From contig MGWK01000007.1 of the NCBI GenBank assembly GCA_001800975.1, positions 62,001-126,000 of the forward strand: a DNA stretch of 64,000 bases, read 5' to 3'. Source of the DNA: Flavobacteria bacterium RIFCSPLOWO2_12_FULL_35_11 (GTDB lineage: Bacteria > Bacteroidota > Bacteroidia > Flavobacteriales > Flavobacteriaceae). The notes below the pieces were generated by a model that did not search any database, had not been told where the DNA came from, and saw only the letters and a program-made list of their open reading frames with translations. Position numbers and translations under genes: made by a program. Shown here piece by piece: positions 1 to 64,000 of this stretch; positions within the stretch are counted from its first letter, which is position 1, and every line of letters begins with the position of its first letter.

Positions 1-1981
1 AATTTTTAGTCATGTACCAAGTGAATGGTCTAATTTGTATGAAGCAGGTTTGTTTACTGAGTTTATGGAACAACGTGCCCCAGGACATACAGCGTTGGAT
101 GGAAAGATTTATGAAAAAGGAATGTTGGATTTTAAACAAGATATTCAAGAAAGGTTAAATAAACTCGATTTTTTAAACGATCCTGAAGCAACCGATAAAA
201 AAGAACAGTTAGATGGTATGGCAATTTCTTGTGATGCTGCTATTATTTTTGCAGAACGACATGCAGATTTTGCAGAGGAATTGGCTTCAAAAGAAAATGA
301 TATCCAACGAAAAAAAGAGTTATTAAAAATTGCAGAAGTTTGTCGCTGGGTGCCTGCAAATGCTCCAAGAAATTTTCATGAAGCTATTCAAATGTATTGG
401 TTTGTTCATTTAGGAACCATTACTGAATTAAATGGTTGGGATGCTATGAATCCTGGTCATTTTGATCAACATTTAACACCTTTTTACGAAAAGGAATTAT
501 TAGAAGGAACCTTAAATAAAGAAGAAGCAAAGGAATTATTAAGCTGTTTTTGGATTAAGGTAAACAATCATCCAGCCCCTCCAAAAGTTGGAATTACAGC
601 CAAAGAAAGTGGAACGTATAATGATTTTACAAATATTAACATTGGTGGCGTAAAAAAAGATGGCTCTAATGGTGTAAGTGAGGTTTCGTACATAATGTTA
701 GAGATTGTAGAGGAATTGCACGTACTTCAACCTGGAAATTCGGTGCACATCAGTTCCAAAACACCAGATCGTTTTTTAAAGGAAGCATGTAAAGTAATTC
801 GCCAAGGGCACGGCTATCCTTCTATTTTTAATCCAGATATTTATATTCAGGAAATGTTACGACAAGGAAAAACATTGGAAGATGCTAGAGAAGGTGGTTG
901 CAGTGGTTGTATTGAAGTTGGTGCTTTTGGGAAAGAAGCCTACATTTTAACAGGCTATTTAAATGTTCCAAAAATTATTGAAATTACATTGAATAATGGA
1001 ATTAATCCAGTTACTGGTAAACAAGTAAGTGTTAAAACTGGAGATCCAAGAGATTTTAAAACGTATGAAGAATTGTATGATGCATTCCTAAAACAGCTGA
1101 ATTACATAGTAAACCAGAAGGTTTTAGTAAGTAATTATATTGATAGAATGTTTGCAAAATACAGTCCAGCAACATTTTTATCAGTAGTAATTGAAGATTG
1201 TATCACAAAAGGAAAAGATTACTATAATGGCGGACCTAGATACAATACAAATTACATCCAATGTACAGGTTTGGGAACGGTGACAGATAGTTTGTCGGTT
1301 TTAAAGAAACACGTTTTTGAAGACAAAACTTTTTCAATGAACACGCTTTTAAATGCAGTTGCCAATAATTTTGTAGGTGAGGAAATTTTAAGGCAAACTA
1401 TTATCAATAATACGCCATTCTATGGAAATGATGATGATTATGCCGATGACATTGCGTTGCAAGTGTATAATAATTTGTTTGATGCCATTGATGGTAAACC
1501 AAATATAAAAGGCGAAACTTTTCATTTAAATATGTTATCTACAACTTGCCACGTATATTTTGGAAAAGTAATGGGAGCAACACCTAATGGACGTTTGGCG
1601 CAAAAATCAATTTCTGATGGAACTTCACCATCACATGGTTGTGATGTTAATGGGCCTTCAGCAGTTATTAAATCATTGTCTAAAATTGATCAGGTAAAAT
1701 CGGGTGGAACTTTGTTAAATCAACGTTTTTTACCAAGTTTATTAAAACGAGATGAAGATATTATGAAGTTAGGACAATTGGTTAAAAGTTATTTTGCCTT
1801 GGGAGGACATCATATTCAATTTAATATTGTAGATACTGCTACTTTATATGCTGCACAGGAAAATCCAGAAGATTATAAAGATTTATTGGTGCGTATGGCT
1901 GGTTATAGTGATTATTTCAACGATATGAATATCGATTTACAGCAAGAAGTTATTGAAAGAACAGAAAATGAATCGTTTTAA
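1..1981 (+). CDS. hypD: trans-4-hydroxy-L-proline dehydratase (glycyl radical enzyme), 5' end outside window
   Basis: Dehydrates trans-4-hydroxy-L-proline to 1-pyrroline-5-carboxylate by oxygen-sensitive radical chemistry in the cytoplasm. The frame is open from base 2, so the gene begins upstream of the window; the TTG at 35 is an internal codon. Counting that codon as residue 1, the thiyl cysteine and base glutamate are C292 and E294 (GCIEV), the glycyl radical site is G623 (RMAGYSDYF), and S192, D197, F198, D136 and H18 occur where substrate-pocket residues of Clostridioides difficile HypD are expected. As I recall the C. difficile enzyme (C434, G765, S334), the spacings of 331 and 100 residues match exactly. 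About 130 N-terminal residues are missing. The stop abuts the activase ATG, so the two are one operon. No pyrroline-5-carboxylate reductase is visible. Calling it simply pyruvate formate-lyase would be wrong. Confidence 0.9.
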   Translation, partial: IFSHVPSEWSNLYEAGLFTEFMEQRAPGHTALDGKIYEKGMLDFKQDIQERLNKLDFLNDPEATDKKEQLDGMAISCDAAIIFAERHADFAEELASKENDIQRKKELLKIAEVCRWVPANAPRNFHEAIQMYWFVHLGTITELNGWDAMNPGHFDQHLTPFYEKELLEGTLNKEEAKELLSCFWIKVNNHPAPPKVGITAKESGTYNDFTNINIGGVKKDGSNGVSEVSYIMLEIVEELHVLQPGNSVHISSKTPDRFLKEACKVIRQGHGYPSIFNPDIYIQEMLRQGKTLEDAREGGCSGCIEVGAFGKEAYILTGYLNVPKIIEITLNNGINPVTGKQVSVKTGDPRDFKTYEELYDAFLKQLNYIVNQKVLVSNYIDRMFAKYSPATFLSVVIEDCITKGKDYYNGGPRYNTNYIQCTGLGTVTDSLSVLKKHVFEDKTFSMNTLLNAVANNFVGEEILRQTIINNTPFYGNDDDYADDIALQVYNNLFDAIDGKPNIKGETFHLNMLSTTCHVYFGKVMGATPNGRLAQKSISDGTSPSHGCDVNGPSAVIKSLSKIDQVKSGGTLLNQRFLPSLLKRDEDIMKLGQLVKSYFALGGHHIQFNIVDTATLYAAQENPEDYKDLLVRMAGYSDYFNDMNIDLQQEVIERTENESF

Positions 1982-2890
1982 ATGAGTACAGGTTTAATTT
2001 TTGATATTAAAAAATTCGCTATTAACGATGGACCAGGAATTCGTTTAACAGTATTTTTTAAAGGTTGCAATTTACAATGTAAATGGTGTCATAATCCAGA
2101 AAGTATGTCGCCAAAAGTGCAGAAAATGTACAATGCTAAAAAGTGTATTGGTGCCGTAAAATGTATTGAAAACTGTCCTAATAATGCATTAGAGTTAACT
2201 GAAAACGGAATAGTTACCAATTATGATATTTGTAATTTATGTGGAAAATGTGCTGAGGTTTGTCCAACCAAAGCCTTTGAAATGTTAGGGCAAAATATTT
2301 CAATAAATGATTTAATGAAAAAAATTGATAATGAAGCAATTTTCTTTGATCAGTCTGGTGGAGGAGTTACGTTTTCAGGTGGAGAGCCTTTAATGCATTC
2401 AGAATATTTGTTAGAAGCCTTAAAAGAATGTGGAAAAAGAATATATCACAGAGTTGTGGACACAACTGCATTTTCAAAATTAGAAACGGTATTGGAAATA
2501 GCAAAACATACCGAACTTTTTTTGATTGATTTAAAAGTGATGGATTCCGAAAAACATAAAGAATTTACAGGAGTTAGTAATGAGAAAATTCTTTCAAATA
2601 TTGTGGAATTGGCAAAAACGAATTGTGAAATCACTTTTAGAATGCCATTAATAAAAGGTGTAAATACATCTGAAGTGAATATTGAAAAAACTGCTATTTT
2701 TATGAATTCATTAGTTGGAAATAGAGACACTATAAATTTGTTGCCTTATCATAAAATAGCTGAGAACAAGCATATAAAATTAGGAGCTTCAAACAAATTT
2801 ATTGAGTTTGAAACTCCTAATAATGATGAGGTATTGAAGATTATTTCAATTTTTAAAAATTATGAGATCAATGCTACAATTGGTGGTTAA
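1982..2890 (+). CDS. hypE: glycyl radical enzyme activase (radical SAM), partner of the hydroxyproline dehydratase
   Basis: Radical SAM protein that installs the glycyl radical on its partner using S-adenosylmethionine and a reduced 4Fe-4S cluster. The SAM cluster motif is C29-x3-C33-x2-C36 in GCNLQCKWCHNPE. An inserted bacterial-ferredoxin-type region follows, with cysteines near 54, 60, 64 and 83, 86, 89, 93, as in activases of the dehydratase-type glycyl radical enzymes rather than the short PFL activase. At 302 residues the length is normal. The ATG follows the dehydratase stop codon with no gap. The symbol follows Clostridium usage and must not be confused with the hydrogenase maturation gene hypE. 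Confidence 0.88.
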   Translation: MSTGLIFDIKKFAINDGPGIRLTVFFKGCNLQCKWCHNPESMSPKVQKMYNAKKCIGAVKCIENCPNNALELTENGIVTNYDICNLCGKCAEVCPTKAFEMLGQNISINDLMKKIDNEAIFFDQSGGGVTFSGGEPLMHSEYLLEALKECGKRIYHRVVDTTAFSKLETVLEIAKHTELFLIDLKVMDSEKHKEFTGVSNEKILSNIVELAKTNCEITFRMPLIKGVNTSEVNIEKTAIFMNSLVGNRDTINLLPYHKIAENKHIKLGASNKFIEFETPNNDEVLKIISIFKNYEINATIGG

Positions 2891-2896
2891 TATTAA

Positions 2897-3865
2897 TTAT
2901 TGATTTAGAAGTTTCATTCCTGAATCATTTTTTCTATTTCCACGAACTTTTTTAGATACTTGATTTATTCGTTTTAAGTCATAATCAGTTAATACGATTT
3001 CCAACGACTGAATATTCTCTGTCAAATAAGTTCTTCTCTTTGTTCCAGGAATTGGAAAAATATCTGTTCCTTGGGCAATTAACCATGCAAGTGCAATTTG
3101 GCTTGTTTTGCATTTTTTCTCGGCTGCAATTTTTTCCAATTCATCCACGATAAGTAAATTGGATTTAAAATTTTCTCCCTGAAAAAGCGGAATATCTTTT
3201 CGGTAATCATCCTTATCAAATATATCGGTACTTTTTATTTTGCCAGTTAAAAATCCTCTTCCAAGCGGGCTGTATGGCACAAGTGCTATTTGAAGCTCAC
3301 GGCAAGTATCTAAAATCTCCTCTTCAACATTCCGTACCCAAATAGAATATTCTGATTGCACCGCAGTAATAGGATGTATGGCATGTGCTTTTTTTAAGCT
3401 TTTTGCAGAAACTTCTGAAAGCCCAAGATATCTAACCTTTCCTTCGCTTACAAGATCTGCCATAGCACCAACCGTTTCCTCTATGGGTACATTTATATCT
3501 ATGCGATGTAAATAATACAAATCTATATAATCAGTTCCAAGTCTTTTTAGGCTTGCATCACATGCTTTTTTAACATATTCAGGCCGTCCACAAATGCCTT
3601 TTTCACTTGGTAAAAAACCAAATTTAGTAGCTAAAATCACATTTTCACGTACATTTTTTAGTGCATTCCCCACAAATATCTCATTATGTCCGTTTCCATA
3701 AACATCAGCAGTATCAAAAAAGTTTAGACCTTTTTCAATAGCCAATTTAATGGTGGCAAAAGATTCTTTATCGTCGGGTTTTCCGTACCATTCAGACATT
3801 CCCATGCAGCCTAAACCTACTCTTGAGGCAATTAAATCGCTTTGACCAAGTCTTTGTTTTTTCAT
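2897..3865 (-). CDS. aldo/keto reductase
   Basis: Cytoplasmic NADPH-dependent oxidoreductase with a TIM-barrel fold; the substrate is unknown. The catalytic tetrad is readable as D51 and Y56 (FDTADVYG), K81 (ATKFG) and H120 (YYLHR). The C-terminal PGTKRR segment fits cofactor binding. The 322-residue length is typical of the AKR13-like, YajO-type group. It converges on the activase with only six bases between the stops, so there is no room for a private terminator. Upstream (3866-4051) is a very AT-rich 186-base stretch with no clear promoter match. Confidence 0.85.
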   Translation of the reverse strand: MKKQRLGQSDLIASRVGLGCMGMSEWYGKPDDKESFATIKLAIEKGLNFFDTADVYGNGHNEIFVGNALKNVRENVILATKFGFLPSEKGICGRPEYVKKACDASLKRLGTDYIDLYYLHRIDINVPIEETVGAMADLVSEGKVRYLGLSEVSAKSLKKAHAIHPITAVQSEYSIWVRNVEEEILDTCRELQIALVPYSPLGRGFLTGKIKSTDIFDKDDYRKDIPLFQGENFKSNLLIVDELEKIAAEKKCKTSQIALAWLIAQGTDIFPIPGTKRRTYLTENIQSLEIVLTDYDLKRINQVSKKVRGNRKNDSGMKLLNQ

Positions 3866-4051
3866 ATACGATAATTTTATAATTCTTAAATAGTTAGGTT
3901 TGATTTATTAATAATCAAATGTTTTATTAATTCTAATATTTATATTTTACTTAAAGAAATTTACGAGAAAGTTTTATAAATATTTACCTTAAATTAATAT
4001 TTTTTTAGTTTTAATTATTTTAGTAACTGGAAATATCAGTAGGTGAAAAAA

Positions 4052-4846
4052 TTATCTAAAACTCCAATTGGTATAGTTTGTATATTTTTCTATTTCATTT
4101 TCAATTTTATCAGGCAATTCAGGAAAAAAGTCTATGCCGGTTAAAATTTCAATTTCATCTATGCTGCTGATAAATTGGTACAATCCTTTTTCTGATTTTT
4201 CATGAGGCATTAAAAAGGCAATGGCTTTAATTTCTGGTGCATTATAATCTAAAATTATTTTATAGAAATATTGCGGAACGGCAACTTTTTCACTTCCTAT
4301 TGTTTTTAAATTTGGCGTTAAAACGCCGCCAGTTACGATGTATAATTTTTGGTATTTTTGGGCCCAATATCTTACTTTTTCTTCCAATCTATTCCAAACG
4401 CCACCGTTAAATTCATAAGTTTGGGGTGAAATGTTAGAGGTAAAAAAGGTTTCGTTATAGGCATCCACAGAAAATTTTCGATCTCCGGCCGGACATAAAT
4501 GTCCTTTGTTATAACCAGAATCTTTAAAATTTTTATAATGTGCACTTTGTGTTGTTACCTTGGGGTCTTTTTCAAAATAAGGTCTTTTAATAGAGATGCT
4601 TGAAAGTTGTTTTTGCGTTAATTCATATGCCACCCATTCTGCCTGTTCATATTTTTCGTTATAGGAAAGCGAATAAAATTGATGATGGACAACTTGCCCG
4701 GTTGTTGAGGTTGGCAAAAAATCGAAATCAGAAATATTTTCCGTGCTATTTGAAACGCCGGTTTCAATAGCATAGCCATCATAAAAATAGAATCCTATGG
4801 CGATAAGCAAAGTTATAATTGTGTAAACTGCTTTTCTATTTTTCAC
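4052..4846 (-). CDS. secreted or membrane-anchored DNA/RNA non-specific endonuclease (NUC1 family)
   Basis: Sugar-nonspecific, metal-dependent nuclease of the beta-beta-alpha-metal fold. An N-terminal hydrophobic segment (residues about 7-24) is a signal peptide or anchor, so the enzyme acts outside the cytoplasm. The catalytic region is NKGHLCPAGDRKFS with the general-base histidine at H116, and the metal-binding asparagine is N138 in SNISPQ. The family signature is usually DRGH; here it is NKGH. The gene start overlaps the end of the upstream thioesterase by 11 bases, so the two are probably co-transcribed. A role in nucleic-acid scavenging is inference. Confidence 0.8.
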   Translation of the reverse strand: MKNRKAVYTIITLLIAIGFYFYDGYAIETGVSNSTENISDFDFLPTSTTGQVVHHQFYSLSYNEKYEQAEWVAYELTQKQLSSISIKRPYFEKDPKVTTQSAHYKNFKDSGYNKGHLCPAGDRKFSVDAYNETFFTSNISPQTYEFNGGVWNRLEEKVRYWAQKYQKLYIVTGGVLTPNLKTIGSEKVAVPQYFYKIILDYNAPEIKAIAFLMPHEKSEKGLYQFISSIDEIEILTGIDFFPELPDKIENEIEKYTNYTNWSFR

Positions 4847-5306
4847 TTTTCAACAAAATTTCCTGAAAATTTTCAGATTTTGGAAGGTCATCAAAGATAG
4901 TTACAAATTTTTGGGGAGGCGAGGTCAGTTTGCGTTTTACCAAATCTATCCAGGCGCCATATACTTTTATTTCAGCCGCAAGCTTACCGGCTTCATTAAA
5001 AATATGATGGTTAAAACGCCAGCGTTCAATTCCTTTTGAAACTCCTTCCAATTCCATTTTAACGGTAATGTCTTCACCAATATGTATTTCCTTATAAAAT
5101 GAAGTTTCTTCTTTAAACAACACCGGACCAATGTTTAGTTTCGCAAATTCGTTGATTGAGAGTCCGTGTTCCTGAAAAAAGCGCACCCTAACTTCTGCGG
5201 CATAATCGTTATACGCCGTATGACGCATATGTCTGTTGGGGTCAAAATCCGACCATTTTGTTTTAAAAGTAATTTCGAAATTCATTGACTGTTTTTTGAG
5301 GGGCAA
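4836..5306 (-). CDS. acyl-CoA thioesterase-like hotdog protein
   Basis: Single-domain hotdog thioesterase of the 4HBT/YbgC type. The motif SDFDPNRHM near the N-terminus corresponds to the D-x-N-x-H active-site signature, and TAYNDYAAEVRVRFF fits the central helix. Total length is 156 residues, typical for the family. A second methionine seven codons downstream (5285, MNFEITFK) aligns better with usual family starts and may be the true start. It is the first gene of a two-gene minus-strand unit with the nuclease. The substrate is not predictable. Confidence 0.75.
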   Translation of the reverse strand: MPLKKQSMNFEITFKTKWSDFDPNRHMRHTAYNDYAAEVRVRFFQEHGLSINEFAKLNIGPVLFKEETSFYKEIHIGEDITVKMELEGVSKGIERWRFNHHIFNEAGKLAAEIKVYGAWIDLVKRKLTSPPQKFVTIFDDLPKSENFQEILLKSEK

Positions 5307-5370
5307 ATTTAGGGCTTAAGTTTCGTTTTAATAAATCTATGGTAAAAAAAGGTTGAAATTTTTGGGGTTT

Positions 5371-6465
5371 TTAATTTTTAACGTCCAAAGCATCGCGTAA
5401 GGCATTTCCTATTAACATAAATGCCATCACCAAACTCATAATGGCCAAACCGGGAATAATGGCCAAGTAGGCTTTCCCCAAAATAATGTAACTGTAATGG
5501 TCTTTAATCATTGCGCCCCACGAAGGTGTGGGTGGTTGGGCACCAATTCCCAAAAAACTCAAGCCGCTTTCCATTAAAATGGCTCCGGCAAAGTTGGCCG
5601 CCGAAATCACAATCACTGGCGCCATAATATTGGGTAAAATATGCTTAAAAATGATTCTGAAGTTTGAAAATCCCAACGCTTTTGCAGCTTCCACATATTG
5701 CATTTCCTTAGCACTGATCAGTTGTCCGCGCACAACCCGGGCAACTTCAACCCACATCGTTAAACCAACGGCAATAAAAACTTGCCAAAACCCTTTTCCT
5801 AATGCCAAGGTGATGGCAATTACCAAAAGCAGGGTGGGAATTGACCAGGTAATATTGATCAGCCACATAATAAAAGCGTCTATTTTTCCGCCAAAATAGC
5901 CAGCAATTGCACCAATGGAAAGTCCAATGACCAGAGAAATAAATACAGCTATAAAACCAATGGAAAAAGAGATTCTTGTGCCAATTAACATCCTGCTTAG
6001 CAAATCCCTTCCATACTTATCGGTTCCTAAATAGAATTTTTTTGTTTTTATGAAGGTTGAAATGTCTTTCCCCTGAAATTTTGATAGCGGAAATGTTTTT
6101 GTTAAACTGGCCGCATTGTTTTCAGTATACGTATGAATGGTTAATTCGTTTTCGAAAATGCGGTAATTTGAAATCGGAATTTCAGTTTTCGGACTTTTTT
6201 TCCCGAATAAAACTGTGGTAAAGAATGATTGGTCGATTGTTTTTTCTGAAGGAATGGTCAACATTAAAACTTCAAAACCCGGTTTTTTAGAGTGAATTTC
6301 TAAATGCATCTGATTTGCATTGCTACTATTGTCTGGAGCTAAAACGTAAGCAAATGTGGCTGCCAAAGCACATAAAATCACAAACCAAAAAGCAAACACT
6401 CCAGCAGTATTTTTTTTAAACTTCTGGAGTGCTAGTGCTGATAATGAATTTGCTTTAGTTTTCAA
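5371..6465 (-). CDS. ABC transporter permease, OppC/DppC type
   Basis: Inner-membrane permease of a peptide/nickel-type ABC importer. It has an N-terminal transmembrane helix (about residues 23-42), then a BPD_transp_1 core with five helices from about residue 160. The EAA loop that docks the ATPase is EAAKALGFSNFRIIFKHILPN-like near residue 260. Between the first helix and the core lie about 90 residues of predicted non-cytoplasmic sequence, longer than in classical OppC. No OppB, ATPase or binding-protein gene adjoins it, so the partners are encoded elsewhere. It lies downstream of prc with a 41-base gap. Confidence 0.85.
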   Translation of the reverse strand: MKTKANSLSALALQKFKKNTAGVFAFWFVILCALAATFAYVLAPDNSSNANQMHLEIHSKKPGFEVLMLTIPSEKTIDQSFFTTVLFGKKSPKTEIPISNYRIFENELTIHTYTENNAASLTKTFPLSKFQGKDISTFIKTKKFYLGTDKYGRDLLSRMLIGTRISFSIGFIAVFISLVIGLSIGAIAGYFGGKIDAFIMWLINITWSIPTLLLVIAITLALGKGFWQVFIAVGLTMWVEVARVVRGQLISAKEMQYVEAAKALGFSNFRIIFKHILPNIMAPVIVISAANFAGAILMESGLSFLGIGAQPPTPSWGAMIKDHYSYIILGKAYLAIIPGLAIMSLVMAFMLIGNALRDALDVKN

Positions 6466-6506
6466 TAGTTATTTCTTTACAAGTGTAAAGTTACACTATT
6501 TTAAAA

Positions 6507-8633
6507 TTAATTTTTCACCAATTGAACCTGTGGTTTTATTTTTAATTCGCTGAGGACATTTAAAGCTTCTTCAACATAAATGTCTTTTTTTAAATTGGTA
6601 TGCCAAGCTTCACGCTTTTCGGCCAAATCTTTATCGGTTTCTAACAAAGGTTTTTCATAAAAGGGTGATGTAAAGGTCAAATTAGAGGTGTATTCACCAA
6701 TTTCTTTATATTTTAATGATTCATTTTTGTGACTTTCCAAATCATTTTTATAATCCTCAATATTTAAATAAACTAAACTTTCATCCTGTGAACTTTTCAA
6801 CCACTTTGCATTTTCATCTATTAATTTGAAATATTTGTTATTTTCAATTCGTTTTTTGCTGTTATTGATTGCAAGGTCATAGTTTTCGTAATTATTCCAA
6901 AGCGCATAATTGGCTGCAGGAACTTTATCAAATTTCAAGGCATTTTTTGAGTCGCGTTCACCAATTTCCATATAACTGTATCTGCTTGGCAACATTATAT
7001 CAGAGTGTACGCCTTCCATTTGTGTAGAACCTCCATTAATTCTGTAGAATTTTTGAATGGTGATTTTTAGGGCGCCCAAATCTTCATCATTCAAATTGTG
7101 ATATTTATTTAAGTCCAACACACTTTGAACTGTACCTTTTCCGTAGGTTTGTTTGCCGCCTATTATCACGGCCCTATGGTAATCTTGCATGGCTGCCGCA
7201 AATATTTCTGATGCGGATGCAGACAGTTCATTCACCAAAACCACCAAAGGACCATTCCATTGAATTTTTGGATCTGTGTCATTTTTTATGTCTGGGCTTC
7301 TGTCGCGATATTTTACTTGTACAACCGGACCTTTATTGATGAATAATCCGCTAATTTCAATCGCTGTTTGCAGTGATCCGCCACCATTATTCCTTAAATC
7401 CAACAAAATACCCTCAACATTTTCTTTTTTCAGACGTTCAATTTCTTGGGCCATATCTGTGGTAGAGTTTCTGAAGTTTTTTTCGTCAAAATCAATATAA
7501 AATTGCGGTAAATTAATAATGCCAAAAGTTCTGCCGTCTTTTTTCAGAATGCTTGATTTTACAAATGTCTCTTGCAACTCAACAATATCTCTGATAATGG
7601 AAACGATTTTAATGGTGCCGTCTATTTTTTTAATGGTCAATCTAACCTCGGTGCCTTTTTTACCTTTGATAAATTCAATGGCATGGTCTAAACGCATGCC
7701 CACAATGTCAACTGGTTCTTTATTTCCTTGAGCCACTTTTAAAATGATATCGCCAACTTCCAATTCGCCCGATTTCCACGCCGGACCGCCTGAGATCAAT
7801 TCATCAACCCTGGTATAATCGTTTTTCTTTTGAAGTCGCGCTCCAATACCTTCCAATTTTCCCGCCATGGAAATATCAAATTGTTTTTTCACATTTGGCT
7901 CAAAATAGGTGGTATGCGGGTCAAATGTTTCAGTAATGCAATTCACGTAAGTTGAAAACCAATCAGAATAAGTAAGTTCATCGATTCTTTCATAAAGATC
8001 ATTCATGCTGGTAAGCGTAGCTTCACGCACTTCAATTTCCAAAGAGTCTATTGGTTTTTTAATGTAAGTGCTGTCGGCTTTAAATTTATCATCCTCATCA
8101 CTTATTTTATCATACAAACGCGTAAGTGCATTATATTTTAATTGCTTATTCCAAATGTTTACCAAATCATTTTTAGTTTTTGGATACGCTATTTTTTCCG
8201 GATCAATTTCTAAGGTTTCTTTGGCTTCAAAAGTAAATTTATTCGCTAAAATTTCTTTGTAATATGTTTTTGATTCTTCGGTACGTTGCATAAAACGTTC
8301 ATAAACCAAAAAGAAAAATGTTAAATCTTCATTGTTTATTTGATCATCAATTTTAGTTTTATAGGCTGAAAACTCATCGATATCCGATTGTAAAAAATAC
8401 CGTTTGGAAGGATCCAATCTTTCCAAAAATTCATCATAAACTTTTACAGAAAAAGCATCATCAATTTGCTGAGGTTCGTAATGGCCTTGTATTAACACAT
8501 ATTTTAAAATAGTCAATAAAACTTTATCTTTCGGGTCGGTGTTGGCAATTGCCTTGAAGCTAGTAAGTAAGCTAAATACAAAGAGCAATGGCAACAATAA
8601 TTTAAATTTTCTGATCATCATCTGTCGATTCAA
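6507..8633 (-). CDS. prc: carboxy-terminal processing protease (tail-specific protease, S41A)
   Basis: Periplasmic serine protease that degrades proteins from exposed C-termini. Hydrophobic residues 11-30 form a signal peptide. A long N-terminal helical domain precedes a PDZ domain (about 255-340), then the S41 core: GILLDLRNNGGG near 408-419, the Ser-Lys dyad at S473 in ELSASASEI and K499 in TYGKGTVQ. A C-terminal domain of about 150 residues (DUF3340-like) completes the 708-residue protein, matching the long Prc/Tsp class rather than short CtpA. The 294-base region between this gene and surE is divergent regulatory space. Confidence 0.92.
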   Translation of the reverse strand: MNRQMMIRKFKLLLPLLFVFSLLTSFKAIANTDPKDKVLLTILKYVLIQGHYEPQQIDDAFSVKVYDEFLERLDPSKRYFLQSDIDEFSAYKTKIDDQINNEDLTFFFLVYERFMQRTEESKTYYKEILANKFTFEAKETLEIDPEKIAYPKTKNDLVNIWNKQLKYNALTRLYDKISDEDDKFKADSTYIKKPIDSLEIEVREATLTSMNDLYERIDELTYSDWFSTYVNCITETFDPHTTYFEPNVKKQFDISMAGKLEGIGARLQKKNDYTRVDELISGGPAWKSGELEVGDIILKVAQGNKEPVDIVGMRLDHAIEFIKGKKGTEVRLTIKKIDGTIKIVSIIRDIVELQETFVKSSILKKDGRTFGIINLPQFYIDFDEKNFRNSTTDMAQEIERLKKENVEGILLDLRNNGGGSLQTAIEISGLFINKGPVVQVKYRDRSPDIKNDTDPKIQWNGPLVVLVNELSASASEIFAAAMQDYHRAVIIGGKQTYGKGTVQSVLDLNKYHNLNDEDLGALKITIQKFYRINGGSTQMEGVHSDIMLPSRYSYMEIGERDSKNALKFDKVPAANYALWNNYENYDLAINNSKKRIENNKYFKLIDENAKWLKSSQDESLVYLNIEDYKNDLESHKNESLKYKEIGEYTSNLTFTSPFYEKPLLETDKDLAEKREAWHTNLKKDIYVEEALNVLSELKIKPQVQLVKN

Positions 8634-8880
8634 TATTTATTAATTTGTTTTTTAAGCAACTACTAAAATAGTGCCATTTTTTTGGCCAGACGTCTAAATT
8701 AACCTTTTTTTATAAATTCATCAGAAGGCTTCAAACACTTTACCACTATTTTAACTAAAAACCCAAAAAATGTTAATTCCCATGTCTTGTCTATTTTTCA
8801 GGTAATTTCTTATTTGGTAAACGCAATAATAATGAAATATTAATTTAATTCTGCTTTAGAAAATGTTAAATTTTAATATA

Positions 8881-8909
8881 TTGTAAGCAAATAAAATAGC
8901 CTAAATTTG
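8881..8909 (+). promoter_or_regulatory. candidate surE promoter (Bacteroidetes type)
   Basis: TAAATTTG at 8902-8909 matches the TAnnTTTG -7 consensus exactly, with TTG at 8881-8883 eighteen bases upstream as a -33 element. The surE ATG begins 18 bases after the box. The remainder of 8634-8880 is AT-rich without other features I can identify. Confidence 0.45.
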
Positions 8910-8927
8910 TTGTTTAATTAGAATAAG

Positions 8928-9692
8928 ATGAATAAAAAACCTTTGATTTTAGTCACCAATGATGATGGAATTACGGCACCGGGAATTAGAATCCTAATTT
9001 CTGTAATGAATGAAATTGGTGACGTGGTGGTGATTGCGCCCGACAGTCCGCAAAGCGGAATGGGACACGCAATTACCATTAATGAAACTTTGTATTGCAA
9101 TGAAATAAAAATTGACGACGGGCCTCAAAAGGAATATCAGTCTTCCGGAACGCCCGCCGATTGCGTAAAGTTGGCCGTTAGTGAAATTTTAGACAGAAAA
9201 CCGGACTTATGTGTTTCCGGGATCAATCACGGATCAAACTCCTCCATTAACGTTATTTATTCAGGAACGATGAGTGCCGCTGTTGAAGCCGGTGTGGAAG
9301 GAATTCCCGCGATCGGATTTTCACTGCTCGATTATTCTTGGAATGCCAATTTTGAGCCCTTAAAAGCGTATATCAAAAAAATAGCATTAAATGTTTTGGA
9401 AAACGGACTGCCAGATGGCGTTGTGCTGAATGTTAACTTTCCAAAAAGCGAAACGTTTAACGGCATTAAAATCAGCCGGCAAGCACGTGCAAATTGGGTG
9501 GAAGAATTTGACAAACGCGTTAATCCGCAAGGGAAAACGTACTATTGGCTTACGGGAAAATTTGTGAATATGGACAAAGGCGAAGACACCGATGAGTGGG
9601 CGCTGGCAAACAATTACGTTTCCGTTGTTCCTGTTCAATTTGATTTAACCGCGCATCATTTTTTACAAAAATTAAACACTTGGAATTTGTAA
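8928..9692 (+). CDS. surE: 5'/3'-nucleotidase SurE
   Basis: Metal-dependent phosphatase that hydrolyses nucleoside monophosphates, cytoplasmic. The family signatures are all present: TNDDGITAPGI with metal ligands D12 and D13, APDSPQSGMGHAIT, SGTPADCVKLAV, and GINHGSNSSINVIYSGTMSAA. The 254-residue length is normal. It heads a plus-strand run with a small membrane protein and lpxB. Confidence 0.95.
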   Translation: MNKKPLILVTNDDGITAPGIRILISVMNEIGDVVVIAPDSPQSGMGHAITINETLYCNEIKIDDGPQKEYQSSGTPADCVKLAVSEILDRKPDLCVSGINHGSNSSINVIYSGTMSAAVEAGVEGIPAIGFSLLDYSWNANFEPLKAYIKKIALNVLENGLPDGVVLNVNFPKSETFNGIKISRQARANWVEEFDKRVNPQGKTYYWLTGKFVNMDKGEDTDEWALANNYVSVVPVQFDLTAHHFLQKLNTWNL

Positions 9693-9721
9693 TTTTAGCA
9701 TTGAACTAACTAAATTTTGAT

Positions 9722-10006
9722 ATGAAAAAGGAACTGCTTATTGGTTTTTTGGTCGCTTTGGTGGCAACTTCGTTTGGTTGTTTTCTTTTTATTGAATTTT
9801 TTTCCACGGTAGATTTTTATGAAAGTTTGGAACTCATAAAAGAAGGAAATTTAGAAGGCAAAGTTTTGGTGCTTGGCGCCATTGCTAACTTTTTTGTATT
9901 TTTTGTATTTTTAAAAAAGAAACAAATTTATAGGGCCAGAGGCGTTATGATGGAAACTTTTTTAATTGCTTTTGTCGTTTTATTGTTAACATTATTTAAT
10001 TCGTAA
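9722..10006 (+). CDS. small membrane protein of unknown function
   Basis: A 94-residue protein with three hydrophobic segments (about residues 4-26, 47-62 and 74-92). The first could be a signal anchor. The segments are separated by short charged loops such as KKKQIYRARG. I recognise no domain. It sits between surE and lpxB, 29 bases after surE and 7 bases before lpxB, which suggests co-expression with the lipid A gene. No function is proposed. Confidence 0.7.
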   Translation: MKKELLIGFLVALVATSFGCFLFIEFFSTVDFYESLELIKEGNLEGKVLVLGAIANFFVFFVFLKKKQIYRARGVMMETFLIAFVVLLLTLFNS

Positions 10007-10013
10007 ACACCAA

Positions 10014-11135
10014 ATGAAGTATTACATTATCGCTGGCGAGGCTTCGGGAGATTTGCATGGATCCAATTTAATGAAGGCATTGATGGAGAAAGATCCATCT
10101 GCTGAAATTAGATTTTGGGGAGGCGATTTGATGCAGGAAGTTGGCGGTACTTTGGTGAAACATTATCGCGAATTGGCATTTATGGGTTTTGCCGAGGTTA
10201 TCATGAATATTGGTGAAATTTTTAAAAACATCAATCTTTGCAAAAAGGATCTGTTAAATTTTAAACCCGATGTTTTGATTTTGATAGATTATCCGGGTTT
10301 TAATATGCGAATTGCTGAATTTGCAAAAAAAGAAGGAATTAAAGTCCATTATTACATTTCACCTCAAATTTGGGCATGGAAGGAAAATCGCATCAAAATT
10401 ATTAAACGCGATGTGGATGAAATGTATGTGATTTTGCCTTTTGAAAAGGATTTTTATGAAAAAAAACATCATTTTCCTGTGCATTTTGTTGGACATCCTT
10501 TAATTGATGCCATTGCCGACAGAACCCAAATTGATGAAAACACATTTAGGGAAGCGCATCAGTTGAACGAGAAACCTATTGTTGCATTATTGCCGGGAAG
10601 CAGAAAGCAGGAAATTAAAAAAATGCTTTCGGTCATGTTAAACATCGTCGATAAATTCCCCGATTTTCAGTTTGTGATTGCCGGTGCGCCAAGTCAGGAT
10701 TTTGAATTTTACGAGCAATTTATCACCAAAGACAATGTGAAATTCGTGCGCAACAAAACCTACGATTTGTTGTCTGTTTCCTACGCCGCCATTGTCACTT
10801 CAGGAACGGCAACGCTGGAAACGGCGCTGTTTAAAATTCCGCAAATTGTTTGTTATAAAACCAGCAATGTTTCCTACCAAATTGGCAAGCGTTTGGTGAA
10901 ATTGAAATTTATTTCACTGGTAAATCTTATTATGGATAAAGAGGTGGTAAAAGAATTGATTCAGGACGATTTTAACGAACAAAATTTAGAGAAAGAACTT
11001 CATAAAATTATTGATGGTTACCAACGCGCCTTGATGTTTATAGATTATTACGATTTGGAGAAAAAACTCGGAGGTAAGGGCGCTTCTAAAAACGTGGCCG
11101 AGCTGATCATTAATAATGAAAATAAAGCAATTTAA
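10014..11135 (+). CDS. lpxB: lipid-A-disaccharide synthase
   Basis: GT19 glycosyltransferase that joins UDP-2,3-diacylglucosamine and lipid X to make the lipid A disaccharide at the inner membrane. Diagnostic blocks are YYIIAGEASGDLHGSNLM at the N-terminus, FWGGDLMQEVGG, SPQIWAWKENRIK, LLPGSRKQEI and SGTATLETALF. The 373-residue length is typical. It ends 13 bases before copy A of a dispersed repeat. Confidence 0.95.
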   Translation: MKYYIIAGEASGDLHGSNLMKALMEKDPSAEIRFWGGDLMQEVGGTLVKHYRELAFMGFAEVIMNIGEIFKNINLCKKDLLNFKPDVLILIDYPGFNMRIAEFAKKEGIKVHYYISPQIWAWKENRIKIIKRDVDEMYVILPFEKDFYEKKHHFPVHFVGHPLIDAIADRTQIDENTFREAHQLNEKPIVALLPGSRKQEIKKMLSVMLNIVDKFPDFQFVIAGAPSQDFEFYEQFITKDNVKFVRNKTYDLLSVSYAAIVTSGTATLETALFKIPQIVCYKTSNVSYQIGKRLVKLKFISLVNLIMDKEVVKELIQDDFNEQNLEKELHKIIDGYQRALMFIDYYDLEKKLGGKGASKNVAELIINNENKAI

Positions 11136-11148
11136 TTAAAGAATATTT

Positions 11149-11246
11149 TGGGCGTTCCCCTTCGGGTCGTGCTTTCACGGCTCGCTTTTTTTAGTTGCGA
11201 AAAGCAACAAAAAAGAGCTCAAACAAACCGCTCAATCCCTTACGCG
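11149..11246 (+). repeat. dispersed intergenic repeat, copy A
   Basis: About 98 bases, starting TGGGCGTTCCCCTTCGGG and ending CTCAATCCCTTACGCG, related to copies at 45369-45456 and 57391-57490 (the latter inverted). Between the conserved ends lies a hairpin, here GTTGC-GAAA-(A)GCAAC extended by T/A runs. The ends are conserved while the stem sequence differs between copies but still pairs. A 73-codon open frame across it (11148-11369) has no protein character. No terminal inverted repeat or target duplication was found. Confidence 0.7.
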
Positions 11247-11351
11247 TTTGAATTAACAATTGATAATTTGTTTAGCGTTTTTTGCGAATTTTTCTTTGCG
11301 ACCCTTGCGGTTAAAAGCTGCAGTCATTCGAATTCCATCTTAAAACATAGA

Positions 11352-11396
11352 ACAAAAAATAGGGTTTAGTATTTTATTAAAATCCTAAACCCTATC
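11352..11396 (-). terminator. rho-independent terminator of the 11417-12298 gene
   Basis: Perfect 10-bp stem, TAGGGTTTAG at 11360-11369 with CTAAACCCTA at 11385-11394. On the minus strand it is followed by a T run (A run at 11353-11358 on the plus strand). It lies just beyond the stop of the minus-strand secreted protein. Confidence 0.75.
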
Positions 11397-11416
11397 AAAA
11401 ATTTTCAATTAAAATT

Positions 11417-12298
11417 TTACTTGCAAATAGCTTCCAAAGTATCTTCTATATTTCCCGGAGTGCTCACAATTTTCATAAAAGTTCCCATACTTAATTCAGG
11501 CCAGCTAACCGCCAATCTGTATTTTCCTGGAAGCATCGTTGCTTTTTTCCCCTGTAAAATAATTTCATAAGGCATTGCAGCAATATTGTCTTCCCCAATA
11601 ATTGGCAAAAAATAAGATTCTCCTTTTGCTTTATCTTGCAGTCCAATACCAAAAACTGCGACATTTTCTTTTTCATACACTAATTTATAAACCAAAACGG
11701 TTGCTCCTTTTTTAGCTCTCAAATTGGCTTCTATTGTTTTTACGCCTTGTTCAAAAGATGAAAATTCATTAAGCGTAACGGGATCGGTAAAGTAAGGCAT
11801 CATTACTTTATAATGATATTTTTTTAAATTTTCGGCTTTCACAAATCCGCCAAAAGGTTTAAACTCTGTGCCAATTGCTGAAAAAGCAGTTTTTAAATCG
11901 GCAGTAACTTTTTGAAATGTGCTTTTATAGGTATTGTAATTGTCTCCCAAATAGGCTCTTAAAATATATTCCGGATTGGTATATGACATGGTTACTTTTC
12001 CGTTTTTTGAAACCAAGCCAACTTTAAATACTGCAGCAAGTGCACCCCTGTCTGTAACTTTCACAACTGTGTTTTTTAAATCGGTTCTGGTAAAAGCAAT
12101 TACTTTTAAAGAGCTTTTGTTTGACGGATTGTAAGTCCCTAAAATCGTAAAAGAGTTGTTTTGTAAGGCTTTTGTAATTTTTTCGGAAGCCTCTTGCATG
12201 CTTTCGGTTGTTTCGCCAATTTTAAGATAGGGCGACAAATTTTGTCCGAAGGAACCAGTGCTAAAAATAAAAAGAATGCTGATAAAGATGTTTTTCAT
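11417..12298 (-). CDS. secreted protein of unknown function
   Basis: A 293-residue protein with a clear signal peptide (KNIFISILFIFSTGSFGQ), so exported to the periplasm or beyond. The first half (about residues 30-130), with SMQEASEKITKALQNNSFTI followed by a hydrophobic strand, faintly resembles DUF302-type domains; this is only a resemblance. The second half has a similar alternation (QGVKTIEANLRAKKGATVLV) and may be a related repeat. No catalytic motif is evident. It has its own terminator and a candidate promoter, and is divergent from comEC. Confidence 0.65.
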   Translation of the reverse strand: MKNIFISILFIFSTGSFGQNLSPYLKIGETTESMQEASEKITKALQNNSFTILGTYNPSNKSSLKVIAFTRTDLKNTVVKVTDRGALAAVFKVGLVSKNGKVTMSYTNPEYILRAYLGDNYNTYKSTFQKVTADLKTAFSAIGTEFKPFGGFVKAENLKKYHYKVMMPYFTDPVTLNEFSSFEQGVKTIEANLRAKKGATVLVYKLVYEKENVAVFGIGLQDKAKGESYFLPIIGEDNIAAMPYEIILQGKKATMLPGKYRLAVSWPELSMGTFMKIVSTPGNIEDTLEAICK

Positions 12299-12320
12299 GA
12301 TATAAATTTTATAAATCGAT

Positions 12321-12348
12321 CAAAATTACCTTTATAGGAAGTGGTCAA
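12321..12348 (-). promoter_or_regulatory. candidate promoter of the secreted unknown
   Basis: On the minus strand, TAATTTTG (plus 12321-12328) matches the -7 consensus and TTG (plus 12346-12348) lies 17 bases upstream. The start codon follows 23 bases after the -7 box. Confidence 0.45.
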
Positions 12349-12367
12349 TAGTGATAAAAATCAGTCT

Positions 12368-12381
12368 GTAACAATTGTTAC
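12368..12381. promoter_or_regulatory. perfect 14-bp palindrome in a divergent promoter region
   Basis: GTAACAATTGTTAC is its own reverse complement. It lies 70 bases from each of the two divergent start codons (12298 and 12453), about 20 bases upstream of the candidate -33 element of the minus-strand gene. This position suits an activator or shared operator. No regulator is identified. Confidence 0.4.
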
Positions 12382-12452
12382 CGGCATTTTCATTTAAAAA
12401 TGATATCATGAAATTCTTATTCCTATTGTTTTTTTATTAATTTTATCCTGCT

Positions 12453-14498
12453 ATGATAAAGTTTTTGAAATTTATACCGGTTCAACTTACCTTCTTTTTA
12501 ATAGTCGGAATTCTTTTTGGAAATTATTTCAGCATCCAGCCTTTGCATTTGGTGGTTGTTTTTGGCATATTAATCCTACTTTTTACTGCTGTATATTTTT
12601 ATGCAAACAAGAAATTTCAAACACCCTTTATATTTCCAGTGTTCGTCTTTTTGCTTTCTTTTTTCATTGGTTTAGGCACCATTACTTATAAAAATCAGCT
12701 AAACAATAAAAAGCATTATTCCAACCAACTTCAATTTTCAGACAGTATTTCTGCAGCTGCGTTAATTTCAATTGAAAGTGTGCTGAAATCCACAACCTAT
12801 TACGACAAATATGAAGCGGAAGTCTATCAGCTAAATGGAAAAAAATCCATCGGCAAAATATTGGTCAACATTAAAAAAGACAGTGCAACAAGTCAATTGC
12901 AGGTTGATGATCATTTGGCCATAAAAATGGTTTTCGGCGCAATCGCGGAGCCTTTAAACCCATATGGTTTTAATTACAAAAAATATTTACAGCAGCAACA
13001 AATTCACCATCAAATTCATGGGGACAATTCCCAATTTTTAAGGTTGAAGAAAACCAATCAAACCGTGAAGGGAATTGCTGCCAACATCAGAGAAAAAATA
13101 ACGAAGGCATTGATTCAATACGGATTCAAGAACGATGAGTTGGCGGTGATAAACGCCTTGCTTTTAGGACAACGGCAACACATTACCAGTGAATTGCAGC
13201 AAAGTTATATCGGTGCCGGCGCCATTCATATTTTGGCGATTTCCGGGTTGCATATCGGAATTATTCTGCTGATTTTAACGGCAATTTTTAAGCCATTGCA
13301 CTATTTTAAACATGGAAAATTGGCAGCGTCAATAATCATAATCACCATTTTGTGGATGTACGCTATCATTGCGGGCTTGTCCGCTTCTGTGGTCAGGGCG
13401 GTGGCCATGTTTACCGCAATTGCGATTGCCATGCAGGTAAACCGGCCTTCAAGTACTTACAAAACTTTGGTTATTTCTATGTTTTTTTTGCTGTTGTTCA
13501 ATTCGTATTATTTTTTTGAGGTAGGATTTCAGCTGAGTTATCTGGCTGTTTTTTCCATTGTGTGGATTCAGCCAAAATTGCACAATTTATGGAAGCCGAA
13601 ATTCTGGTTCTTGGATAAAATTTGGCAACTAATAACGGTTTCAGCAGCTGCCCAAATAGGCGTATTGCCATTAAGTCTGTATTATTTTCATCAATTTCCC
13701 GGGTTATTTTTTGTTTCGAATTTGGTAATCATTCCTGTATTGGGAATTGTTTTAACTGCTGGAATTGTCATCATCATCTTGTCGGTTCTACAAATTGCAC
13801 CACAATTATTGGTTGATGCTTTCATTTTTGTTATTCGACAAATGAATCATTTTGTGGCTTGGGTTGCAAATCAGGAATATTTTATCATCCAACAAATTTC
13901 GATGTCGTTTCTGCTGATGGTCGCACTTTATGCGCTGTTGTTTTTTGGACTTAAATGGACAGAGAAAAAAGTTTTTTACCGATTTGCAATGGTTTTAATT
14001 TCAGTTGTATTTGTGCAGACAGTCTTTATTTTTGAAAAATATAAAGCTCAGTCTGCCAATGAATTTATTGTTTTTAATGAAAGCAAGGCAAGCACAGTTG
14101 GGAAAAGAAACGGAAATGAGATTCGATTCGATACTTCGGTAGATTCCTTAAAAACCAATACTAATTTTAAAACGGCTTATTTGGTTGGCGCAGGATTGGA
14201 TGAAATGCTGACTTCAGGAAAAATAAAAAATCTGTATATGTTTAACAACGAAACTATTTTAATTGTGGACAGTTTGGGGATTTACAGACTTCATTCGGTT
14301 AAACCAACGATTGTGATTTTGCGGCAATCGCCAAAAATAAATTTGGAAAGGTTATTGAAATATTTGAATCCGAAAATAATTATTGCGGATGGCTCAAATT
14401 ATAAAAGCTACTTGAAAGATTGGGAAAAAACGTGCCTGAAAAATAAAACTCCTTTTCACAATACGTTGCAAAAAGGAGCTTTTATTCTCAATAAATAA
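12453..14498 (+). CDS. comEC: ComEC/Rec2 family DNA-uptake channel protein
   Basis: Polytopic inner-membrane protein thought to carry single-stranded DNA across the membrane during transformation. The N-terminal 200 residues contain three helices and a DUF4131-like soluble region. The Competence core begins near residue 235 with LLLGQRQHITSEL and GAIHILAISGLHIGI, followed by eight or more helices to about residue 505. The C-terminal 150 residues lack the metallo-beta-lactamase HxHxD motif of full-length ComEC, so the nuclease-like domain is absent or degenerate, as is often seen in Bacteroidetes. It ends five bases before the convergent thioredoxin gene. Confidence 0.88.
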   Translation: MIKFLKFIPVQLTFFLIVGILFGNYFSIQPLHLVVVFGILILLFTAVYFYANKKFQTPFIFPVFVFLLSFFIGLGTITYKNQLNNKKHYSNQLQFSDSISAAALISIESVLKSTTYYDKYEAEVYQLNGKKSIGKILVNIKKDSATSQLQVDDHLAIKMVFGAIAEPLNPYGFNYKKYLQQQQIHHQIHGDNSQFLRLKKTNQTVKGIAANIREKITKALIQYGFKNDELAVINALLLGQRQHITSELQQSYIGAGAIHILAISGLHIGIILLILTAIFKPLHYFKHGKLAASIIIITILWMYAIIAGLSASVVRAVAMFTAIAIAMQVNRPSSTYKTLVISMFFLLLFNSYYFFEVGFQLSYLAVFSIVWIQPKLHNLWKPKFWFLDKIWQLITVSAAAQIGVLPLSLYYFHQFPGLFFVSNLVIIPVLGIVLTAGIVIIILSVLQIAPQLLVDAFIFVIRQMNHFVAWVANQEYFIIQQISMSFLLMVALYALLFFGLKWTEKKVFYRFAMVLISVVFVQTVFIFEKYKAQSANEFIVFNESKASTVGKRNGNEIRFDTSVDSLKTNTNFKTAYLVGAGLDEMLTSGKIKNLYMFNNETILIVDSLGIYRLHSVKPTIVILRQSPKINLERLLKYLNPKIIIADGSNYKSYLKDWEKTCLKNKTPFHNTLQKGAFILNK

Positions 14499-14503
14499 TT
14501 TAA

Positions 14504-15043
14504 TTATTCTTTGAATTCGTATTTAAAATTCGAGGAATAGGTATTGAATTCTTCTTGTGTTTTTAAATTTTTATAATCGTCACTTTTAAACATTTTTAAA
14601 TAAAGTTCCAATTGATTTGGCGTTCTATAACCGGTTAATGGGGTAATAAAATTAGTCTGTTCATCTAAAAATAACATTGTTGGATAAGCTCTTACGCCAA
14701 AAAATAAGGCCAACTCGTGAACGCTGTTTCTTCCTTTTGATTCAGGATTAAAGCCAGGATTCGTATATGTTTTGTCCTTAAAATTAACGGTATCATTGCC
14801 TTCAGCATTAAATTTAACCGCATAATAGTTTTCGTTCATATAAGCAACCAAATCGGGATTGGAAAAGGTGTTTTTGTCTAACAATTTACAAGGCCCGCAC
14901 CAAATGGTATATGCATCAACAAATATTTTTTTAGGCGTAATTTTCTGGGCTTTAACCGCTTCCTCAAAACTCATCCAATTAATTCCTTGTGCGGAAATTG
15001 AAAGGCTGAATAAAGTAATTGTTAAAATAAGTATTTTTTTCAT
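14504..15043 (-). CDS. periplasmic thioredoxin-family protein
   Basis: Signal peptide (KKILILTITLFSLSISAQG), then a thioredoxin fold with the active-site motif WCGPCK near residues 48-53 and the cis-proline segment GVRAYPTMLFLDEQ near 117-130. It probably acts as a thiol-disulfide exchange protein in the periplasm. The 179-residue length includes an insertion of about 25 residues (GNDTVNFKDKTYTNPGF region) after the second strand. It is downstream of a POT transporter gene by 84 bases on the same strand. The partner is unknown. Confidence 0.85.
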   Translation of the reverse strand: MKKILILTITLFSLSISAQGINWMSFEEAVKAQKITPKKIFVDAYTIWCGPCKLLDKNTFSNPDLVAYMNENYYAVKFNAEGNDTVNFKDKTYTNPGFNPESKGRNSVHELALFFGVRAYPTMLFLDEQTNFITPLTGYRTPNQLELYLKMFKSDDYKNLKTQEEFNTYSSNFKYEFKE

Positions 15044-15127
15044 CTATTTATGTTTTTTGATTGTTTGACGCAATAATTTTGCCAAAATTACAAGTTTCAA
15101 TTTATTTTTTAATTAGCAACATGAAAT

Positions 15128-17158
15128 TTATTTTACGCCGTGCATTAATTTTTTCAAAACCGGATTTAACGATAACGCAATAATACCTATGATTATTGGC
15201 ACAAATGTAAATATTAAAAAGAAAGTTGAAATGTCGTATTTCTCTGTAATAACATCAATCATTGAGCCCATTTGTCCGGATGTTTTGTTACCTATGGCCA
15301 ATGCCAAATACCAAACACCAAACATAAAAGCAATCATTCTCGCCGGCACCAATTTACTGACGTATGAAAGTCCGACCGGAGACACGCAAAGCTCTCCCAA
15401 TGTATGAAACAGGTAAGCGAGTATCAGCCAAATTATACTTACTGAAGCTGTTTTTGCGCCTTGTGGAATTCCAGATGCGCCAAAGGCCAGAAATCCAAAA
15501 CCAATTGCAAGGAAAAATAGGCCGATGGCGTATTTATTGGCGGGTTTCGGATTGTATTTGCTTTCCCACCATTTTGAAAATAAGGGCGCAAAAGCAATAA
15601 TAAACAAAGAATTTAAAATTAAAAACCAAGTGGCAGGAATTTGAATTTCATTGTCTTTTTTTCTTAACACGGTCGCGTCAATATTCGTGTTGATCAATTC
15701 AGCCTGTTCGGTTGTTAAATATTTATAATTTGCCCCTTTTTTATCAATATCGATAATGGCTATTTTGTCGTTTTGCACAAAATCTTTGGCAGATCTTATA
15801 ACAGTGGTATTGTCAATCAAAACCGCGTTTTCAGGAATAATGGTTTCCGCAGTGATGGGAAAATCTTTTACGGATTCTTCACCCAAATCATTGGTTTCGG
15901 TAATTTGATAGGTTTTGTAACTTATTTCATAAGAATAGGTGCTGAAATTGGTGTTGACTTTCCAAATAATCAATCCCCAAATGATGATGAAACTAAATCC
16001 CAACACCATATTTGCCCATAAATACTTTTTAAAGGTTTGTTTGAACAACAAAAAGAGTACCCAAGTAATAATTGCCACAGGCACAACAGTGATAATTACA
16101 TCAACGAAGTTAAAAATCGTTGCTGAATTTCCCGACAAGATTCTGCTTGTGTAATCTTTTGCAAAAATACTCATAGAACCTCCTGCCTGCTCAAATGAAG
16201 CCCAGAAGAAAATAATAAAAAAGGCAAAAATCACCACTGCTAGCATTTTGTCTCTTGTAACGGGACTGTATCTTACAATTCTTGAACCCAGCAGGTATAA
16301 AAATAACAAGAGTGTAATGATGATGGTGGTACCCGAATAATCAGTCTCGCCAAATTCCAAAAAGTTTACGGCTCCAATTTTAGACAAAGGATCGTTTATG
16401 ACCCAAGTTAAACCGGCAACGGCAACTATGATTATTAGTATCCTGTCTATTAAAGTAAAAGGATTTAATTGATCTTCAACTTCAGTTTTCTCATCGATTT
16501 TAATGGTTTTGTCTTCTTTGTTCGGTTTTTTACCAACATCACCAAAAATACCTTGAGCCAACATAAATTGAAGCAAGCCCAACATCATAAAAATCCCCGC
16601 CAAACCAAAACCCCAACTCCAGCCAAGCATTTCACCCATATATCCGCAAAGCATAATTCCTAAAAATGCTCCTGCATTTACACCCATATAAAAAATGGTG
16701 TAAGCACCATCTTTTTTCTCCGGAAAATCTTTATAAAGAACAGAAATGAAAGAAGTCATATTTGGTTTAAAAAATCCGGTTCCAGTAATTAACAAGCCCA
16801 AACCTGTGTATAAAAAAAATGGATTGGATTCTACAGCCATACTTGCGTGGCCCAAGGTCATAATAACCGCACCAATAATAATGGCGCGTCTGTTTCCCAA
16901 GTATTTGTCGGCTAAAGTTCCTCCAATTATTGGTGTTAAATACAACAATGCAAGGTAAGTTCCATACAAGGCCAATGCATTTTCACGTGGCCAATCCCAA
17001 CCTCCAATTCCCAAAGCACTCACTAAAAATAGTACCAATAAGGCACGCATTCCATAAAATGAAAATCGTTCCCACATTTCTGTAAAAAATAACACGAAAA
17101 GTCCTGCCGGATGCCCTAAAACCTGTGTTTTAAAAAAGTCGTTTCTTGATTTGTCCAT
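15128..17158 (-). CDS. POT/PTR2 family proton-coupled peptide transporter with a large non-membrane insert
   Basis: Imports di- and tripeptides with protons across the inner membrane. The ExxER proton-coupling motif is TEMWERFSFYG near residues 26-36, and the PTR2 signature FYMGVNAGAFLG is near 155. About 12-14 helices are evident. Between two late helices (roughly residues 405-500) there is a soluble, strand-rich insert absent from short POTs, which explains the 676-residue length compared with 497 for the neighbour. It is third in the DPP-IV, POT, POT series on this strand, separated from the second by a terminator hairpin. Confidence 0.9.
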   Translation of the reverse strand: MDKSRNDFFKTQVLGHPAGLFVLFFTEMWERFSFYGMRALLVLFLVSALGIGGWDWPRENALALYGTYLALLYLTPIIGGTLADKYLGNRRAIIIGAVIMTLGHASMAVESNPFFLYTGLGLLITGTGFFKPNMTSFISVLYKDFPEKKDGAYTIFYMGVNAGAFLGIMLCGYMGEMLGWSWGFGLAGIFMMLGLLQFMLAQGIFGDVGKKPNKEDKTIKIDEKTEVEDQLNPFTLIDRILIIIVAVAGLTWVINDPLSKIGAVNFLEFGETDYSGTTIIITLLLFLYLLGSRIVRYSPVTRDKMLAVVIFAFFIIFFWASFEQAGGSMSIFAKDYTSRILSGNSATIFNFVDVIITVVPVAIITWVLFLLFKQTFKKYLWANMVLGFSFIIIWGLIIWKVNTNFSTYSYEISYKTYQITETNDLGEESVKDFPITAETIIPENAVLIDNTTVIRSAKDFVQNDKIAIIDIDKKGANYKYLTTEQAELINTNIDATVLRKKDNEIQIPATWFLILNSLFIIAFAPLFSKWWESKYNPKPANKYAIGLFFLAIGFGFLAFGASGIPQGAKTASVSIIWLILAYLFHTLGELCVSPVGLSYVSKLVPARMIAFMFGVWYLALAIGNKTSGQMGSMIDVITEKYDISTFFLIFTFVPIIIGIIALSLNPVLKKLMHGVK

Positions 17159-17216
17159 AAGTGTTTTTATGTGCGTTTATTAAAGTTTGCAATTATTTAA
17201 ATTATTTGTTTCCTAT

Positions 17217-17247
17217 AAAAAAGCCCAGACAATTAATTATCTGAGCT
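17217..17247 (-). terminator. terminator between the two POT genes
   Basis: On the minus strand GCTCAGA (plus 17240-17246) pairs with TCTGGGC (plus 17223-17229, one G-U pair), followed by a T run. It lies 31 bases beyond the stop of the 497-residue transporter and before the next transporter gene, so the two POTs may be separately transcribed. Confidence 0.6.
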
Positions 17248-17280
17248 CTACTATTAAAATAATTGATTTGTGATCATATT

Positions 17281-18774
17281 TTAGTGGATTCCTTTCATCG
17301 CCTTGTTTAAGAAAGGAGACAATACCAACAGGCAAACTCCCGAACCTAGCATTAACATCATAATAAAAGGGTACAACGCAAAATCATATTTTTCTAAAAT
17401 GCTTTCTAACATCCCAGCCAAATAGTTACCTGCGGCAAAACTCGCCATCCACAATCCCATTACCACCGAAACCAATTTTTTCGGCGCTAATTTTGTGATC
17501 ATCGACAGTCCGATAGGCGATAACATCAATTCACCAAAGGTTAAAACAACATAAACTACAACCAACCACCAAGGTGAAACTAAATTTCCTCCTTCAGCGG
17601 CGTTACTTGCTTGTGTCATAATAAAAAATGCCAAAGCACCTAAAAACAATCCGATGGCAAATTTCAACGGCGTTCTTGGGTTAAATTTCATCGCATCAAG
17701 TTTCAGCCACATTACAGAAAAAATTGGGGCGAAAATTAAGATGGCAAGCGGATTGATATTTTGATACCAAGAAGCCGGAACTTCCCAGCCAAATAAAAGT
17801 CGGTCAGTATTTTCTTTTGCAAATAAGTTCATAGTACCGCCGGCTTGTTCAAATCCTGCCCAAAAAGCAATATTAAAAAAAGCAAGCACTAAAATTACAA
17901 TCATACGTGTCCATTCTGCGGAACCATTAGTTCCTTTTGTAATGGTATATCCCAATCCAATCACCAATGCGGCAAAACCAACATAAGTAATGATGCTTGT
18001 AACGTTATCAGGCAACATTCTCCACAAGAAAATAACGCCCAAAGTTGCTATAACCAAGGCAATGGCATAAATAATAATATCGCGCCAGTCTTTACCGTCT
18101 AAAACAAATTTATCTGCCGGTGAATTTGGCGGAAGCCCTTTTTGTTCAAGAGTGCGTTCATTAAATTTTAACCAAAGAACGCCAATAATCATACCTACTG
18201 AAGCCGCCAAGTAACCATAGCCCCAAGAAACGTTTTCACCTAAAGCACCTGCGATAAATGGCCCTAAAATAGCGCCAAGGTTTATTCCCATATAGAAAAT
18301 ATTGAAAGCAGCGTCTTTTCTTGGATCGTTATCGTCATAAAATTCACCAACAATAGTTGAAATATTTGGTTTGAAAAATCCGTTACCAATAATAAGTACG
18401 CCCAAACCAAAGTTAAACATAAAAAGACGTGTTACTGGATCTACAGAATTAACCATAAATGCGCTGGCGGCCAATAAAGATTGCCCAACAGCCATCACCA
18501 AACCTCCAATGTAAACAGTTTTTCGTTTTCCTAAAAAACTATCGGCCACCCAACCGCCTAAAATTGGCGTTAAATAAACCAAACCTGTAAAGATGGCGTA
18601 AATCGCCAATGATTCTTCCCTGTTTAATCCAAATCCTCCGTTTGCCAGTTCTGCGGTAAGATATAACGTCAATAACGCACGCATTCCATAGTAACTGAAA
18701 CGTTCCCACATTTCAGTGGCAAATAGCGTGTAGAGCGCCTTAGGATGTCCTTCTTTTATTGTTTTGTCAGCCAT
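17281..18774 (-). CDS. POT/PTR2 family proton-coupled peptide transporter
   Basis: Inner-membrane di-/tripeptide:proton symporter of 497 residues, the standard length. ExxER motif is TEMWERFSYYGMRALL near the N-terminus; the family signature FYMGINLGAILGPF is near 155. Twelve to fourteen helices are predicted. Its start is 44 bases downstream of the DPP-IV peptidase stop, so cleavage and uptake of dipeptides are likely co-expressed. It is a paralogue of the neighbouring 15128-17158 transporter. Confidence 0.92.
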   Translation of the reverse strand: MADKTIKEGHPKALYTLFATEMWERFSYYGMRALLTLYLTAELANGGFGLNREESLAIYAIFTGLVYLTPILGGWVADSFLGKRKTVYIGGLVMAVGQSLLAASAFMVNSVDPVTRLFMFNFGLGVLIIGNGFFKPNISTIVGEFYDDNDPRKDAAFNIFYMGINLGAILGPFIAGALGENVSWGYGYLAASVGMIIGVLWLKFNERTLEQKGLPPNSPADKFVLDGKDWRDIIIYAIALVIATLGVIFLWRMLPDNVTSIITYVGFAALVIGLGYTITKGTNGSAEWTRMIVILVLAFFNIAFWAGFEQAGGTMNLFAKENTDRLLFGWEVPASWYQNINPLAILIFAPIFSVMWLKLDAMKFNPRTPLKFAIGLFLGALAFFIMTQASNAAEGGNLVSPWWLVVVYVVLTFGELMLSPIGLSMITKLAPKKLVSVVMGLWMASFAAGNYLAGMLESILEKYDFALYPFIMMLMLGSGVCLLVLSPFLNKAMKGIH

Positions 18775-18818
18775 AATAATTGTTTTAGGTTAAAATGTTT
18801 AAAAATAGTATTGGTTAA

Positions 18819-20999
18819 TTAAAATTCAGTATTTGTTGTTTTTCTGATTAAATTTTCTTCGATAAATCTAGTCATTTTTTCGTATAAATGCAGCCTTGTG
18901 TTTTTTCCGGTGTAAATTCCGTGATTTCTGTCGGGATATATGGCCATATCAAAGGGTTTGTTTGCTTCAATCAAAGCATTTGTCAACCGCATCGTGTTTT
19001 GAACGTGCACATTGTCATCGCCGCTTCCGTGAACCAACAGGAAGTTTCCTTTTAATAAATTGGCGAAATTCAGCGGTGAATTTTCATCGTAACCGCTTGC
19101 ATTTTCTTGCGGCGTTTGCATATAACGTTCTGTGTAAATCGAATCATAAAAACGCCAGCTTGTTACCGGTGCCACAGCAATGGCCATTTTAAACACGTCG
19201 TTTCCTTTAAATAAGCAGTTTGCCGACATAAATCCGCCGTAACTCCATCCCCAAATTCCAATTTCATTTGCATCAATATAAGATCGTTTTCCAAGTTCTA
19301 TGGCCGATGCTATTTGGTCTTCAACTTCATATTTTCCCAATTCCTTGTAGGTGACTTTTTTGAAATCTGCTCCTTTAAAACCAGTTCCTCTGCCGTCAAC
19401 ACAAACAACGATATAGCCTTTTTCTGCCAAATGCTGATACCAATAATCGTTGGCAGCATTCCATGTATTGCTCACCGATTGTGATCCCGGTCCAGAATAT
19501 TGTGTCATAAAAACCGGGTATTTTTTGGCAGCGTCAAAATTGGTTGGTTTGATCATCCAGGCATTGAAATCGCCATTTTTGGTACTCAACACAAAAAATT
19601 CTTTTTTGGAAGTGTTGTAGTTGGCTAATTTTTGAGAAAGTTTGTTGTTGTTTAAAATTTCTTTTAGCTGATTTCCATTGCTTTGGTGAAGTGTATAAAT
19701 TGGCGGCGTATTGGCATCAGAAAAAGTATTGATAAAATAATTTAAATTTTTACTGAAGGACGCTTCGTTTGTTCCCGAAGCATTTGTCAATCGCTTTTTG
19801 GCTGTTCCGTTTAATTTGATGGAATATATAGTTCTGTTGATGGAGCCATCTTCAACCGATTGATAATAAATGGTCTTACTTTTTTCATTTACGCCATAAA
19901 AACTAGTCACTTCCCAGTTTCCTTTTGTAACCTGGTTGAGGAGTTTGCCTTCTTTTGAATAATGATAAATATGGTTAAATCCGCTTTTTTCGCTTGTCCA
20001 GATAAAACTGTTGTCGGTTAAAAAAGTTAGATTGTCTTGAATTTCCACAAATGCTTTGTCAACTTCATTCAACAGTATTTTTGAAGTAAAATTAACAGCA
20101 TTCACCGCAACTAATTTTAAATCATTTTGATGTCTGTTTAAAGTGATAACCGACAAAATTTCCGGGTTGTTGGTCCATTTAATTCTTGGAATGTACTCAT
20201 AATTGCCAAGGTCTATTTTTTTTGTTTTGGCACCGGCTACATTGTAAATATTTAATGTTACAATTGAGTTTTTTTCACCTGCTTTTGGGTATTTGAAAAC
20301 TTGTTGGGTTGGGTATAATTCGCTGCCCACAATATCCATGGAGAAGGTTGGTACTTCGGTTTCATCAAACCTTAAAAACGCTATATTTTTGCTGTCTGCG
20401 CTCCATTCAAAAGCCCTGACGAACGAAAATTCTTCTTCATAAACCCAGTCGCAAATACCATTGATAATCTCATTCTTTTTTCCGTCGGAAGTAACCTGGA
20501 TAACTTCGTTGGTTTCTAAATTTTTAATAAAAATATTGTTGTTTTTGGCATAAGCCACCTTTTTGCTGTCGGGAGAAAAAGTTGGTTGCTGAATTTTTTC
20601 TTTGTCTATCAATTGCAGTGATTTTGATGCCAAATCGTACACATAATAAATGCCCAAACTCGAATGTCTGTAAATTGATTCCTCATCAACGCCCAACAGT
20701 AATTTGGTTTCGTCATTGTTAAAAGCGTAGCTTTCAAAATAATTGATTTCACTTAAATCTTTGCTGTTTACAATGGTTTCAACCTTTTCCAAGGTGGCGT
20801 AACTGTATTTATCAACAGTGGTGCTTTTGGTGTTTCTGTCAAAATTCAGCAAGGAATAGAAGTCGCCATTCATTGAATTTAGCGAATTCATGTGCTCTGT
20901 TGAAAACGAGCCGTTCCAAATTTCTTCTAATGCGATGTCTTTTTTTTGTGCTGTTGCCAAAGAGGTAATGGCAATAAAAATAATAAAGAGTTTTTTCAT
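18819..20999 (-). CDS. dipeptidyl peptidase IV family serine peptidase (S9B)
   Basis: Periplasmic exopeptidase that removes N-terminal X-Pro or X-Ala dipeptides. A signal peptide (KKLFIIFIAITSLATAQ) precedes a beta-propeller domain (DPPIV_N, about 90-440) and an alpha/beta hydrolase domain. The catalytic motif is GWSYGGFM, the acid is in HGSGDDNVHVQ, and the histidine in DRNHGIY. The conserved double Glu of DPP-IV substrate binding is likely in YEEEFSFVRAFEW. The 726-residue length is normal. Its product dipeptides match the substrates of the two POT transporters downstream. Confidence 0.92.
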   Translation of the reverse strand: MKKLFIIFIAITSLATAQKKDIALEEIWNGSFSTEHMNSLNSMNGDFYSLLNFDRNTKSTTVDKYSYATLEKVETIVNSKDLSEINYFESYAFNNDETKLLLGVDEESIYRHSSLGIYYVYDLASKSLQLIDKEKIQQPTFSPDSKKVAYAKNNNIFIKNLETNEVIQVTSDGKKNEIINGICDWVYEEEFSFVRAFEWSADSKNIAFLRFDETEVPTFSMDIVGSELYPTQQVFKYPKAGEKNSIVTLNIYNVAGAKTKKIDLGNYEYIPRIKWTNNPEILSVITLNRHQNDLKLVAVNAVNFTSKILLNEVDKAFVEIQDNLTFLTDNSFIWTSEKSGFNHIYHYSKEGKLLNQVTKGNWEVTSFYGVNEKSKTIYYQSVEDGSINRTIYSIKLNGTAKKRLTNASGTNEASFSKNLNYFINTFSDANTPPIYTLHQSNGNQLKEILNNNKLSQKLANYNTSKKEFFVLSTKNGDFNAWMIKPTNFDAAKKYPVFMTQYSGPGSQSVSNTWNAANDYWYQHLAEKGYIVVCVDGRGTGFKGADFKKVTYKELGKYEVEDQIASAIELGKRSYIDANEIGIWGWSYGGFMSANCLFKGNDVFKMAIAVAPVTSWRFYDSIYTERYMQTPQENASGYDENSPLNFANLLKGNFLLVHGSGDDNVHVQNTMRLTNALIEANKPFDMAIYPDRNHGIYTGKNTRLHLYEKMTRFIEENLIRKTTNTEF

Positions 21000-21091
21000 T
21001 TAATTGAGATTACTTAAAATAATTGTCAAGTTTAAGAAAATTTTAGCGAAGTGAATATGAAATATGTCATAAAAATTAACAATATGTGAAT

Positions 21092-21125
21092 TTGCGGGAA
21101 TTTCTATTTATTAAATTATCTTTGT
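21092..21125 (+). promoter_or_regulatory. candidate promoter of the HMG-CoA reductase operon
   Basis: TTTG at 21092-21095 and TATCTTTG at 21118-21125, 22 bases apart, match the Bacteroidetes -33/-7 pattern. The start codon at 21150 follows 24 bases later. Confidence 0.5.
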
Positions 21126-21149
21126 GGCGTTCATAAATTTTATTCAAAA

Positions 21150-22427
21150 ATGTCAAAAAACGTTAATGGATTTTCAAAGTTAAATAAGTTTGAAAAAATA
21201 GATTGGCTGGTGGCGAATTTCTTCAATAATGACAAGAAGGCGAAACAAGTTTTAATGCAATATTGGAATTCGAATGAAATATTGCAGAATTTACATGATG
21301 ATTTTATTGAAAATACATTAACCAATTTTTATTTGCCATTTGGTGTTGCGCCAAACTTTGTGATCAATGGAAAAAAATATACTATTCCATTAGTTATTGA
21401 AGAAAGTTCAGTGGTGGCGGCGGCTTCTTTGGTGGCAAAATTTTGGAGCACTCGTGGCGGATTTAAAGCCACTGTTATTTCCACCACAAAAATCGGACAG
21501 GTTCATTTTATGTATGATGGCGATAAAACGGCGCTTGAAAATTATTTCAATTCAAAAAAGGCACAATTTTTTAAAGCTACTGAAGTAATTACCAAAAATA
21601 TGCGCAAACGTGGCGGTGGGATTTTAGCTATTGAGTTGCGCGATAAAACTGCGGAACTTGAAAATTATTACCAGTTGCACGTCACTTTTGAAACGGCCGA
21701 CAGTATGGGCGCGAATTTTATAAATTCTTGTTTGGAAGTAATTGCAAAGGAGTTTGAGAAAGAAGACATACAAATTGTGATGAGCATTTTGTCCAATTAC
21801 GTTCCTGAATGTTTGGTTCATGCGGAAGTAAGTTGTAATGTGGAAGATTTATATGCTGAAAATTCAGCAGCGTTGGCCCAAAAATTTGTGCAGGCAATAC
21901 AAATTGCCAATGCAGAACCGCACAGGGCGGTTACCCATAATAAAGGAATTATGAACGGCGTTGACGCTGTTGTAATCGCCACAGGAAATGATTTTAGGGC
22001 TATTGAAGCGGGAGTTCACGCTTTTGCGGCGCGCTCAGGGAAATACAAAAGTTTGACAAATGCCAGCATCGAAAACGGAATTTTTAAGTTTTGGATAGAC
22101 ATTCCTTTGGCTGTGGGAACAGTTGGCGGATTAACATCCTTGCATCCTTTGTCCAAATTGTCTTTAAAATTATTGGGAAATCCTTCCGCAAATGAATTGA
22201 TGGAAATAATTGCGGTGGCCGGTTTGGCGCAAAATTTTGCCGCTTTAAGGGCATTGACAACCGCCGGAATCCAAAAAGGCCATATGAAAATGCACCTGAC
22301 CAATATTATCAAGCAATTGGGCGCTAGCAATAAGGAGAAGGAGTTTTTAATCGATTATTTTGAGCACAAGACAATTACGCACAATGCTGTGGTTGAGGCT
22401 TATAATAAATTAGTTCAGGATAAATAA
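21150..22427 (+). CDS. mvaA: hydroxymethylglutaryl-CoA reductase (class II type)
   Basis: Reduces HMG-CoA to mevalonate, the committed step of the mevalonate pathway. Class II features are the catalytic Glu in PLVIEESSVVAAAS (residues 82-93), ATGNDFRAIEAGVHAFAARSG with the catalytic Asp/nucleotide region, and the C-terminal histidine in GIQKGHMKMHLTN. Class II enzymes are often labelled degradative, but the linkage to mevalonate kinase-type genes argues for biosynthesis here. The 425-residue length is normal. Its TAA shares one base with the next ATG (TAATG), so translation is coupled to the GYDIA kinase. Confidence 0.92.
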   Translation: MSKNVNGFSKLNKFEKIDWLVANFFNNDKKAKQVLMQYWNSNEILQNLHDDFIENTLTNFYLPFGVAPNFVINGKKYTIPLVIEESSVVAAASLVAKFWSTRGGFKATVISTTKIGQVHFMYDGDKTALENYFNSKKAQFFKATEVITKNMRKRGGGILAIELRDKTAELENYYQLHVTFETADSMGANFINSCLEVIAKEFEKEDIQIVMSILSNYVPECLVHAEVSCNVEDLYAENSAALAQKFVQAIQIANAEPHRAVTHNKGIMNGVDAVVIATGNDFRAIEAGVHAFAARSGKYKSLTNASIENGIFKFWIDIPLAVGTVGGLTSLHPLSKLSLKLLGNPSANELMEIIAVAGLAQNFAALRALTTAGIQKGHMKMHLTNIIKQLGASNKEKEFLIDYFEHKTITHNAVVEAYNKLVQDK

Positions 22428-23353
22428 TGGAGTATTACAGCAGAGGAAAATTACTGATCACCGGTGAATACTTTGTGCTCGATGGCGCAAAATCTTTGGC
22501 GGTTCCAACCAAATACGGACAAGATTTAAGGGTTGAATCCATTCAAGAATCTCAATTGATTTGGCAAAGTTTTGCTGAAAATGGCGAATGCTGGTTGGAA
22601 GCAATTTTTGATTTGCCCAAATTAAGATTGGCCAACGCAACATTTGATGCGAATGAAGATGGCGGAAAAGACACGATTGCTGAAAATTTAAATAAAATTT
22701 TAAGAGAAACCCAAAAGTTAAATCCGGCATTTTTAAATTCGGAAAAGGGATTTTTAGTGAAAACAAAATTAGATTTTCCTAAAAATTGGGGATTGGGATC
22801 TTCTTCGACTTTAATAAACAACATCGCAAATTGGGCAAAGGTGAATCCATACAAATTATTGGAAAATACTTTTGGGGGCAGCGGTTACGACATTGCCTGC
22901 GCACAACACAATTCGCCAATTTTATTCACGAAACACCCTTCAAAAATTGTTGTGGAAGAAGTGAATTTCAATCTGACTTTTAGGAATCAATTGTATTTTG
23001 TGCACTTGAATAAAAAACAAAATAGCCGAGAAGGCATTGAACGTTATAAAAAACTCAAGGGAAATCTGACTTCAGAAATCAAACAAATATCCGAATTGTC
23101 TGAAGCTTTTTTAAGTTGTAAAAAATTATCCGATTTTGAAAAATTGATGAAGGAACACGAGCAAATCGTTTCCAAAACAATTCAATTAAAGGAAATTCAG
23201 GCTGAATTATTTTCCGATTATTTCGGGCAAACGAAAAGTTTGGGCGCTTGGGGCGGCGATTTTATTTTGGCTACCGGGAATGAGGACAGTCCAAATTATT
23301 TTAATAAAAAAGGTTTTTCAACCGTGATTCCTTATCAAAAAATGGTTTTGTAG
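22427..23353 (+). CDS. GHMP kinase of the GYDIA family, probable phosphomevalonate kinase
   Basis: ATP-dependent GHMP-fold kinase. The name-giving motif GYDIA is at residues 153-157, and the ATP-binding loop GLGSSS is at 122-127. The 308-residue length fits. Mevalonate kinase and diphosphomevalonate decarboxylase are both encoded at 29750-31773, and no classical phosphomevalonate kinase is in the window. Translational coupling to HMG-CoA reductase therefore makes phosphomevalonate kinase the most economical role; this is inference, not a family fact. The alternative is a second mevalonate kinase. Confidence 0.85.
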   Translation: MEYYSRGKLLITGEYFVLDGAKSLAVPTKYGQDLRVESIQESQLIWQSFAENGECWLEAIFDLPKLRLANATFDANEDGGKDTIAENLNKILRETQKLNPAFLNSEKGFLVKTKLDFPKNWGLGSSSTLINNIANWAKVNPYKLLENTFGGSGYDIACAQHNSPILFTKHPSKIVVEEVNFNLTFRNQLYFVHLNKKQNSREGIERYKKLKGNLTSEIKQISELSEAFLSCKKLSDFEKLMKEHEQIVSKTIQLKEIQAELFSDYFGQTKSLGAWGGDFILATGNEDSPNYFNKKGFSTVIPYQKMVL

Positions 23354-23361
23354 ATATAATT

Positions 23362-24594
23362 ATGCAAAAGAAATTTATCATTATTGGAGGAGGCGCGGCC
23401 GGATATTTTGCTGCCATAAATGCCGCGGAAATGCATCCAGATTTGGAAGTTATTATTTTAGAAGGAAGCCCAAATGTGCTGCAAAAAGTAAAAGTTTCGG
23501 GCGGCGGACGCTGCAATGTGAGTCACGCTTGTTTTACCCCAAACGAATTGGTGGAATTTTATCCGCGAGGTAAGAAAGAATTGCTGGGGCCATTTCATCA
23601 ATTTATGACCGGTGATACCATGGAATGGTTTGAAAACAGGGGCGTTCCATTAAAAATTGAAGACGACAATCGTATTTTCCCCGAATCTAATTCGTCCCAA
23701 ACAATTATAGATTGTTTTTTGGAAAGCGCAAAAAATGCAGGCGTTCAACTTAAAACCGGCACAAGAGTTGATGCTATTGAAAAAAATGGAGAGAAGTTCA
23801 TCATAAAAACAAATGCTGAAACTTTTACGGCCGATTTTTTGTTGGTTGCAGCCGGAAGCAATGCCAAGGTTTGGGCAATGTTGGAAGGTTTGGGACATAC
23901 CATCATAAAACCTGTTCCTTCTTTGTTTACCTTTAATATTGTTGATGAAAGACTAAAAGACATTCCGGGAATTTCAGTTCCAAAAGCTTCCGTGAATGTC
24001 GTAAACTCAAAATTAGAAGCGCAAGGGCCTTTGTTAATCACGCATTGGGGATTAAGCGGACCGGGAATTTTAAAGCTTTCAGCCTGGGGTGCTTTGGAAT
24101 TTCATCAAAAAGATTATCAGTTTGAAATTGAAGTCAATTGGTTGTCGAAATCCTTTGAAACTATTTTAAATGAATTGAAAGCTGCCAAAAAAGATCAGTC
24201 AAAAAAGCAGGTGGTTTTGCGGTCTGTTTTTGAAGAAATCCCAAAACGATTGTGGGAAAAATTAGTCACAGCAGCACAAATTTCTGCTGATTTCCAATGG
24301 GCGCAACTGAGCAACAAACAATTGGAAGAATTAGCGCTTCAACTTACAATATGTACTTTTAAAGTAACCGGAAAAAGCACTTTTAAAGACGAATTTGTGA
24401 CTGCCGGCGGAGTAGATTTAAAAGAAATCAACTTTAAACGTTTTGAGAGCAAACTGCATAAAAATCTGTTTTTTGCGGGAGAAGTCCTGAATATTGATGC
24501 GGTTACGGGCGGATTTAATTTTCAAAATGCGTGGACCGGTGGATGGATTGTGGCACAATCGGTAGGCTCCCTAACCCCCGAAGGGGAAATTTAA
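23362..24594 (+). CDS. NAD(P)/FAD-dependent oxidoreductase, HI0933/BaiN family
   Basis: Flavoprotein with an N-terminal dinucleotide-binding motif (IIGGGAAGYFAAINAAE), the family signature KVSGGGRCNVSH near residues 44-55, and a C-terminal FAD-contact block FAGEVLNIDAVTGGFNFQ. The 410-residue length is standard. The physiological reaction of this family is mostly unknown. It follows the GYDIA kinase by eight bases. The last codons (LTPEGEI) are encoded by a CCCCCGAAGGGG hairpin repeat, so the C-terminus may be a secondary extension. Confidence 0.85.
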   Translation: MQKKFIIIGGGAAGYFAAINAAEMHPDLEVIILEGSPNVLQKVKVSGGGRCNVSHACFTPNELVEFYPRGKKELLGPFHQFMTGDTMEWFENRGVPLKIEDDNRIFPESNSSQTIIDCFLESAKNAGVQLKTGTRVDAIEKNGEKFIIKTNAETFTADFLLVAAGSNAKVWAMLEGLGHTIIKPVPSLFTFNIVDERLKDIPGISVPKASVNVVNSKLEAQGPLLITHWGLSGPGILKLSAWGALEFHQKDYQFEIEVNWLSKSFETILNELKAAKKDQSKKQVVLRSVFEEIPKRLWEKLVTAAQISADFQWAQLSNKQLEELALQLTICTFKVTGKSTFKDEFVTAGGVDLKEINFKRFESKLHKNLFFAGEVLNIDAVTGGFNFQNAWTGGWIVAQSVGSLTPEGEI

Positions 24595-24625
24595 GCAGAA
24601 AGTAGGGACAGGTCGTGACCTGTCC
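24575..24625. repeat. paired hairpin repeats at the end of the flavoprotein gene
   Basis: Two inverted repeats in tandem. CCCC-CGAA-GGGG (24575-24586) lies inside the last codons and stop region. GGACAGGTC (24606-24614) and GACCTGTCC (24617-24625) form a perfect 9-bp arm pair around a GT spacer. There is no T run after either, so they look more like REP-type elements than simple terminators, although they occupy a terminator position between convergent genes. Confidence 0.6.
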
Positions 24626-24659
24626 GTTCTAAAAGTTAATAATATTTTCTATCTATTTA

Positions 24660-24899
24660 TTATTCATTGAAAACCTGCCCCCGATGAGGTTTCAACGCAT
24701 CTCTGTAGGTTTTCATATCCGCTTCATCAACCACAATATAAGCAATGGTGTGCATTTCTGAAATTACGGAAAAATTGATTTCATAAAAATGCAGTTTCTT
24801 AATTACGGCAAATTCCTTTAAGTGAATGCAATGGTGTTCGGCAGTTTTTTCGGATGAATCTCCTCGAAAATCCCATATCAGTTTTAATTTTCTGTCCAA
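24660..24899 (-). CDS. small conserved-looking protein of unknown function
   Basis: A 79-residue soluble protein with no signal peptide or membrane segment. The start is TTG at 24899, since no ATG is available before the protein-like N-terminus (DRKLKLIWDFRG). It contains a block AEHHCIHLKEFAVIKKL with clustered histidines. It lies ten bases after thiN on the same strand and is probably co-transcribed with it. I do not recognise a family and propose no function. Confidence 0.6.
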   Translation of the reverse strand: MDRKLKLIWDFRGDSSEKTAEHHCIHLKEFAVIKKLHFYEINFSVISEMHTIAYIVVDEADMKTYRDALKPHRGQVFNE

Positions 24900-24909
24900 A
24901 ATAATTGTT

Positions 24910-25518
24910 TTAAATATTGCTTACATAAACCAACAATTCTCCGCCTTTGAAAGAAATTTGCACCTCATTGTGAAAAGCGATATTTCTTGTGCCAATCCGT
25001 TTTCCGAATGTTAATGTTTCATTTACAATGGGATAGGCCAAACCTTCCGTAAAAATTTCGTAGGCAATGGGAAAAGGAATTAGGGAAATGTTTCTTCCTT
25101 TAACATTGGTTAAGGTAATTTGTTCTTCAATAAAAAAGTAAGTCCCGAAATCATCAAAAAAGGATATCTTCAAACTATTTTTCCATTGCAGCGCCGTACT
25201 GATATTTCCTAAAAAATGATCGTGTTCCTTACCGCTTCCGCCGTAAACATCAATGTGAATGTAACCTCTGTTTTTTAAAATAGACAGCGCTTTGTCAAAA
25301 TCGGTAAAATTTTGATCGGGTGTATTAATGACTTCTATATTGCCCGGAATTGCATGAATGGAATCGAAATCTCCCGTAACCAAATCGGGCATTATGTTTT
25401 TCAATTTAAAATGATTGTAAGCGCCGTCGATGGCACAAACAAGATCGTAGCCTGATAAATCCGGAAATATTTTAGGTTCCGCGCCATTGAGCAGCATAAA
25501 TACCTTTTTGTTTTTCAT
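24910..25518 (-). CDS. thiN: thiamine pyrophosphokinase
   Basis: Transfers pyrophosphate from ATP to thiamine to make thiamine diphosphate in the cytoplasm. Family motifs are LVTGDFDSI, DQNFTDFDKAL and GGSGKEHDHFLGN, followed by the C-terminal thiamine-binding beta domain (IPFPIAYEIFTEGLAYPI, and GTRNIAFHN near the end). The open frame extends to a TTG at 25584, but the ATG at 25518 (MKNKKVFMLLNG) gives the usual TPK N-terminus and about 202 residues, so I choose it. No TPP riboswitch is visible upstream. Confidence 0.88.
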   Translation of the reverse strand: MKNKKVFMLLNGAEPKIFPDLSGYDLVCAIDGAYNHFKLKNIMPDLVTGDFDSIHAIPGNIEVINTPDQNFTDFDKALSILKNRGYIHIDVYGGSGKEHDHFLGNISTALQWKNSLKISFFDDFGTYFFIEEQITLTNVKGRNISLIPFPIAYEIFTEGLAYPIVNETLTFGKRIGTRNIAFHNEVQISFKGGELLVYVSNI

Positions 25519-25610
25519 CTGTTTAAATTTTATTTTAAGCGGTAACAGATGCTGTTCTCCATCAATCTTTGCTTTATGAGTCAAAATTTGTTATGCTCGT
25601 TTCATCGCTG

Positions 25611-25637
25611 CAAATTTAGCTAAAATTAAAAAGGCAA
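25611..25637 (-). promoter_or_regulatory. candidate thiN promoter
   Basis: On the minus strand TAAATTTG (plus 25611-25618) is an exact -7 match with TTG (plus 25635-25637) 16 bases upstream. It would give a leader of roughly 85 bases to the ATG at 25518. Confidence 0.35.
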
Positions 25638-25693
25638 TCGCCATCCTAAGTACTATTTTAGAATGACGAATTAAATTAGATTTATTTTTTTAA

Positions 25694-25863
25694 AACTGTT
25701 GTCCAATAGAAGTAAACAAAGGAGGAGTTAAAGTTCATACGGTAATCAATGTCGATGAAAAAGTTCCAAGTTTAGTATGGTTTAGCTCAGCAACATTACA
25801 TGACTATAACTTTTTAAAGAAATTAAAAAGAAATTAAAATGTTATGATAATACTATTTATTCG
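25694..25863 (+). pseudogene. IS4-family transposase fragment, frameshifted
   Basis: From 25718 the plus strand reads KGGVKVHTVINVDEKVP, SLVWFSSATLHDYNFLKKL and a stop at 25835-25837, a stretch very like the central part of DDE transposases of the IS4 family. Just after the stop another frame (from 25840) reads CYDNTIYSF, which resembles the continuation of the same family, so a frameshift separates the two. There is no start, no complete catalytic triad and no terminal inverted repeat that I can find. The rest of 25585-25925 is AT-rich and empty apart from the candidate thiN promoter. Confidence 0.7.
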
Positions 25864-25925
25864 TTTACTTTGGTTTTAGCAATTACTCAGCTATTATTTT
25901 ATACATATTTGTTGTAACTAGTTTT

Positions 25926-27377
25926 TTATTGATTTTTTTTAATTAATTTAATTTCAAGTTCGGGGTATTTATTAGCCAACTCTAATAAATTAGAAGGTTT
26001 ATCTAATAAATACATATCAAAAAATTGCAATACTATTTTTGTAGTCACCTTATATGCTTTGTTTGGATTTATCGTTCCAGCTTCATTTATAAATGGTAAA
26101 TTAATCATTAACGGAATGTCCATAAAATTTGAGTGCCCTGAGTTCAAAATTTTGGCATTATAAAAATCAGAAGAACTTCCATTATGATATGCATGTACAT
26201 TTAAATTTGGGTGAGAGCTATCCCATTCAGACGATATTAAAGCAAATGGTTTCGTCATCTTTGTATCTATCATTTCTCCCCATTGCATACCATCTACGTT
26301 TACTCCTGCTATAATTCTATTGTCATCAAGTAATGCCTGACCTGCTGCAGCACCTCCTTGAGAATGTCCAAATACACCAATTTTTGTAGTATCAAGATGC
26401 TGAGCTAAAAAAGTAGACGTATTCCATTTTTTTAATTCATCAATAACCAAAGAAATGTCTTTGCTATATCGTTCAGTTAGTTCAGCTCCATAATAATTTA
26501 GAATGAGATCATGAACAGCCATATATTGTTCTTCAGGTGTTGTTGCCTTATTATAGTTTTGCATGGCATTCCAAACCATTTCAGCCATTTTTTGATTGTT
26601 ATGTTTTCTATCATATTCAGAATTAAAAAGCTTTATTTCTCCATTTGGAAACAGTGTGCCTGTACTTTCATATGTATGATTTATATTTAATACAATATAC
26701 CCTTGACTTACAATTTCTTCTATTAAAGCATAATAACCAGAAGCTTGAGAATAACTACCATGTGAAAAAATTAATACAGGAAATTCACCTTTGGCTACTG
26801 AGGGGCTATCATAAGTATGCGTTTTGACATTATCTAAATAATTGAAGGTGGTTTTTGGTAATCCATGTTTTAATGCAAAGCTCACTCTATCCCCTTCATT
26901 CAGGTAAAATTCTGTTTTTTTATCATCAATAATGGCTGGATACCAAACCTTTACCATCAATTCTCTTTTGTCTCCAATTTCAGAAGTCATGTATTCATCT
27001 TGGTTTGTTTTTAAATGGATATATTGAGAGCCTACACTATATGTTCCAGTGGGTGTGGGTAAATTAAAAACAGGTAAAATATAGGGCAATCCCCAACCAA
27101 ATAGCAATAATATAATGAATGCTATTCCGCTAACTATTTTTCTAATCCAACCTCCATTAAAAAATGGATGCTCTTTATACAAACACCATATTAAAATTAA
27201 AATAATTAAATAAGAAGGAATCATTTGCCATCGATATCCTTCAAAAATAAAATGTAGAATAATGACTCCACTAATAATTACTAAGGGGAATTTTTTGTTT
27301 AATTGATAACCTTTTGTTGAAATGTAAAAAGGAAAAATTGTACTGATGATTAGTAAAATAATTTCAAAAATTCTCAT
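25926..27377 (-). CDS. membrane-anchored alpha/beta hydrolase, PAF acetylhydrolase-like
   Basis: A 483-residue protein with four N-terminal transmembrane helices (about residues 3-20, 30-46, 52-68 and 84-105) followed by a lipase-type alpha/beta hydrolase domain. The oxyanion region is VLIFSHGSYSQ, the nucleophile elbow GHSQGG, and the likely catalytic histidine is in LNSGHSNFMD. The domain resembles platelet-activating-factor acetylhydrolase and isoform II esterases; the substrate is unknown. It follows the ExbB-like gene by three bases, so they form one operon. Codons and flanks are more AT-rich than the genes on either side, suggesting acquisition. Confidence 0.8.
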   Translation of the reverse strand: MRIFEIILLIISTIFPFYISTKGYQLNKKFPLVIISGVIILHFIFEGYRWQMIPSYLIILILIWCLYKEHPFFNGGWIRKIVSGIAFIILLLFGWGLPYILPVFNLPTPTGTYSVGSQYIHLKTNQDEYMTSEIGDKRELMVKVWYPAIIDDKKTEFYLNEGDRVSFALKHGLPKTTFNYLDNVKTHTYDSPSVAKGEFPVLIFSHGSYSQASGYYALIEEIVSQGYIVLNINHTYESTGTLFPNGEIKLFNSEYDRKHNNQKMAEMVWNAMQNYNKATTPEEQYMAVHDLILNYYGAELTERYSKDISLVIDELKKWNTSTFLAQHLDTTKIGVFGHSQGGAAAGQALLDDNRIIAGVNVDGMQWGEMIDTKMTKPFALISSEWDSSHPNLNVHAYHNGSSSDFYNAKILNSGHSNFMDIPLMINLPFINEAGTINPNKAYKVTTKIVLQFFDMYLLDKPSNLLELANKYPELEIKLIKKNQ

Positions 27378-27380
27378 GGT

Positions 27381-27728
27381 TTATTTATTTAATATGGTTA
27401 AAACAAAAATTTCTAATCTACTAATTAAGAAAATTAGTATTCCAAAAACTGGAGCTATAAAACTAATTCTAAGCCCGGCGGCTAAAACTGTAGGTGAAAT
27501 GTCACCTGCATATTGAATTGCTTCAAAAGCACTCATTAACCCTATAATTTGGCCAAAAAAACCCCAAACAATAGCAAATAAACTTATTGAATTAATAAGA
27601 CTAATTGTTTTTTTGGTACTTGCTTTTTTAATAATTTCAAGTACGAATAAAATTAGTATCAAAATTAAAATTAATAATAGAGGATACATAAAAAATGATC
27701 CGCCTTCTGATAAAATAGATGAAGTCAT
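27381..27728 (-). CDS. short MotA/TolQ/ExbB-like proton channel protein
   Basis: A 115-residue inner-membrane protein with three helices. The segment WGFFGQIIGLMSAFEAIQ followed by ISPTVLAAGLRISFIAPVFG matches the conserved ExbB/TolQ core (GLLGTVxGxxxAF and the PxxVAxGIxxAL region). It is about half the length of ExbB and lacks the long cytoplasmic domain. No ExbD or TonB gene is near. It is upstream of, and tightly linked to, the esterase gene. Whether it conducts protons is unknown. Confidence 0.7.
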   Translation of the reverse strand: MTSSILSEGGSFFMYPLLLILILILILFVLEIIKKASTKKTISLINSISLFAIVWGFFGQIIGLMSAFEAIQYAGDISPTVLAAGLRISFIAPVFGILIFLISRLEIFVLTILNK

Positions 27729-27903
27729 ATATATTTAGATTTTTAATTAACTATTTCGAAAGTATAAAGAATCATACTTTAAATATTTAATTTGAGATAG
27801 ATGAACTATAAAAGCATCTATTTAACGAATTTAAACCATAATGAGTAATACTCCATAGTTTGTTAGTTAAAAAGAGGCGTTATTTAGTATTTGGTCTATT
27901 AAA

Positions 27904-28998
27904 ATGAGTAGAATGAAATTAAATTTGCAAATTGCGGTAATGAATATAACGTATATAAATAAATTCAAATTTATAGCACGACACTTTATTTTTTGGGTTG
28001 GTGTTTGGTTTTTCTTTGTTTATTTTTTTAGTTACAGTTCAAATAATGTTGTTTATAGAAATTGGTTTTCTACTCTTTTAATGCCAATAACGATGTTAAC
28101 TACCTATTTTGTTGTTTATTTTTTAATTCCTAAATATTTGCTAACTAAGAAGTACAACTTTTTTATTCTTTACAGTTTTTATGCCTTCATTATTTCAGCG
28201 GATTTAATAGGTTTGGTGATAGTCTTTTATTTTTTATTCTTATCAAATTTAAATATTACTGAAATGCCTTTTATGAGCAAGAAATTTGTGTTTGTTTTAA
28301 TTGTAGTTTATCTAGTAGTTGGTTTGGTGAGTTTTGTAAGCTTATTAAATCATAATTTTAAAACAATTTCAAAGAACAAAGAGTTACAAAACAAAATTTT
28401 AGAAACGCAATTGCAGATTAAAAATCAGGAATTGCAGTATTTAAAAAAGCAAATCCACCCACATTTTTTATTCAATACCTTAAACACAATTTATGGATTT
28501 GCGTTGAAGCAATCGAAAGATACACCTGAAATAATTTTAAAGCTTTCGAATTTATTGGACTATATTTTGTACCAGGTTAACAAGCCTAAAGTTAGTTTAA
28601 AAGAGGAAGTTTTACATATTAAAGAATATATTGAATTAGAGAAAATACGGTTTCAGGATACGTTGAAAGTGTCATTTAATTCTGACGATATTTTTGATGA
28701 AATTCAAGTGGCGCCCATGTTGTTGATTCCTTTTGTGGAAAATGCTTTTAAGCACGGAAGTTTAATTGATGGGTTTTTAACCGTTGAAATTACAATTTCA
28801 TTAAATGATAATGAGTTTGGGTTTTTTATTAAAAATACCGTTTTAGAAAATGATGAAAATCGAAATATAGAAGGAATCGGACTCGAAAACATAAAAAAAA
28901 GACTAAGTTTATTGTACAAAAATAACCATCAATTGCAAATTGAAAATCGTGCTAATTGGTTTATGATAAATTTAAAAATCACTAATTTAACTGCCTGA
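27904..28998 (+). CDS. LytS-type sensor histidine kinase
   Basis: Membrane sensor kinase of the His_kinase (PF06580) class. Four helices span about residues 26-45, 55-76, 85-113 and 127-148, with almost no extracellular domain. A coiled linker (residues 155-180) leads to the H-box KKQIHPHFLFNTLN with the phospho-acceptor at H187 and then an HATPase region with FVENAFKHG. The start is uncertain: ATG at 27904, or ATG at 27940 (residue 13), which follows a TAAATTTG box at 27920-27927. The response regulator starts two bases after its stop. Confidence 0.88.
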   Translation: MSRMKLNLQIAVMNITYINKFKFIARHFIFWVGVWFFFVYFFSYSSNNVVYRNWFSTLLMPITMLTTYFVVYFLIPKYLLTKKYNFFILYSFYAFIISADLIGLVIVFYFLFLSNLNITEMPFMSKKFVFVLIVVYLVVGLVSFVSLLNHNFKTISKNKELQNKILETQLQIKNQELQYLKKQIHPHFLFNTLNTIYGFALKQSKDTPEIILKLSNLLDYILYQVNKPKVSLKEEVLHIKEYIELEKIRFQDTLKVSFNSDDIFDEIQVAPMLLIPFVENAFKHGSLIDGFLTVEITISLNDNEFGFFIKNTVLENDENRNIEGIGLENIKKRLSLLYKNNHQLQIENRANWFMINLKITNLTA

Positions 28999-29000
28999 AA

Positions 29001-29717
29001 ATGACTGAGATTATTCAATCCATAATTGTTGATGATGAACCAATTGCACGCGAAATATTGGAGAATCATTTACATAAAATAGCTAAAATTAATGTAGTTG
29101 CAACTTGTAAAAATGCCATTGAAGCGTTTAATGAAATCAATTCCAAAAAAGTAGACTTAATTTTTTTGGATATTAATATGCCAGAAATTTCAGGGTTGTC
29201 ATTTGCGAAAACCATCAATAAAAATATCAAAGTAATTTTTACTACTGCTTACAGGGAATATGCTGTTGACGGATTTGATTTGCAAGCCGTAGATTATCTT
29301 TTAAAACCGATATCGTTTGAGCGATTATTACAATCCGTAAATAAATATTTGGGTGAAAATTGCCCACTAATTATTGAAGCAGCCAAAGAAATTATTCAAG
29401 AAACAAATGACTTTATTTTTGTGCGTTCAGATCGAAAAATGCTAAAAATTAATTTCTCTGACATCAATTATATTGAGAGTTTTAGTGATTACATAAAAAT
29501 TTACATCGAAAATTCTGTCGTAATAACAAGAGAGACTATTACCAGTATTGAAGCTAAACTCCCAAAAAATGATTTCATCAGAATTCACCGTTCATTTATT
29601 GTTTCTATAGATAAAATTAACTCATTCACCAATGAATTTGTTGAAGTGAACAAAAAAGCAATCACAATCAGCAGAAGTTACAAAAAAGATGTGCTTTCAA
29701 GATTGGAAAATGTTTAG
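29001..29717 (+). CDS. LytTR-family response regulator
   Basis: Receiver domain (residues 5-118) with acidic pocket D11/D12 and phospho-acceptor D57 in DLIFLDINMPE, then a LytTR DNA-binding domain from about 137 (FIFVRSDRKMLKINFSDI, FIRIHRSFIVSIDKI). The 238-residue length is normal. It is paired with the LytS-type kinase upstream, and the divergent esterase/ExbB operon 200 bases away is a natural candidate target. LytTR sites are usually direct repeats; none is obvious in 27729-27903. Confidence 0.92.
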   Translation: MTEIIQSIIVDDEPIAREILENHLHKIAKINVVATCKNAIEAFNEINSKKVDLIFLDINMPEISGLSFAKTINKNIKVIFTTAYREYAVDGFDLQAVDYLLKPISFERLLQSVNKYLGENCPLIIEAAKEIIQETNDFIFVRSDRKMLKINFSDINYIESFSDYIKIYIENSVVITRETITSIEAKLPKNDFIRIHRSFIVSIDKINSFTNEFVEVNKKAITISRSYKKDVLSRLENV

Positions 29718-29727
29718 TTAAATCAAT

Positions 29728-29735
29728 TATCTTTG
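29728..29735 (+). promoter_or_regulatory. candidate promoter of the diphosphomevalonate decarboxylase operon
   Basis: TATCTTTG is an exact -7 match. A TTG at 29703-29705, inside the end of the response regulator gene, lies 22 bases upstream. The TTG start codon at 29750 is only 14 bases after the box, so the leader would be very short. Confidence 0.45.
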
Positions 29736-29749
29736 ACAAAATTTTTGTT

Positions 29750-30847
29750 TTGACTGAAACCGATTTTATTTTAAAAGATTTTTCATTAGAAAATATAACC
29801 AACGGAAGCATCACTTGGAAAACGCCAAGCAATATTGCCTTGGTAAAATATTGGGGAAAGCAAGAGCCTCAAATCCCCGAAAACGCTTCCATCAGTTTTA
29901 CGTTGGATACCTGTTTTACATTGACAACGTTGGAGTATAGGAAACTGAACGCTGAGCGGAGCCACAATTTTGAAATTTATTTTGAAGGCGGAAAAAAGGA
30001 AGATTTCAAACCAAAAATCGTTACTTTTTTCAAAAGAATTGAACAATATGTTCCGTTTTTGACGGAATTTGAATTTGTGATAAAATCAGAAAATTCTTTT
30101 CCGCACAGCAGTGGTATTGCCTCATCCGCAAGCGGAATGGGCGCTTTGGCCTTGTGTGTGATGAGTTTAGAAAAAGCAATAAATCCAACAATGACCAATG
30201 AATATTTCAATAAAAAAGTTTCTTTTTTGGCGCGATTGGGTTCTGGAAGTGCCTGCAGAAGTATTGAAGGTCCGCTGATTGTTTGGGGAAATCACCCTGA
30301 AATTGAAGGAAGTTCCGATTTATTTGGCGTAAAATTTCCTTATAAAATTCACGACAATTTTAAAAATTACCAAGACACCATTTTATTGGTTGACGAAGGC
30401 GAAAAACAGGTTTCGAGCACAGTTGGCCATCAATTGATGTACAACCATCCGTTTGCAAAACAACGTTTTCAACAAGCGAACAGCAATATTTCAAAGATTT
30501 CAAAAGTGCTTCAAAGCGGAGATTTACCGGCTTTTATTGCCATTGTGGAAAGTGAAGCCTTGAGTTTGCACGCGATGATGATGACCAGCAATCCGTATTT
30601 TATCCTGATGAAACCAAACACATTAAAAATAATCAATGAAATTTGGGATTTTAGAGTGCAAACGAATTCAAATATTTGTTTCACGCTGGATGCCGGCGCC
30701 AATGTTCATGTGTTGTTCCCGGAGAAGGAAAAAGAAACTGTTAACAATTTCATAAAAAGCAACTTAATTCAATTTTGTCAAGAAAATCATTATATTTGCG
30801 ACAGCATTGGAAACGGCGCAATTTCAATTTTTAATTCAGCAGAATGA
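29750..30847 (+). CDS. mvaD: diphosphomevalonate decarboxylase
   Basis: ATP-dependent decarboxylation of mevalonate 5-diphosphate to isopentenyl diphosphate, the last mevalonate pathway step. Motifs: PSNIALVKYWGK (residues 27-38), the ATP loop PHSSGIASSASGMGALAL, and GSGSACRSIEGPLIVWG carrying the catalytic region. The start is TTG at 29750; no ATG precedes the conserved N-terminus, and TETDFILKDFS fits homologues by memory. Its stop overlaps the mevalonate kinase ATG (ATGA). Confidence 0.92.
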   Translation: MTETDFILKDFSLENITNGSITWKTPSNIALVKYWGKQEPQIPENASISFTLDTCFTLTTLEYRKLNAERSHNFEIYFEGGKKEDFKPKIVTFFKRIEQYVPFLTEFEFVIKSENSFPHSSGIASSASGMGALALCVMSLEKAINPTMTNEYFNKKVSFLARLGSGSACRSIEGPLIVWGNHPEIEGSSDLFGVKFPYKIHDNFKNYQDTILLVDEGEKQVSSTVGHQLMYNHPFAKQRFQQANSNISKISKVLQSGDLPAFIAIVESEALSLHAMMMTSNPYFILMKPNTLKIINEIWDFRVQTNSNICFTLDAGANVHVLFPEKEKETVNNFIKSNLIQFCQENHYICDSIGNGAISIFNSAE

Positions 30848-31773
30848 AAGGACCACTTTTTTACGCAAAAATTTTACTTTTTGGAGAATACGGAATTATT
30901 AAAGATTCCAAAGGTTTGGCCATACCTTATAATGTATATCAAGGCGCTTTAAAAAAATCTAAAGTTTTATCGGAAGCCGCGAAAAAATCAAATGGCAACT
31001 TAAAGAAGTTTTATGGGTATTTGTCGAAGTTGGAAACCCAGGATTTGGTAAGTTTCCGATTGGATGAATTAAAAGCTGATATTGAAAGCGGGATGTATTT
31101 CGACTCAAGTATTCCGCAAGGATACGGCGTAGGAAGTTCGGGTGCATTGGTGGCTTCGATTTACGACAAATATGCCAACGATAAAATTACCGTTTTAGAT
31201 AATTTAACCAGAGAAAAATTATTGAAGCTGAAAAGCATTTTTTCATTGATGGAATCGTTTTTTCACGGTAAAAGTTCAGGATTGGATCCTTTAAACTCTT
31301 ATTTGAGCATTCCAATTTTAATCAATTCCAAAGACAATTTAGAAGCCACCGGAATTCCATCCCAAAGAGAAGGAAAAGGAGCTGTGTTTTTATTGGATTC
31401 AGAAATGATTGGCGAAACCGCACCTATGATTACCATTTTCATGAATAAAATGAAGAATGAAGGGTTCAGAAAAATGTTAAATGAAGATTTTGCAAAACAT
31501 ACCGATGCCTGTATTGAAGATTTTTTGAACGGAAATGTGAAATCATTATTTGGAAACGTAAAACTGCTTTCAAAAGTTGTTTTGGACAATTTTAAACCTA
31601 TGATTCCTAAAGCATTTCATAAAATATGGAAAAATGGTATTGAGTCAAATGCGTATTATTTAAAATTATGCGGCTCCGGTGGAGGCGGTTATATATTAGG
31701 ATTTACAGAAGATTACGACCATGCTAAAATCCTTCTAAAAGATTATAAACTGGAATTGGTTTATAGATTTTAA
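30844..31773 (+). CDS. mvaK1: mevalonate kinase
   Basis: GHMP kinase that phosphorylates mevalonate. Motifs: AKILLFGEYGIIKDSKGLAI at the N-terminus, the ATP loop IPQGYGVGSSGALVAS near residues 90-107, SFFHGKSSGLDPLNSYLS with the substrate-binding Asp region, and the glycine-rich motif 3 LKLCGSGGGGYILGF near the C-terminus. The 309-residue length is normal. Four-base overlap with mvaD indicates coupled translation. Confidence 0.9.
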   Translation: MKGPLFYAKILLFGEYGIIKDSKGLAIPYNVYQGALKKSKVLSEAAKKSNGNLKKFYGYLSKLETQDLVSFRLDELKADIESGMYFDSSIPQGYGVGSSGALVASIYDKYANDKITVLDNLTREKLLKLKSIFSLMESFFHGKSSGLDPLNSYLSIPILINSKDNLEATGIPSQREGKGAVFLLDSEMIGETAPMITIFMNKMKNEGFRKMLNEDFAKHTDACIEDFLNGNVKSLFGNVKLLSKVVLDNFKPMIPKAFHKIWKNGIESNAYYLKLCGSGGGGYILGFTEDYDHAKILLKDYKLELVYRF

Positions 31774-31839
31774 CAAAATAATCACAAAAAAATAAAGTTT
31801 AATAAATAGTTTTATTGTTGAATTTTATTTCGTCTCGGA

Positions 31840-32775
31840 ATGGATTTACTTGAAATAGCAAAAAAGAACAGCAAAAAAAACGCACCGCTTTACATTAAAT
31901 TGCTGAGTTTGTTTTCGGTTGTCAGGGGTTACAACATTGCGCTTATTGTGATTGCCCAATACCTCGCATCCATATTTATCTTTTCTCCCGAAAAAACATT
32001 GAGACACGTATTGCTCGACATCAACCTTTATTTTATTGTGCTGTCAACCATTTGTGTCATTGCTTCAGGCTATATCATCAATAATTTTTACGATTTTGAA
32101 GCGGATAAAATTAACAGGCCCGTAAAAGCAACTATAGATTCCATTGTTACGCAAAAAACAAAATTGCAGCTCTACTTTGTGTTAAATTTTTTGGGCGTGC
32201 TTATTGCATTTTTGGTTTCGTGGAGAGCGGCATTATTTTTTTCGGTGTATATTTTTTTAATTTGGTTTTATTCGCATAAACTTAAAAAATATCCTTTGAC
32301 CGGCTTTTTTTCTGGTGCAATTTTAGCCATTTTACCCTTTTTTGCCGTTTTTGTTTATTATAAAAACTTTTCGGAAATTATTTTTACACACGCCGCTTTT
32401 CTGTTTTTTATCTTATTAATTCGAGAATTAATCAAAGATTTGGAAGGAATAAAGGGCGATTTTATCCATAATTACCAAACAATAGCCGTAAAATATGGCG
32501 AACATTTCACTAAAATTCTCATCACCATTTTGGTGTTTTTAACATTAAATCCAATCTATTTTTTGTTGAAATACCCTGAAATTGGCGGGATGAAATACTA
32601 TTTTTATGTAAGTGGGGTGGTTTTGTTCTTATTTGTGCTTTTTTTATGGTTCAGCAAAAGCAAAAACAATTATACCTTGCTGCATTTTGTATTGAAATTG
32701 ATGCTTCTTGCAGGCGTATTTAGTTTGGCATTAATAGACTACTCGGTCATCATCAATAAAATTCTTTTAAAATAA
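31840..32775 (+). CDS. UbiA-family prenyltransferase, geranylgeranylglycerol-phosphate geranylgeranyltransferase type
   Basis: Polytopic membrane enzyme with about eight helices. The two Asp-rich motifs are NNFYDFEADKINRP (residues 84-97) and the DLEGIKGD segment near 205. Bacteroidetes members of this branch are usually annotated as the archaeal-like digeranylgeranylglyceryl phosphate synthase, acting on prenylated glycerol phosphate. The position 66 bases after mevalonate kinase, in a pathway that supplies prenyl diphosphates, fits. A quinone-pathway prenyltransferase is the alternative, and sequence reading alone does not separate the two. Confidence 0.82.
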   Translation: MDLLEIAKKNSKKNAPLYIKLLSLFSVVRGYNIALIVIAQYLASIFIFSPEKTLRHVLLDINLYFIVLSTICVIASGYIINNFYDFEADKINRPVKATIDSIVTQKTKLQLYFVLNFLGVLIAFLVSWRAALFFSVYIFLIWFYSHKLKKYPLTGFFSGAILAILPFFAVFVYYKNFSEIIFTHAAFLFFILLIRELIKDLEGIKGDFIHNYQTIAVKYGEHFTKILITILVFLTLNPIYFLLKYPEIGGMKYYFYVSGVVLFLFVLFLWFSKSKNNYTLLHFVLKLMLLAGVFSLALIDYSVIINKILLK

Positions 32776-32809
32776 AAACTATAATCTTCATAATTAGAAG
32801 AATATAAAT

Positions 32810-32817
32810 TATTTTTG
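32810..32817 (+). promoter_or_regulatory. candidate -7 box of the pseudouridine synthase gene
   Basis: TATTTTTG, an exact consensus match, 16 bases before the start codon. No convincing -33 element is visible. Confidence 0.35.
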
Positions 32818-32833
32818 CCAAAAATTAAAAAAA

Positions 32834-33835
32834 ATGAATTCAAGTAAAAACTCGTCGGGAGGACGACACCAAGGTAAAAAAAAGCCTCAAACCAACACTG
32901 ATAAAAAGTTTGAACCTAAAAAGTTTGACGCCAAAAAGAAACCTCAAACCACTACAGATAAAAAATCTGAACCTAAAAAGTTCGATGCCAATAAGAAACC
33001 TTCGGGCAATTTCAGGGATAAACCGGCTTTTAGAAGAGAAAGTCCATTTTCTAAAAAAGCAAGACCAATTTCAGGAGAAGAAAGACCTACACCAAAACCA
33101 AAACAAGTTAAACAAGAAGATGGAGTTGAAGGCATCCGTTTAAATAAATACATTTCAAATTCTGGCATTTGTTCAAGAAGGGAAGCAGATGTTTATATTA
33201 AAGCAGGAAGCGCCACCGTGAATGGAAAACTGGTGACTGAAATGGGCCACATAGTGACGTTGGGCGATGAAGTTCGGTTTGACGGTTCTTTAATAAATCA
33301 GGAGCAAAAAAGATATGTGTTGCTGAACAAGCCAAAGAATTACATCACCACAATGGAAGATGATCGTGGACGAAAAACGGTGATGGAATTAATTGCAAGC
33401 GCCTCAAAAGAACGTATTTATCCTGTGGGACGATTGGACAGAAACACCACCGGACTGCTTCTTTTTACGAATGACGGCGAAATGGCGAAAAAACTGACAC
33501 ATCCAAAGAGCAATATTCAAAAAATATACCACGCAACGTTGGATAAAAAACTGGCGAACAGCGATCTAATCAAAATTTCTGAAGGTTTTATGTTAGATGA
33601 AAAACGCGTTATCGTTGATGACATTTCCTATGTTGTGAATCAGCCAAAAACGGAAGTTGGCGTTAAAATACATTCAGGAAGAAACCGAATTGTGCGCAGA
33701 ATATTTGAACACTTTGATTACAGCGTCGTAAAACTAGACCGCGTAATTTTTGCGGGACTCACAAAAAAAGATTTGCCCCGCGGCCATTATAGGCATTTAA
33801 CCGAAATGGAAATAAATACCTTAATGATGCTTTAA
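32834..33835 (+). CDS. RluB/RsuA-family pseudouridine synthase with a basic N-terminal tail
   Basis: Isomerises a uridine in rRNA. Residues 1-95 are a low-complexity Lys/Pro-rich extension containing a tandem 19-residue repeat (residues 16-34 and 35-53, encoded at 32879-32992). An S4 RNA-binding domain follows (about 100-150, IRLNKYISNSGICSRREAD). The catalytic aspartate is D202 in YPVGRLDRNTTGLLL. The C-terminal motif SGRNRIVRRIFEHF is typical of the RsuA/RluB group. The tail probably aids binding to RNA and is common in Bacteroidetes homologues. Confidence 0.9.
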   Translation: MNSSKNSSGGRHQGKKKPQTNTDKKFEPKKFDAKKKPQTTTDKKSEPKKFDANKKPSGNFRDKPAFRRESPFSKKARPISGEERPTPKPKQVKQEDGVEGIRLNKYISNSGICSRREADVYIKAGSATVNGKLVTEMGHIVTLGDEVRFDGSLINQEQKRYVLLNKPKNYITTMEDDRGRKTVMELIASASKERIYPVGRLDRNTTGLLLFTNDGEMAKKLTHPKSNIQKIYHATLDKKLANSDLIKISEGFMLDEKRVIVDDISYVVNQPKTEVGVKIHSGRNRIVRRIFEHFDYSVVKLDRVIFAGLTKKDLPRGHYRHLTEMEINTLMML

Positions 33836-33846
33836 ACTGCAAAAAA

Positions 33847-33880
33847 CAAAAACCAAGAACGCTCTTGGTTTTTGTTTTTT
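33847..33880 (+). terminator. rho-independent terminator of the pseudouridine synthase gene
   Basis: A 12-bp perfect stem, CAAAAACCAAGA (33847-33858) with TCTTGGTTTTTG (33863-33874), loop ACGC, followed by six T residues. Confidence 0.9.
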
Positions 33881-33933
33881 AAAGATTTCTTTTCAATATT
33901 GAGTTAAATAATTTTTTCGTACTATTATTTTTT

Positions 33934-33941
33934 TATATTTG
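33934..33941 (+). promoter_or_regulatory. candidate -7 box of the acidic-tail protein gene
   Basis: TATATTTG, exact consensus, 66 bases before the ATG at 34008; the -33 element is not clear. Confidence 0.3.
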
Positions 33942-34007
33942 GCATTATCGAAAGAAGTAATTAAATACTATTTTATTTTTTTAAGTCTAAAATATAACTA
34001 ATTTGTT

Positions 34008-34427
34008 ATGAAGAGAATAATCGTAGATTATAAAAAGCTGACCTCAGAAATTCTTAATTTATTGGTTGAGAAATTTCCGGACGGCTACGGCATTAGGGAC
34101 ATAATTAGGTTTACCAACCATAAAGGACATTATGTTGAAGCTGTTGAAGTAGCAACAGAAGATACGATTTACTTAGTTAAAATTAGTGATGAGTTGGTGG
34201 ATAGTATGGAAAATTTTTATGAAGAAGAGGAGGAAGAAGACATCATAGAAAGAGATTTAGAAATTGATCTTGATTTAAATTTAAAAGTGCCAATTGATGA
34301 AGGTGGTGATTTAGACAATGATGATAATGACGATTTGGATAATGATGAGAATTTTGATTTAGACAATGATGATGAAGATAATGATGATTACAATGATGAG
34401 GATATTGATGATGAAGATGATAAATAA
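34008..34427 (+). CDS. small protein with a strongly acidic Asp/Asn-rich tail
   Basis: A 139-residue protein. Residues 1-70 are folded-looking (KRIIVDYKKLTSEILNLLVE, FPDGYGIRDIIRF, DTIYLVKISDELVDSM). From about residue 71 the sequence is an Asp/Glu/Asn-rich tail with degenerate repeats of the type DLDNDDN to the C-terminus. Homologues I recall in this group are sometimes labelled DNA primase, for which I see no basis. The tail suggests an intrinsically disordered, DNA-mimic-like or cation-binding region. It has its own promoter-like box and is monocistronic. Confidence 0.7.
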   Translation: MKRIIVDYKKLTSEILNLLVEKFPDGYGIRDIIRFTNHKGHYVEAVEVATEDTIYLVKISDELVDSMENFYEEEEEEDIIERDLEIDLDLNLKVPIDEGGDLDNDDNDDLDNDENFDLDNDDEDNDDYNDEDIDDEDDK

Positions 34428-34620
34428 AGATTACCAGTTTTTAAAATGAATTTTTACGGCTATTAGCTACATCAAGTAAACTTCTGTTTTGTTGTTAAGC
34501 CCTTTTCTGACCAACAATTTCCCAAACATACCCAACAGCTCGAATTTGTGTTTCGTTTCTTTTAAACGGACGAACTGACTGTATTTAAGATTAAACGCAC
34601 TTAAAAAAGCTTATAAAGAA

Positions 34621-34656
34621 AAAACCCTTAAAAATCTTTTGATTTTCAAGGGTTTT
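34621..34656 (-). terminator. terminator downstream of tRNA-Phe
   Basis: On the minus strand a 16-bp stem with one mismatch: AAAACCCTTGAAAATC (plus 34641-34656) pairs with plus 34621-34636 around a four-base loop, then a T-rich run. The neighbouring gap 34428-34620 holds no gene, only a short minus-strand protein-like remnant at 34495-34584. Confidence 0.8.
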
Positions 34657-34668
34657 AATCTTCTTGTG

Positions 34669-34741
34669 TGGTGCCTCCAGGAATCGAACCAGGGACACAA
34701 GGATTTTCAGTCCTTTGCTCTACCAACTGAGCTAAGGCACC
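34669..34741 (-). tRNA. tRNA-Phe (anticodon GAA)
   Basis: 73 bases fold as a standard cloverleaf: acceptor GGTGCCT/AGGCACC with discriminator A, D arm GCTC...GAGC, anticodon stem AAGGA/TCCTT with loop CTGAAAA (anticodon GAA), and T arm CCTGG-TTCGATT-CCAGG. The CCA end is not encoded. A terminator hairpin follows on the same strand. Confidence 0.97.
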
Positions 34742-34810
34742 ATCGCTTTAGCGGATGCAAATATAAATTTATTTTTTAGACATATCAAAACAATTTAAAA
34801 AAATCTGTTG

Positions 34811-34818
34811 TATTTTTG
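34811..34818 (+). promoter_or_regulatory. candidate -7 box of coaX
   Basis: TATTTTTG, exact consensus, 19 bases before the coaX ATG; -33 element unclear. Confidence 0.4.
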
Positions 34819-34837
34819 AACTCTTTAATAAATAAGA

Positions 34838-35560
34838 ATGAACTTAATTATAGATGTAGGCAATACCAGAATTAAAACTGCTGTTTTTGATGACAGCAAA
34901 ATGATTCATAATGAAAGCCTTACCAATGATTCATTTGTTTCTGAAGCAAAAAAGATTATCAAAAAATACAAATGTACTAGCGCAATTATTTCTTCAGTTG
35001 GTTCCGTAAATAAATCTCAAATAGATGAATTGCGTGCAGAAATTAGCTTAATTGAACTAGATTACAACACAAAAGTTCCGTTTGTGAACAAATATGCCAC
35101 GCCAAAAACCTTAGGCGTCGACAGAATTGCATTGGTTTCGTCGGCAATTTCAAAATACCCGAACAAAAATGTTTTAATAATTGATGCAGGAACCTGCATC
35201 ACTTACGATTTTGTGAATAACGAAGGAAATTATTATGGTGGCGCAATTTCACCGGGATTACAAATGCGTTACAAAGCATTAAATGTTTTTACTGAAAAAT
35301 TACCGTTGTTAGAGCCTTCAGAAAAATTTGAATTGCTTGGAAATTCAACCGAAACAAGCATTCATTCTGGCATCATTAATGGGGTTATAAATGAAATTGA
35401 TGGGATTATTAAACAATATAGAAAAAAAAATACCGATTTAACAGTTGTTTTAACAGGTGGAGACGTAAATTTCTTGTCAAATAGATTAAAAAATGGCATA
35501 TTTGCCAATCCTAATTTTTTGTTAGAAGGATTGAACACAATTTTGACTTATAATATATAA
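34838..35560 (+). CDS. coaX: type III pantothenate kinase
   Basis: Phosphorylates pantothenate as the first step of coenzyme A synthesis; ASKHA fold. Motifs: LIIDVGNTRIKTAVF (phosphate-binding loop, residues 3-17), GVDRIALVSSA, VLIIDAGTCITYDFV with the catalytic Asp, and GGAISPGLQMRYKAL. The 240-residue length is normal. It heads a run with an outer-membrane protein (three-base gap), a TPR protein, lptC, a CNNM protein and a PpiD-like protein, an arrangement linking CoA to envelope biogenesis only by position. Confidence 0.95.
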   Translation: MNLIIDVGNTRIKTAVFDDSKMIHNESLTNDSFVSEAKKIIKKYKCTSAIISSVGSVNKSQIDELRAEISLIELDYNTKVPFVNKYATPKTLGVDRIALVSSAISKYPNKNVLIIDAGTCITYDFVNNEGNYYGGAISPGLQMRYKALNVFTEKLPLLEPSEKFELLGNSTETSIHSGIINGVINEIDGIIKQYRKKNTDLTVVLTGGDVNFLSNRLKNGIFANPNFLLEGLNTILTYNI

Positions 35561-35563
35561 TAA

Positions 35564-36847
35564 ATGATTAAAAAAATAATAGTAGTAATAACACTATTTG
35601 TATCTATTGTCGGTTTTTCTCAAAAGAACAATACATCAGCTTATTCTTTTTTCGGAATTGGAGATAAAAATAACTCAAGCACTGTTGAACAATTAAGTAT
35701 GGGAGGCATTGGGGTATCTTTAAATGAAAGTTATCATTTAAATTTTTTAAATCCTGCAGCCAATGCATCATTGAGATTCACTACGTATACAATGGCCATA
35801 GAAAATTTAAATAACAAAGCAAAAGACAGCAATGGCGAACAAAGTGCCTCTGCAACCTATCTTTCTTATTTGGCTTTAGGGTTTCCTATAGGTGAAAAAG
35901 GAGGAATGACCATTGGATTGTTGCCAAATTCTTCCGTGGGGTATTCGTTGGTCTCCAATGAATATGATGCTGCAAATAACATCACTGAAGCAACTCAATA
36001 TATTGGTGAAGGCGGAACAAATAAAGTGTTTGTAAGTATTGGATACAAACCTTTTAAAAATTTCAGTGTTGGATTGCAGGGAAATTATATTTTTGGAAAA
36101 ATTGAAAACAGCATCTTAAATCAGGTGAAAGATGCTTCTTTAGCAACAAAGTATCAAACCGTTTCTAATATAAAAGGACTAACTTTAAACGGTGGATTTC
36201 AGTATAAAGCAAAAATAAATAGTAAAACAGATTTCCTTTTTGGAGGAAATTTTGATTTTAACAATGAAATTGAAGCAACAGGCACAGAGCATTTATATTC
36301 AGTTTCGTTGGGAACATTTGAAAGCCCACGTGATACCATTTTAAGCACAGAAAGCACAGGGTTTTTGAAATCCCCTTTAAAAACAACATTAGGCATTGGT
36401 TTAGGAAGAGAAAATAAATGGTACGCAGGTGTTGATTATAGTTTTCAAAATGCATTAGAATTGGAAGGCGGCGTTTTTAATAATTATTCAAAAATTGACT
36501 ACGACAAATACAGTAAAATAGCATTGGGAGGTTTTTATACCCCAAAATTTAATTCAATCACCAGTTACTGGGACAGGGTTACTTATAGGGCCGGAGTTAA
36601 ATTTGAAAACACTGGATTGTTGGTTGATGCTTCAGGTAATAACACCGATTTTACTGCAATTGATGATTTTGGCATATCTTTTGGAGTAGGGTTACCAATG
36701 AGCAAGCAATTGTCCAATTTGAATATCGGATTTGAGATAGGAAAAAGAGGACAAACAGCCAAAGGCTTAGTACAAGAGAATTACGTTAATTTTCGATTGG
36801 GCCTTTCATTAAATGACAAATGGTTTAAAAAATTAGAAATATTTTAA
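35564..36847 (+). CDS. putative outer-membrane beta-barrel protein
   Basis: Signal peptide (KKIIVVITLFVSIVGFSQ) followed by about 400 residues rich in alternating aromatic and glycine strands, ending in a strand with terminal phenylalanine (LGLSLNDKWFKKLEIF), a feature of barrel proteins inserted by BAM. The early segment STVEQLSMGGIGVSLN resembles FadL/OMPP1-like barrels. The function is unknown; lipid or hydrophobic solute transport is conceivable. It lies between coaX and a TPR protein. Confidence 0.75.
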   Translation: MIKKIIVVITLFVSIVGFSQKNNTSAYSFFGIGDKNNSSTVEQLSMGGIGVSLNESYHLNFLNPAANASLRFTTYTMAIENLNNKAKDSNGEQSASATYLSYLALGFPIGEKGGMTIGLLPNSSVGYSLVSNEYDAANNITEATQYIGEGGTNKVFVSIGYKPFKNFSVGLQGNYIFGKIENSILNQVKDASLATKYQTVSNIKGLTLNGGFQYKAKINSKTDFLFGGNFDFNNEIEATGTEHLYSVSLGTFESPRDTILSTESTGFLKSPLKTTLGIGLGRENKWYAGVDYSFQNALELEGGVFNNYSKIDYDKYSKIALGGFYTPKFNSITSYWDRVTYRAGVKFENTGLLVDASGNNTDFTAIDDFGISFGVGLPMSKQLSNLNIGFEIGKRGQTAKGLVQENYVNFRLGLSLNDKWFKKLEIF

Positions 36848-36863
36848 TTAAAAGAATAAAACG

Positions 36864-38216
36864 ATGAGACAAATGAGACAAATTTTAGCTGTATTATTTT
36901 TTATAGTGTCAGCCCCGGTTGTTTTTTCACAAGCGGATGAAGAGTGTGTTGTAAAATACAACCTTTTTAAAGGCGATTACAGTGCAGGCAAATATGATGT
37001 TGCCTATGAAAACTGGTTATGGACAATGGATCATTGCCCAACCTTAACTGTAAATATTTACAAATTAGGTATTAAAATCGCCGAAAGTCGATTAGAGGCC
37101 GCCACAACTGAAGCTGATAAAACAGCTGCAATAAAACTTGTTGAAAGGGTTTATACCCAAAGATTGGAGCATTTCCCACAAGATTTAGCGCGAGTTTATA
37201 GTGACTTTGCAACCTTTAAAGATGCTCATGGTGCTTCAGAAGAAGAAGTATTTGTTTTATTGGAAAAATCTTTTAAAGCAGATCCAACCGATATTTCTGC
37301 AACTAACATCTACAGGTATTTTGATATTATCTTAAATAAATATAAAGACACAAATCCACAAAAAGTATTTGATACTTATGATGAAGTGGGTGAAGGTATT
37401 GAATTAAAGAGAGATGATTATGCAAAACAATTGGCGGTAATCAGCGCGAAAGATTCAACTACTTTAAGTGATAAGGATAAAAAAAGCAAAATAGCCATTG
37501 ACCAAACTTTAAGCAATTTAGAACTTGTTGAAGCTGGATTAGATGCAAAATTATCTGCAATTTCTACTTGCGAGAACTTGATTCCTTTGAACAAAAAGTA
37601 CTTTGAAGAAAATAAAACAAATGCTGTTTGGTTAAAGAGAGCAGTTTCAAGGATGTACAATAAAGAATGTACAGACGATGCTTTCTATGATGTATTGGTT
37701 GAAGCTTACGTTAAGGCAGATCCTTCTCCTCAGGCATCAGTATTTTATGCTGGTATCTTAATGAAAAATGGAGAAACCAACAAAGCAATGGAGTATTTCA
37801 AAAAAGCGATAGACCAAGAAACTGATTCTTACAGCAGAGCTAAATACGCATTAAGAGTTGCTGAAATATTGAGAAAAAAAGGAAGATTGGAAGAAGCCAG
37901 AAGCTATGCTTACAAAGCAATAGACTATCAACCAACATTGGGTAAAGCCTATTTATTAATTGCAAGTATGTATGCTTCAAGTGCCAACTCTTGCGGAACT
38001 GATGTAGTTTCTAAAAGAATGGTTTACGTGGCCGCTTTAAACAAAGCTTTAAAAGCAAAAGCCGTTGATCCAAGTATCAGTTCATTGGCAAATAGATTTA
38101 TTGCAAGCTATGCTGATAACGTGCCAAGTAAAAAAGATTTATTTGTGGCAGGTGTACAATCAGGGTCTAGACATAAAATTGGATGTTGGATTAACGAAAC
38201 AGTAATAGTTCCGTAA
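36864..38216 (+). CDS. secreted tetratricopeptide-repeat protein
   Basis: Signal peptide (residues about 5-22, ending FSQ) and a helical solenoid. TPR-like pairs are clearest at residues 290-370 (PQASVFYAGILMKNGETNKA, then SRAKYALRVAEILRKKG, then ARSYAYKAIDYQPTLG). Several cysteines (C28, C54 and later pairs) suggest periplasmic disulfides. At 450 residues it probably acts as a scaffold in the periplasm. It follows the OMP gene by 16 bases and precedes lptC, consistent with envelope assembly. Confidence 0.8.
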   Translation: MRQMRQILAVLFFIVSAPVVFSQADEECVVKYNLFKGDYSAGKYDVAYENWLWTMDHCPTLTVNIYKLGIKIAESRLEAATTEADKTAAIKLVERVYTQRLEHFPQDLARVYSDFATFKDAHGASEEEVFVLLEKSFKADPTDISATNIYRYFDIILNKYKDTNPQKVFDTYDEVGEGIELKRDDYAKQLAVISAKDSTTLSDKDKKSKIAIDQTLSNLELVEAGLDAKLSAISTCENLIPLNKKYFEENKTNAVWLKRAVSRMYNKECTDDAFYDVLVEAYVKADPSPQASVFYAGILMKNGETNKAMEYFKKAIDQETDSYSRAKYALRVAEILRKKGRLEEARSYAYKAIDYQPTLGKAYLLIASMYASSANSCGTDVVSKRMVYVAALNKALKAKAVDPSISSLANRFIASYADNVPSKKDLFVAGVQSGSRHKIGCWINETVIVP

Positions 38217-38253
38217 ATTAGATTTAAAATATTAAAATTGATATATTTGTTGA

Positions 38254-38814
38254 ATGACAAAATCAGTTGTTAATAATATAAAAGGCATTGCTGTGATTTT
38301 AATCACAGCAATGTTTTTTTCATGTACCAACGACGTAAAGGAGGTGCGCGATTTTTTGGCCGATAAAAATTTACCTATTGGAGAAGCCTATAAAATTAGC
38401 CATAAACACACTGATTCCGGACGCGTGGACATTAAAATGAAAGCGCCCGTAATGCTCGATTTCAGCAATAGGGAAAATCATCCTTATAATGAATTTCCGA
38501 AAGGAATAAAAATCACCACCATCGAAAAAAATGGAGATTCTGTTACCGTTGAGGGAGATTATGCCAAGAGTTTCAGGAAAACGCAGGTTTCCGAAATAAA
38601 AAACAATGTAGTCGTGTACAATTATGCCCAAAAAAATAAATTGGTTACTGAGCAAATTTATTGGGATCAAAAAACACATTACTTTTTTACCGAAAAAAAA
38701 TTCGCCTTTTACACCTTAACAGATACCATTTATGGAACCGGTTTTGAATCAACGGAAGATTTAAAAACATGGTGGGTGAAAAATCAGAGTGGAGTGATAA
38801 ACATTAAAGAATAA
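38254..38814 (+). CDS. lptC: LptC-like LPS export lipoprotein
   Basis: The N-terminus VILITAMFFSCTND carries a lipobox with the lipidated Cys at residue 24. The remainder is beta-rich, with the pattern MLDFSNRENHPYNEFPKGI typical of LptC in Bacteroidetes, where the protein bridges the LptBFG ATPase to LptA. The 186-residue length is normal. A TATATTTG sequence at 38242-38249 lies only four bases before the ATG. It is followed by a small membrane protein and the CNNM protein. Confidence 0.85.
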   Translation: MTKSVVNNIKGIAVILITAMFFSCTNDVKEVRDFLADKNLPIGEAYKISHKHTDSGRVDIKMKAPVMLDFSNRENHPYNEFPKGIKITTIEKNGDSVTVEGDYAKSFRKTQVSEIKNNVVVYNYAQKNKLVTEQIYWDQKTHYFFTEKKFAFYTLTDTIYGTGFESTEDLKTWWVKNQSGVINIKE

Positions 38815-38818
38815 AAAG

Positions 38819-39013
38819 ATGCAAAACCTTTGGAAAATATTTGAGTATGGGTATTTAATTATCGCCGTTGTATTTAGTGCAGATGCTGTAATGAGTTGGA
38901 ATACTGAAAGAGAACACGCTTATTTGTCGGCTGGATTTTCAGTGTTGGCAGTTTTTATGTATTTTTTCAGAAGACGTTTCAGAAAAAGGAGGGAAACCCC
39001 TAACATTAAATAG
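38819..39013 (+). CDS. small two-helix membrane protein
   Basis: A 64-residue protein with two hydrophobic segments (about 9-24 and 37-50) and a very basic C-terminus (FRRRFRKRRE). No family recognised. It lies between lptC (four-base gap) and the CNNM gene, whose GTG start overlaps its TAG by one base, so expression is coupled. Confidence 0.7.
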   Translation: MQNLWKIFEYGYLIIAVVFSADAVMSWNTEREHAYLSAGFSVLAVFMYFFRRRFRKRRETPNIK

Positions 39014-40278
39014 TGGAAGTACAAATCCTTGTCATATTAATTTCAATACTGCTTTCCGGTTTTTTTTCCGGAATGGAAATCGCCTATATATCGGCCAATA
39101 AATTTCAAATTGAACTTCAAAAAAGGAAGGAGGGAATCACCTCAAAAATTGTTGGAAGATTAACCGCAAATCCATCAAAATTTATTACCACCATGTTGGT
39201 TGGTAATAACATTACCTTAGTAATTTACAGTTTTTTTATGGCTGAAATCATTGTCGAAAATTTACTCGGTTTTCAGTTAAATGATTTTTCGACTTTAATA
39301 ATCCAAACCTTAATTTCAACGTTGATTATTTTGGTTACCGGCGAATTTTTGCCTAAAGCCATATTTCGAATTTATGCCAATGAAATGTTTTGGTTTTTTG
39401 CGCCTTTGGCTTACTTTTTTTACATCATACTTCATTTCATCACAGAATTTATCACATTGATTTCCGACTATTTGTTAAAAGCCTTTTTTAACACCACCAA
39501 AGATGTGAAACAAACCGAATTCAGCAAAGAAGAGCTTGGGAATTATATCACCAAACAATTGGAAAACAGCGATGATTTTGAAGAAGTTGATTCTGAAATT
39601 CAAATTTTTCAAAACGCATTGGAGTTTGGTACGGTAAAAGCACGCGAAATAATGATTCCCAGAACCGAAATTGTCGCTGTCGACATTAATGAGGATATTT
39701 CAAATTTGAAACAATTATTCATAGAAACCGGGTATTCCAAAATTTTGGTTTATGATGGTTCTTTAGATGATGTTTTGGGCTATGCAATTGCCTTTGAATT
39801 GTTTAAAAAACCAAAAGACATCAAATCCATTTTATTGCCGGTTGAATTTGTTCCTGAAAGCATGATGATTAACAATGTGCTAAACATTTTAATTAAAAAG
39901 AAGCGAAGCATATCAGTTGTGCTTGATGAATTTGGAGGAACCTCAGGAATCATCTCTATTGAAGATATTGTTGAAGAATTGTTTGGAGAAATTGTTGATG
40001 AACATGATACCGTGGATTTGTTGGAAAACAAGATTAATGACAGGGAATTTGAATTGTCGGCACGATTGGAAGTGGATTATTTAAATGAAACCTACGATTT
40101 AAACATCGAAGAAAATGAAGCCTATGAAACCTTGGGCGGATTCATAGTTTACCATAATGAAGACATCCCAAAAGAAAATGAAATCATTGAAATAAACAAT
40201 TTACATTTTAAAATGTTGAAGGTAGATTCTTCCAAAATTTTGGAAGTTTATGTGAAAGTTTTAGATAAAGCTGATTAA
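39013..40278 (+). CDS. CNNM/CorC-type transporter-associated protein (hemolysin family)
   Basis: Domain order: DUF21/CNNM membrane domain (residues 1-150, four helices), a pair of CBS domains (about 200-320, REIMIPRTEIVAVDINEDI, VLDEFGGTSGIISIEDIVEELFG) and a C-terminal CorC/HlyC domain (about 335-420). The family is implicated in Mg2+/Co2+ homeostasis; the hemolysin label is historical. The start is GTG at 39013, overlapping the upstream stop. It differs in location from the gliding gene gldE, although the domain layout is the same. Confidence 0.88.
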   Translation: MEVQILVILISILLSGFFSGMEIAYISANKFQIELQKRKEGITSKIVGRLTANPSKFITTMLVGNNITLVIYSFFMAEIIVENLLGFQLNDFSTLIIQTLISTLIILVTGEFLPKAIFRIYANEMFWFFAPLAYFFYIILHFITEFITLISDYLLKAFFNTTKDVKQTEFSKEELGNYITKQLENSDDFEEVDSEIQIFQNALEFGTVKAREIMIPRTEIVAVDINEDISNLKQLFIETGYSKILVYDGSLDDVLGYAIAFELFKKPKDIKSILLPVEFVPESMMINNVLNILIKKKRSISVVLDEFGGTSGIISIEDIVEELFGEIVDEHDTVDLLENKINDREFELSARLEVDYLNETYDLNIEENEAYETLGGFIVYHNEDIPKENEIIEINNLHFKMLKVDSSKILEVYVKVLDKAD

Positions 40279-40395
40279 AGTTTTTCAACTTCCAGAAATA
40301 ACTTTTTTTTGCAATTAATAATAATTGTTTCACTTTCATAATTAAATACTAAATTGTATTTTCGCACACTGTAATAAAAGAAAATAACTATAGAA

Positions 40396-42549
40396 ATGGC
40401 AATTTTATCAAAAATTAGAGATCGTTCAATGTTCCTAATCCTAATTGTAGGTTTAGCACTTTTTGCATTTGTACTGGATCCAAGCTCAATTCAGCAATTT
40501 TTCAGTTCAACCAAAGCAAACTCAATTGGGGAAGTGAATGGTGAAAATATTGACAGAGAGGAATTTGCGAAACTGGTAGAAAACTATAAATCGCAAAGTG
40601 GAGGAAGAGTATCACAAATGCAGGCGGTAAATGCCGTTTGGAATAATTTGGTTGGTGAAAAAATATTCCAAACTCAATTGGAAGAAGCCGGAATTGTAGT
40701 GGGTGAAAAAGATATTTGGGATGCCATGGTGGCATTGCCTGAAATTCAAAACTCTCCGCTTTTCCAAAATGAAGCAGGACTTTTTAATGAAGAAAAATTA
40801 AAGGAATATATCGCCAATATGAAAGCCGATGCCGAAGCTGGAAACAACCAGGCTTGGTTAAATTGGTTAGAAACCGAAAAAAGCATTAAGCAAAATTTGG
40901 AACGTCAGGCATACACCTCTTTGGTGTCTGCAGGTTTGGGCGCTTCATTAAAAGAAGGCGAGCGCGATTATTTATACCAAAATACTAAAATTGACGCACA
41001 ATTTGTTTATGTTCCATACACAACAATTGACGACAATGCAGCGAAGGTTTCAAAAGAAGAAATTCAAGAATATTTAGAAAAAAATTCCAAACGATTTAAA
41101 TCTGAAGCTACCCGTTCAATAGACTATGTAAAATTTGATATTGAGCCATCTAAAGAAGATGACGAAACTTCCAGAACGGAAGTGGCTAACTTTATTAATG
41201 ACAGAGAGGAATTCAGCAGTGCCGCAAACGCCAAAGTTCAAATTTCCGGATTAAAAAATACCAGTAATTATGAGGCTTTTGTGAGTGATAACAGATCTGA
41301 TTTGGCTCTTGATAACGGTTTCTATTATAAGAATCAATTGCCTGCAGCAGTTGCTGACACCATTTTTGGTGGTTCTGTTGGTGATATCGTTGGTCCTTAT
41401 AAAGACAATGGTTACTACAAAATTTCAAAAATTGTAGACTTCGCACAATTGCCCGACTCTGTTAAATCAAGCCATATTTTGGTTCCTTATGCAGGCGCTG
41501 TAAGATCTGCTTCATTAAAATCAAAAGAAGACGCCAAAAAAACAGCCGACAGTATTTTTGCATTGGTTAAAACCGATAAAACCAAATATACTGAAATTGC
41601 CAATGAAATAAATAAGGATGGCAAAGGAGGCGAAATGGGATGGCTCAGAAAAGATCAGGCTTTTTCTGCTTCTTTCGATAAAGATTTTGCTAACTATATT
41701 TATAAAAATCCGGCGGGCAGTATGGCTGTTGTTGAAACCGCATTTGGATTTCATGTGATTAGAATAGATGAACAAAAAAAATCGGAAAAAGCGGTAAAAT
41801 TGGCTTCTTTTGCTCGTTTGATAAATCCTTCTGAGGTTACTGAAAATACAATTTTTGAAAAAGCGGAAACCCTTGCAGCGAATTTGGAAAATGGCCAAAA
41901 ATTAGATGACTTGGCCAAGAAAGAAAAATATGCCGTTCAAACTGCTCAAAATCTTAAAGTATTGGATGAAATCATTCCTGGTTTAAATGAGCAACGTGCA
42001 ATAGTTCTTTGGGCATTTGCCAAAGAAAGAGAACTTGGTGATTCTAAACGTTTTGATGTTGATATAGCCGGTAAAAGAGGTTATGTAGTGGTGGTGCTTA
42101 AAGCCAAAACCGAGAAAGACGGATTGGTGGTTAGTGCAGATATTTTGTCGAAAATTCAACCTGAATTAATCAACAAGAAAAAGGCGACTATGATTAAAGC
42201 AAAAATTAAAGGTACTACTTTAGAAGAAATTGCAAAAAACACCAGTACAACTGTTAATGCATCTTCAAATGTAACTTTGCAAAATCCATTATTATCTGGT
42301 GTTGGAAACGAACCTTCAGTGGTTGGTGCAATGTCTACCGTTAAATTAAACGAAGTTTCAAAACCAATAGATGGCGCTATGGGTGTGTTTGTGGTTAAAG
42401 TTGTTAAACGCGACACTCCTGTGAAATTGGACAATTATGAAATGTTTCGCAATAGAATAATAGACAATTTGAAAGCAAGATCGTTCCAGTTATTTCAAGT
42501 GTTGGAAGAAACTGCCGAGATAAAAGATTTTAGAGGCGACTACTATTAA
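40396..42549 (+). CDS. PpiD-like membrane-anchored peptidylprolyl isomerase
   Basis: Periplasmic folding factor anchored by one N-terminal helix (residues 12-29). A SurA_N-type chaperone region follows (about 40-230, starting IGEVNGENIDREEFAKLVE). The parvulin domain is at about 355-455 (VKSSHILVPY ... GGEMGWLRKDQAFSASFD ... VETAFGFHVIRIDE). A further chaperone region reaches residue 717. Length and order match PpiD rather than SurA. It probably helps outer-membrane protein maturation together with the neighbouring envelope genes. Two hairpins separate it from convergent rho. Confidence 0.88.
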   Translation: MAILSKIRDRSMFLILIVGLALFAFVLDPSSIQQFFSSTKANSIGEVNGENIDREEFAKLVENYKSQSGGRVSQMQAVNAVWNNLVGEKIFQTQLEEAGIVVGEKDIWDAMVALPEIQNSPLFQNEAGLFNEEKLKEYIANMKADAEAGNNQAWLNWLETEKSIKQNLERQAYTSLVSAGLGASLKEGERDYLYQNTKIDAQFVYVPYTTIDDNAAKVSKEEIQEYLEKNSKRFKSEATRSIDYVKFDIEPSKEDDETSRTEVANFINDREEFSSAANAKVQISGLKNTSNYEAFVSDNRSDLALDNGFYYKNQLPAAVADTIFGGSVGDIVGPYKDNGYYKISKIVDFAQLPDSVKSSHILVPYAGAVRSASLKSKEDAKKTADSIFALVKTDKTKYTEIANEINKDGKGGEMGWLRKDQAFSASFDKDFANYIYKNPAGSMAVVETAFGFHVIRIDEQKKSEKAVKLASFARLINPSEVTENTIFEKAETLAANLENGQKLDDLAKKEKYAVQTAQNLKVLDEIIPGLNEQRAIVLWAFAKERELGDSKRFDVDIAGKRGYVVVVLKAKTEKDGLVVSADILSKIQPELINKKKATMIKAKIKGTTLEEIAKNTSTTVNASSNVTLQNPLLSGVGNEPSVVGAMSTVKLNEVSKPIDGAMGVFVVKVVKRDTPVKLDNYEMFRNRIIDNLKARSFQLFQVLEETAEIKDFRGDYY

Positions 42550-42568
42550 TCATAATAATAGATAAAAC

Positions 42569-42600
42569 AAAAAAAGCGAGCTTTAAGTTCGCTTTTTTTG
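42569..42600. terminator. bidirectional terminator after the ppiD-like gene
   Basis: AAAAAAAGCGA (42569-42579) pairs with TCGCTTTTTTT (42589-42599). The A and T runs allow it to work on either strand; it is nearest to the plus-strand gene. Confidence 0.8.
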
Positions 42601-42690
42601 CTTTTTATCCAAACCTTAGCCCCTTTCTCTGCTGGTAAACTTTCCGAAAGAAAGGAAATTTGATTAGAAATAAGCAAAGTATTTACAATA

Positions 42691-42716
42691 AAAAAGCGAG
42701 CATTGGCTCGCTTTTT
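42691..42716 (-). terminator. terminator of rho
   Basis: AAAAAGCGAGC (42691-42701) pairs with GCTCGCTTTTT (42706-42716), loop ATTG. It reads as a terminator for the minus-strand rho gene and shares the GCGAGC-type stem with the hairpin at 42569-42600. Confidence 0.8.
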
Positions 42717-42733
42717 ATAACTTTAAAGTTTTG

Positions 42734-42768
42734 ACAGTTAACAGTTAACAGTTAACAGTTAACAGTTA
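42734..42768. repeat. tandem heptanucleotide repeat, five exact units, ending in the rho stop codon
   Basis: Five consecutive copies of ACAGTTA. The last three bases (42766-42768) are the complement of the rho stop codon, so the array abuts the coding sequence. It resembles three other heptad-periodic stretches in the window (45483-45510, 53230-53257, 58794-58835). Confidence 0.9.
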
Positions 42769-44604
42769 ACCGTTCATAGAGATTAAAAACTCATCGTTTG
42801 AAGTGGTGTATTGAATTTTGCTTTTAATGAATTCCATAGCTTCTACCGGATTCATATCAGCCAAATATTTTCTAAGTATCCACATACGTTTCACAGTTTT
42901 TGGATCTAACAATAAATCATCTCTTCGTGTGCTCGATTTAACAAGATCAATCGCCGGATAAATTCTTCGGTTGGCGATATTTCTTTCCAATTGAAGCTCC
43001 ATATTACCGGTACCTTTAAATTCTTCAAAGATAACCTCATCCATTTTTGAACCTGTTTCAGTTAATGCTGTGGCAATAATGGTTAATGAACCTCCGTTTT
43101 CGATATTTCTCGCAGCGCCAAAAAATCGTTTTGGTTTGTGCAATGCATTGGCATCAATACCTCCCGATAAAATTTTACCTGATGCAGGCGCAACGGTATT
43201 ATAAGCACGGGCCAAACGCGTGATGGAATCCAATAAAATAACCACATCATGTCCGCATTCAACCAAACGTTTTGCTTTTTCCAAAACAATATTGGCAACT
43301 CTTACATGTTTTTCTGCAGGTTCGTCAAATGTTGATGCAACAACTTCTCCTTTTACACTTCGTTGCATGTCTGTTACCTCTTCAGGTCTTTCATCGATCA
43401 AAAGAATAATTTGATAAACTTCCGGGTGATTTGAAGCAATTGAATTCGCAATATCCTTTAGCAACATTGTTTTCCCTGTTTTAGGTTGCGAAACAATCAT
43501 TCCTCTTTGACCTTTTCCTATCGGACAAAATAAGTCCATAATTCTTGTGGAAAGTGTGCTGTTTTTTCCTGCCAGATTAAATTTTTCCTGCGGAAATAAA
43601 GGCGTCAAATGTTCAAATGAAACACGGTCCCTAACTACATTCGGATTTAATCCGTTTATTTTTGAAACGCGTATTAACGGAAAATATTTTTCACCTTCTT
43701 TTGGTGGCCTAACCACACCTTTTACGGTATCACCAGTTTTTAAACCAAATAGTTTAACTTGTGATTGCGATAAATATATATCATCTGGTGAGGAAAGGTA
43801 ATTGTAATCAGAAGAACGTAAAAAACCATAACCATCTGGCATCATTTCTAAAACGCCTTCACTTTCAATAATGCCGTCAAATTCATAATCAGGATCTCTA
43901 AAGCGGTTTCCCGGTTTGCGCGGCCCTTTTTCTCTTTGTTGGTTTGCTTGCTGATTTCCTTGTTGATTTGGTTGTTGGCCTCCTTGTTGGTTGCCTTGTT
44001 GTTTGGGTTGCTTATTTTGCTGTTTAGGCTGGTTTTGTTGAGGTCTTTCCAGTTCTATGTCGGCACTGTCAATAATATTGGTTTCAATGCTTTCAGGCTG
44101 GCTCTCAAATTCAATTTTTGGCTGCTCAAGTCTCGCAGCTTTTTTAATGGCTACTTTTACCACACCGGTTTTAACTGCAGGAATTTCGACAGTTTCAGTC
44201 TCTGTAATATCAACTGGGGTTGCCGGTGCAATTTTTATGGCTTTTTTAAATGGTTTTTTTACCGTGGTGGCTTGTGGTGGATTTACTGCTTCTTGTTCAA
44301 CTTTCAGAGTTTGAACAGCGGCAAAAAGTTCTGGCGCTTTTTCTCTTTGTGGTTGTGAAGCAGGAAGGTTTTTATTTGTTTTTGGTGAATTGACTTTTAA
44401 AACGATTCGTTTGCGTTTAGGTTTGTCGTCATCAGATAAAGTCTCGTTTTTTGCAGGTGCTTGTGGAACAGCGGCTTGAATATCTAGAATTAAATAAACC
44501 AAATCCAGTTTTTTTAATTGACTAAACTTCTTTGCTCCAACGGTTTTAGCAATCTCTTGTAATTCTAAAAGAGATTTATCCTTTAGTTCGGAAATTTCAA
44601 ACAT
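42766..44604 (-). CDS. rho: transcription termination factor Rho with a long low-complexity insert
   Basis: Hexameric RNA helicase that ends transcription. Residues 1-45 are the Rho_N helix bundle. About 190 residues of low-complexity sequence follow (Pro/Lys/Glu-rich, then Gln/Asn-rich with NQQGNQQ-type repeats, about 195-235). The CSD RNA-binding domain is near 240-315 ([20 protein letters not shown]). The ATPase follows with Walker [12 protein letters not shown], Walker [17 protein letters not shown] and the conserved [14 protein letters not shown]-like Q/R-loop region. Total 612 residues compared with about 420 for E. coli Rho; inserts of this sort are usual in Bacteroidetes. A long leader of roughly 130 bases precedes it. 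Confidence 0.95.
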
Positions 44605-44737
44605 TATGTAAATATGTAATAATTGTTAGTGAATAAATGTTTTTATCTTATTAAATTAAGAATTTCATTTTGAGTTAATCTGGGTGGTGATTAGTTTTAG
44701 TTGTAGGTCCTGTATTCTATTATGTGGTAGGACATTG

Positions 44738-44745
44738 CAAATATA
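44738..44745 (-). promoter_or_regulatory. candidate rho promoter -7 box
   Basis: On the minus strand TATATTTG is an exact match. It implies an untranslated leader of about 130 bases before the rho start. The beginning of that leader can form GTCCT/AGGAC pairing (plus 44707-44711 with 44729-44733). Confidence 0.45.
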
Positions 44746-44791
44746 TAAATTTATTTTAGATACTAATCTTTTAATCATTAAAAATAAAACG

Positions 44792-44799
44792 TATTTTTG
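44792..44799 (+). promoter_or_regulatory. candidate -7 box of the DUF4293 gene
   Basis: TATTTTTG, exact consensus, 18 bases before the ATG at 44818. A TTG codon inside this box can open the reading frame but is then not a start. Confidence 0.4.
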
Positions 44800-44817
44800 C
44801 TGGCAATTGGTATAAAT

Positions 44818-45252
44818 ATGATTCAAAGAATTCAATCGATATATTTATTAATTGCCACAGTGCTGTCTGGAGGACTCATTTTTCCTCTTAATTTATGGAT
44901 CACTGAGCAAGGAACCGAATTTTACGCATTGGATTCACTAAGTTCAGACAATTTAGTATTGGCAAGTGTTTTTGTATTGTTCATGGCATCTTCCTTACTA
45001 ACGCTCATTACAATTTTTCAGTTCAAAAAAAGACAATTGCAATTTGTTTTAGGGCGATTAACAATTTTGATTAATTTTATTTTAGTAGGCATACTCGTGT
45101 ATTTTGCGCAAAATTTATCTGGAGAAATGCAAGTTTCTGAGAAGGGTATTGGGTTGCTCATACCTATTTTTACTATTGTTTTTGTGGCTTTGGCCAACAA
45201 AGCGATAAAAAAGGATGAGGAACTCGTGAAATCTGTGGACAGATTGCGATAA
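44818..45252 (+). CDS. DUF4293 family membrane protein
   Basis: A 144-residue inner-membrane protein with four helices (about residues 6-25, 45-65, 77-97 and 104-127). The N-terminus MIQRIQSIYLLIA is characteristic of DUF4293, a Bacteroidetes family of unknown function often found beside rho. The frame is open from a TTG at 44797, but that codon sits in the promoter box, so the ATG at 44818 is preferred. Confidence 0.85.
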   Translation: MIQRIQSIYLLIATVLSGGLIFPLNLWITEQGTEFYALDSLSSDNLVLASVFVLFMASSLLTLITIFQFKKRQLQFVLGRLTILINFILVGILVYFAQNLSGEMQVSEKGIGLLIPIFTIVFVALANKAIKKDEELVKSVDRLR

Positions 45253-45281
45253 ACCTATAATCTTTGTATATTTAGTGTGCT

Positions 45282-45316
45282 AAAACCATTTCAATTTATT
45301 TTGAAATGGTTTTTTG
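45282..45316 (+). terminator. terminator of the DUF4293 gene
   Basis: A 13-bp stem, AAAACCATTTCAA (45282-45294) with TTGAAATGGTTTT (45301-45313), followed by T residues. Confidence 0.85.
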
Positions 45317-45368
45317 GTTTTTAGTACACAATGCCAATAATATTATTTTGGGCTTGCCCGCCTTTTCT

Positions 45369-45456
45369 GTGGGCGTTCCCCTGCGGGACGGGCTTTCACT
45401 ACTCGCTTCCCGTGAAAAACGGGAGAGCTCAAACATACCGTTCAATCCCTAACGCG
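45369..45456 (+). repeat. dispersed intergenic repeat, copy B
   Basis: Shares GGGCGTTCCCC, CGGG, GGCTTTCACTACTCGC and GAGCTCAAACATACCG, TTCAATCCCTAACGCG with copies A (11149) and C (57391). The internal hairpin here is CCCGT-GAAAA-ACGGG, a different stem from A and C. About 20 bases upstream (45350-45368) is a second GGGC...GCCCG-like piece that may extend the element. Confidence 0.75.
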
Positions 45457-45482
45457 GCTTTAATTATTAATTAAAACCATTA

Positions 45483-45510
45483 GCCTTTTAACATTTGACT
45501 TTTCAATTTT
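45483..45510. repeat. heptad-periodic array at the end of the phosphodiesterase gene
   Basis: Four degenerate heptamers: GCCTTTT, AACATTT, GACTTTT, CAATTTT. The array ends at the first base of the complement of the stop codon of the minus-strand gene, as in the rho array. Confidence 0.55.
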
Positions 45511-46007
45511 TAGGAACGCTTTTCCAGTTCTATAATTTCCAAATTGGTGATATTGTCTTCATTAATTTCAAACCGAAGCATGGTTCTTACTGTGTGAAAT
45601 CCGTATTTTCCTGCGGCTCCCGGATTCATATGAAGCATATTCAGTTTCTTGTCGAACATCACTTTTAAAATATGTGAATGCCCGGTAATAAATAATTTTG
45701 GCGGATTTGCAGCCAGTGCTGACTTAACTCTCGGATTGTAATTATGGGGATAACCGCCAATGTGCGTCATCCAAACAGCAATTTTTTCAATTGTAAATTT
45801 GTTGTCTAAAGGAAATTCGGCCCTCATTATTGAATCGTCTATGTTTCCGTAAACTGCCCGCAATGGCTTTAACTTTTTCAGGGCATCAACCACTTCAAAA
45901 GAGCCAATATCGCCCACATGCCAAACTTCATCGACCTGTTTTACAAATTTTAAAATTTGATCGTCAATATAACCGTGAGTATCAGAAAGCAATAAAATCT
46001 TTTTCAT
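45510..46007 (-). CDS. YfcE/MJ0936-type metallophosphodiesterase
   Basis: Calcineurin-like phosphoesterase. Metal-ligand motifs: LLSDTHG (N-terminus), VDEVWHVGDIGSFE, YGNIDD, MTHIGG and ITGHSHILK. The chosen ATG at 46007 (MKKILLLSDTHG) gives 165 residues, the usual length; the frame continues 20 codons upstream but those codons read across the divergent promoter region. The substrate is unknown; in vitro members hydrolyse phosphodiesters. Confidence 0.88.
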   Translation of the reverse strand: MKKILLLSDTHGYIDDQILKFVKQVDEVWHVGDIGSFEVVDALKKLKPLRAVYGNIDDSIMRAEFPLDNKFTIEKIAVWMTHIGGYPHNYNPRVKSALAANPPKLFITGHSHILKVMFDKKLNMLHMNPGAAGKYGFHTVRTMLRFEINEDNITNLEIIELEKRS

Positions 46008-46029
46008 GATTTGTGAAATTAGTAACTCA

Positions 46030-46048
46030 CAAATATGGCGTATATTTG
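46030..46048. promoter_or_regulatory. divergent promoter boxes for the phosphodiesterase gene and truA
   Basis: Plus strand: TATATTTG at 46041-46048, an exact -7 match for truA. Minus strand: CATATTTG (plus 46030-46037), one mismatch, with TTTG 18 bases upstream on that strand, serving the phosphodiesterase. The two boxes are three bases apart on opposite strands. Confidence 0.45.
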
Positions 46049-46072
46049 CAAGGCACAAAAATAGCATTTCAA

Positions 46073-46828
46073 TTGAGATATTTTATCAAATTAGCATATA
46101 AAGGAACCAATTACCACGGATGGCAAGTGCAGCCCAACGCAATCACGGTTCAGGAATTATTGACCAAATCATTTTCAACCGTTTTAAGAATCCCGGTTGA
46201 AATAGTTGGCGCCGGAAGAACTGACACCGGTGTTCATGCAGAAGAATTTTATGCGCATGTGGATATTGAAAATGAATTTAAGGCGGAAGAAATTATTTAT
46301 AAAGTGAATGCTTTGCTGCCAGATGATATTGTTGTTTATAATATTTTAAAAACAGCCGAAAATGCCCATGCACGTTTTGATGCCGCCAGCAGAAGCTATG
46401 AATACCGTATTTTTTTAGGTAAAAATCCGTTTTATACGGAAACTGCTTGGCAATTTCTCACAATAAAGTTGGCTATTGAAAAAATGAATGAGGCAGCTAA
46501 AATGTTAGAAACATACACCAATTTTAAGTGTTTTTCCCGTTCAAATACCGATGTAAGAACCTATAATTGCCAGGTGACGCATGCCGAATGGAAACAAACA
46601 GGTCAGATGTTGGTTTTTCATATTACGGCCGATCGGTTTTTAAGAAATATGGTAAGGGCAATTGTGGGAACATTAATAGAAATAGGAAAAGATAAAATGA
46701 CTTTAGCGGAGTTTAAAACAATCATTGAAAGTGAAAACAGGAGCAACGCCGGACCTTCTGCGCCATCTCAAGGATTATTTTTAACGAATGTAACCTATCC
46801 AAAAACAATTTTTAACCATGAGCAGTAA
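46073..46828 (+). CDS. truA: tRNA pseudouridine(38-40) synthase TruA
   Basis: Makes pseudouridine at positions 38-40 of tRNA anticodon stems. The catalytic aspartate is in VGAGRTDTGVHAEEF, and SFMVRAIVGT-type sequence appears as FLRNMVRAIVGTLIEIG. I place the start at the TTG at 46073, giving (M)RYFIKLAYKGTNYHGWQ, the usual N-terminus. The longer frame from GTG at 46013 would start upstream of the promoter box at 46041. Length is then 251 residues. Its end overlaps the next ATG by 11 bases. Confidence 0.92.
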   Translation: MRYFIKLAYKGTNYHGWQVQPNAITVQELLTKSFSTVLRIPVEIVGAGRTDTGVHAEEFYAHVDIENEFKAEEIIYKVNALLPDDIVVYNILKTAENAHARFDAASRSYEYRIFLGKNPFYTETAWQFLTIKLAIEKMNEAAKMLETYTNFKCFSRSNTDVRTYNCQVTHAEWKQTGQMLVFHITADRFLRNMVRAIVGTLIEIGKDKMTLAEFKTIIESENRSNAGPSAPSQGLFLTNVTYPKTIFNHEQ

Positions 46829-48581
46829 AGTTAGCGGAAAGGCTTTTGACGTAAAAATTTTCAATCGTTTATTAGGCTTTTCAAAAAAATACCGAATGCA
46901 ATTTTTTATAGGAACTTTTTCGGCAATATTATTGTCGTTGGTTTCTGTCGCAAAACCTATCTTATTGCAGGAAATAGTCAATATTTATTTTAAAAACAAG
47001 GACAAGGAAGGCATCCTGTATTTTTCGCTGTTAATGGTTGTTTTTTTAATAGCGGAAGTTTTATTGCAATTTATTTTTATTTACAAGGTAAATTGGCTGG
47101 GACAACATATTATAAAAGACATAAGAGTGCAATTGCAAAAACACATGCTGCAATTTAAAATGACCTATTTCGACAATTCTTCCGTTGGTAAATTGGTAAC
47201 GCGTTTGGTTTCTGATACAGAAACAATTGCGCAATTTTTCGGACAGGGATTGTTTATGATTATCAGTGATTTGTTAAAAATGCTGGTGGTGGCCATTGTG
47301 ATGTTATGGATGAATTGGAAAATGGCTTTGATTGCTTTTATTGTACTTCCTGTTTTAATATATGTCACAAAATTATTTCAAATCGCCATAAAAACAGCTT
47401 TTCAGGAAGTGCGGATTCAAGTGGCAAATTTAAATGGTTTTGTTCAGGAGCGCGTTACGGGAATGAAAATTGTTCAGCTGTTTAATCATGAAAAGGTTGA
47501 ATATGAGAAATTTGTCAAAATTAATGACCTGCACAAAAAAGCAAATATTAAAACCGTTTGGTATTATTCTATTTTCTTTCCAATAGCCGAAATTTTATCA
47601 TCCATTTCTGTCGGATTGCTGGTTTGGTATGGAGGATTGGATATCGTAAATAACGGAACCACTGAAATAGGGCAAATCATTGCATTTATTATGATGTCCC
47701 AAATGTTATTCAGGCCATTGAATCAAATTGCCGATAAATTTAATACACTGCAAATGGGAATGGTGGCAGGAGATAGGGTTTTTGAGATTATGGACACGAA
47801 AAATCAAATTGCCAAAACAGGTGATTTGGAAGCGAAAAGTTTCAAAGGTGATATCGAATTTAAAAATGTGCGTTTTAGTTATAATAAAGGGGAAGAAGTT
47901 TTAAAAGGAATTTCATTTAAAGTAAATGCAGGTGAAACCGTTGCCATTGTTGGCGCAACAGGAGCCGGAAAATCTACCATCATCAATTTGGTTAACCGTT
48001 TTTATGAAATTGATGAAGGCGAAATTTGTATCGACAATACAAACATTTTACAATATACCTTGGCTTCTTTAAGAAGTCAGATCGCCGTTGTTTTACAGGA
48101 TGTTTTTTTATTCTCCGATTCCATATATAACAACATTGCATTAAGTGACGAATCAATAACTTTGGAACAAGTTATAGACGCTGCCAAAGAAATTGGCATT
48201 CACGAGTTTATTATGAGTTTGCCCAACAATTACCAATACAATGTAAAGGAACGTGGCGGAATGCTGTCGACCGGGCAACGTCAGTTAATCGCTTTCTTGC
48301 GCGCTTACGTAAGCAAACCAAGCATATTGATATTGGATGAAGCAACATCCTCCATAGATTCTTATTCAGAAAAATTGATTCAGCAGGCGACAGATAAAAT
48401 TACCCGTCACCAAACATCAATAATTATAGCGCACAGGTTAACAACCATTAAAAATGCAAACAGAATTATTGTGATGGATAAAGGTAAAATTATGGAACAA
48501 GGTTCACATATGGAATTGCTCGAGAAAAACGGTTATTACAAAACACTTTACGATATGCAATTCGCCAGTGAAGCAGTTTAA
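46818..48581 (+). CDS. ABC exporter half-transporter, MsbA-like
   Basis: Fused permease and ATPase that works as a homodimer in the inner membrane. Six helices lie in residues 20-320. The ATPase has Walker A VGATGAGKST, a signature loop MLSTGQRQLIAFLRA (LSTGQ in place of LSGGQ), Walker B ILILDEATSSID, and the H-loop IIAHRL. The 587-residue length is that of MsbA and multidrug exporters. Lipid or drug export cannot be decided. It overlaps truA by 11 bases. Confidence 0.9.
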   Translation: MSSKVSGKAFDVKIFNRLLGFSKKYRMQFFIGTFSAILLSLVSVAKPILLQEIVNIYFKNKDKEGILYFSLLMVVFLIAEVLLQFIFIYKVNWLGQHIIKDIRVQLQKHMLQFKMTYFDNSSVGKLVTRLVSDTETIAQFFGQGLFMIISDLLKMLVVAIVMLWMNWKMALIAFIVLPVLIYVTKLFQIAIKTAFQEVRIQVANLNGFVQERVTGMKIVQLFNHEKVEYEKFVKINDLHKKANIKTVWYYSIFFPIAEILSSISVGLLVWYGGLDIVNNGTTEIGQIIAFIMMSQMLFRPLNQIADKFNTLQMGMVAGDRVFEIMDTKNQIAKTGDLEAKSFKGDIEFKNVRFSYNKGEEVLKGISFKVNAGETVAIVGATGAGKSTIINLVNRFYEIDEGEICIDNTNILQYTLASLRSQIAVVLQDVFLFSDSIYNNIALSDESITLEQVIDAAKEIGIHEFIMSLPNNYQYNVKERGGMLSTGQRQLIAFLRAYVSKPSILILDEATSSIDSYSEKLIQQATDKITRHQTSIIIAHRLTTIKNANRIIVMDKGKIMEQGSHMELLEKNGYYKTLYDMQFASEAV

Positions 48582-48616
48582 TATTTTAATTGTTTGTTAT
48601 TAATTTTGCAAGAGAA

Positions 48617-49390
48617 TTAGCCAAGGTCATATCTAATGATTTCAATAAGTTCCTGGGTGTTTTTAAACAACACAAATTCCCCGTCTCTTATATAAGATAT
48701 TTTGCCTGTTTCTTCTGAAACAACCAAACAAAGCGCATCGGTTTTTTCGGTGATTCCTATCGCGGCTCTGTGGCGTAATCCAAATCGGGCCGGAATATTT
48801 TTTGCGGAAAGCGGCAAAACTACCCTGGTGGCAATAATAAAGTTATCCTTAATAATTACAGCGCCGTCATGTAAGGGACTGTTTTTATAGAAAATACTTT
48901 CCAATATTGGCTGGTTTACTTCTGAATTCATTTTATCACCGGTAGCTTTTACAAAATCTAAATTATGGGTTCTCTCCAAAACAATTAAAGCGCCAGTTTT
49001 TACAGCCGACATTGTTGCGCAGGCTTTAACAATGGTTTCAACATCCATCGTAATGTATATTTCATTCTTTAAAAAGCTGATTTGTTTTAAAAAATTTCGT
49101 CGGTTCGTGAAATTTGTGGAACCCAGCATCAACAAAAATTTTCGTACTTCGGGCTGAAAAACAATAAGTATGGCGATAGCTCCCAAACTTATGAGCGTTC
49201 CTAACAATCCGCTAAGCATTTCCATTTGAAGCGCCTGCGTTATTTTCCAAATAATAACAATGAGTCCAATACCAATAAAAATATTTATGGCAACGCTTCC
49301 TTTTAGCAATTTATACACATAGTAAAGCAGTGTAGCCACTAAAACGATATCTAAAATATCAAGAAAATCAAAGTTTAAGAAATCGAGCAT
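48617..49390 (-). CDS. cdaA: diadenylate cyclase CdaA
   Basis: Makes cyclic di-AMP from two ATP. Three N-terminal helices (about 10-28, 34-52 and 60-80) are followed by a DAC domain with the DGA motif (SPLHDGAVIIKDN) and the RHR motif (FGLRHRAAIGI). The 257-residue length is that of CdaA/DacA. It lacks the CdaR partner gene typical of Firmicutes and is near folP, as is common in Bacteroidetes. Confidence 0.94.
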   Translation of the reverse strand: MLDFLNFDFLDILDIVLVATLLYYVYKLLKGSVAINIFIGIGLIVIIWKITQALQMEMLSGLLGTLISLGAIAILIVFQPEVRKFLLMLGSTNFTNRRNFLKQISFLKNEIYITMDVETIVKACATMSAVKTGALIVLERTHNLDFVKATGDKMNSEVNQPILESIFYKNSPLHDGAVIIKDNFIIATRVVLPLSAKNIPARFGLRHRAAIGITEKTDALCLVVSEETGKISYIRDGEFVLFKNTQELIEIIRYDLG

Positions 49391-49455
49391 TCAATTTGTT
49401 TTTGTAAAAATAGGAAAAAAGATGGCATAATTAACAGTTAATTGGGCCAACAAGC

Positions 49456-50148
49456 CTAAACTTTATTTTTGTTAAAAATAAATTCGTTGTGATTTATTAA
49501 AATGTTTTTAGTGCCAATTGCATGAATGATGGTTCTGTAAAATAAATAATCCTGATACAGCAGGTTTTGATTAAAATTTAAATGCAATATCGGTTTTTTG
49601 TTTTCTAAAGTAATTGCTAAAATCGCCGAGAGTGCAGTTTTAAAATTAGATTTGTCAGTTTCAACCTCATTAATCCAAATTTTGTTTTTGTTGAAGAACA
49701 GGTTTATATTGTTGTAATTGAGATAATCGTTCTTATGGGTTTCAATAAATTGTTTTGATGATAAACCATCATTTATAAAAGTGACGCCGTCAAATGCTAA
49801 AAATGAAAGCTTCTTTGAAATCGTGTCCGAATAACTAAAATAATCGTGCATTCCTTTTTCTGAATGCATGGAATTTGCATGTTTGTCCTGCAAGGTTATT
49901 ATGGAAGGGATGATTGTTTTTAAAGGCAAACGCTTGTCGATATTATAGATCCAGTGCGTGGTGCTGATTGTGTTTTTTCTGTTAACAACAGCAATGGTGT
50001 CGTTATTTTTAACTTCAAAAAAAAGCCAGACCTGTGAATGGTTTTGTATTTCCTGAATCCCTTTTTCGCCTAAAGTCGGTATTTTCACTTCTTTTTTTAC
50101 GCAACTAAACATAATAAATGGAAGGACCAACAGTGCTATTTTTCTCAT
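49456..50148 (-). CDS. lipoprotein of unknown function
   Basis: Signal peptide with lipobox LPFIMFSC (Cys at residue 16). The 230-residue product is basic, with no motif I recognise. The last third (KPILHLNFNQNLLYQDYLFYRTIIHAIG) resembles nothing I can name. Its ATG overlaps the folP stop by four bases, so it is coupled to folP, and it lies upstream of cdaA by 65 bases. Confidence 0.7.
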   Translation of the reverse strand: MRKIALLVLPFIMFSCVKKEVKIPTLGEKGIQEIQNHSQVWLFFEVKNNDTIAVVNRKNTISTTHWIYNIDKRLPLKTIIPSIITLQDKHANSMHSEKGMHDYFSYSDTISKKLSFLAFDGVTFINDGLSSKQFIETHKNDYLNYNNINLFFNKNKIWINEVETDKSNFKTALSAILAITLENKKPILHLNFNQNLLYQDYLFYRTIIHAIGTKNILINHNEFIFNKNKV

Positions 50149-50978
50149 GGTTTACTGTTTAGCAATTCAACAATTTTTACAGCTTCAACAGCTTCTTTTA
50201 CGTCATGAACCCTTAAAATAGAAGCTCCGTTAAGCAGTGCGACGGTATTTGCGGCAGTTGTTGCATTTAGGGCAGTTTCCGCAGTAATTCCCAAAGGTTT
50301 GTAAAGCATTCCTTTTCTTGACATTCCCACAAGCATTGGTGCTTCAAGTTTTTTGAACAAATCTAAATGTTTTAATAATTGATAATTATGGCTAACGGTT
50401 TTTCCAAAACCAAATCCCACATCGGTTATAATATCATTTAAGCCAAGTTCATGCAATTCGCCTATTTTTTTAGAAAAATAGTAAAGCAAATCACTCACAA
50501 CATCATTATAGATTGGTTTTTTTTGCATATTTTGAGGCGTGCCCTGCATATGCATCATAATATATGGAACCTGAAGTTTGGCAATTACGGGAAACATATT
50601 TGTATCCATATCGCCAGCCGAAATATCATTAATAATGCAGGCGCCGTGATGTATGCATTGATTGGCAACTTCACTTCTGAAGGTGTCTATAGAAATTAAA
50701 ATTGCTGGAAATTCGCTTTTTAAAAGCTTAATCACAGGTAAGATTCTGTTTAATTCTTCTTCTTCTGAAATATGTTTTGCGCCCGGACGCGAGGAATATG
50801 CGCCAACATCTATAAATGTGGCGCCTTCATTCAGCATTTTTTCAACCTGATTCACAATAGAAGTTGAATCTTTGTATTTTCCGCCGTCAAAAAAGGAATC
50901 GGGCGTACAATTTAAAATCCCCATTACTTTTGGAGACGACAAGTCGATTAATGTTCCGTTGCAATTAATGCTCCCCAT
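50145..50978 (-). CDS. folP: dihydropteroate synthase
   Basis: Condenses p-aminobenzoate with hydroxymethyl-dihydropterin diphosphate in folate synthesis; sulfonamide target. TIM barrel with GILNCTPDSFFDGGK, FIDVGAYSSRPGA, IINDISAGDMD, and the C-terminal SILRVHDVKEAVEA. The 277-residue length is standard. Stop/start overlaps on both sides (one base with the LOG gene, four with the lipoprotein) show a tight three-gene operon. Confidence 0.95.
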   Translation of the reverse strand: MGSINCNGTLIDLSSPKVMGILNCTPDSFFDGGKYKDSTSIVNQVEKMLNEGATFIDVGAYSSRPGAKHISEEEELNRILPVIKLLKSEFPAILISIDTFRSEVANQCIHHGACIINDISAGDMDTNMFPVIAKLQVPYIMMHMQGTPQNMQKKPIYNDVVSDLLYYFSKKIGELHELGLNDIITDVGFGFGKTVSHNYQLLKHLDLFKKLEAPMLVGMSRKGMLYKPLGITAETALNATTAANTVALLNGASILRVHDVKEAVEAVKIVELLNSKP

Positions 50979-51559
50979 TATTTCACTATTTTATTAATTA
51001 CTTTGGTCATTTCAGGAGCTTTGTAATTAAACATTTGAGAAATTAAATCGGGAACAGATTCGCTGATGATCAGCATTTCTTTGTTCGATTGTTTCAGGTA
51101 ACCTTCTGTTACCATCACATCGAGCTGTTTAATTAAGTGATTAAAAAATCCGTTGGTGTTTAAAATCCCGACAGGTTTGGTTTCAATGCCAAGCTGCCCC
51201 AAAGTTAAGGCTTCAAAAATTTCATCCATTGTGCCAAAGCCGCCCGGCAACGCGATATAACCATCAACCAATTTGCTGATTTTCATTTTGCGTTTGCTCA
51301 TGGTTTTGGTGACAATCATTTGTGTAATTTTTGTATGGGCAACTTCCTCGTGGCGCAACAATCCTGGGATAACGCCTATGACTTCTCCGTTTTTTTCAAG
51401 AATGGTATCGGCTAAAATTCCCATCATGCCAATTTTTCCGCCTCCGTAAACAAGGCCAATATTATTTTCAATAAAATGATTTCCAAGTTTAATGGCTTCA
51501 TTTCTATAAATCTCATTAAATCCGATACTTGAACCACAAAAAACAGCGACTTTTTTCAT
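50978..51559 (-). CDS. LOG family protein (putative cytokinin riboside 5'-monophosphate phosphoribohydrolase)
   Basis: Rossmann-fold hydrolase thought to release the base from nucleoside 5'-monophosphates. Motifs: VFCGSSIGFNEIY at the N-terminus, GLVYGGGKIGMMG, and the family signature ALPGGFGTMDEIFEAL. 193 residues, typical. It is the first gene of the minus-strand operon with folP. In bacteria the role of these proteins is probably nucleotide housekeeping; the cytokinin name comes from plants. Confidence 0.88.
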   Translation of the reverse strand: MKKVAVFCGSSIGFNEIYRNEAIKLGNHFIENNIGLVYGGGKIGMMGILADTILEKNGEVIGVIPGLLRHEEVAHTKITQMIVTKTMSKRKMKISKLVDGYIALPGGFGTMDEIFEALTLGQLGIETKPVGILNTNGFFNHLIKQLDVMVTEGYLKQSNKEMLIISESVPDLISQMFNYKAPEMTKVINKIVK

Positions 51560-51673
51560 CTAAATTTTAATTTGCTGACCCATTTTTTCACTATATTTAT
51601 GATAGCAGTCAAAGGTTTCGGAGTTTAAATGTCCGTTATAAACCTTCTTGGGAAAAAATTGTTTTTAATTCGT

Positions 51674-51681
51674 TAAATTTG
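51674..51681 (+). promoter_or_regulatory. candidate -7 box of the DUF1599 gene
   Basis: TAAATTTG, exact consensus, 30 bases before the ATG at 51712, with TTG at 51648-51650 as a possible -33 element (23-base spacing). Confidence 0.4.
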
Positions 51682-51711
51682 TTCGAAATTTACGGAAATA
51701 ATTAAAAGTAT

Positions 51712-52254
51712 ATGCAACAAACTTCAAAACAATATGATGCGGTTATTGAAAAATGCCGTTCATTGTATATAAATAAATTGAAAGATTATGGAAGTGCCTG
51801 GCGCATATTACGATTACCGTCTTTAACCGATCAAATTTTTATTAAAGCACAGCGCATTCGGCAATTGCAGCAAAATTCAACAAGAAAAGTAGATGAAGGG
51901 GAAGTTTCTGAATTTATGGGAATTGTTAATTATTCGGTAATGGCTTTAATACAATTGGAAAAAGGCGTCGCGGAACAACCAGACTTGTCTGCTGAAGAAG
52001 CCATAAATTTATACGACCGGCATGTGGCAATCACCAAAAGTTTGATGGAAGACAAAAACCATGATTATGGAGAAGCCTGGCGCGATATGCGCGTAAGTTC
52101 ATTGACCGATTTAATCCTCCAAAAACTGTTGCGCGTAAAGCAAATTGAAGACAACAAAGGAAAAACCATTGTTTCTGAAGGAATTGACGCCAATTACCAG
52201 GACATGATAAATTATGCTGTTTTTGCTTTAATTCACCTTAAAGAATCTGACTAA
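51712..52254 (+). CDS. DUF1599 protein with an internal duplication
   Basis: A 180-residue soluble protein of two homologous halves: KLKDYGSAWRILRLPSLTDQ (residues 20-39) and NHDYGEAWRDMRVSSLTD (about 118-135), each followed by I/L-K-x-x-R-x-x-Q/IE and an I-N-Y-x-V/A-x-ALI helix. The fold resembles all-alpha NTP pyrophosphohydrolase-like (MazG-like) domains, by inference only. In Bacteroidetes it is regularly linked to folP and a DoxX-type gene, as here. Confidence 0.85.
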   Translation: MQQTSKQYDAVIEKCRSLYINKLKDYGSAWRILRLPSLTDQIFIKAQRIRQLQQNSTRKVDEGEVSEFMGIVNYSVMALIQLEKGVAEQPDLSAEEAINLYDRHVAITKSLMEDKNHDYGEAWRDMRVSSLTDLILQKLLRVKQIEDNKGKTIVSEGIDANYQDMINYAVFALIHLKESD

Positions 52255-52255
52255 T

Positions 52256-53221
52256 ATGAAAATTTTAACCTTAATTTTTAGACTCATTGTTTCTTTTACC
52301 TTTATTTTTTCTGGCTTTGTGAAATTGGTGGATCCTTTGGGTTCTTCGTATAAATTTCAGGAATACTTCAGTTCCGATGTGTTAAATCTAGAATTTTTGA
52401 TTCCCTACGCATTGCCATTTTCAATTTTCCTGATTATGGCCGAATTGCTGTTGGGCGTGATGTTGTTGTTAGGTTATTTGCCAAAGTTCACGGTGTGGAG
52501 TTTGTTTTTTATGATCCTAATATTTTTGTTTTTAACCTGGTATTCCGCCTATTTTGATAAAGTGCTCGATTGCGGTTGTTTTGGCGATGCCCTAACACTG
52601 TCGCCCTGGGATACTTTTTATAAAAACGTGGTGCTGTTGGCTTTTATTTTGGTATTGCTTTTTACAACAAAACATATTCGCCCGTTGTTAAGTCTGACTT
52701 TTGCAAAATGGGCAACTTTTTTATCGTTCTTCGCCTTTCTTTATATCACCTATCACGTATTGGTTCATTTGCCAATCATCGATTTTAGGCCTTATGCCAT
52801 CGGTAAAAATATTCCCGACGGAATGAAAGCTACAGGTCCTGAATTGCCGCCGATTCACGATTTTTATTTAGAGAGCAATGACGGGAAAAATTTAACCGAT
52901 TCCGTGTTAAAAGAAGACAAAGTGATGCTTATTGTGGCGTATAATCTGGATAAAAGCGACCGAAAAGGGTTTCCGAAAATAAAGACGATGACCGATCAAG
53001 CCTTGAAAAATGGTTATAAAATATATTTGTTAACGGCTTCTTTGGAAGAAGATTTTTTAGGCATAAAAGATGAATTTGACTTGAATTTTGAAATGTTGTT
53101 TTGTGACGAAACCACTTTAAAAACAATCATTAGGGCAAATCCGGGAATTGTAACCCTGCAAAAAGGCACCGTAACCGGCAAATGGAATTGGATAGATGCG
53201 GATGAAGTATTTGCCAATTAA
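52256..53221 (+). CDS. DoxX/MauE-like membrane protein, BT_3928 family
   Basis: Four to five helices in residues 1-165 with the conserved VLDCGCFGDAL (cysteine pair near 104-106), then a C-terminal soluble domain that resembles thioredoxin-like proteins but lacks CxxC. Members of the family are implicated in redox handling at the membrane; the exact role is unknown. It begins one base after the DUF1599 stop. The order folP, DUF1599, DoxX often continues to tpiA in this group; here it is crcB. Confidence 0.82.
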   Translation: MKILTLIFRLIVSFTFIFSGFVKLVDPLGSSYKFQEYFSSDVLNLEFLIPYALPFSIFLIMAELLLGVMLLLGYLPKFTVWSLFFMILIFLFLTWYSAYFDKVLDCGCFGDALTLSPWDTFYKNVVLLAFILVLLFTTKHIRPLLSLTFAKWATFLSFFAFLYITYHVLVHLPIIDFRPYAIGKNIPDGMKATGPELPPIHDFYLESNDGKNLTDSVLKEDKVMLIVAYNLDKSDRKGFPKIKTMTDQALKNGYKIYLLTASLEEDFLGIKDEFDLNFEMLFCDETTLKTIIRANPGIVTLQKGTVTGKWNWIDADEVFAN

Positions 53222-53229
53222 TTATTAGA

Positions 53230-53257
53230 AACTTAAAACCGACAACTTTTAACATGT
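53230..53257. repeat. heptad-periodic array before crcB
   Basis: Four degenerate heptamers: AACTTAA, AACCGAC, AACTTTT, AACATGT. AAC recurs every seven bases. It occupies the gap between the DoxX-type gene and crcB. Confidence 0.5.
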
Positions 53258-53269
53258 CAACTTATTAAT

Positions 53270-53641
53270 ATGAAGCAGGCTTTAATGGTATTTGTAGGAG
53301 GCGGTTTTGGAAGTGTGGCCAGATATTTTTTGGGGAAATGGTTAAACAATATTGAAAATTACTTTCCTGTCGGCACCTTGTTGGCGAATGTGCTTGGAAG
53401 CTTATTAATGGGCTTTCTAATTGGTTACTTGTCCAAATCTTCGAATATAACAGAAACACAGTCCTTATTATTGGCCACCGGTTTTTGTGGCGGATTTACA
53501 ACTTTTTCCACTTTTGCTTATGAAAATCAGCTGTTTCTGAAGAATGGCGATTATGTAAGTTTTTTATCCTACACTTTAGGAACCTTAATTTTAGGTTTTT
53601 TAGCCGTTTTTTTAGGTTTGTATTTTTCAAAACTTCTTTAA
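53270..53641 (+). CDS. crcB: fluoride ion channel CrcB/Fluc
   Basis: Dual-topology four-helix inner-membrane protein that exports fluoride. Motifs: VGGGFGSVARYFLG, TLLANVLGSLLMGF with the conserved Asn, and GFCGGFTTFSTFAYE with the Phe/Ser/Thr track. 123 residues, normal. No fluoride riboswitch can be seen in the 48 bases upstream. Confidence 0.94.
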   Translation: MKQALMVFVGGGFGSVARYFLGKWLNNIENYFPVGTLLANVLGSLLMGFLIGYLSKSSNITETQSLLLATGFCGGFTTFSTFAYENQLFLKNGDYVSFLSYTLGTLILGFLAVFLGLYFSKLL

Positions 53642-53711
53642 GAACGCTTTTCTTCAATTTCATAAGTAAGAAATACAGCTTCTTTTTATCATAAAAATTA
53701 TTTTTGGCGCG

Positions 53712-53891
53712 CACACCCCCAAAATTTAGGGGTGTGTTGTCATATATTCTATATTTAAAAACACCACCCCCTAAAAACTAGGGTAGAAATCTTAATAAAC
53801 TTCAAAATATTTTGAATACCCCATAAAAAAATGGGGGTAAATTAAAAATATTCATAAAAATAACAGATACACCCCATTAAAATTTGGGGGT
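53712..53891. promoter_or_regulatory. array of four evenly spaced ACCCC-N-GGGGT palindromes upstream of glnB-amtB
   Basis: Sites: 53715-53733 (ACCCC-N9-GGGGT, part of an 8-bp arm CACACCCC/GGGGTGTG), 53766-53784 (ACCCC-N9-AGGGT), 53818-53838 and 53871-53891 (both ACCCC-N11-GGGGT). Centres are at 53724, 53775, 53828 and 53881, so spacings are 51, 53 and 53 bases, close to five helical turns. Spacers are A/T-only or nearly so. The last site includes the TTTG that serves as the -33 element. The flanking 53642-53711 has no gene. The regulator is unknown. Confidence 0.8.
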
Positions 53892-53914
53892 AAGGAATTA
53901 TATATATATTTTTG
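53883..53914 (+). promoter_or_regulatory. glnB-amtB promoter
   Basis: TTTG at 53883-53886 and TATTTTTG at 53907-53914, 20 bases apart, match the Bacteroidetes -33/-7 pattern on both elements. Transcription should start near 53920, with the glnB ATG at 53945. Confidence 0.65.
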
Positions 53915-53944
53915 ACCCGAAATCAATCAAAAAATCAATTTATT

Positions 53945-54283
53945 ATGAAGAAAATTGAAGCAATTATCAGAAAATCAAAATTTGATGAAGTAAAAGAAGC
54001 CCTGCATCGAATTGAAGTCAACTTTTTTAGCTACTGGGATGTAACGGGAGTTGGAAATGAAAAGGAGGGGCATGTGTATCGCGGCGTGGGTTATAGCACT
54101 TCCGACATTCAGCGCAGATTTTTATCCATTGTTGTTTCCGATCCATTTTTGGACAGAACCGTTGAGGCAATTCTTACAGCGGCCTTTACCGGAGTTACCG
54201 GAGATGGTAAAATATTTGTTTCGGATGTTGAAGAAGCATATAGAATCAGAACTAAAGAAACGGGTGCCGACTCATTAAAATAA
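53945..54283 (+). CDS. glnB: PII nitrogen regulatory protein
   Basis: Small trimeric signal protein that reads 2-oxoglutarate and ATP/ADP and controls ammonium transport. The C-terminal signature TGVTGDGKIFVSDVEEAYRIRT is clear in two parts (residues 82-92 and 93-103). The T-loop carries a tyrosine at residue 50 (RGVGY), the position uridylylated in E. coli GlnB (Y51), but its surroundings (GYSTSDIQRRFL) differ from the canonical loop. The ATG at 53945 gives 112 residues, exactly the usual length; an upstream TTG lies in the promoter. Pairing with amtB suggests a GlnK role. Confidence 0.93.
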   Translation: MKKIEAIIRKSKFDEVKEALHRIEVNFFSYWDVTGVGNEKEGHVYRGVGYSTSDIQRRFLSIVVSDPFLDRTVEAILTAAFTGVTGDGKIFVSDVEEAYRIRTKETGADSLK

Positions 54284-54305
54284 AAACAAAATTAACTTTT
54301 ACATT

Positions 54306-55544
54306 ATGGAAAATACACTATTTACGATTAACAATGTTTGGATGATGATGTGCACTGCACTCGTATTTTTGATGCACTTGGGCTTCTCATTGTTAGAAAT
54401 TGGGTTAACCAGACAAAAAAACACCATTAATATTTTATTTAAAAACGTATTTATTCTTTCGGTTGGCGTGGTACTTTATGCTTTGGTCGGATTTAATTTA
54501 ATGTATCCGGGCTCATTTATCTACGGTATTTTGCCCGATCATTTTTTCTCTTTATTCGGACTGACAGTGCCTGAAAACGGATTAACTTCAGAATACAATG
54601 TCGGATATACTTACTGGACTGACTTTTTATTTCAGGGAATGTTTGCCGCTACCGCAGCAACCATCGTTTCTGGTGCAGTTGCTGAACGCGTAAAATTGGG
54701 TTCATTTATGATTTTTACCATTTTTTATGTCGGACTTGTTTATCCAATCACTGGATCCTGGAAATGGGGTGGAGGCTGGTTAAATGACCTTGGGTTTTAT
54801 GATTTTGCCGGTTCAACTTTGGTGCATTCTGTTGGCGGCTGGGCTGCATTTATCGCTGTTTGGTTATTGGGAGCACGAATTGGGAAATTTAATAAAGATG
54901 GTTCTGTTGGCGCAATTCCCGGCCATAGTATTCCGTTGGCAACTGCGGGTGTGTTAATTTTATGGTTGGGCTGGTTCGGATTTAACGGAGGTTCGGTGCT
55001 TTCTGCAGATCCAGGTAAAACTTCCCTGGTGTTGGTAACAACCTGTTTGGCCGCAGCATCAGGTGGATTGAGCGCATTATTGGTGTCCTTATTCAGAAAC
55101 AAACAATATGATTTATCGATGTTCCTAAATGGATTGCTTGGCGGTTTGGTTGGGATTACGGCTGGAGCCGATATGATGAGCGTCACCGACTCCATTGTTA
55201 TTGGAATTATCGCAGGTATCCTGATTGTTTTGGGTGTTGGATTTGTGGACAAATTAAAACTCGACGATCCTGTTGGTGCAATTCCGGTTCATTTAATTTG
55301 TGGAATTTGGGGAACATTGGCTGTGGGAATTTTTGGTGAAATGGCAAGTTTGGAGCAATTGGGCAAACAAGCCATAGGCGTTGTTGCAATCGCAGCATTT
55401 TGTATCACATTTGCTTTCATCATATTAATTATTTTAAAGAAAACCGTTGGAATTAGGGTTTCTGAGGAAGAAGAGCAAGAAGGATTGGATATTCACGAAC
55501 ATGGAATGGATGCCTACCCAGATTTTCGTTTAAACCAACATTAA
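54306..55544 (+). CDS. amtB: ammonium transporter AmtB
   Basis: Eleven-helix trimeric inner-membrane ammonium channel. The twin pore histidines fall in STLVHSVGGWAAF and VHLICGIWGTLAVG, and the family signature DFAGSTLVH includes the structural Asp. WGGGWLNDLGFYDF is the usual block before it. The 412-residue length is normal. It starts 22 bases after glnB and shares its promoter. The cytoplasmic tail (SEEEEQEGLDIHEHGMDAYP) is acidic. Confidence 0.95.
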   Translation: MENTLFTINNVWMMMCTALVFLMHLGFSLLEIGLTRQKNTINILFKNVFILSVGVVLYALVGFNLMYPGSFIYGILPDHFFSLFGLTVPENGLTSEYNVGYTYWTDFLFQGMFAATAATIVSGAVAERVKLGSFMIFTIFYVGLVYPITGSWKWGGGWLNDLGFYDFAGSTLVHSVGGWAAFIAVWLLGARIGKFNKDGSVGAIPGHSIPLATAGVLILWLGWFGFNGGSVLSADPGKTSLVLVTTCLAAASGGLSALLVSLFRNKQYDLSMFLNGLLGGLVGITAGADMMSVTDSIVIGIIAGILIVLGVGFVDKLKLDDPVGAIPVHLICGIWGTLAVGIFGEMASLEQLGKQAIGVVAIAAFCITFAFIILIILKKTVGIRVSEEEEQEGLDIHEHGMDAYPDFRLNQH

Positions 55545-55558
55545 TAAGTCTGAAAATG

Positions 55559-55582
55559 AGTGGCTTATTTTATTAAGCCACT
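55559..55582 (+). terminator. hairpin between amtB and the porin gene
   Basis: AGTGGCTTA (55559-55567) pairs with TAAGCCACT (55574-55582), a perfect 9-bp stem. The downstream T content is weak, so it may reduce rather than stop read-through into the porin gene. Confidence 0.45.
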
Positions 55583-55678
55583 TAATTTCCTCTAATTTTT
55601 TAAGAATTTGGCTTGGGTGATAGTTCACTCATTAGATAAAGTATTGCCAAAAAATATCACTGACAAATAAACATTAGA

Positions 55679-56362
55679 ATGATGAAAACAATTAAAAGAA
55701 CATTATTATTACTGGTTGCCATATGCTCATTAAGTCCGATGAATGCACAAGAAGAACCAAAGACCAAATTTGATGTGGGTGTGGATTTTGCCAGCCGATA
55801 TGTGTGGAGAGGTCTCGAATTTTCCGATTCGCCGGCAGTGCAGCCTTATGCAGAACTAACCTCGGGCAATTTCACGCTTGGCGCCTGGGCTTCTTATGAA
55901 ACCGGCGGGCAAGTGGTTGGACAAGAATTGGATTTGTATGCAAGTTATGCTTTTGGACCCGTTTCATTGGGATTCATTGATTATGCATTTCCCGTAGACG
56001 GCGCTTCAGACGGGTATTTTAAAATGCAAAATCACGTTGGGGAAGCAACATTAAGTTTTGACGGTGTTGAAAAATTTCCTTTAACGTTTTTGTTGGGTGT
56101 CAATGTTTACAATGATGATAACAATTCAATTTATACTGAATTGGGTTACCCTTTCAAAATTGGAGAAACAGAAATGAAACCTTTTATTGGGGCAGGAAAT
56201 GAAATATATACCACAGACGGGGAATATAAAGTTTCCAACTTTGGACTTTCAGCCTCGAAAGCCATTAAAATTACAGACGCATTTAGTTTAGGCGTATCCG
56301 CATCAGCCATTTTTAATCCGGATACAGATGATGCTTACTTGGTATTTGTGATTTCTTTATAA
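55679..56362 (+). CDS. TorF-family putative porin
   Basis: Signal peptide (residues 1-24, ending MNAQ) and a beta-barrel of about 200 residues beginning FDVGVDFASRYVWRGLEFSD, the hallmark of the TorF/gcw_chp group. The last residues (DAYLVFVISL) form a terminal strand. It is placed behind amtB, so outer-membrane passage of a nitrogen source is plausible but unproven. It has its own terminator. Confidence 0.85.
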   Translation: MMKTIKRTLLLLVAICSLSPMNAQEEPKTKFDVGVDFASRYVWRGLEFSDSPAVQPYAELTSGNFTLGAWASYETGGQVVGQELDLYASYAFGPVSLGFIDYAFPVDGASDGYFKMQNHVGEATLSFDGVEKFPLTFLLGVNVYNDDNNSIYTELGYPFKIGETEMKPFIGAGNEIYTTDGEYKVSNFGLSASKAIKITDAFSLGVSASAIFNPDTDDAYLVFVISL

Positions 56363-56399
56363 AAAGAATAGTTATTGGTTAATTATTATATTAAGGTTT

Positions 56400-56437
56400 G
56401 CCTGTCCAGGGTGTACAAAAACTGGGCAGGCTTTTTT
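56400..56437 (+). terminator. terminator of the porin gene
   Basis: GCCTGTCCAG (56400-56409) pairs with CTGGGCAGGC (56422-56431, one G-U pair), followed by TTTTTT. Confidence 0.85.
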
Positions 56438-56441
56438 AGCT

Positions 56442-57047
56442 TTATTTATAGGCTTTTACCCCAACAGGAATGGCAACAGGCAAATTATTTTCTGAGGGCG
56501 GAATTGGACATGAAAAGGTGTGATTGTAGGCGCAATAAGGATTGTATGCCTTGTTGAAATCGATACGAATTGTTTTGCTGCCTTCTTTAGGAATTTCTAA
56601 ATCTATAAAACGTCCACCTCCATAAGTGAGCGTTCCGTTTGTGGCATCGTTAAAAGGCAAGAATAAATGCTCGGCATATTCAACCGTGATCATCAATTCC
56701 TGACTTTGATAAATGCTCAACGCCATTTTTTTTCCATTCAAGGTAAAATGTGCAATGCCGTATTTCCGGTACAATGGCAAACGGTCGGTAGTTGTTTGCA
56801 TCTCAAATATGGGCGTGCCTGGCGTTAATTCAAAATCGGCTTCAATATTGTAATTTTCGTCAATATCAAAAAATTCCAAAGCTTTAAATGTTTTCAGGCC
56901 TTCTTCAGTTAAAGGAGACGTTGCCGCATCGGCAAATTCTCTGTTTAATTCATATTGAAATAGCTTGATTTCATTTTCATGGGTTGCATCTTTTTTTTCA
57001 CAACTAAAAAAAACAAGAGCGACAAGCATACTTAGGAAATATTTCAT
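56442..57047 (-). CDS. DUF1684 lipoprotein
   Basis: Lipoprotein with lipobox ALVFFSC in the first 20 residues. DUF1684 body with the motifs PLYRKYGIAHFTLNGK, ELMITVEYAEHLFLPFNDATN, GGGRFIDLEIP, and YNPYCAYNHTFSCPIPPSENN with a conserved cysteine pair at the C-terminus. The function of the family is unknown. The ATG at 57047 is preferred over 57089 because it directly precedes the signal peptide. Length 201 residues. Confidence 0.88.
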   Translation of the reverse strand: MKYFLSMLVALVFFSCEKKDATHENEIKLFQYELNREFADAATSPLTEEGLKTFKALEFFDIDENYNIEADFELTPGTPIFEMQTTTDRLPLYRKYGIAHFTLNGKKMALSIYQSQELMITVEYAEHLFLPFNDATNGTLTYGGGRFIDLEIPKEGSKTIRIDFNKAYNPYCAYNHTFSCPIPPSENNLPVAIPVGVKAYK

Positions 57048-57231
57048 TTTTAAAAAATTTATTTCCAAAAATACAGAATATTGTTTCAAAAAAGGACTTA
57101 AAGCGCCTAAAATTTGAAGTGCCTAAAGTTAAACAATAGCTTAAAAATGTATTTTTTTGAACTAAAACATCAAGACTTTTTGGTATAAAATATTTATGGA
57201 AATTAAAAATCTGCATTGACACAAATTTTTG

Positions 57232-57310
57232 TAATTTTGATAAATACCTGATGCATCATGGAAAATTAGTAATTTTCATGGGTTGAATCCGACTTAGAGT
57301 CGGGTTTTTT
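57232..57310 (+). ncRNA. candidate small RNA with its own promoter and terminator
   Basis: TAATTTTG at 57232-57239 matches the -7 consensus. About 65 bases later a rho-independent terminator follows: CCGACT (57289-57294), TAG, AGTCGG (57298-57303), then a G and six T. Between them lies a second hairpin, CATGgAAAATT-AGT-AATTTTCATG, with one bulged G. The interval encodes no protein. The -33 element is poor (TTG 13 bases upstream). The rest of 57090-57538 holds only repeat copy C. Confidence 0.45.
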
Positions 57311-57390
57311 AATTTTGAAATGTGGGTGAAATGATGGGATTTTTTAAACCTAAGCAGCGGTAGGAAGAATTTTGAATGATGAATTCTAGC

Positions 57391-57490
57391 TGCGTTAGGG
57401 ATTGAACGGTGTGTTTGATCGCTTTTTTAGTTGTTTTTCACAACTTAAAAAGGCGAGTAGTGAAAGCCCGACCCGAAGGGGAACGCCCAA
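57391..57490 (-). repeat. dispersed intergenic repeat, copy C (inverted)
   Basis: Read on the minus strand it has the same order as copies A and B: TTGGGCGTTCCCCTTCGGG, GGGCTTTCACTACTCGC, a hairpin GTTGT-GAAA-AACAAC with T/A extensions, then ATCAAACACACCGTTCAATC and CCTAACGCA. It lies between the candidate small RNA and an MFS transporter gene. Confidence 0.75.
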
Positions 57491-57538
57491 ATTTTAAAAT
57501 TATTTTTTAAGCTGTCATAAAAATTATTAAGATAAAAA

Positions 57539-58774
57539 ATGTTAAAAAGAACATTCAGTAGTTACCGGGATTCATTTAGCGGACTGTCGAAAGAAGTTTG
57601 GTGGCTGGCGTTGATTACCTTTATAAATAGGGCAGGGACGATGGTAATTCCGTTTTTGTCCTTGTATTTAACCGCCGAAATGCACTTAACTTTGTCGGAA
57701 GTAGGCTGGATTATGACTTGTTTTGGCTTGGGTTCTTTGTTGGGTTCTTGGCTTGGCGGAAAACTGTCCGATAAAATTGGCTTTTACAAGGTTATGTTTT
57801 TCAGTTTGTTAATCACCGGGATTTCATTTATTGCCTTGCAGTTTGTGCATACATTTTTGGGTTTTGCCATTGGCATATTTCTTACCATGACTTTTGCCGA
57901 TGCTTTTAGGCCGGCTATGTTTGTGTCACTTAAAGCATACAGCAAACCTAAAAATCAGACAAGATCGCTAACATTAATTCGATTGGCCATTAATTTGGGC
58001 TTTTCGTTCGGACCATTTTTTGGCGGATTGATTATTGCCGCCATAAGTTATTCCGGACTTTTTTGGGTGGATGGGATTACCTGCATCGCGGCAATTGTGG
58101 TGATGAAAGTTGTGTTGAAGGAAAAAAAGATCAAAGTTGATAAATCAATCATCATTGTTGAAAAGGAAAACAAAATAACCTCAGTTTACAAAGACAAACC
58201 GTACTGGTTGTTTTTAATGATTATATTTTTGATGGGCTTTGTGTTTTTGCAATTATTCACCACCATGCCTTTATTTTATAGGGAAGTTCACGGGATGACG
58301 GAAGTTCAGATTGGTTTGCTGATGTCGGTAAACGGATTCTTGATCTTCTTGTTCGAAATGCCTTTGATTCATTATATCGAAAAAAAATTATTGGACCGAA
58401 TGAAAATAATTACCTGGAGTTTGGTGTTATTGTCATTGAGTTATTTGGTTTTAAACACCAGTTCTTGGGGCGGTATTTTAATTGTGGGAATGTTGTTAAT
58501 TACGGTAGGTGAAATGTTGGCGTTTCCTTTTACCAATAATTTTGCGATGAATAGGGCACCTACCGGAAGCGAAGGCCGTTATTTGGCTTTGTATTCCATG
58601 GCATTTTCGTGTGCGCATATTTTTAGCGCCAAAACCGGCATGGAAGTCATCGACCGATTCGGATTTTTTACCAACTGGTTTCTCATGGGAGGATTGGGCT
58701 TGTTGGCCGTTTTTTTTATGATTTGGTTGCGGAAAATATTGGATTTAGAGCGGGAAATGGCAATTGACAATTAA
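57539..58774 (+). CDS. MFS transporter, drug-efflux-like
   Basis: Twelve-helix inner-membrane transporter of the major facilitator superfamily. The loop 2-3 motif is GSWLGGKLSDKIGFYKV, and the helix 5 region has RLAINLGFSFGPFFGG. The central loop (KEKKIKVDKSIIIVEKENK) separates two six-helix halves. 411 residues, normal. It resembles MdtH/YceE-type exporters; the substrate is not predictable. No promoter box is evident in the 48 bases between repeat copy C and the start. Confidence 0.88.
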   Translation: MLKRTFSSYRDSFSGLSKEVWWLALITFINRAGTMVIPFLSLYLTAEMHLTLSEVGWIMTCFGLGSLLGSWLGGKLSDKIGFYKVMFFSLLITGISFIALQFVHTFLGFAIGIFLTMTFADAFRPAMFVSLKAYSKPKNQTRSLTLIRLAINLGFSFGPFFGGLIIAAISYSGLFWVDGITCIAAIVVMKVVLKEKKIKVDKSIIIVEKENKITSVYKDKPYWLFLMIIFLMGFVFLQLFTTMPLFYREVHGMTEVQIGLLMSVNGFLIFLFEMPLIHYIEKKLLDRMKIITWSLVLLSLSYLVLNTSSWGGILIVGMLLITVGEMLAFPFTNNFAMNRAPTGSEGRYLALYSMAFSCAHIFSAKTGMEVIDRFGFFTNWFLMGGLGLLAVFFMIWLRKILDLEREMAIDN

Positions 58775-58793
58775 GTATTAAAAGAATTTTTCA

Positions 58794-58835
58794 ACTTTCC
58801 AATTTCCAACTTCGGTCTTCTGTCTTCGGACTTCC
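58794..58835. repeat. heptad-periodic array between convergent genes
   Basis: Six degenerate heptamers in a row: ACTTTCC, AATTTCC, AACTTCG, GTCTTCT, GTCTTCG, GACTTCC. Consensus is roughly RWCTTCS. It fills most of the gap between the MFS stop and the peroxiredoxin stop. Confidence 0.65.
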
Positions 58836-58848
58836 GACAACCCCAATA

Positions 58849-59415
58849 CTATTTATAATTTTTGATGACTTCCATTACTTTTTTGCTGTCTTCTGCAGCA
58901 TTCACTTCGGCGTTTTTATAGATAATTATTCTGTTTTTGTCTAGGACGAAAGTCCACCGTGATGCGGTTATTCCTCTGACCAATAAAAAATTTTCACCAG
59001 CTATTTCACGGGTTATGGAGCCACCTTCTTTTGTTGGAACGCCAAATGCTTTGGAAATGTCACCTTTACTGTCGGAAATTAAGGGGAAATTTAATTGGGA
59101 TGATTCTTTAAAATATTTTAAATTTTTCACTTCGTCGCCGCTAATGCCAATAATTGTAGCGCCCATTTTATCGAAAGTGGCTTTGTCGTCGCGGTAAGCG
59201 CAGGCTTGTGCGGTGCAGCCGCCGGTCATAGCCGCCGGATAGAAATAAACAATCAAGAAATCGGATTTCACAGTGCTCGATTTCCAATTGGCTCCAGTAT
59301 CGTCTGTTCCAGAAAATTCAGGAATTTTATCTCCAATTTTTAATTCATTTGCGTTTTGTGCCATGACTGAAATGGTAAGTGTTAAAAGTGCTATGATGCT
59401 TATTATTTTTTTCAT
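58849..59415 (-). CDS. exported peroxiredoxin, BCP/AhpC-TSA type
   Basis: Thiol peroxidase with a signal peptide (KKIISIIALLTLTISVMAQ), so periplasmic, unlike cytoplasmic BCP. The peroxidatic and resolving cysteines are in PAAMTGGCTAQACAYRD, five residues apart, as in E. coli BCP (CTVQAC); the usual T-P/S-G-C is G-G-C here. The catalytic Arg is in ITASRWTFVLD. 188 residues. The periplasmic thioredoxin at 14504 or a similar protein could reduce it (inference). Confidence 0.9.
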   Translation of the reverse strand: MKKIISIIALLTLTISVMAQNANELKIGDKIPEFSGTDDTGANWKSSTVKSDFLIVYFYPAAMTGGCTAQACAYRDDKATFDKMGATIIGISGDEVKNLKYFKESSQLNFPLISDSKGDISKAFGVPTKEGGSITREIAGENFLLVRGITASRWTFVLDKNRIIIYKNAEVNAAEDSKKVMEVIKNYK

Positions 59416-59600
59416 TTTCTATGATTTATCATGCAATAATACCAAAATCAACAGTTAAAATTGTTATTTGCTCTTTGATTTAACGTTTTTTTATGGGTGG
59501 AATGAGTTTGTATTGTGATTTGTGATATGAAAAAATTGGAGATTTTCTAAGAAAAAATGACTACAGCCATTGATGAAGACAGTTGTTGTGCAATTGTTGC

Positions 59601-59880
59601 TTATTTCGCCTTGACTTTTTTGCCCTCTACAAAGTTTTCATCATATTCTACTTTGTCGTTTCTGTCATAACGTATAAAATGGCCGTGTTTTATGCTGTCT
59701 TTGAAATTGCCCACTTGCCACAACTGTCCTGTTTCTCGATAAAATATCCATTCGCCTTGCATCAAGTTATTTTCAAAAATTCCAGTTGCTTTCACCTTTC
59801 CATTTTTTTTAGTAATAAGTTAAGCGATTTCCCTTTTGTTCTGAAACAATTTGCCCGTTTTTATAGGTGGAATTTTCCAT
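59601..59880 (-). pseudogene. MORN/YwqK-like repeat protein, frameshifted
   Basis: From ATG at 59880 (minus) the frame reads MENSTYKNGQIVSEQKGNRL then TYY and stops at 59809-59811. Another frame resumes immediately as KKNGKVKATGIFENNLMQGE and continues WIFYRETGQLWQVGNF with GHFIRYDRNDKVEYDENF to the stop at 59601. The two parts together form one protein of toxin-antitoxin YwqK/MORN repeat type, broken by a one-base shift next to an A8 run. A sequencing error is possible. The remaining 59416-59600 region is empty. Confidence 0.6.
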
Positions 59881-59933
59881 TTTAATCAATGTTTAAATAT
59901 GAAAGGCTTGCCATTTCTGTCTTGTTTTGAAAG

Positions 59934-60998
59934 TCACTTTTTTCTGTTGATGCCCTTTTTGTAATTCTTAACCATTTTTCCGAAATCTTTGTCCTTTTTT
60001 CGTTTTTCAGCGATTGTTGCTTCAAAATGTGATTTTTCACTTTCCATTTTCAGGTAATTTTCGTAGGAAGCGTTGTCTATTTCTCCTTTTTCAACAGCTT
60101 CCATCACACTACAGCCAATCTCGATGGTATGCGTACAATCTTTGAATTTACAATTTTTAGAAAGTCGGACAATCCTATCAAAAGTAGTTTCCAGTCCTTT
60201 TGCGGTGTCGGCAATACCAACTTCCCTCATTCCTGGGTTATCAATTAAGATTCCGCCATTTTCAAGAATAATTAATTCTCTATGACTCGTAACGTGTTTT
60301 CCTTTGTGGGTGCTTTGACTTATGATATCAGTTCTCATTAAGGATTTACCGGAAAGGTTATTTAAAAGTGTAGACTTTCCAACACCTGATGATCCAAGCA
60401 TACAATAGGTTTTTCCTTGTTCAATAAAAATATTTATCGCTTCGTATCCATTTTTTGTCTCATTGCTTATAGGAATAATTGGCACATTTTTAATCCTTGC
60501 TTTTATACTTTTCAAAATTTCATCAACCTGAAGTTCATCAATTAAATCAGTCTTAGTAAGTACGATTACTGGCTTAACTTTAGATGAATTACAAATGGTT
60601 AGGTATCTTTCAAGTCTGTTGATGTTAAAATCCCGATCGGCGGCTTGCACTAAAAATGCATAATCAATATTTGTTGCAATAATTTGAACCGCTCCAAATT
60701 GACCCACTGCCTGACGTTTAATAACTGAGAATCTCGGCAGTATATGGTGAATTATTGCATAATCAAAATCATGGGTAGCCAGCGCAACCCAATCGCCCAC
60801 AGCCGGAAAATCTTCACGACTTTTTGCTGTGAAACGCATATTTCCGGTTATCTCGGCTTCAAATTCTCCCTTTATGGTCTTAACAACATATCGCTCTCTA
60901 TGTTCCGAAATAACCCTTCCTATCTCGAAATTGCTCAAGTTGTGTTCAACCCTGAACTTTTCAAATTTATCATTGTATCCTAAATCCGCTAAAGTCAT
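59934..60998 (-). CDS. rsgA: ribosome biogenesis GTPase RsgA
   Basis: Circularly permuted GTPase that assists late 30S assembly. N-terminal OB fold (residues 20-100, AITGNMRF and VGDWVAL), then G4 (VLTKTDL) before G1 (GSSGVGKSTLLNN) and G3 (DNPGMREVG), the permuted order. C-terminal zinc site CKFKDCTHTIEIGC. 354 residues, typical of Bacteroidetes. The region upstream (60999-61245) contains no gene or clear site. Confidence 0.95.
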   Translation of the reverse strand: MTLADLGYNDKFEKFRVEHNLSNFEIGRVISEHRERYVVKTIKGEFEAEITGNMRFTAKSREDFPAVGDWVALATHDFDYAIIHHILPRFSVIKRQAVGQFGAVQIIATNIDYAFLVQAADRDFNINRLERYLTICNSSKVKPVIVLTKTDLIDELQVDEILKSIKARIKNVPIIPISNETKNGYEAINIFIEQGKTYCMLGSSGVGKSTLLNNLSGKSLMRTDIISQSTHKGKHVTSHRELIILENGGILIDNPGMREVGIADTAKGLETTFDRIVRLSKNCKFKDCTHTIEIGCSVMEAVEKGEIDNASYENYLKMESEKSHFEATIAEKRKKDKDFGKMVKNYKKGINRKK

Positions 60999-61245
60999 TT
61001 CAATTTAGATTAGAAAGCAGTTTATTACATGGTTGCCCTAGCTTGAGCGCTAACTTGTATAAAGGTCTGACAAAATCATCCCAGTCCACCCAAATTTGGC
61101 CAAACAAATATCAGATTTTCTTTAGTTTAAGGTTCATAGAAAATGCAGCAATTCCGTTTTACTCAAATTTATAAAAATTTTAATGGACTTTTATTTTGGT
61201 AATAATTATAAAATTTAGCGTTCGTAAATTGTTAAAAATTAGGTG

Positions 61246-63306
61246 TTACTCCACCACACTGTCAATCAGCACATTTAATATTTCAATGGCGGCTTTTGAT
61301 ATTTTTGTTCCCGGGCCAAAAACGCCCACCACGCCGGCATCAAACAAAAATTGATAATCCTGCGCCGGAATTACGCCGCCGGCAATCACCATAATATCTT
61401 CGCGGCCATAAGCTTTTAGCTCGGCAATTATCTGGGGAACCAAGGTTTTGTGTCCTGCAGCCAAGGAAGATATTCCCAACACATGCACATCATTTTCAAT
61501 GGCTTGTTTTACGGCTTCTTTTGGTGTTTGAAACAAAGGGCCAATGTCTACGTCAAAACCCAAATCGGCATAGCCGGTGGAAACCACTTTTGCACCGCGG
61601 TCGTGACCGTCTTGTCCCAATTTTGCAATCATAATTCTTGGACGCCTTCCTTCTAATTCAGCGAATTTGTTGGCCAATTCCTTGGCTTTTTCAAAATCTG
61701 GATCGTTTTTAATTTCTTTGCTGTACACGCCTGAAATAGATTTAATGGTTGCTTTATACCTTCCGTAAACTTTTTCCAAAGCATCGGAAATCTCCCCTAA
61801 AGTAGCTCTTTTTTCTGCAGCAATGATCGCCAATTCCAATAAATTGCCTTCTTGGGTTTTGGCGCACTCCGTTAAATTATGCAACGCTTTGTTAACTTCT
61901 GCACTGTTTCTGTTCGCTTTTAATTCATTTAAACGCTCAATTTGAGATTCTCTTACGGCATCATTGTCCACTTCTAAAATCTGTAACGGATCTTCTTCTT
62001 CCAAAATATATTTATTGACGCCAACTATAATATCTCTTGTGCTGTCAATTCTGGCTTGCTTTTTTGCGGAAGCTTCTTCAATGCGCAATTTCGGAATGCC
62101 TTGCTCAATGGCTTTGGTCATTCCGCCGAGTGCTGAGACTTCCTGCAACAATTCCCAGGCGGTGTTTACCATTTCTTCGGTTCGTTTTTCAACAAAATCT
62201 GAACCAGCCCAAGGATCGACGGTTTTGGTAATTTTTGTTTCTTCCTGTATATAAATTTGGGTGTTACGTGCAATTCTGGCAGAAAAATCGGTTGGCAACG
62301 CAATGGCTTCATCGAGCGCATTGGTATGCAAACTTTGTGTGCCGCCAAACGCTGCTGCCATAGCTTCAATGGCGGTTCGTGCCACATTGTTAAATGGATC
62401 CTGTTCTGTTAAACTCCAGCCGCTTGTTTGGCAATGTGTTCTCAACACCAACGATTTTGGATTTTTTGGATTGAATTGTTTTACCATTTTCGCCCACAAC
62501 ATACGAGCAGCCCTCATTTTTGCAATTTCACCGAAATGATCCATACCAATAGCCCAGAAAAAGGACAAACGTGGCGCAAAAGTATCAATGTCCATTCCTG
62601 CTGCAATGCCGGTTTTGATGTATTCCAATCCGTCTGCCAAGGTGTAGGCCAATTCAATTTCGGGTGTGGCACCGGCTTCTTGCATATGATACCCAGAAAT
62701 AGAAATTGAATTGAATTTTGGCATATTTTTGCTGGCATATTCAAATATGTCAGCGATAATTTTCATGGATGGCGTTGGTGGATAAATATAGGTATTGCGC
62801 ACCATAAATTCTTTCAAAATATCGTTTTGAATGGTGCCTTCCAATAATTTTTCAGCAACGCCTTGCTCTTTTGCAGCCACAATATAAAAGGCCAAAATGG
62901 GTAAAACGGCGCCGTTCATGGTCATAGAAACCGACATTTGGTCTAGCGGGATTTGGTCGAAAAGCATTTTCATGTCTTCAACCGAATCAATCGCTACGCC
63001 AGCTTTGCCAACATCGCCTTGCACACGTTCGTGATCCGAATCATAACCGCGGTGCGTTGCCAAATCAAAAGCAACGGACAAACCTTTTTGGCCTGCCGCC
63101 AAGTTTCTGCGGTAAAATGCATTGCTTTCTTCGGCAGTTGAAAATCCGGCATATTGACGAATGGTCCAAGGTTGACGAACAAACATGGTAGAATATGGCC
63201 CTCTTAAATAAGGCTCAATTCCCGCCACATAATTTTCGTGTTCAAAATTGGGTTCTTTCTCAGTTAGACTAACTATTTTTAGTTGTGAAAAATCTTTACG
63301 CTTCAT
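61246..63306 (-). CDS. mutB: methylmalonyl-CoA mutase large subunit
   Basis: Coenzyme B12-dependent isomerisation of methylmalonyl-CoA and succinyl-CoA. TIM barrel with the substrate-binding [33 protein letters not shown], and [19 protein letters not shown]. The C-terminal B12-binding domain has the Dx Hx x G motif [12 protein letters not shown], and the conserved SSLAAGHK follows. 686 residues, slightly shorter than the classic 720-residue MutB because of a compact N-terminus. Its start overlaps the small-subunit stop by 11 bases. Confidence 0.95.
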
Positions 63307-64000
63307 CTTTCAGTCTTTTTTGTTCTAATTTTTCTGACAATCTAACAGGGATTATAGGAATTATCAGGGTTTTTTGTGGATTTCTGGCAACAAATGGATT
63401 CACCTGTAAATCGTGTTTCATGCGGTCTTGTGCATTCGGATATTTATTGGTTCCCAGTAAAACCAATTCGCCTGCATCAAATTGCGCTTGTTCTTTTTGT
63501 GCGTTTTCTTTTATTTTTCGCTGAATAATGCCTTCTTTTAATTGAGTTAAAAATCCGCCTCCTTTTTCAATTTCTTTAAAAATGTCCAACGCTTTTTCAG
63601 CAATTTGCTTGGTAATGGATTCAATATAATACGAATTTGTGGCAATTTGCTGTCCGTGTTCAAAATAGCATTCTTCCTTTAAAATAAGCAATTGGTTACG
63701 GGCAATGCGGTCGCCAAAATCATTGGAATCGTGAAATAGTGCATCATAAGCACAATTTGAAATGGTGTTTGCGCCGCTTAAAATGGCACTCATGCTTTCG
63801 GTGGTGGTGCGCAATAAATTCACGTTATAATCGTAAATGGTTTTGTTGCGCGAACTTGGTTCAGCAAAAACTGTGGCATTTGCATTGGTTTCATATTGGC
63901 TGAGCATTAAATTGTAAACGTATTTAAAAGCCCTTATTTTTGAAATTTCGAAGAAATAATTATTGCCGACAGCAAAATTAAATTGAATTTTTTGGGCGAT
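63296..64000 (-). CDS. mutA: methylmalonyl-CoA mutase small subunit, 5' end outside window
   Basis: Structural, non-catalytic partner of MutB. The visible part is open to the window edge; the ATG-coded methionine at 63907 is internal because in-frame sequence upstream ([30 protein letters not shown]) continues the mutase fold. The segment [17 protein letters not shown]-type, here [20 protein letters not shown], and [18 protein letters not shown] are shared with MutB. It has no B12-binding domain in the visible part. Partial: at least 234 residues. Confidence 0.93.

What the first reader, a model, noticed from the sequence alone, without database searches (positions are those of the whole stretch)
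53712..53914. Four helically phased ACCCC-GGGGT palindromes control the PII-ammonium transporter promoter
Seen: four palindromes (ACCCC-N9 or N11-GGGGT; one arm is AGGGT) with centres at 53724, 53775, 53828 and 53881, spaced 51-53 bases, about five DNA turns each. The most proximal includes the TTTG -33 element of a TTTG-N20-TATTTTTG promoter for glnB-amtB. Same-face spacing of dimer sites suggests a cooperating regulator that loops or stacks on DNA, acting on nitrogen uptake. Bacteroidetes lack the standard NtrC/sigma-54 control of these genes in many lineages, and I know of no described regulator with this operator.
Basis: partly seen in the sequence, partly recalled or inferred. Interest (0 to 1): 0.78.

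Follow-up and report, generated by a model that had tools for sequence, protein, structure and literature searches.

The report
Phased nitrogen-control sites in Flavobacteriaceae
A small palindromic DNA signal, repeated every five turns of the double helix, sits in front of ammonium-uptake and glutamine-making genes in many members of a large family of marine bacteria, which points to a nitrogen-control protein that has not yet been identified.

Summary
Four ACCCY-N9/11-RGGGT palindromes (centres 53724, 53775, 53828, 53881) precede glnB(PII)-amtB. The strict pattern occurs at 9 places in the 3.56 Mb genome; 4 are this array. The genus is Lutibacter.

The element is conserved and directional. 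Of 80 named Flavobacteriaceae amtB loci, 63 carry at least one pair of sites; the 76 pairs are spaced 52.7 +- 0.67 bp. Of 68 proximal pairs, 45 have a TAnnTTTG -7 box within 70 bp, and in 44 of these it lies 31.5-34.5 bp away; 23 have no strict box. Sites also precede type III glutamine synthetase in 50 of 54 loci, often 43-44.5 bp from the -7 box, one helical turn further out. A third element, TAAAAAT, lies between the last two sites.

Best reading: a dimeric, promoter-proximal activator of nitrogen assimilation, with extra dimers on the same helix face. The regulator was not found: two Lrp/AsnC candidates are absent from genomes that keep the sites; Crp and GerE gave none. sigma-54/NtrC, NtcA, GlnR, terminator and RNA readings are not supported. 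No experiment was run.

The parts
53715..53733 (.). palindrome 1 (distal), centre 53724, about -195 from the predicted start
   Evidence: sequence; related promoters with this site have it 189-192.5 bp from the -7 G
53766..53784 (.). palindrome 2, centre 53775, about -144; right arm AGGGT
53818..53838 (.). palindrome 3, centre 53828, about -91; upstream member of the family-wide pair
53855..53861 (.). TAAAAAT element, about -64 to -58, between the last two palindromes; candidate contact for the RNA polymerase alpha subunit
   Evidence: position-specific conservation in 45 aligned promoters; its function is inference
53871..53891 (.). palindrome 4 (proximal), centre 53881, about -38; overlaps where a -33 box would lie
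53883..53886 (+).
   Evidence: 6 of 23 related promoters
53907..53914 (+). -7 box TATTTTTG (TAnnTTTG)
   Evidence: a box is present in 22 of 23 related promoters
53919..53919 (+). predicted transcription start, from the -12 to -5 position of TAnnTTTG in a Flavobacterium start-site map
   Evidence: passage of PMC9723704 seen; not measured here
53945..54283 (+). glnB/glnK-type PII protein, 112 aa
   Evidence: Pfam P-II, E 9.2e-23
54306..55544 (+). amtB ammonium transporter, 412 aa
   Evidence: Pfam Ammonium_transp, E 1.8e-115; NCBIfam amt above cut-off

Best explanation
The palindromes are operators of a dedicated nitrogen-assimilation activator of Flavobacteriaceae. A dimer binds each ACCCY-N8-12-RGGGT site, whose centre is nearly all A/T. 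The dimer at about -38 takes the place of a -33 box and helps the housekeeping RNA polymerase, which reads the -7 box TAnnTTTG, probably with its alpha subunit on the TAAAAAT tract at about -61. Further dimers 52.7 bp (five turns) upstream lie on the same helix face and add occupancy by contact or looping. At glutamine synthetase III the same site works one turn or more further out. SHOWN (by sequence): the sites, their conservation, spacing, polarity, the nitrogen gene set, the fixed distance to the -7 box. INFERRED: binding by a dimer, activation, cooperativity, response to low ammonium. UNKNOWN: the protein.
For: Pairs in 63 of 80 named loci, spacing 52.73 +- 0.67; 48 boxes found downstream of the 76 pairs, 45 of them at 31.5-34.5 bp, against 4 scattered boxes in the opposite direction. 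Counting only the 68 proximal pairs: 44 of 45 pairs that have a box, in 39 loci. Pair-spacing histogram: 63 pairs in the 50-60 bp bin against 0 for a reversed-arm control motif in the same 980 kb. GSIII: a site of score 9 or more in 50 of 54 loci; of 38 boxes (looser form TAnnTTYG) 30 fall at 43-44.5 (20), 53.5-54.5 (4), 33-33.5 (3) or 62.5-63.5 (3); in the GSII direction 6 of 8 boxes at 31.5-34.5. A degenerate -33 with a kept -7 and operator fits an activator. TAAAAAT conserved upstream of the proximal site. Three Aquimarina genomes that lack GSIII also lack the sites at glnB.
Against: No regulator found. Spacer length varies (N8-N12, mostly 9-11), unusual for a rigid dimer. 23 of 68 proximal pairs have no strict TAnnTTTG box. 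A repressor over the -33 region would also give a fixed proximal site. 17 of 80 loci lack a pair by the criteria (9 of these hold at least one site of score 9 or more in the upstream part of the locus, 8 do not, of which L136 is cut short). GSIII distances of 68.5 (2), 69, 16, 16.5, 37, 41.5 and 56.5 do not fit the phase. Sequences are related, so counts are not independent events. No expression data.
Confidence: 0.6

Rival explanations
1. The sites are operators of a repressor (AmtR- or GlnR-like in role) that blocks polymerase over the -33 region when nitrogen is plentiful, with upstream sites for looping.
For: The proximal site overlaps the -33 region in glnB promoters.
Against: At GSIII the site is most often 43-44.5 bp from the -7 G, beyond the -33 region, with phase kept (20 of 38 boxes); the -33 TTTG that a repressor would be expected to mask is mostly absent (6 of 23).
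Confidence: 0.22
2. The regulator is an Lrp/AsnC (FFRP) protein that wraps DNA over phased AT-centred sites; candidate A (G000:C65:39438-39899) or B (G000:C57:47136-47582).
For: In the 6 genomes compared, both are present at 69-75% identity in two Aquimarina with sites and absent (best match 41% or less) in three without sites at glnB and without GSIII. B lies near GSIII in 5 of 10 stretches read, which were chosen partly for that, and a B-like protein (64-71% identity) lies in 22 of 80 amtB loci.
Against: A is missing (best match 38-40%) from site-bearing G011, G023, G141 and G146, and is present in 4 genomes of genus g17 where no PII match was found. B is missing from site-bearing G005, G009, G011, G023, G141 and others.
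Confidence: 0.08
3. The palindromes are transcription terminators or RNA hairpins, not protein sites.
For: They can fold as short hairpins (-5.8 to -15.7 kcal/mol; z -4.0 for site 1, -1.1 to -2.2 for the others); two terminator-like matches on the minus strand against 0.2 in shuffles.
Against: No T run follows the stems on the + strand; no Rfam match at gathering score in the window apart from a tRNA; arms are held at fixed letters, and fifth bases are C/A in 11 of 83 sites and T/G in 19; fixed distance to the -7 box.
Confidence: 0.03
4. Intrinsic DNA curvature from phased A-tracts, with the GC arms incidental.
For: AT-rich centres and a TAAAAAT tract at helical intervals.
Against: The CCC and GGG arms reach information content 2.0, more than the AT centres (0.8-1.4); TAAAAAT itself reaches 1.85.
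Confidence: 0.04

Closest known systems
NtcA of cyanobacteria (Crp/Fnr family nitrogen activator; recalled)
   Same: Role: activates amt, glnB, glnA, glnN from a palindrome near -41.5, with a -10 box and no good -35.
   Different: Its GTA-N8-TAC site is in 0 of 23 glnB and 1 of 29 GSIII promoters; no Crp-type protein of this genome fits the presence pattern.
LuxR-type lux box (recalled: ACCTG-N10-CAGGT near -42.5)
   Same: Similar length and position of a 20-bp palindrome overlapping the -35 region.
   Different: Different arms, 0 of 23 and 0 of 29; the two full GerE response regulators of this genome had only 37-39% identity to the best Aquimarina proteins among the loci read.
NtrC/sigma-54 control of glnK-amtB
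   Same: Same target genes; several upstream dimer sites.
   Different: No strict -24/-12 promoter (0 of 23) and no NtrC site (0 of 23); a TAnnTTTG promoter instead.
GlnR/TnrA and AmtR of Gram-positive bacteria (recalled)
   Same: Control the same kind of genes.
   Different: GlnR/TnrA site in 0 of 23 glnB and 1 of 29 GSIII promoters; AmtR not tested.
Ammonium-responsive amtB-glnK-glnN-gltBD of Prevotella ruminicola (PMC5552732; passages only)
   Same: A like gene set responds strongly to ammonium in another Bacteroidota; no regulator named in the passages seen.
   Different: Different order; the passages disagree on direction (limiting versus non-limiting ammonium); its promoters were not examined here.

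Membership tests
sigma-54/NtrC-controlled promoter | -24/-12 promoter TGGCAY-N5-TTGCW | tested here: not met
   0 of 23 glnB and 0 of 29 GSIII promoters; the loose GG-N10-GC in 6 of 23 and 2 of 29, not in this window's + strand
sigma-54/NtrC-controlled promoter | NtrC site GCACY-N3-7-RGTGC | tested here: not met
   0 of 23 and 0 of 29 (consensus recalled)
Crp/Fnr family operator (CRP, FNR, NtcA) | family-type half sites | tested here: not met
   CRP 0, FNR 0, NtcA 0 of 23 glnB promoters; 0, 0 and 1 of 29 GSIII promoters
Crp/Fnr family operator (CRP, FNR, NtcA) | a family member present where sites are, absent where they are lost | tested here: not met
   none of the 8 own-genome cNMP-binding proteins was clean across 7 genomes; 5 of 76 matches (4 in G136, 1 in G138) were not read
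Lrp/AsnC regulator | member present in all site-bearing genomes and absent where sites are lost | tested here: not met
   A and B fit 6 genomes but each fails in several site-bearing genomes of 58
LuxR/NarL (GerE) regulator | conserved GerE protein with the right presence pattern | tested here: inconclusive
   no close counterpart among 30 loci read; the remaining matches were not fetched
Class II-type sigma-A activator architecture | operator overlapping the -33/-35 region at fixed distance from the -7/-10 box | tested here: met
   44 of the 45 proximal pairs that have a box within 70 bp; 23 of 68 have no strict box
Class II-type sigma-A activator architecture | loss of the site lowers transcription | not testable with these tools
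   needs reporter assays
Structured RNA / Rfam family | match at gathering score | tested here: not met
   only a tRNA in the window; best local matches E 0.14-0.75, below gathering

The most novel reading that the evidence does not exclude
Flavobacteriaceae control nitrogen assimilation with their own, undescribed activator that reads pairs (here a quartet) of ACCCY-N9-11-RGGGT dyads five helical turns apart, in place of NtrC/sigma-54 or NtcA, with a very small regulon: PII-Amt operons and glutamine synthetases.
Probability: 0.55. Interest if true: 0.72.

Novelty: new variant of a known kind. Interest (0 to 1): 0.62.

Why it matters
Flavobacteriaceae are major degraders of algal matter in the sea (established knowledge), and I found no account of how they switch nitrogen assimilation genes: nine paper searches that bear on nitrogen regulation (listings and starts of abstracts; open-licence PMC only) showed no described regulator of these genes in the family and not this operator. 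A sharply defined operator with a fixed geometry makes the question testable: the fragment can be used directly as bait, and the element predicts which genes belong to the regulon in many genera.

Tried and rejected
Regulator search. Presence patterns were compared between site-bearing genomes and three Aquimarina (G133-G135) with neither sites at glnB nor GSIII. cNMP-binding/Crp (71 of 76 matches read): no clean member. One of 192 aa (L300) had counterparts in G136 and G137 at 45-47% but not in G138; another (L302) in G138 only; two long cNMP-binding proteins (L253, L261) in G136 and G137 only, and the one checked is a CBS-DUF294 protein without a DNA-binding domain match. GerE (30 loci read): none. 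Lrp/AsnC: two of the four own members fitted 6 genomes, then failed on 58. Neighbours: beside glnB-amtB the only conserved regulator seen is a B-like Lrp/AsnC gene in 22 of 80 loci; near GSIII, a penicillinase-repressor-type (BlaI-like) gene in 3 of 10 stretches and B in 5. Families not searched: OmpR, LytTR, NtrC-type, TetR, MarR, XRE, MerR, LysR, AraC.

Wider regulon. A relaxed pattern in two genomes (the last rows were not listed) was screened by eye for AT centres and 14 stretches were read: 13 around candidate sites, one over the GSIII gene. In the own genome, apart from the array, GSIII and the terminator, one candidate is intergenic (beside an adenosylhomocysteinase gene); in G012 two are, one beside a MarR-type gene. 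No neighbour was shared between the two genomes. Sites with other mismatches, and listed sites with GC in the centre, were not read.

A covariance model was considered and not built, because the alignment did not place the variable spacer. Depth: 30 PII loci were read from a phylum draw (80 genomes, 53 with a match); the array appears only in the own genome; one same-family genome has a lone palindrome before glnB; the other 28 have no pair. One genome of another family in the order (L022) has sites 51 and 53 bp apart. gltBD control was considered because glutamate synthase lies near the operon in 32 of 80 loci (24 on the minus strand), but -7 boxes in that direction are few (4).

Full report
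The observation. In the 303-bp gap between crcB (CrcB family) and glnB, none of 20000 mononucleotide shuffles gave two or more strict sites. The strict pattern ACCCY-N8-11-RGGGT occurs at 9 places in the 3.56 Mb genome; four are this array. Of the other five, two are inside reading frames and three in gaps (a terminator-like hairpin, one with 8-bp inverted arms, one with a GC-containing centre). The reversed control pattern has 14 places, so the motif is not common in the genome; its clustering is what is unusual.

Conservation in the genus. In orthologous glnB promoters, 21 of 22 Lutibacter loci have a proximal site (score 8 or more) whose centre is 31.5-33.5 bp from the G of the -7 box, with further sites at about 86, 139 and 190 bp where present. 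Two to four sites are usual; some promoters show one.

Conservation in the family. 80 loci were kept of 566 relatives found in a capped scan. In their 980 kb, sites of score 9 or more number 202, against 77 for a reversed-arm control; pairs 50-60 bp apart number 63 against 0. With slightly wider criteria, 63 of 80 loci hold 76 pairs, spaced 52.73 bp (sd 0.67), five turns at 10.5 bp. Downstream of them, on the side facing glnB-amtB, 48 strict TAnnTTTG boxes were found, 45 at 31.5-34.5 bp; on the other side 4, scattered. Counting each array once, 68 proximal pairs: 45 have a box within 70 bp, 44 of them at 31.5-34.5 bp (39 loci), and 23 have no strict box. In several loci where no pair lies just before glnB (for example L112, L113, L142-L144, L149, L158, L162, L171) a pair lies 0.8-2.7 kb further upstream. 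Of the 17 loci without a pair, 9 hold at least one site of score 9 or more in the upstream part of the locus; L120, L121, L124, L127, L130, L136 (cut short), L137 and L145 do not.

A second target. Arrays lie between GSII and GSIII genes in several Lutibacter (families). Of 54 GSIII loci read (30 Lutibacter, 24 other genera), 50 have a site of score 9 or more within 300 bp (29 of 30 and 21 of 24). By the control density, about one would be expected by chance. In this genome GSIII (G000:C41) has one site, ACCCCTATTTTTTTAGGGGC, centre 44.5 bp from the -7 G. Using the looser box TAnnTTYG, 38 GSIII distances were found: 33-33.5 (3), 43-44.5 (20), 53.5-54.5 (4) and 62.5-63.5 (3), steps of roughly one turn, while 68.5 (2), 69, 16, 16.5, 37, 41.5 and 56.5 do not fit; in the GSII direction 6 of 8 lie at 31.5-34.5. 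The counts are of related sequences, so they are not independent events.

Anatomy. Aligned on the -7 box, 45 promoters show the CCC/GGG arms, the box, and a third element, TAAAAAT, 52 to 46 bp upstream of the box start (information content up to 1.85), between the last two palindromes. These promoters were chosen for having a strict box. In the window the element is 53855-53861. A start-site study of a flavobacterium places TAnnTTTG at -12 to -5 (PMC9723704, passages seen). That puts the start at 53919 and the sites at -38, -91, -144 and -195, with the A-tract at about -61. The -33 TTTG is not shared (6 of 23). An operator in place of a -33 box, kept in phase when moved out by whole turns, with an A-tract just upstream, where the polymerase alpha subunit usually binds beside such activators (knowledge of Crp-type class II promoters, recalled), is what an activator promoter looks like. 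This is inference from layout.

The regulon. A relaxed pattern in this genome and in G012 (the last rows not listed), screened by eye for AT centres, and 14 stretches read, left few intergenic AT-centred sites: in the own genome the glnB array, GSIII, a terminator-like hairpin and one beside an adenosylhomocysteinase gene; in G012 the array, GSIII and two others, one beside a MarR-type gene. No neighbour beyond glnB-amtB and GSIII was shared. The regulon therefore looks very small, but single sites with other mismatches would be missed.

The regulator. Three Aquimarina genomes have neither GSIII nor sites at glnB, while three other Aquimarina have GSIII and at least one site at glnB. This gave a presence test. 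Crp-type and GerE-type proteins gave no clean candidate among the matches read. Two Lrp/AsnC proteins fitted six genomes but are missing from genomes that keep the sites: A from G011, G023, G141 and G146; B from G005, G009, G011, G023, G141 and more. Both are rejected as the sole regulator. Many regulator families were not tested, and the three Aquimarina could have lost the sites while keeping the protein.

Known systems. In 23 glnB promoters, strict sigma-54, NtrC, NtcA, CRP, FNR, GlnR/TnrA and lux-box patterns were found in none (loose GG-N10-GC in 6), while the present motif in its strict form (N8-12) is in 17; in 29 GSIII promoters NtcA and GlnR/TnrA patterns occur once each and the present motif in 23. 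It works like an activator such as NtcA in role and position, but is not shown to be a member of any family. Paper searches showed no described nitrogen regulator or this operator in Flavobacteriaceae; this covers open-licence papers only, seen as listings and, for three papers, passages or an outline. A Prevotella study shows a like gene set responding to ammonium without naming a regulator in the passages I saw.

Verdict. A real, conserved, geometrically strict element before nitrogen assimilation genes in Flavobacteriaceae, most likely the operator of a promoter-proximal activator; regulator unknown.

Noticed in passing
window 53855-53861 and equivalent positions in L100-L179: TAAAAAT tract between the two proximal palindromes, nearly as conserved as the arms; could be an alpha-subunit contact or a second protein site.
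   Followed up: partly
L120, L121, L124, L127, L137: amtB loci of Aureibaculum and three Aquimarina without the sites near the operon; L121 keeps a TATATTTTTG box, so its control may have been rewired.
   Followed up: partly
L181 (same-family genome G104), 1424: A lone perfect palindrome inside a much longer inverted repeat just before glnB, more like a terminator or attenuator than an operator.
   Followed up: no
G000 contigs C3, C7:15976, C11, C21, C46, C60, C64, C76, C88: Two dispersed short palindromes, ACCCCTCTCAAGAGGGG and ACCCTTTCCAAAGGAAAGGG types, recur many times in this genome.
   Followed up: no
G000:C53:118569-119410 and C42:20058-20133: ACCCCAGCCCTAAAGGG repeated, several copies 59 bp apart; unexplained tandem element.
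   Followed up: no
L441-L445 (G149, G154, G139, G153, G156): An Lrp/AsnC gene lies about 13 kb from GSIII in a conserved block with a release factor, orotidine decarboxylase, AIR-synthase-like and methylmalonyl-CoA-mutase-like genes in five genomes of four genera, and a like gene is in 22 of 80 amtB loci.
   Followed up: partly
L253 and L261 (G000:C52): Two neighbouring cNMP-binding proteins; the one checked carries CBS and DUF294 nucleotidyltransferase domains. Counterparts were seen in G136 and G137 but not in the three Aquimarina without sites, nor in G138.
   Followed up: partly
window 2-2890: A pyruvate-formate-lyase-like glycyl radical enzyme, cut by the window edge, followed by a radical SAM protein that is probably its activating enzyme.
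   Followed up: partly
window 55679-56362: Outer-membrane porin-like gene after amtB (weak match to the TorF family, below cut-off).
   Followed up: partly
L436 (G012:C1:359200-361700), 1186: A lone ACCCTTTGAAAATAAGGG site in a gap beside a MarR-type regulator gene; not seen in the own genome.
   Followed up: no
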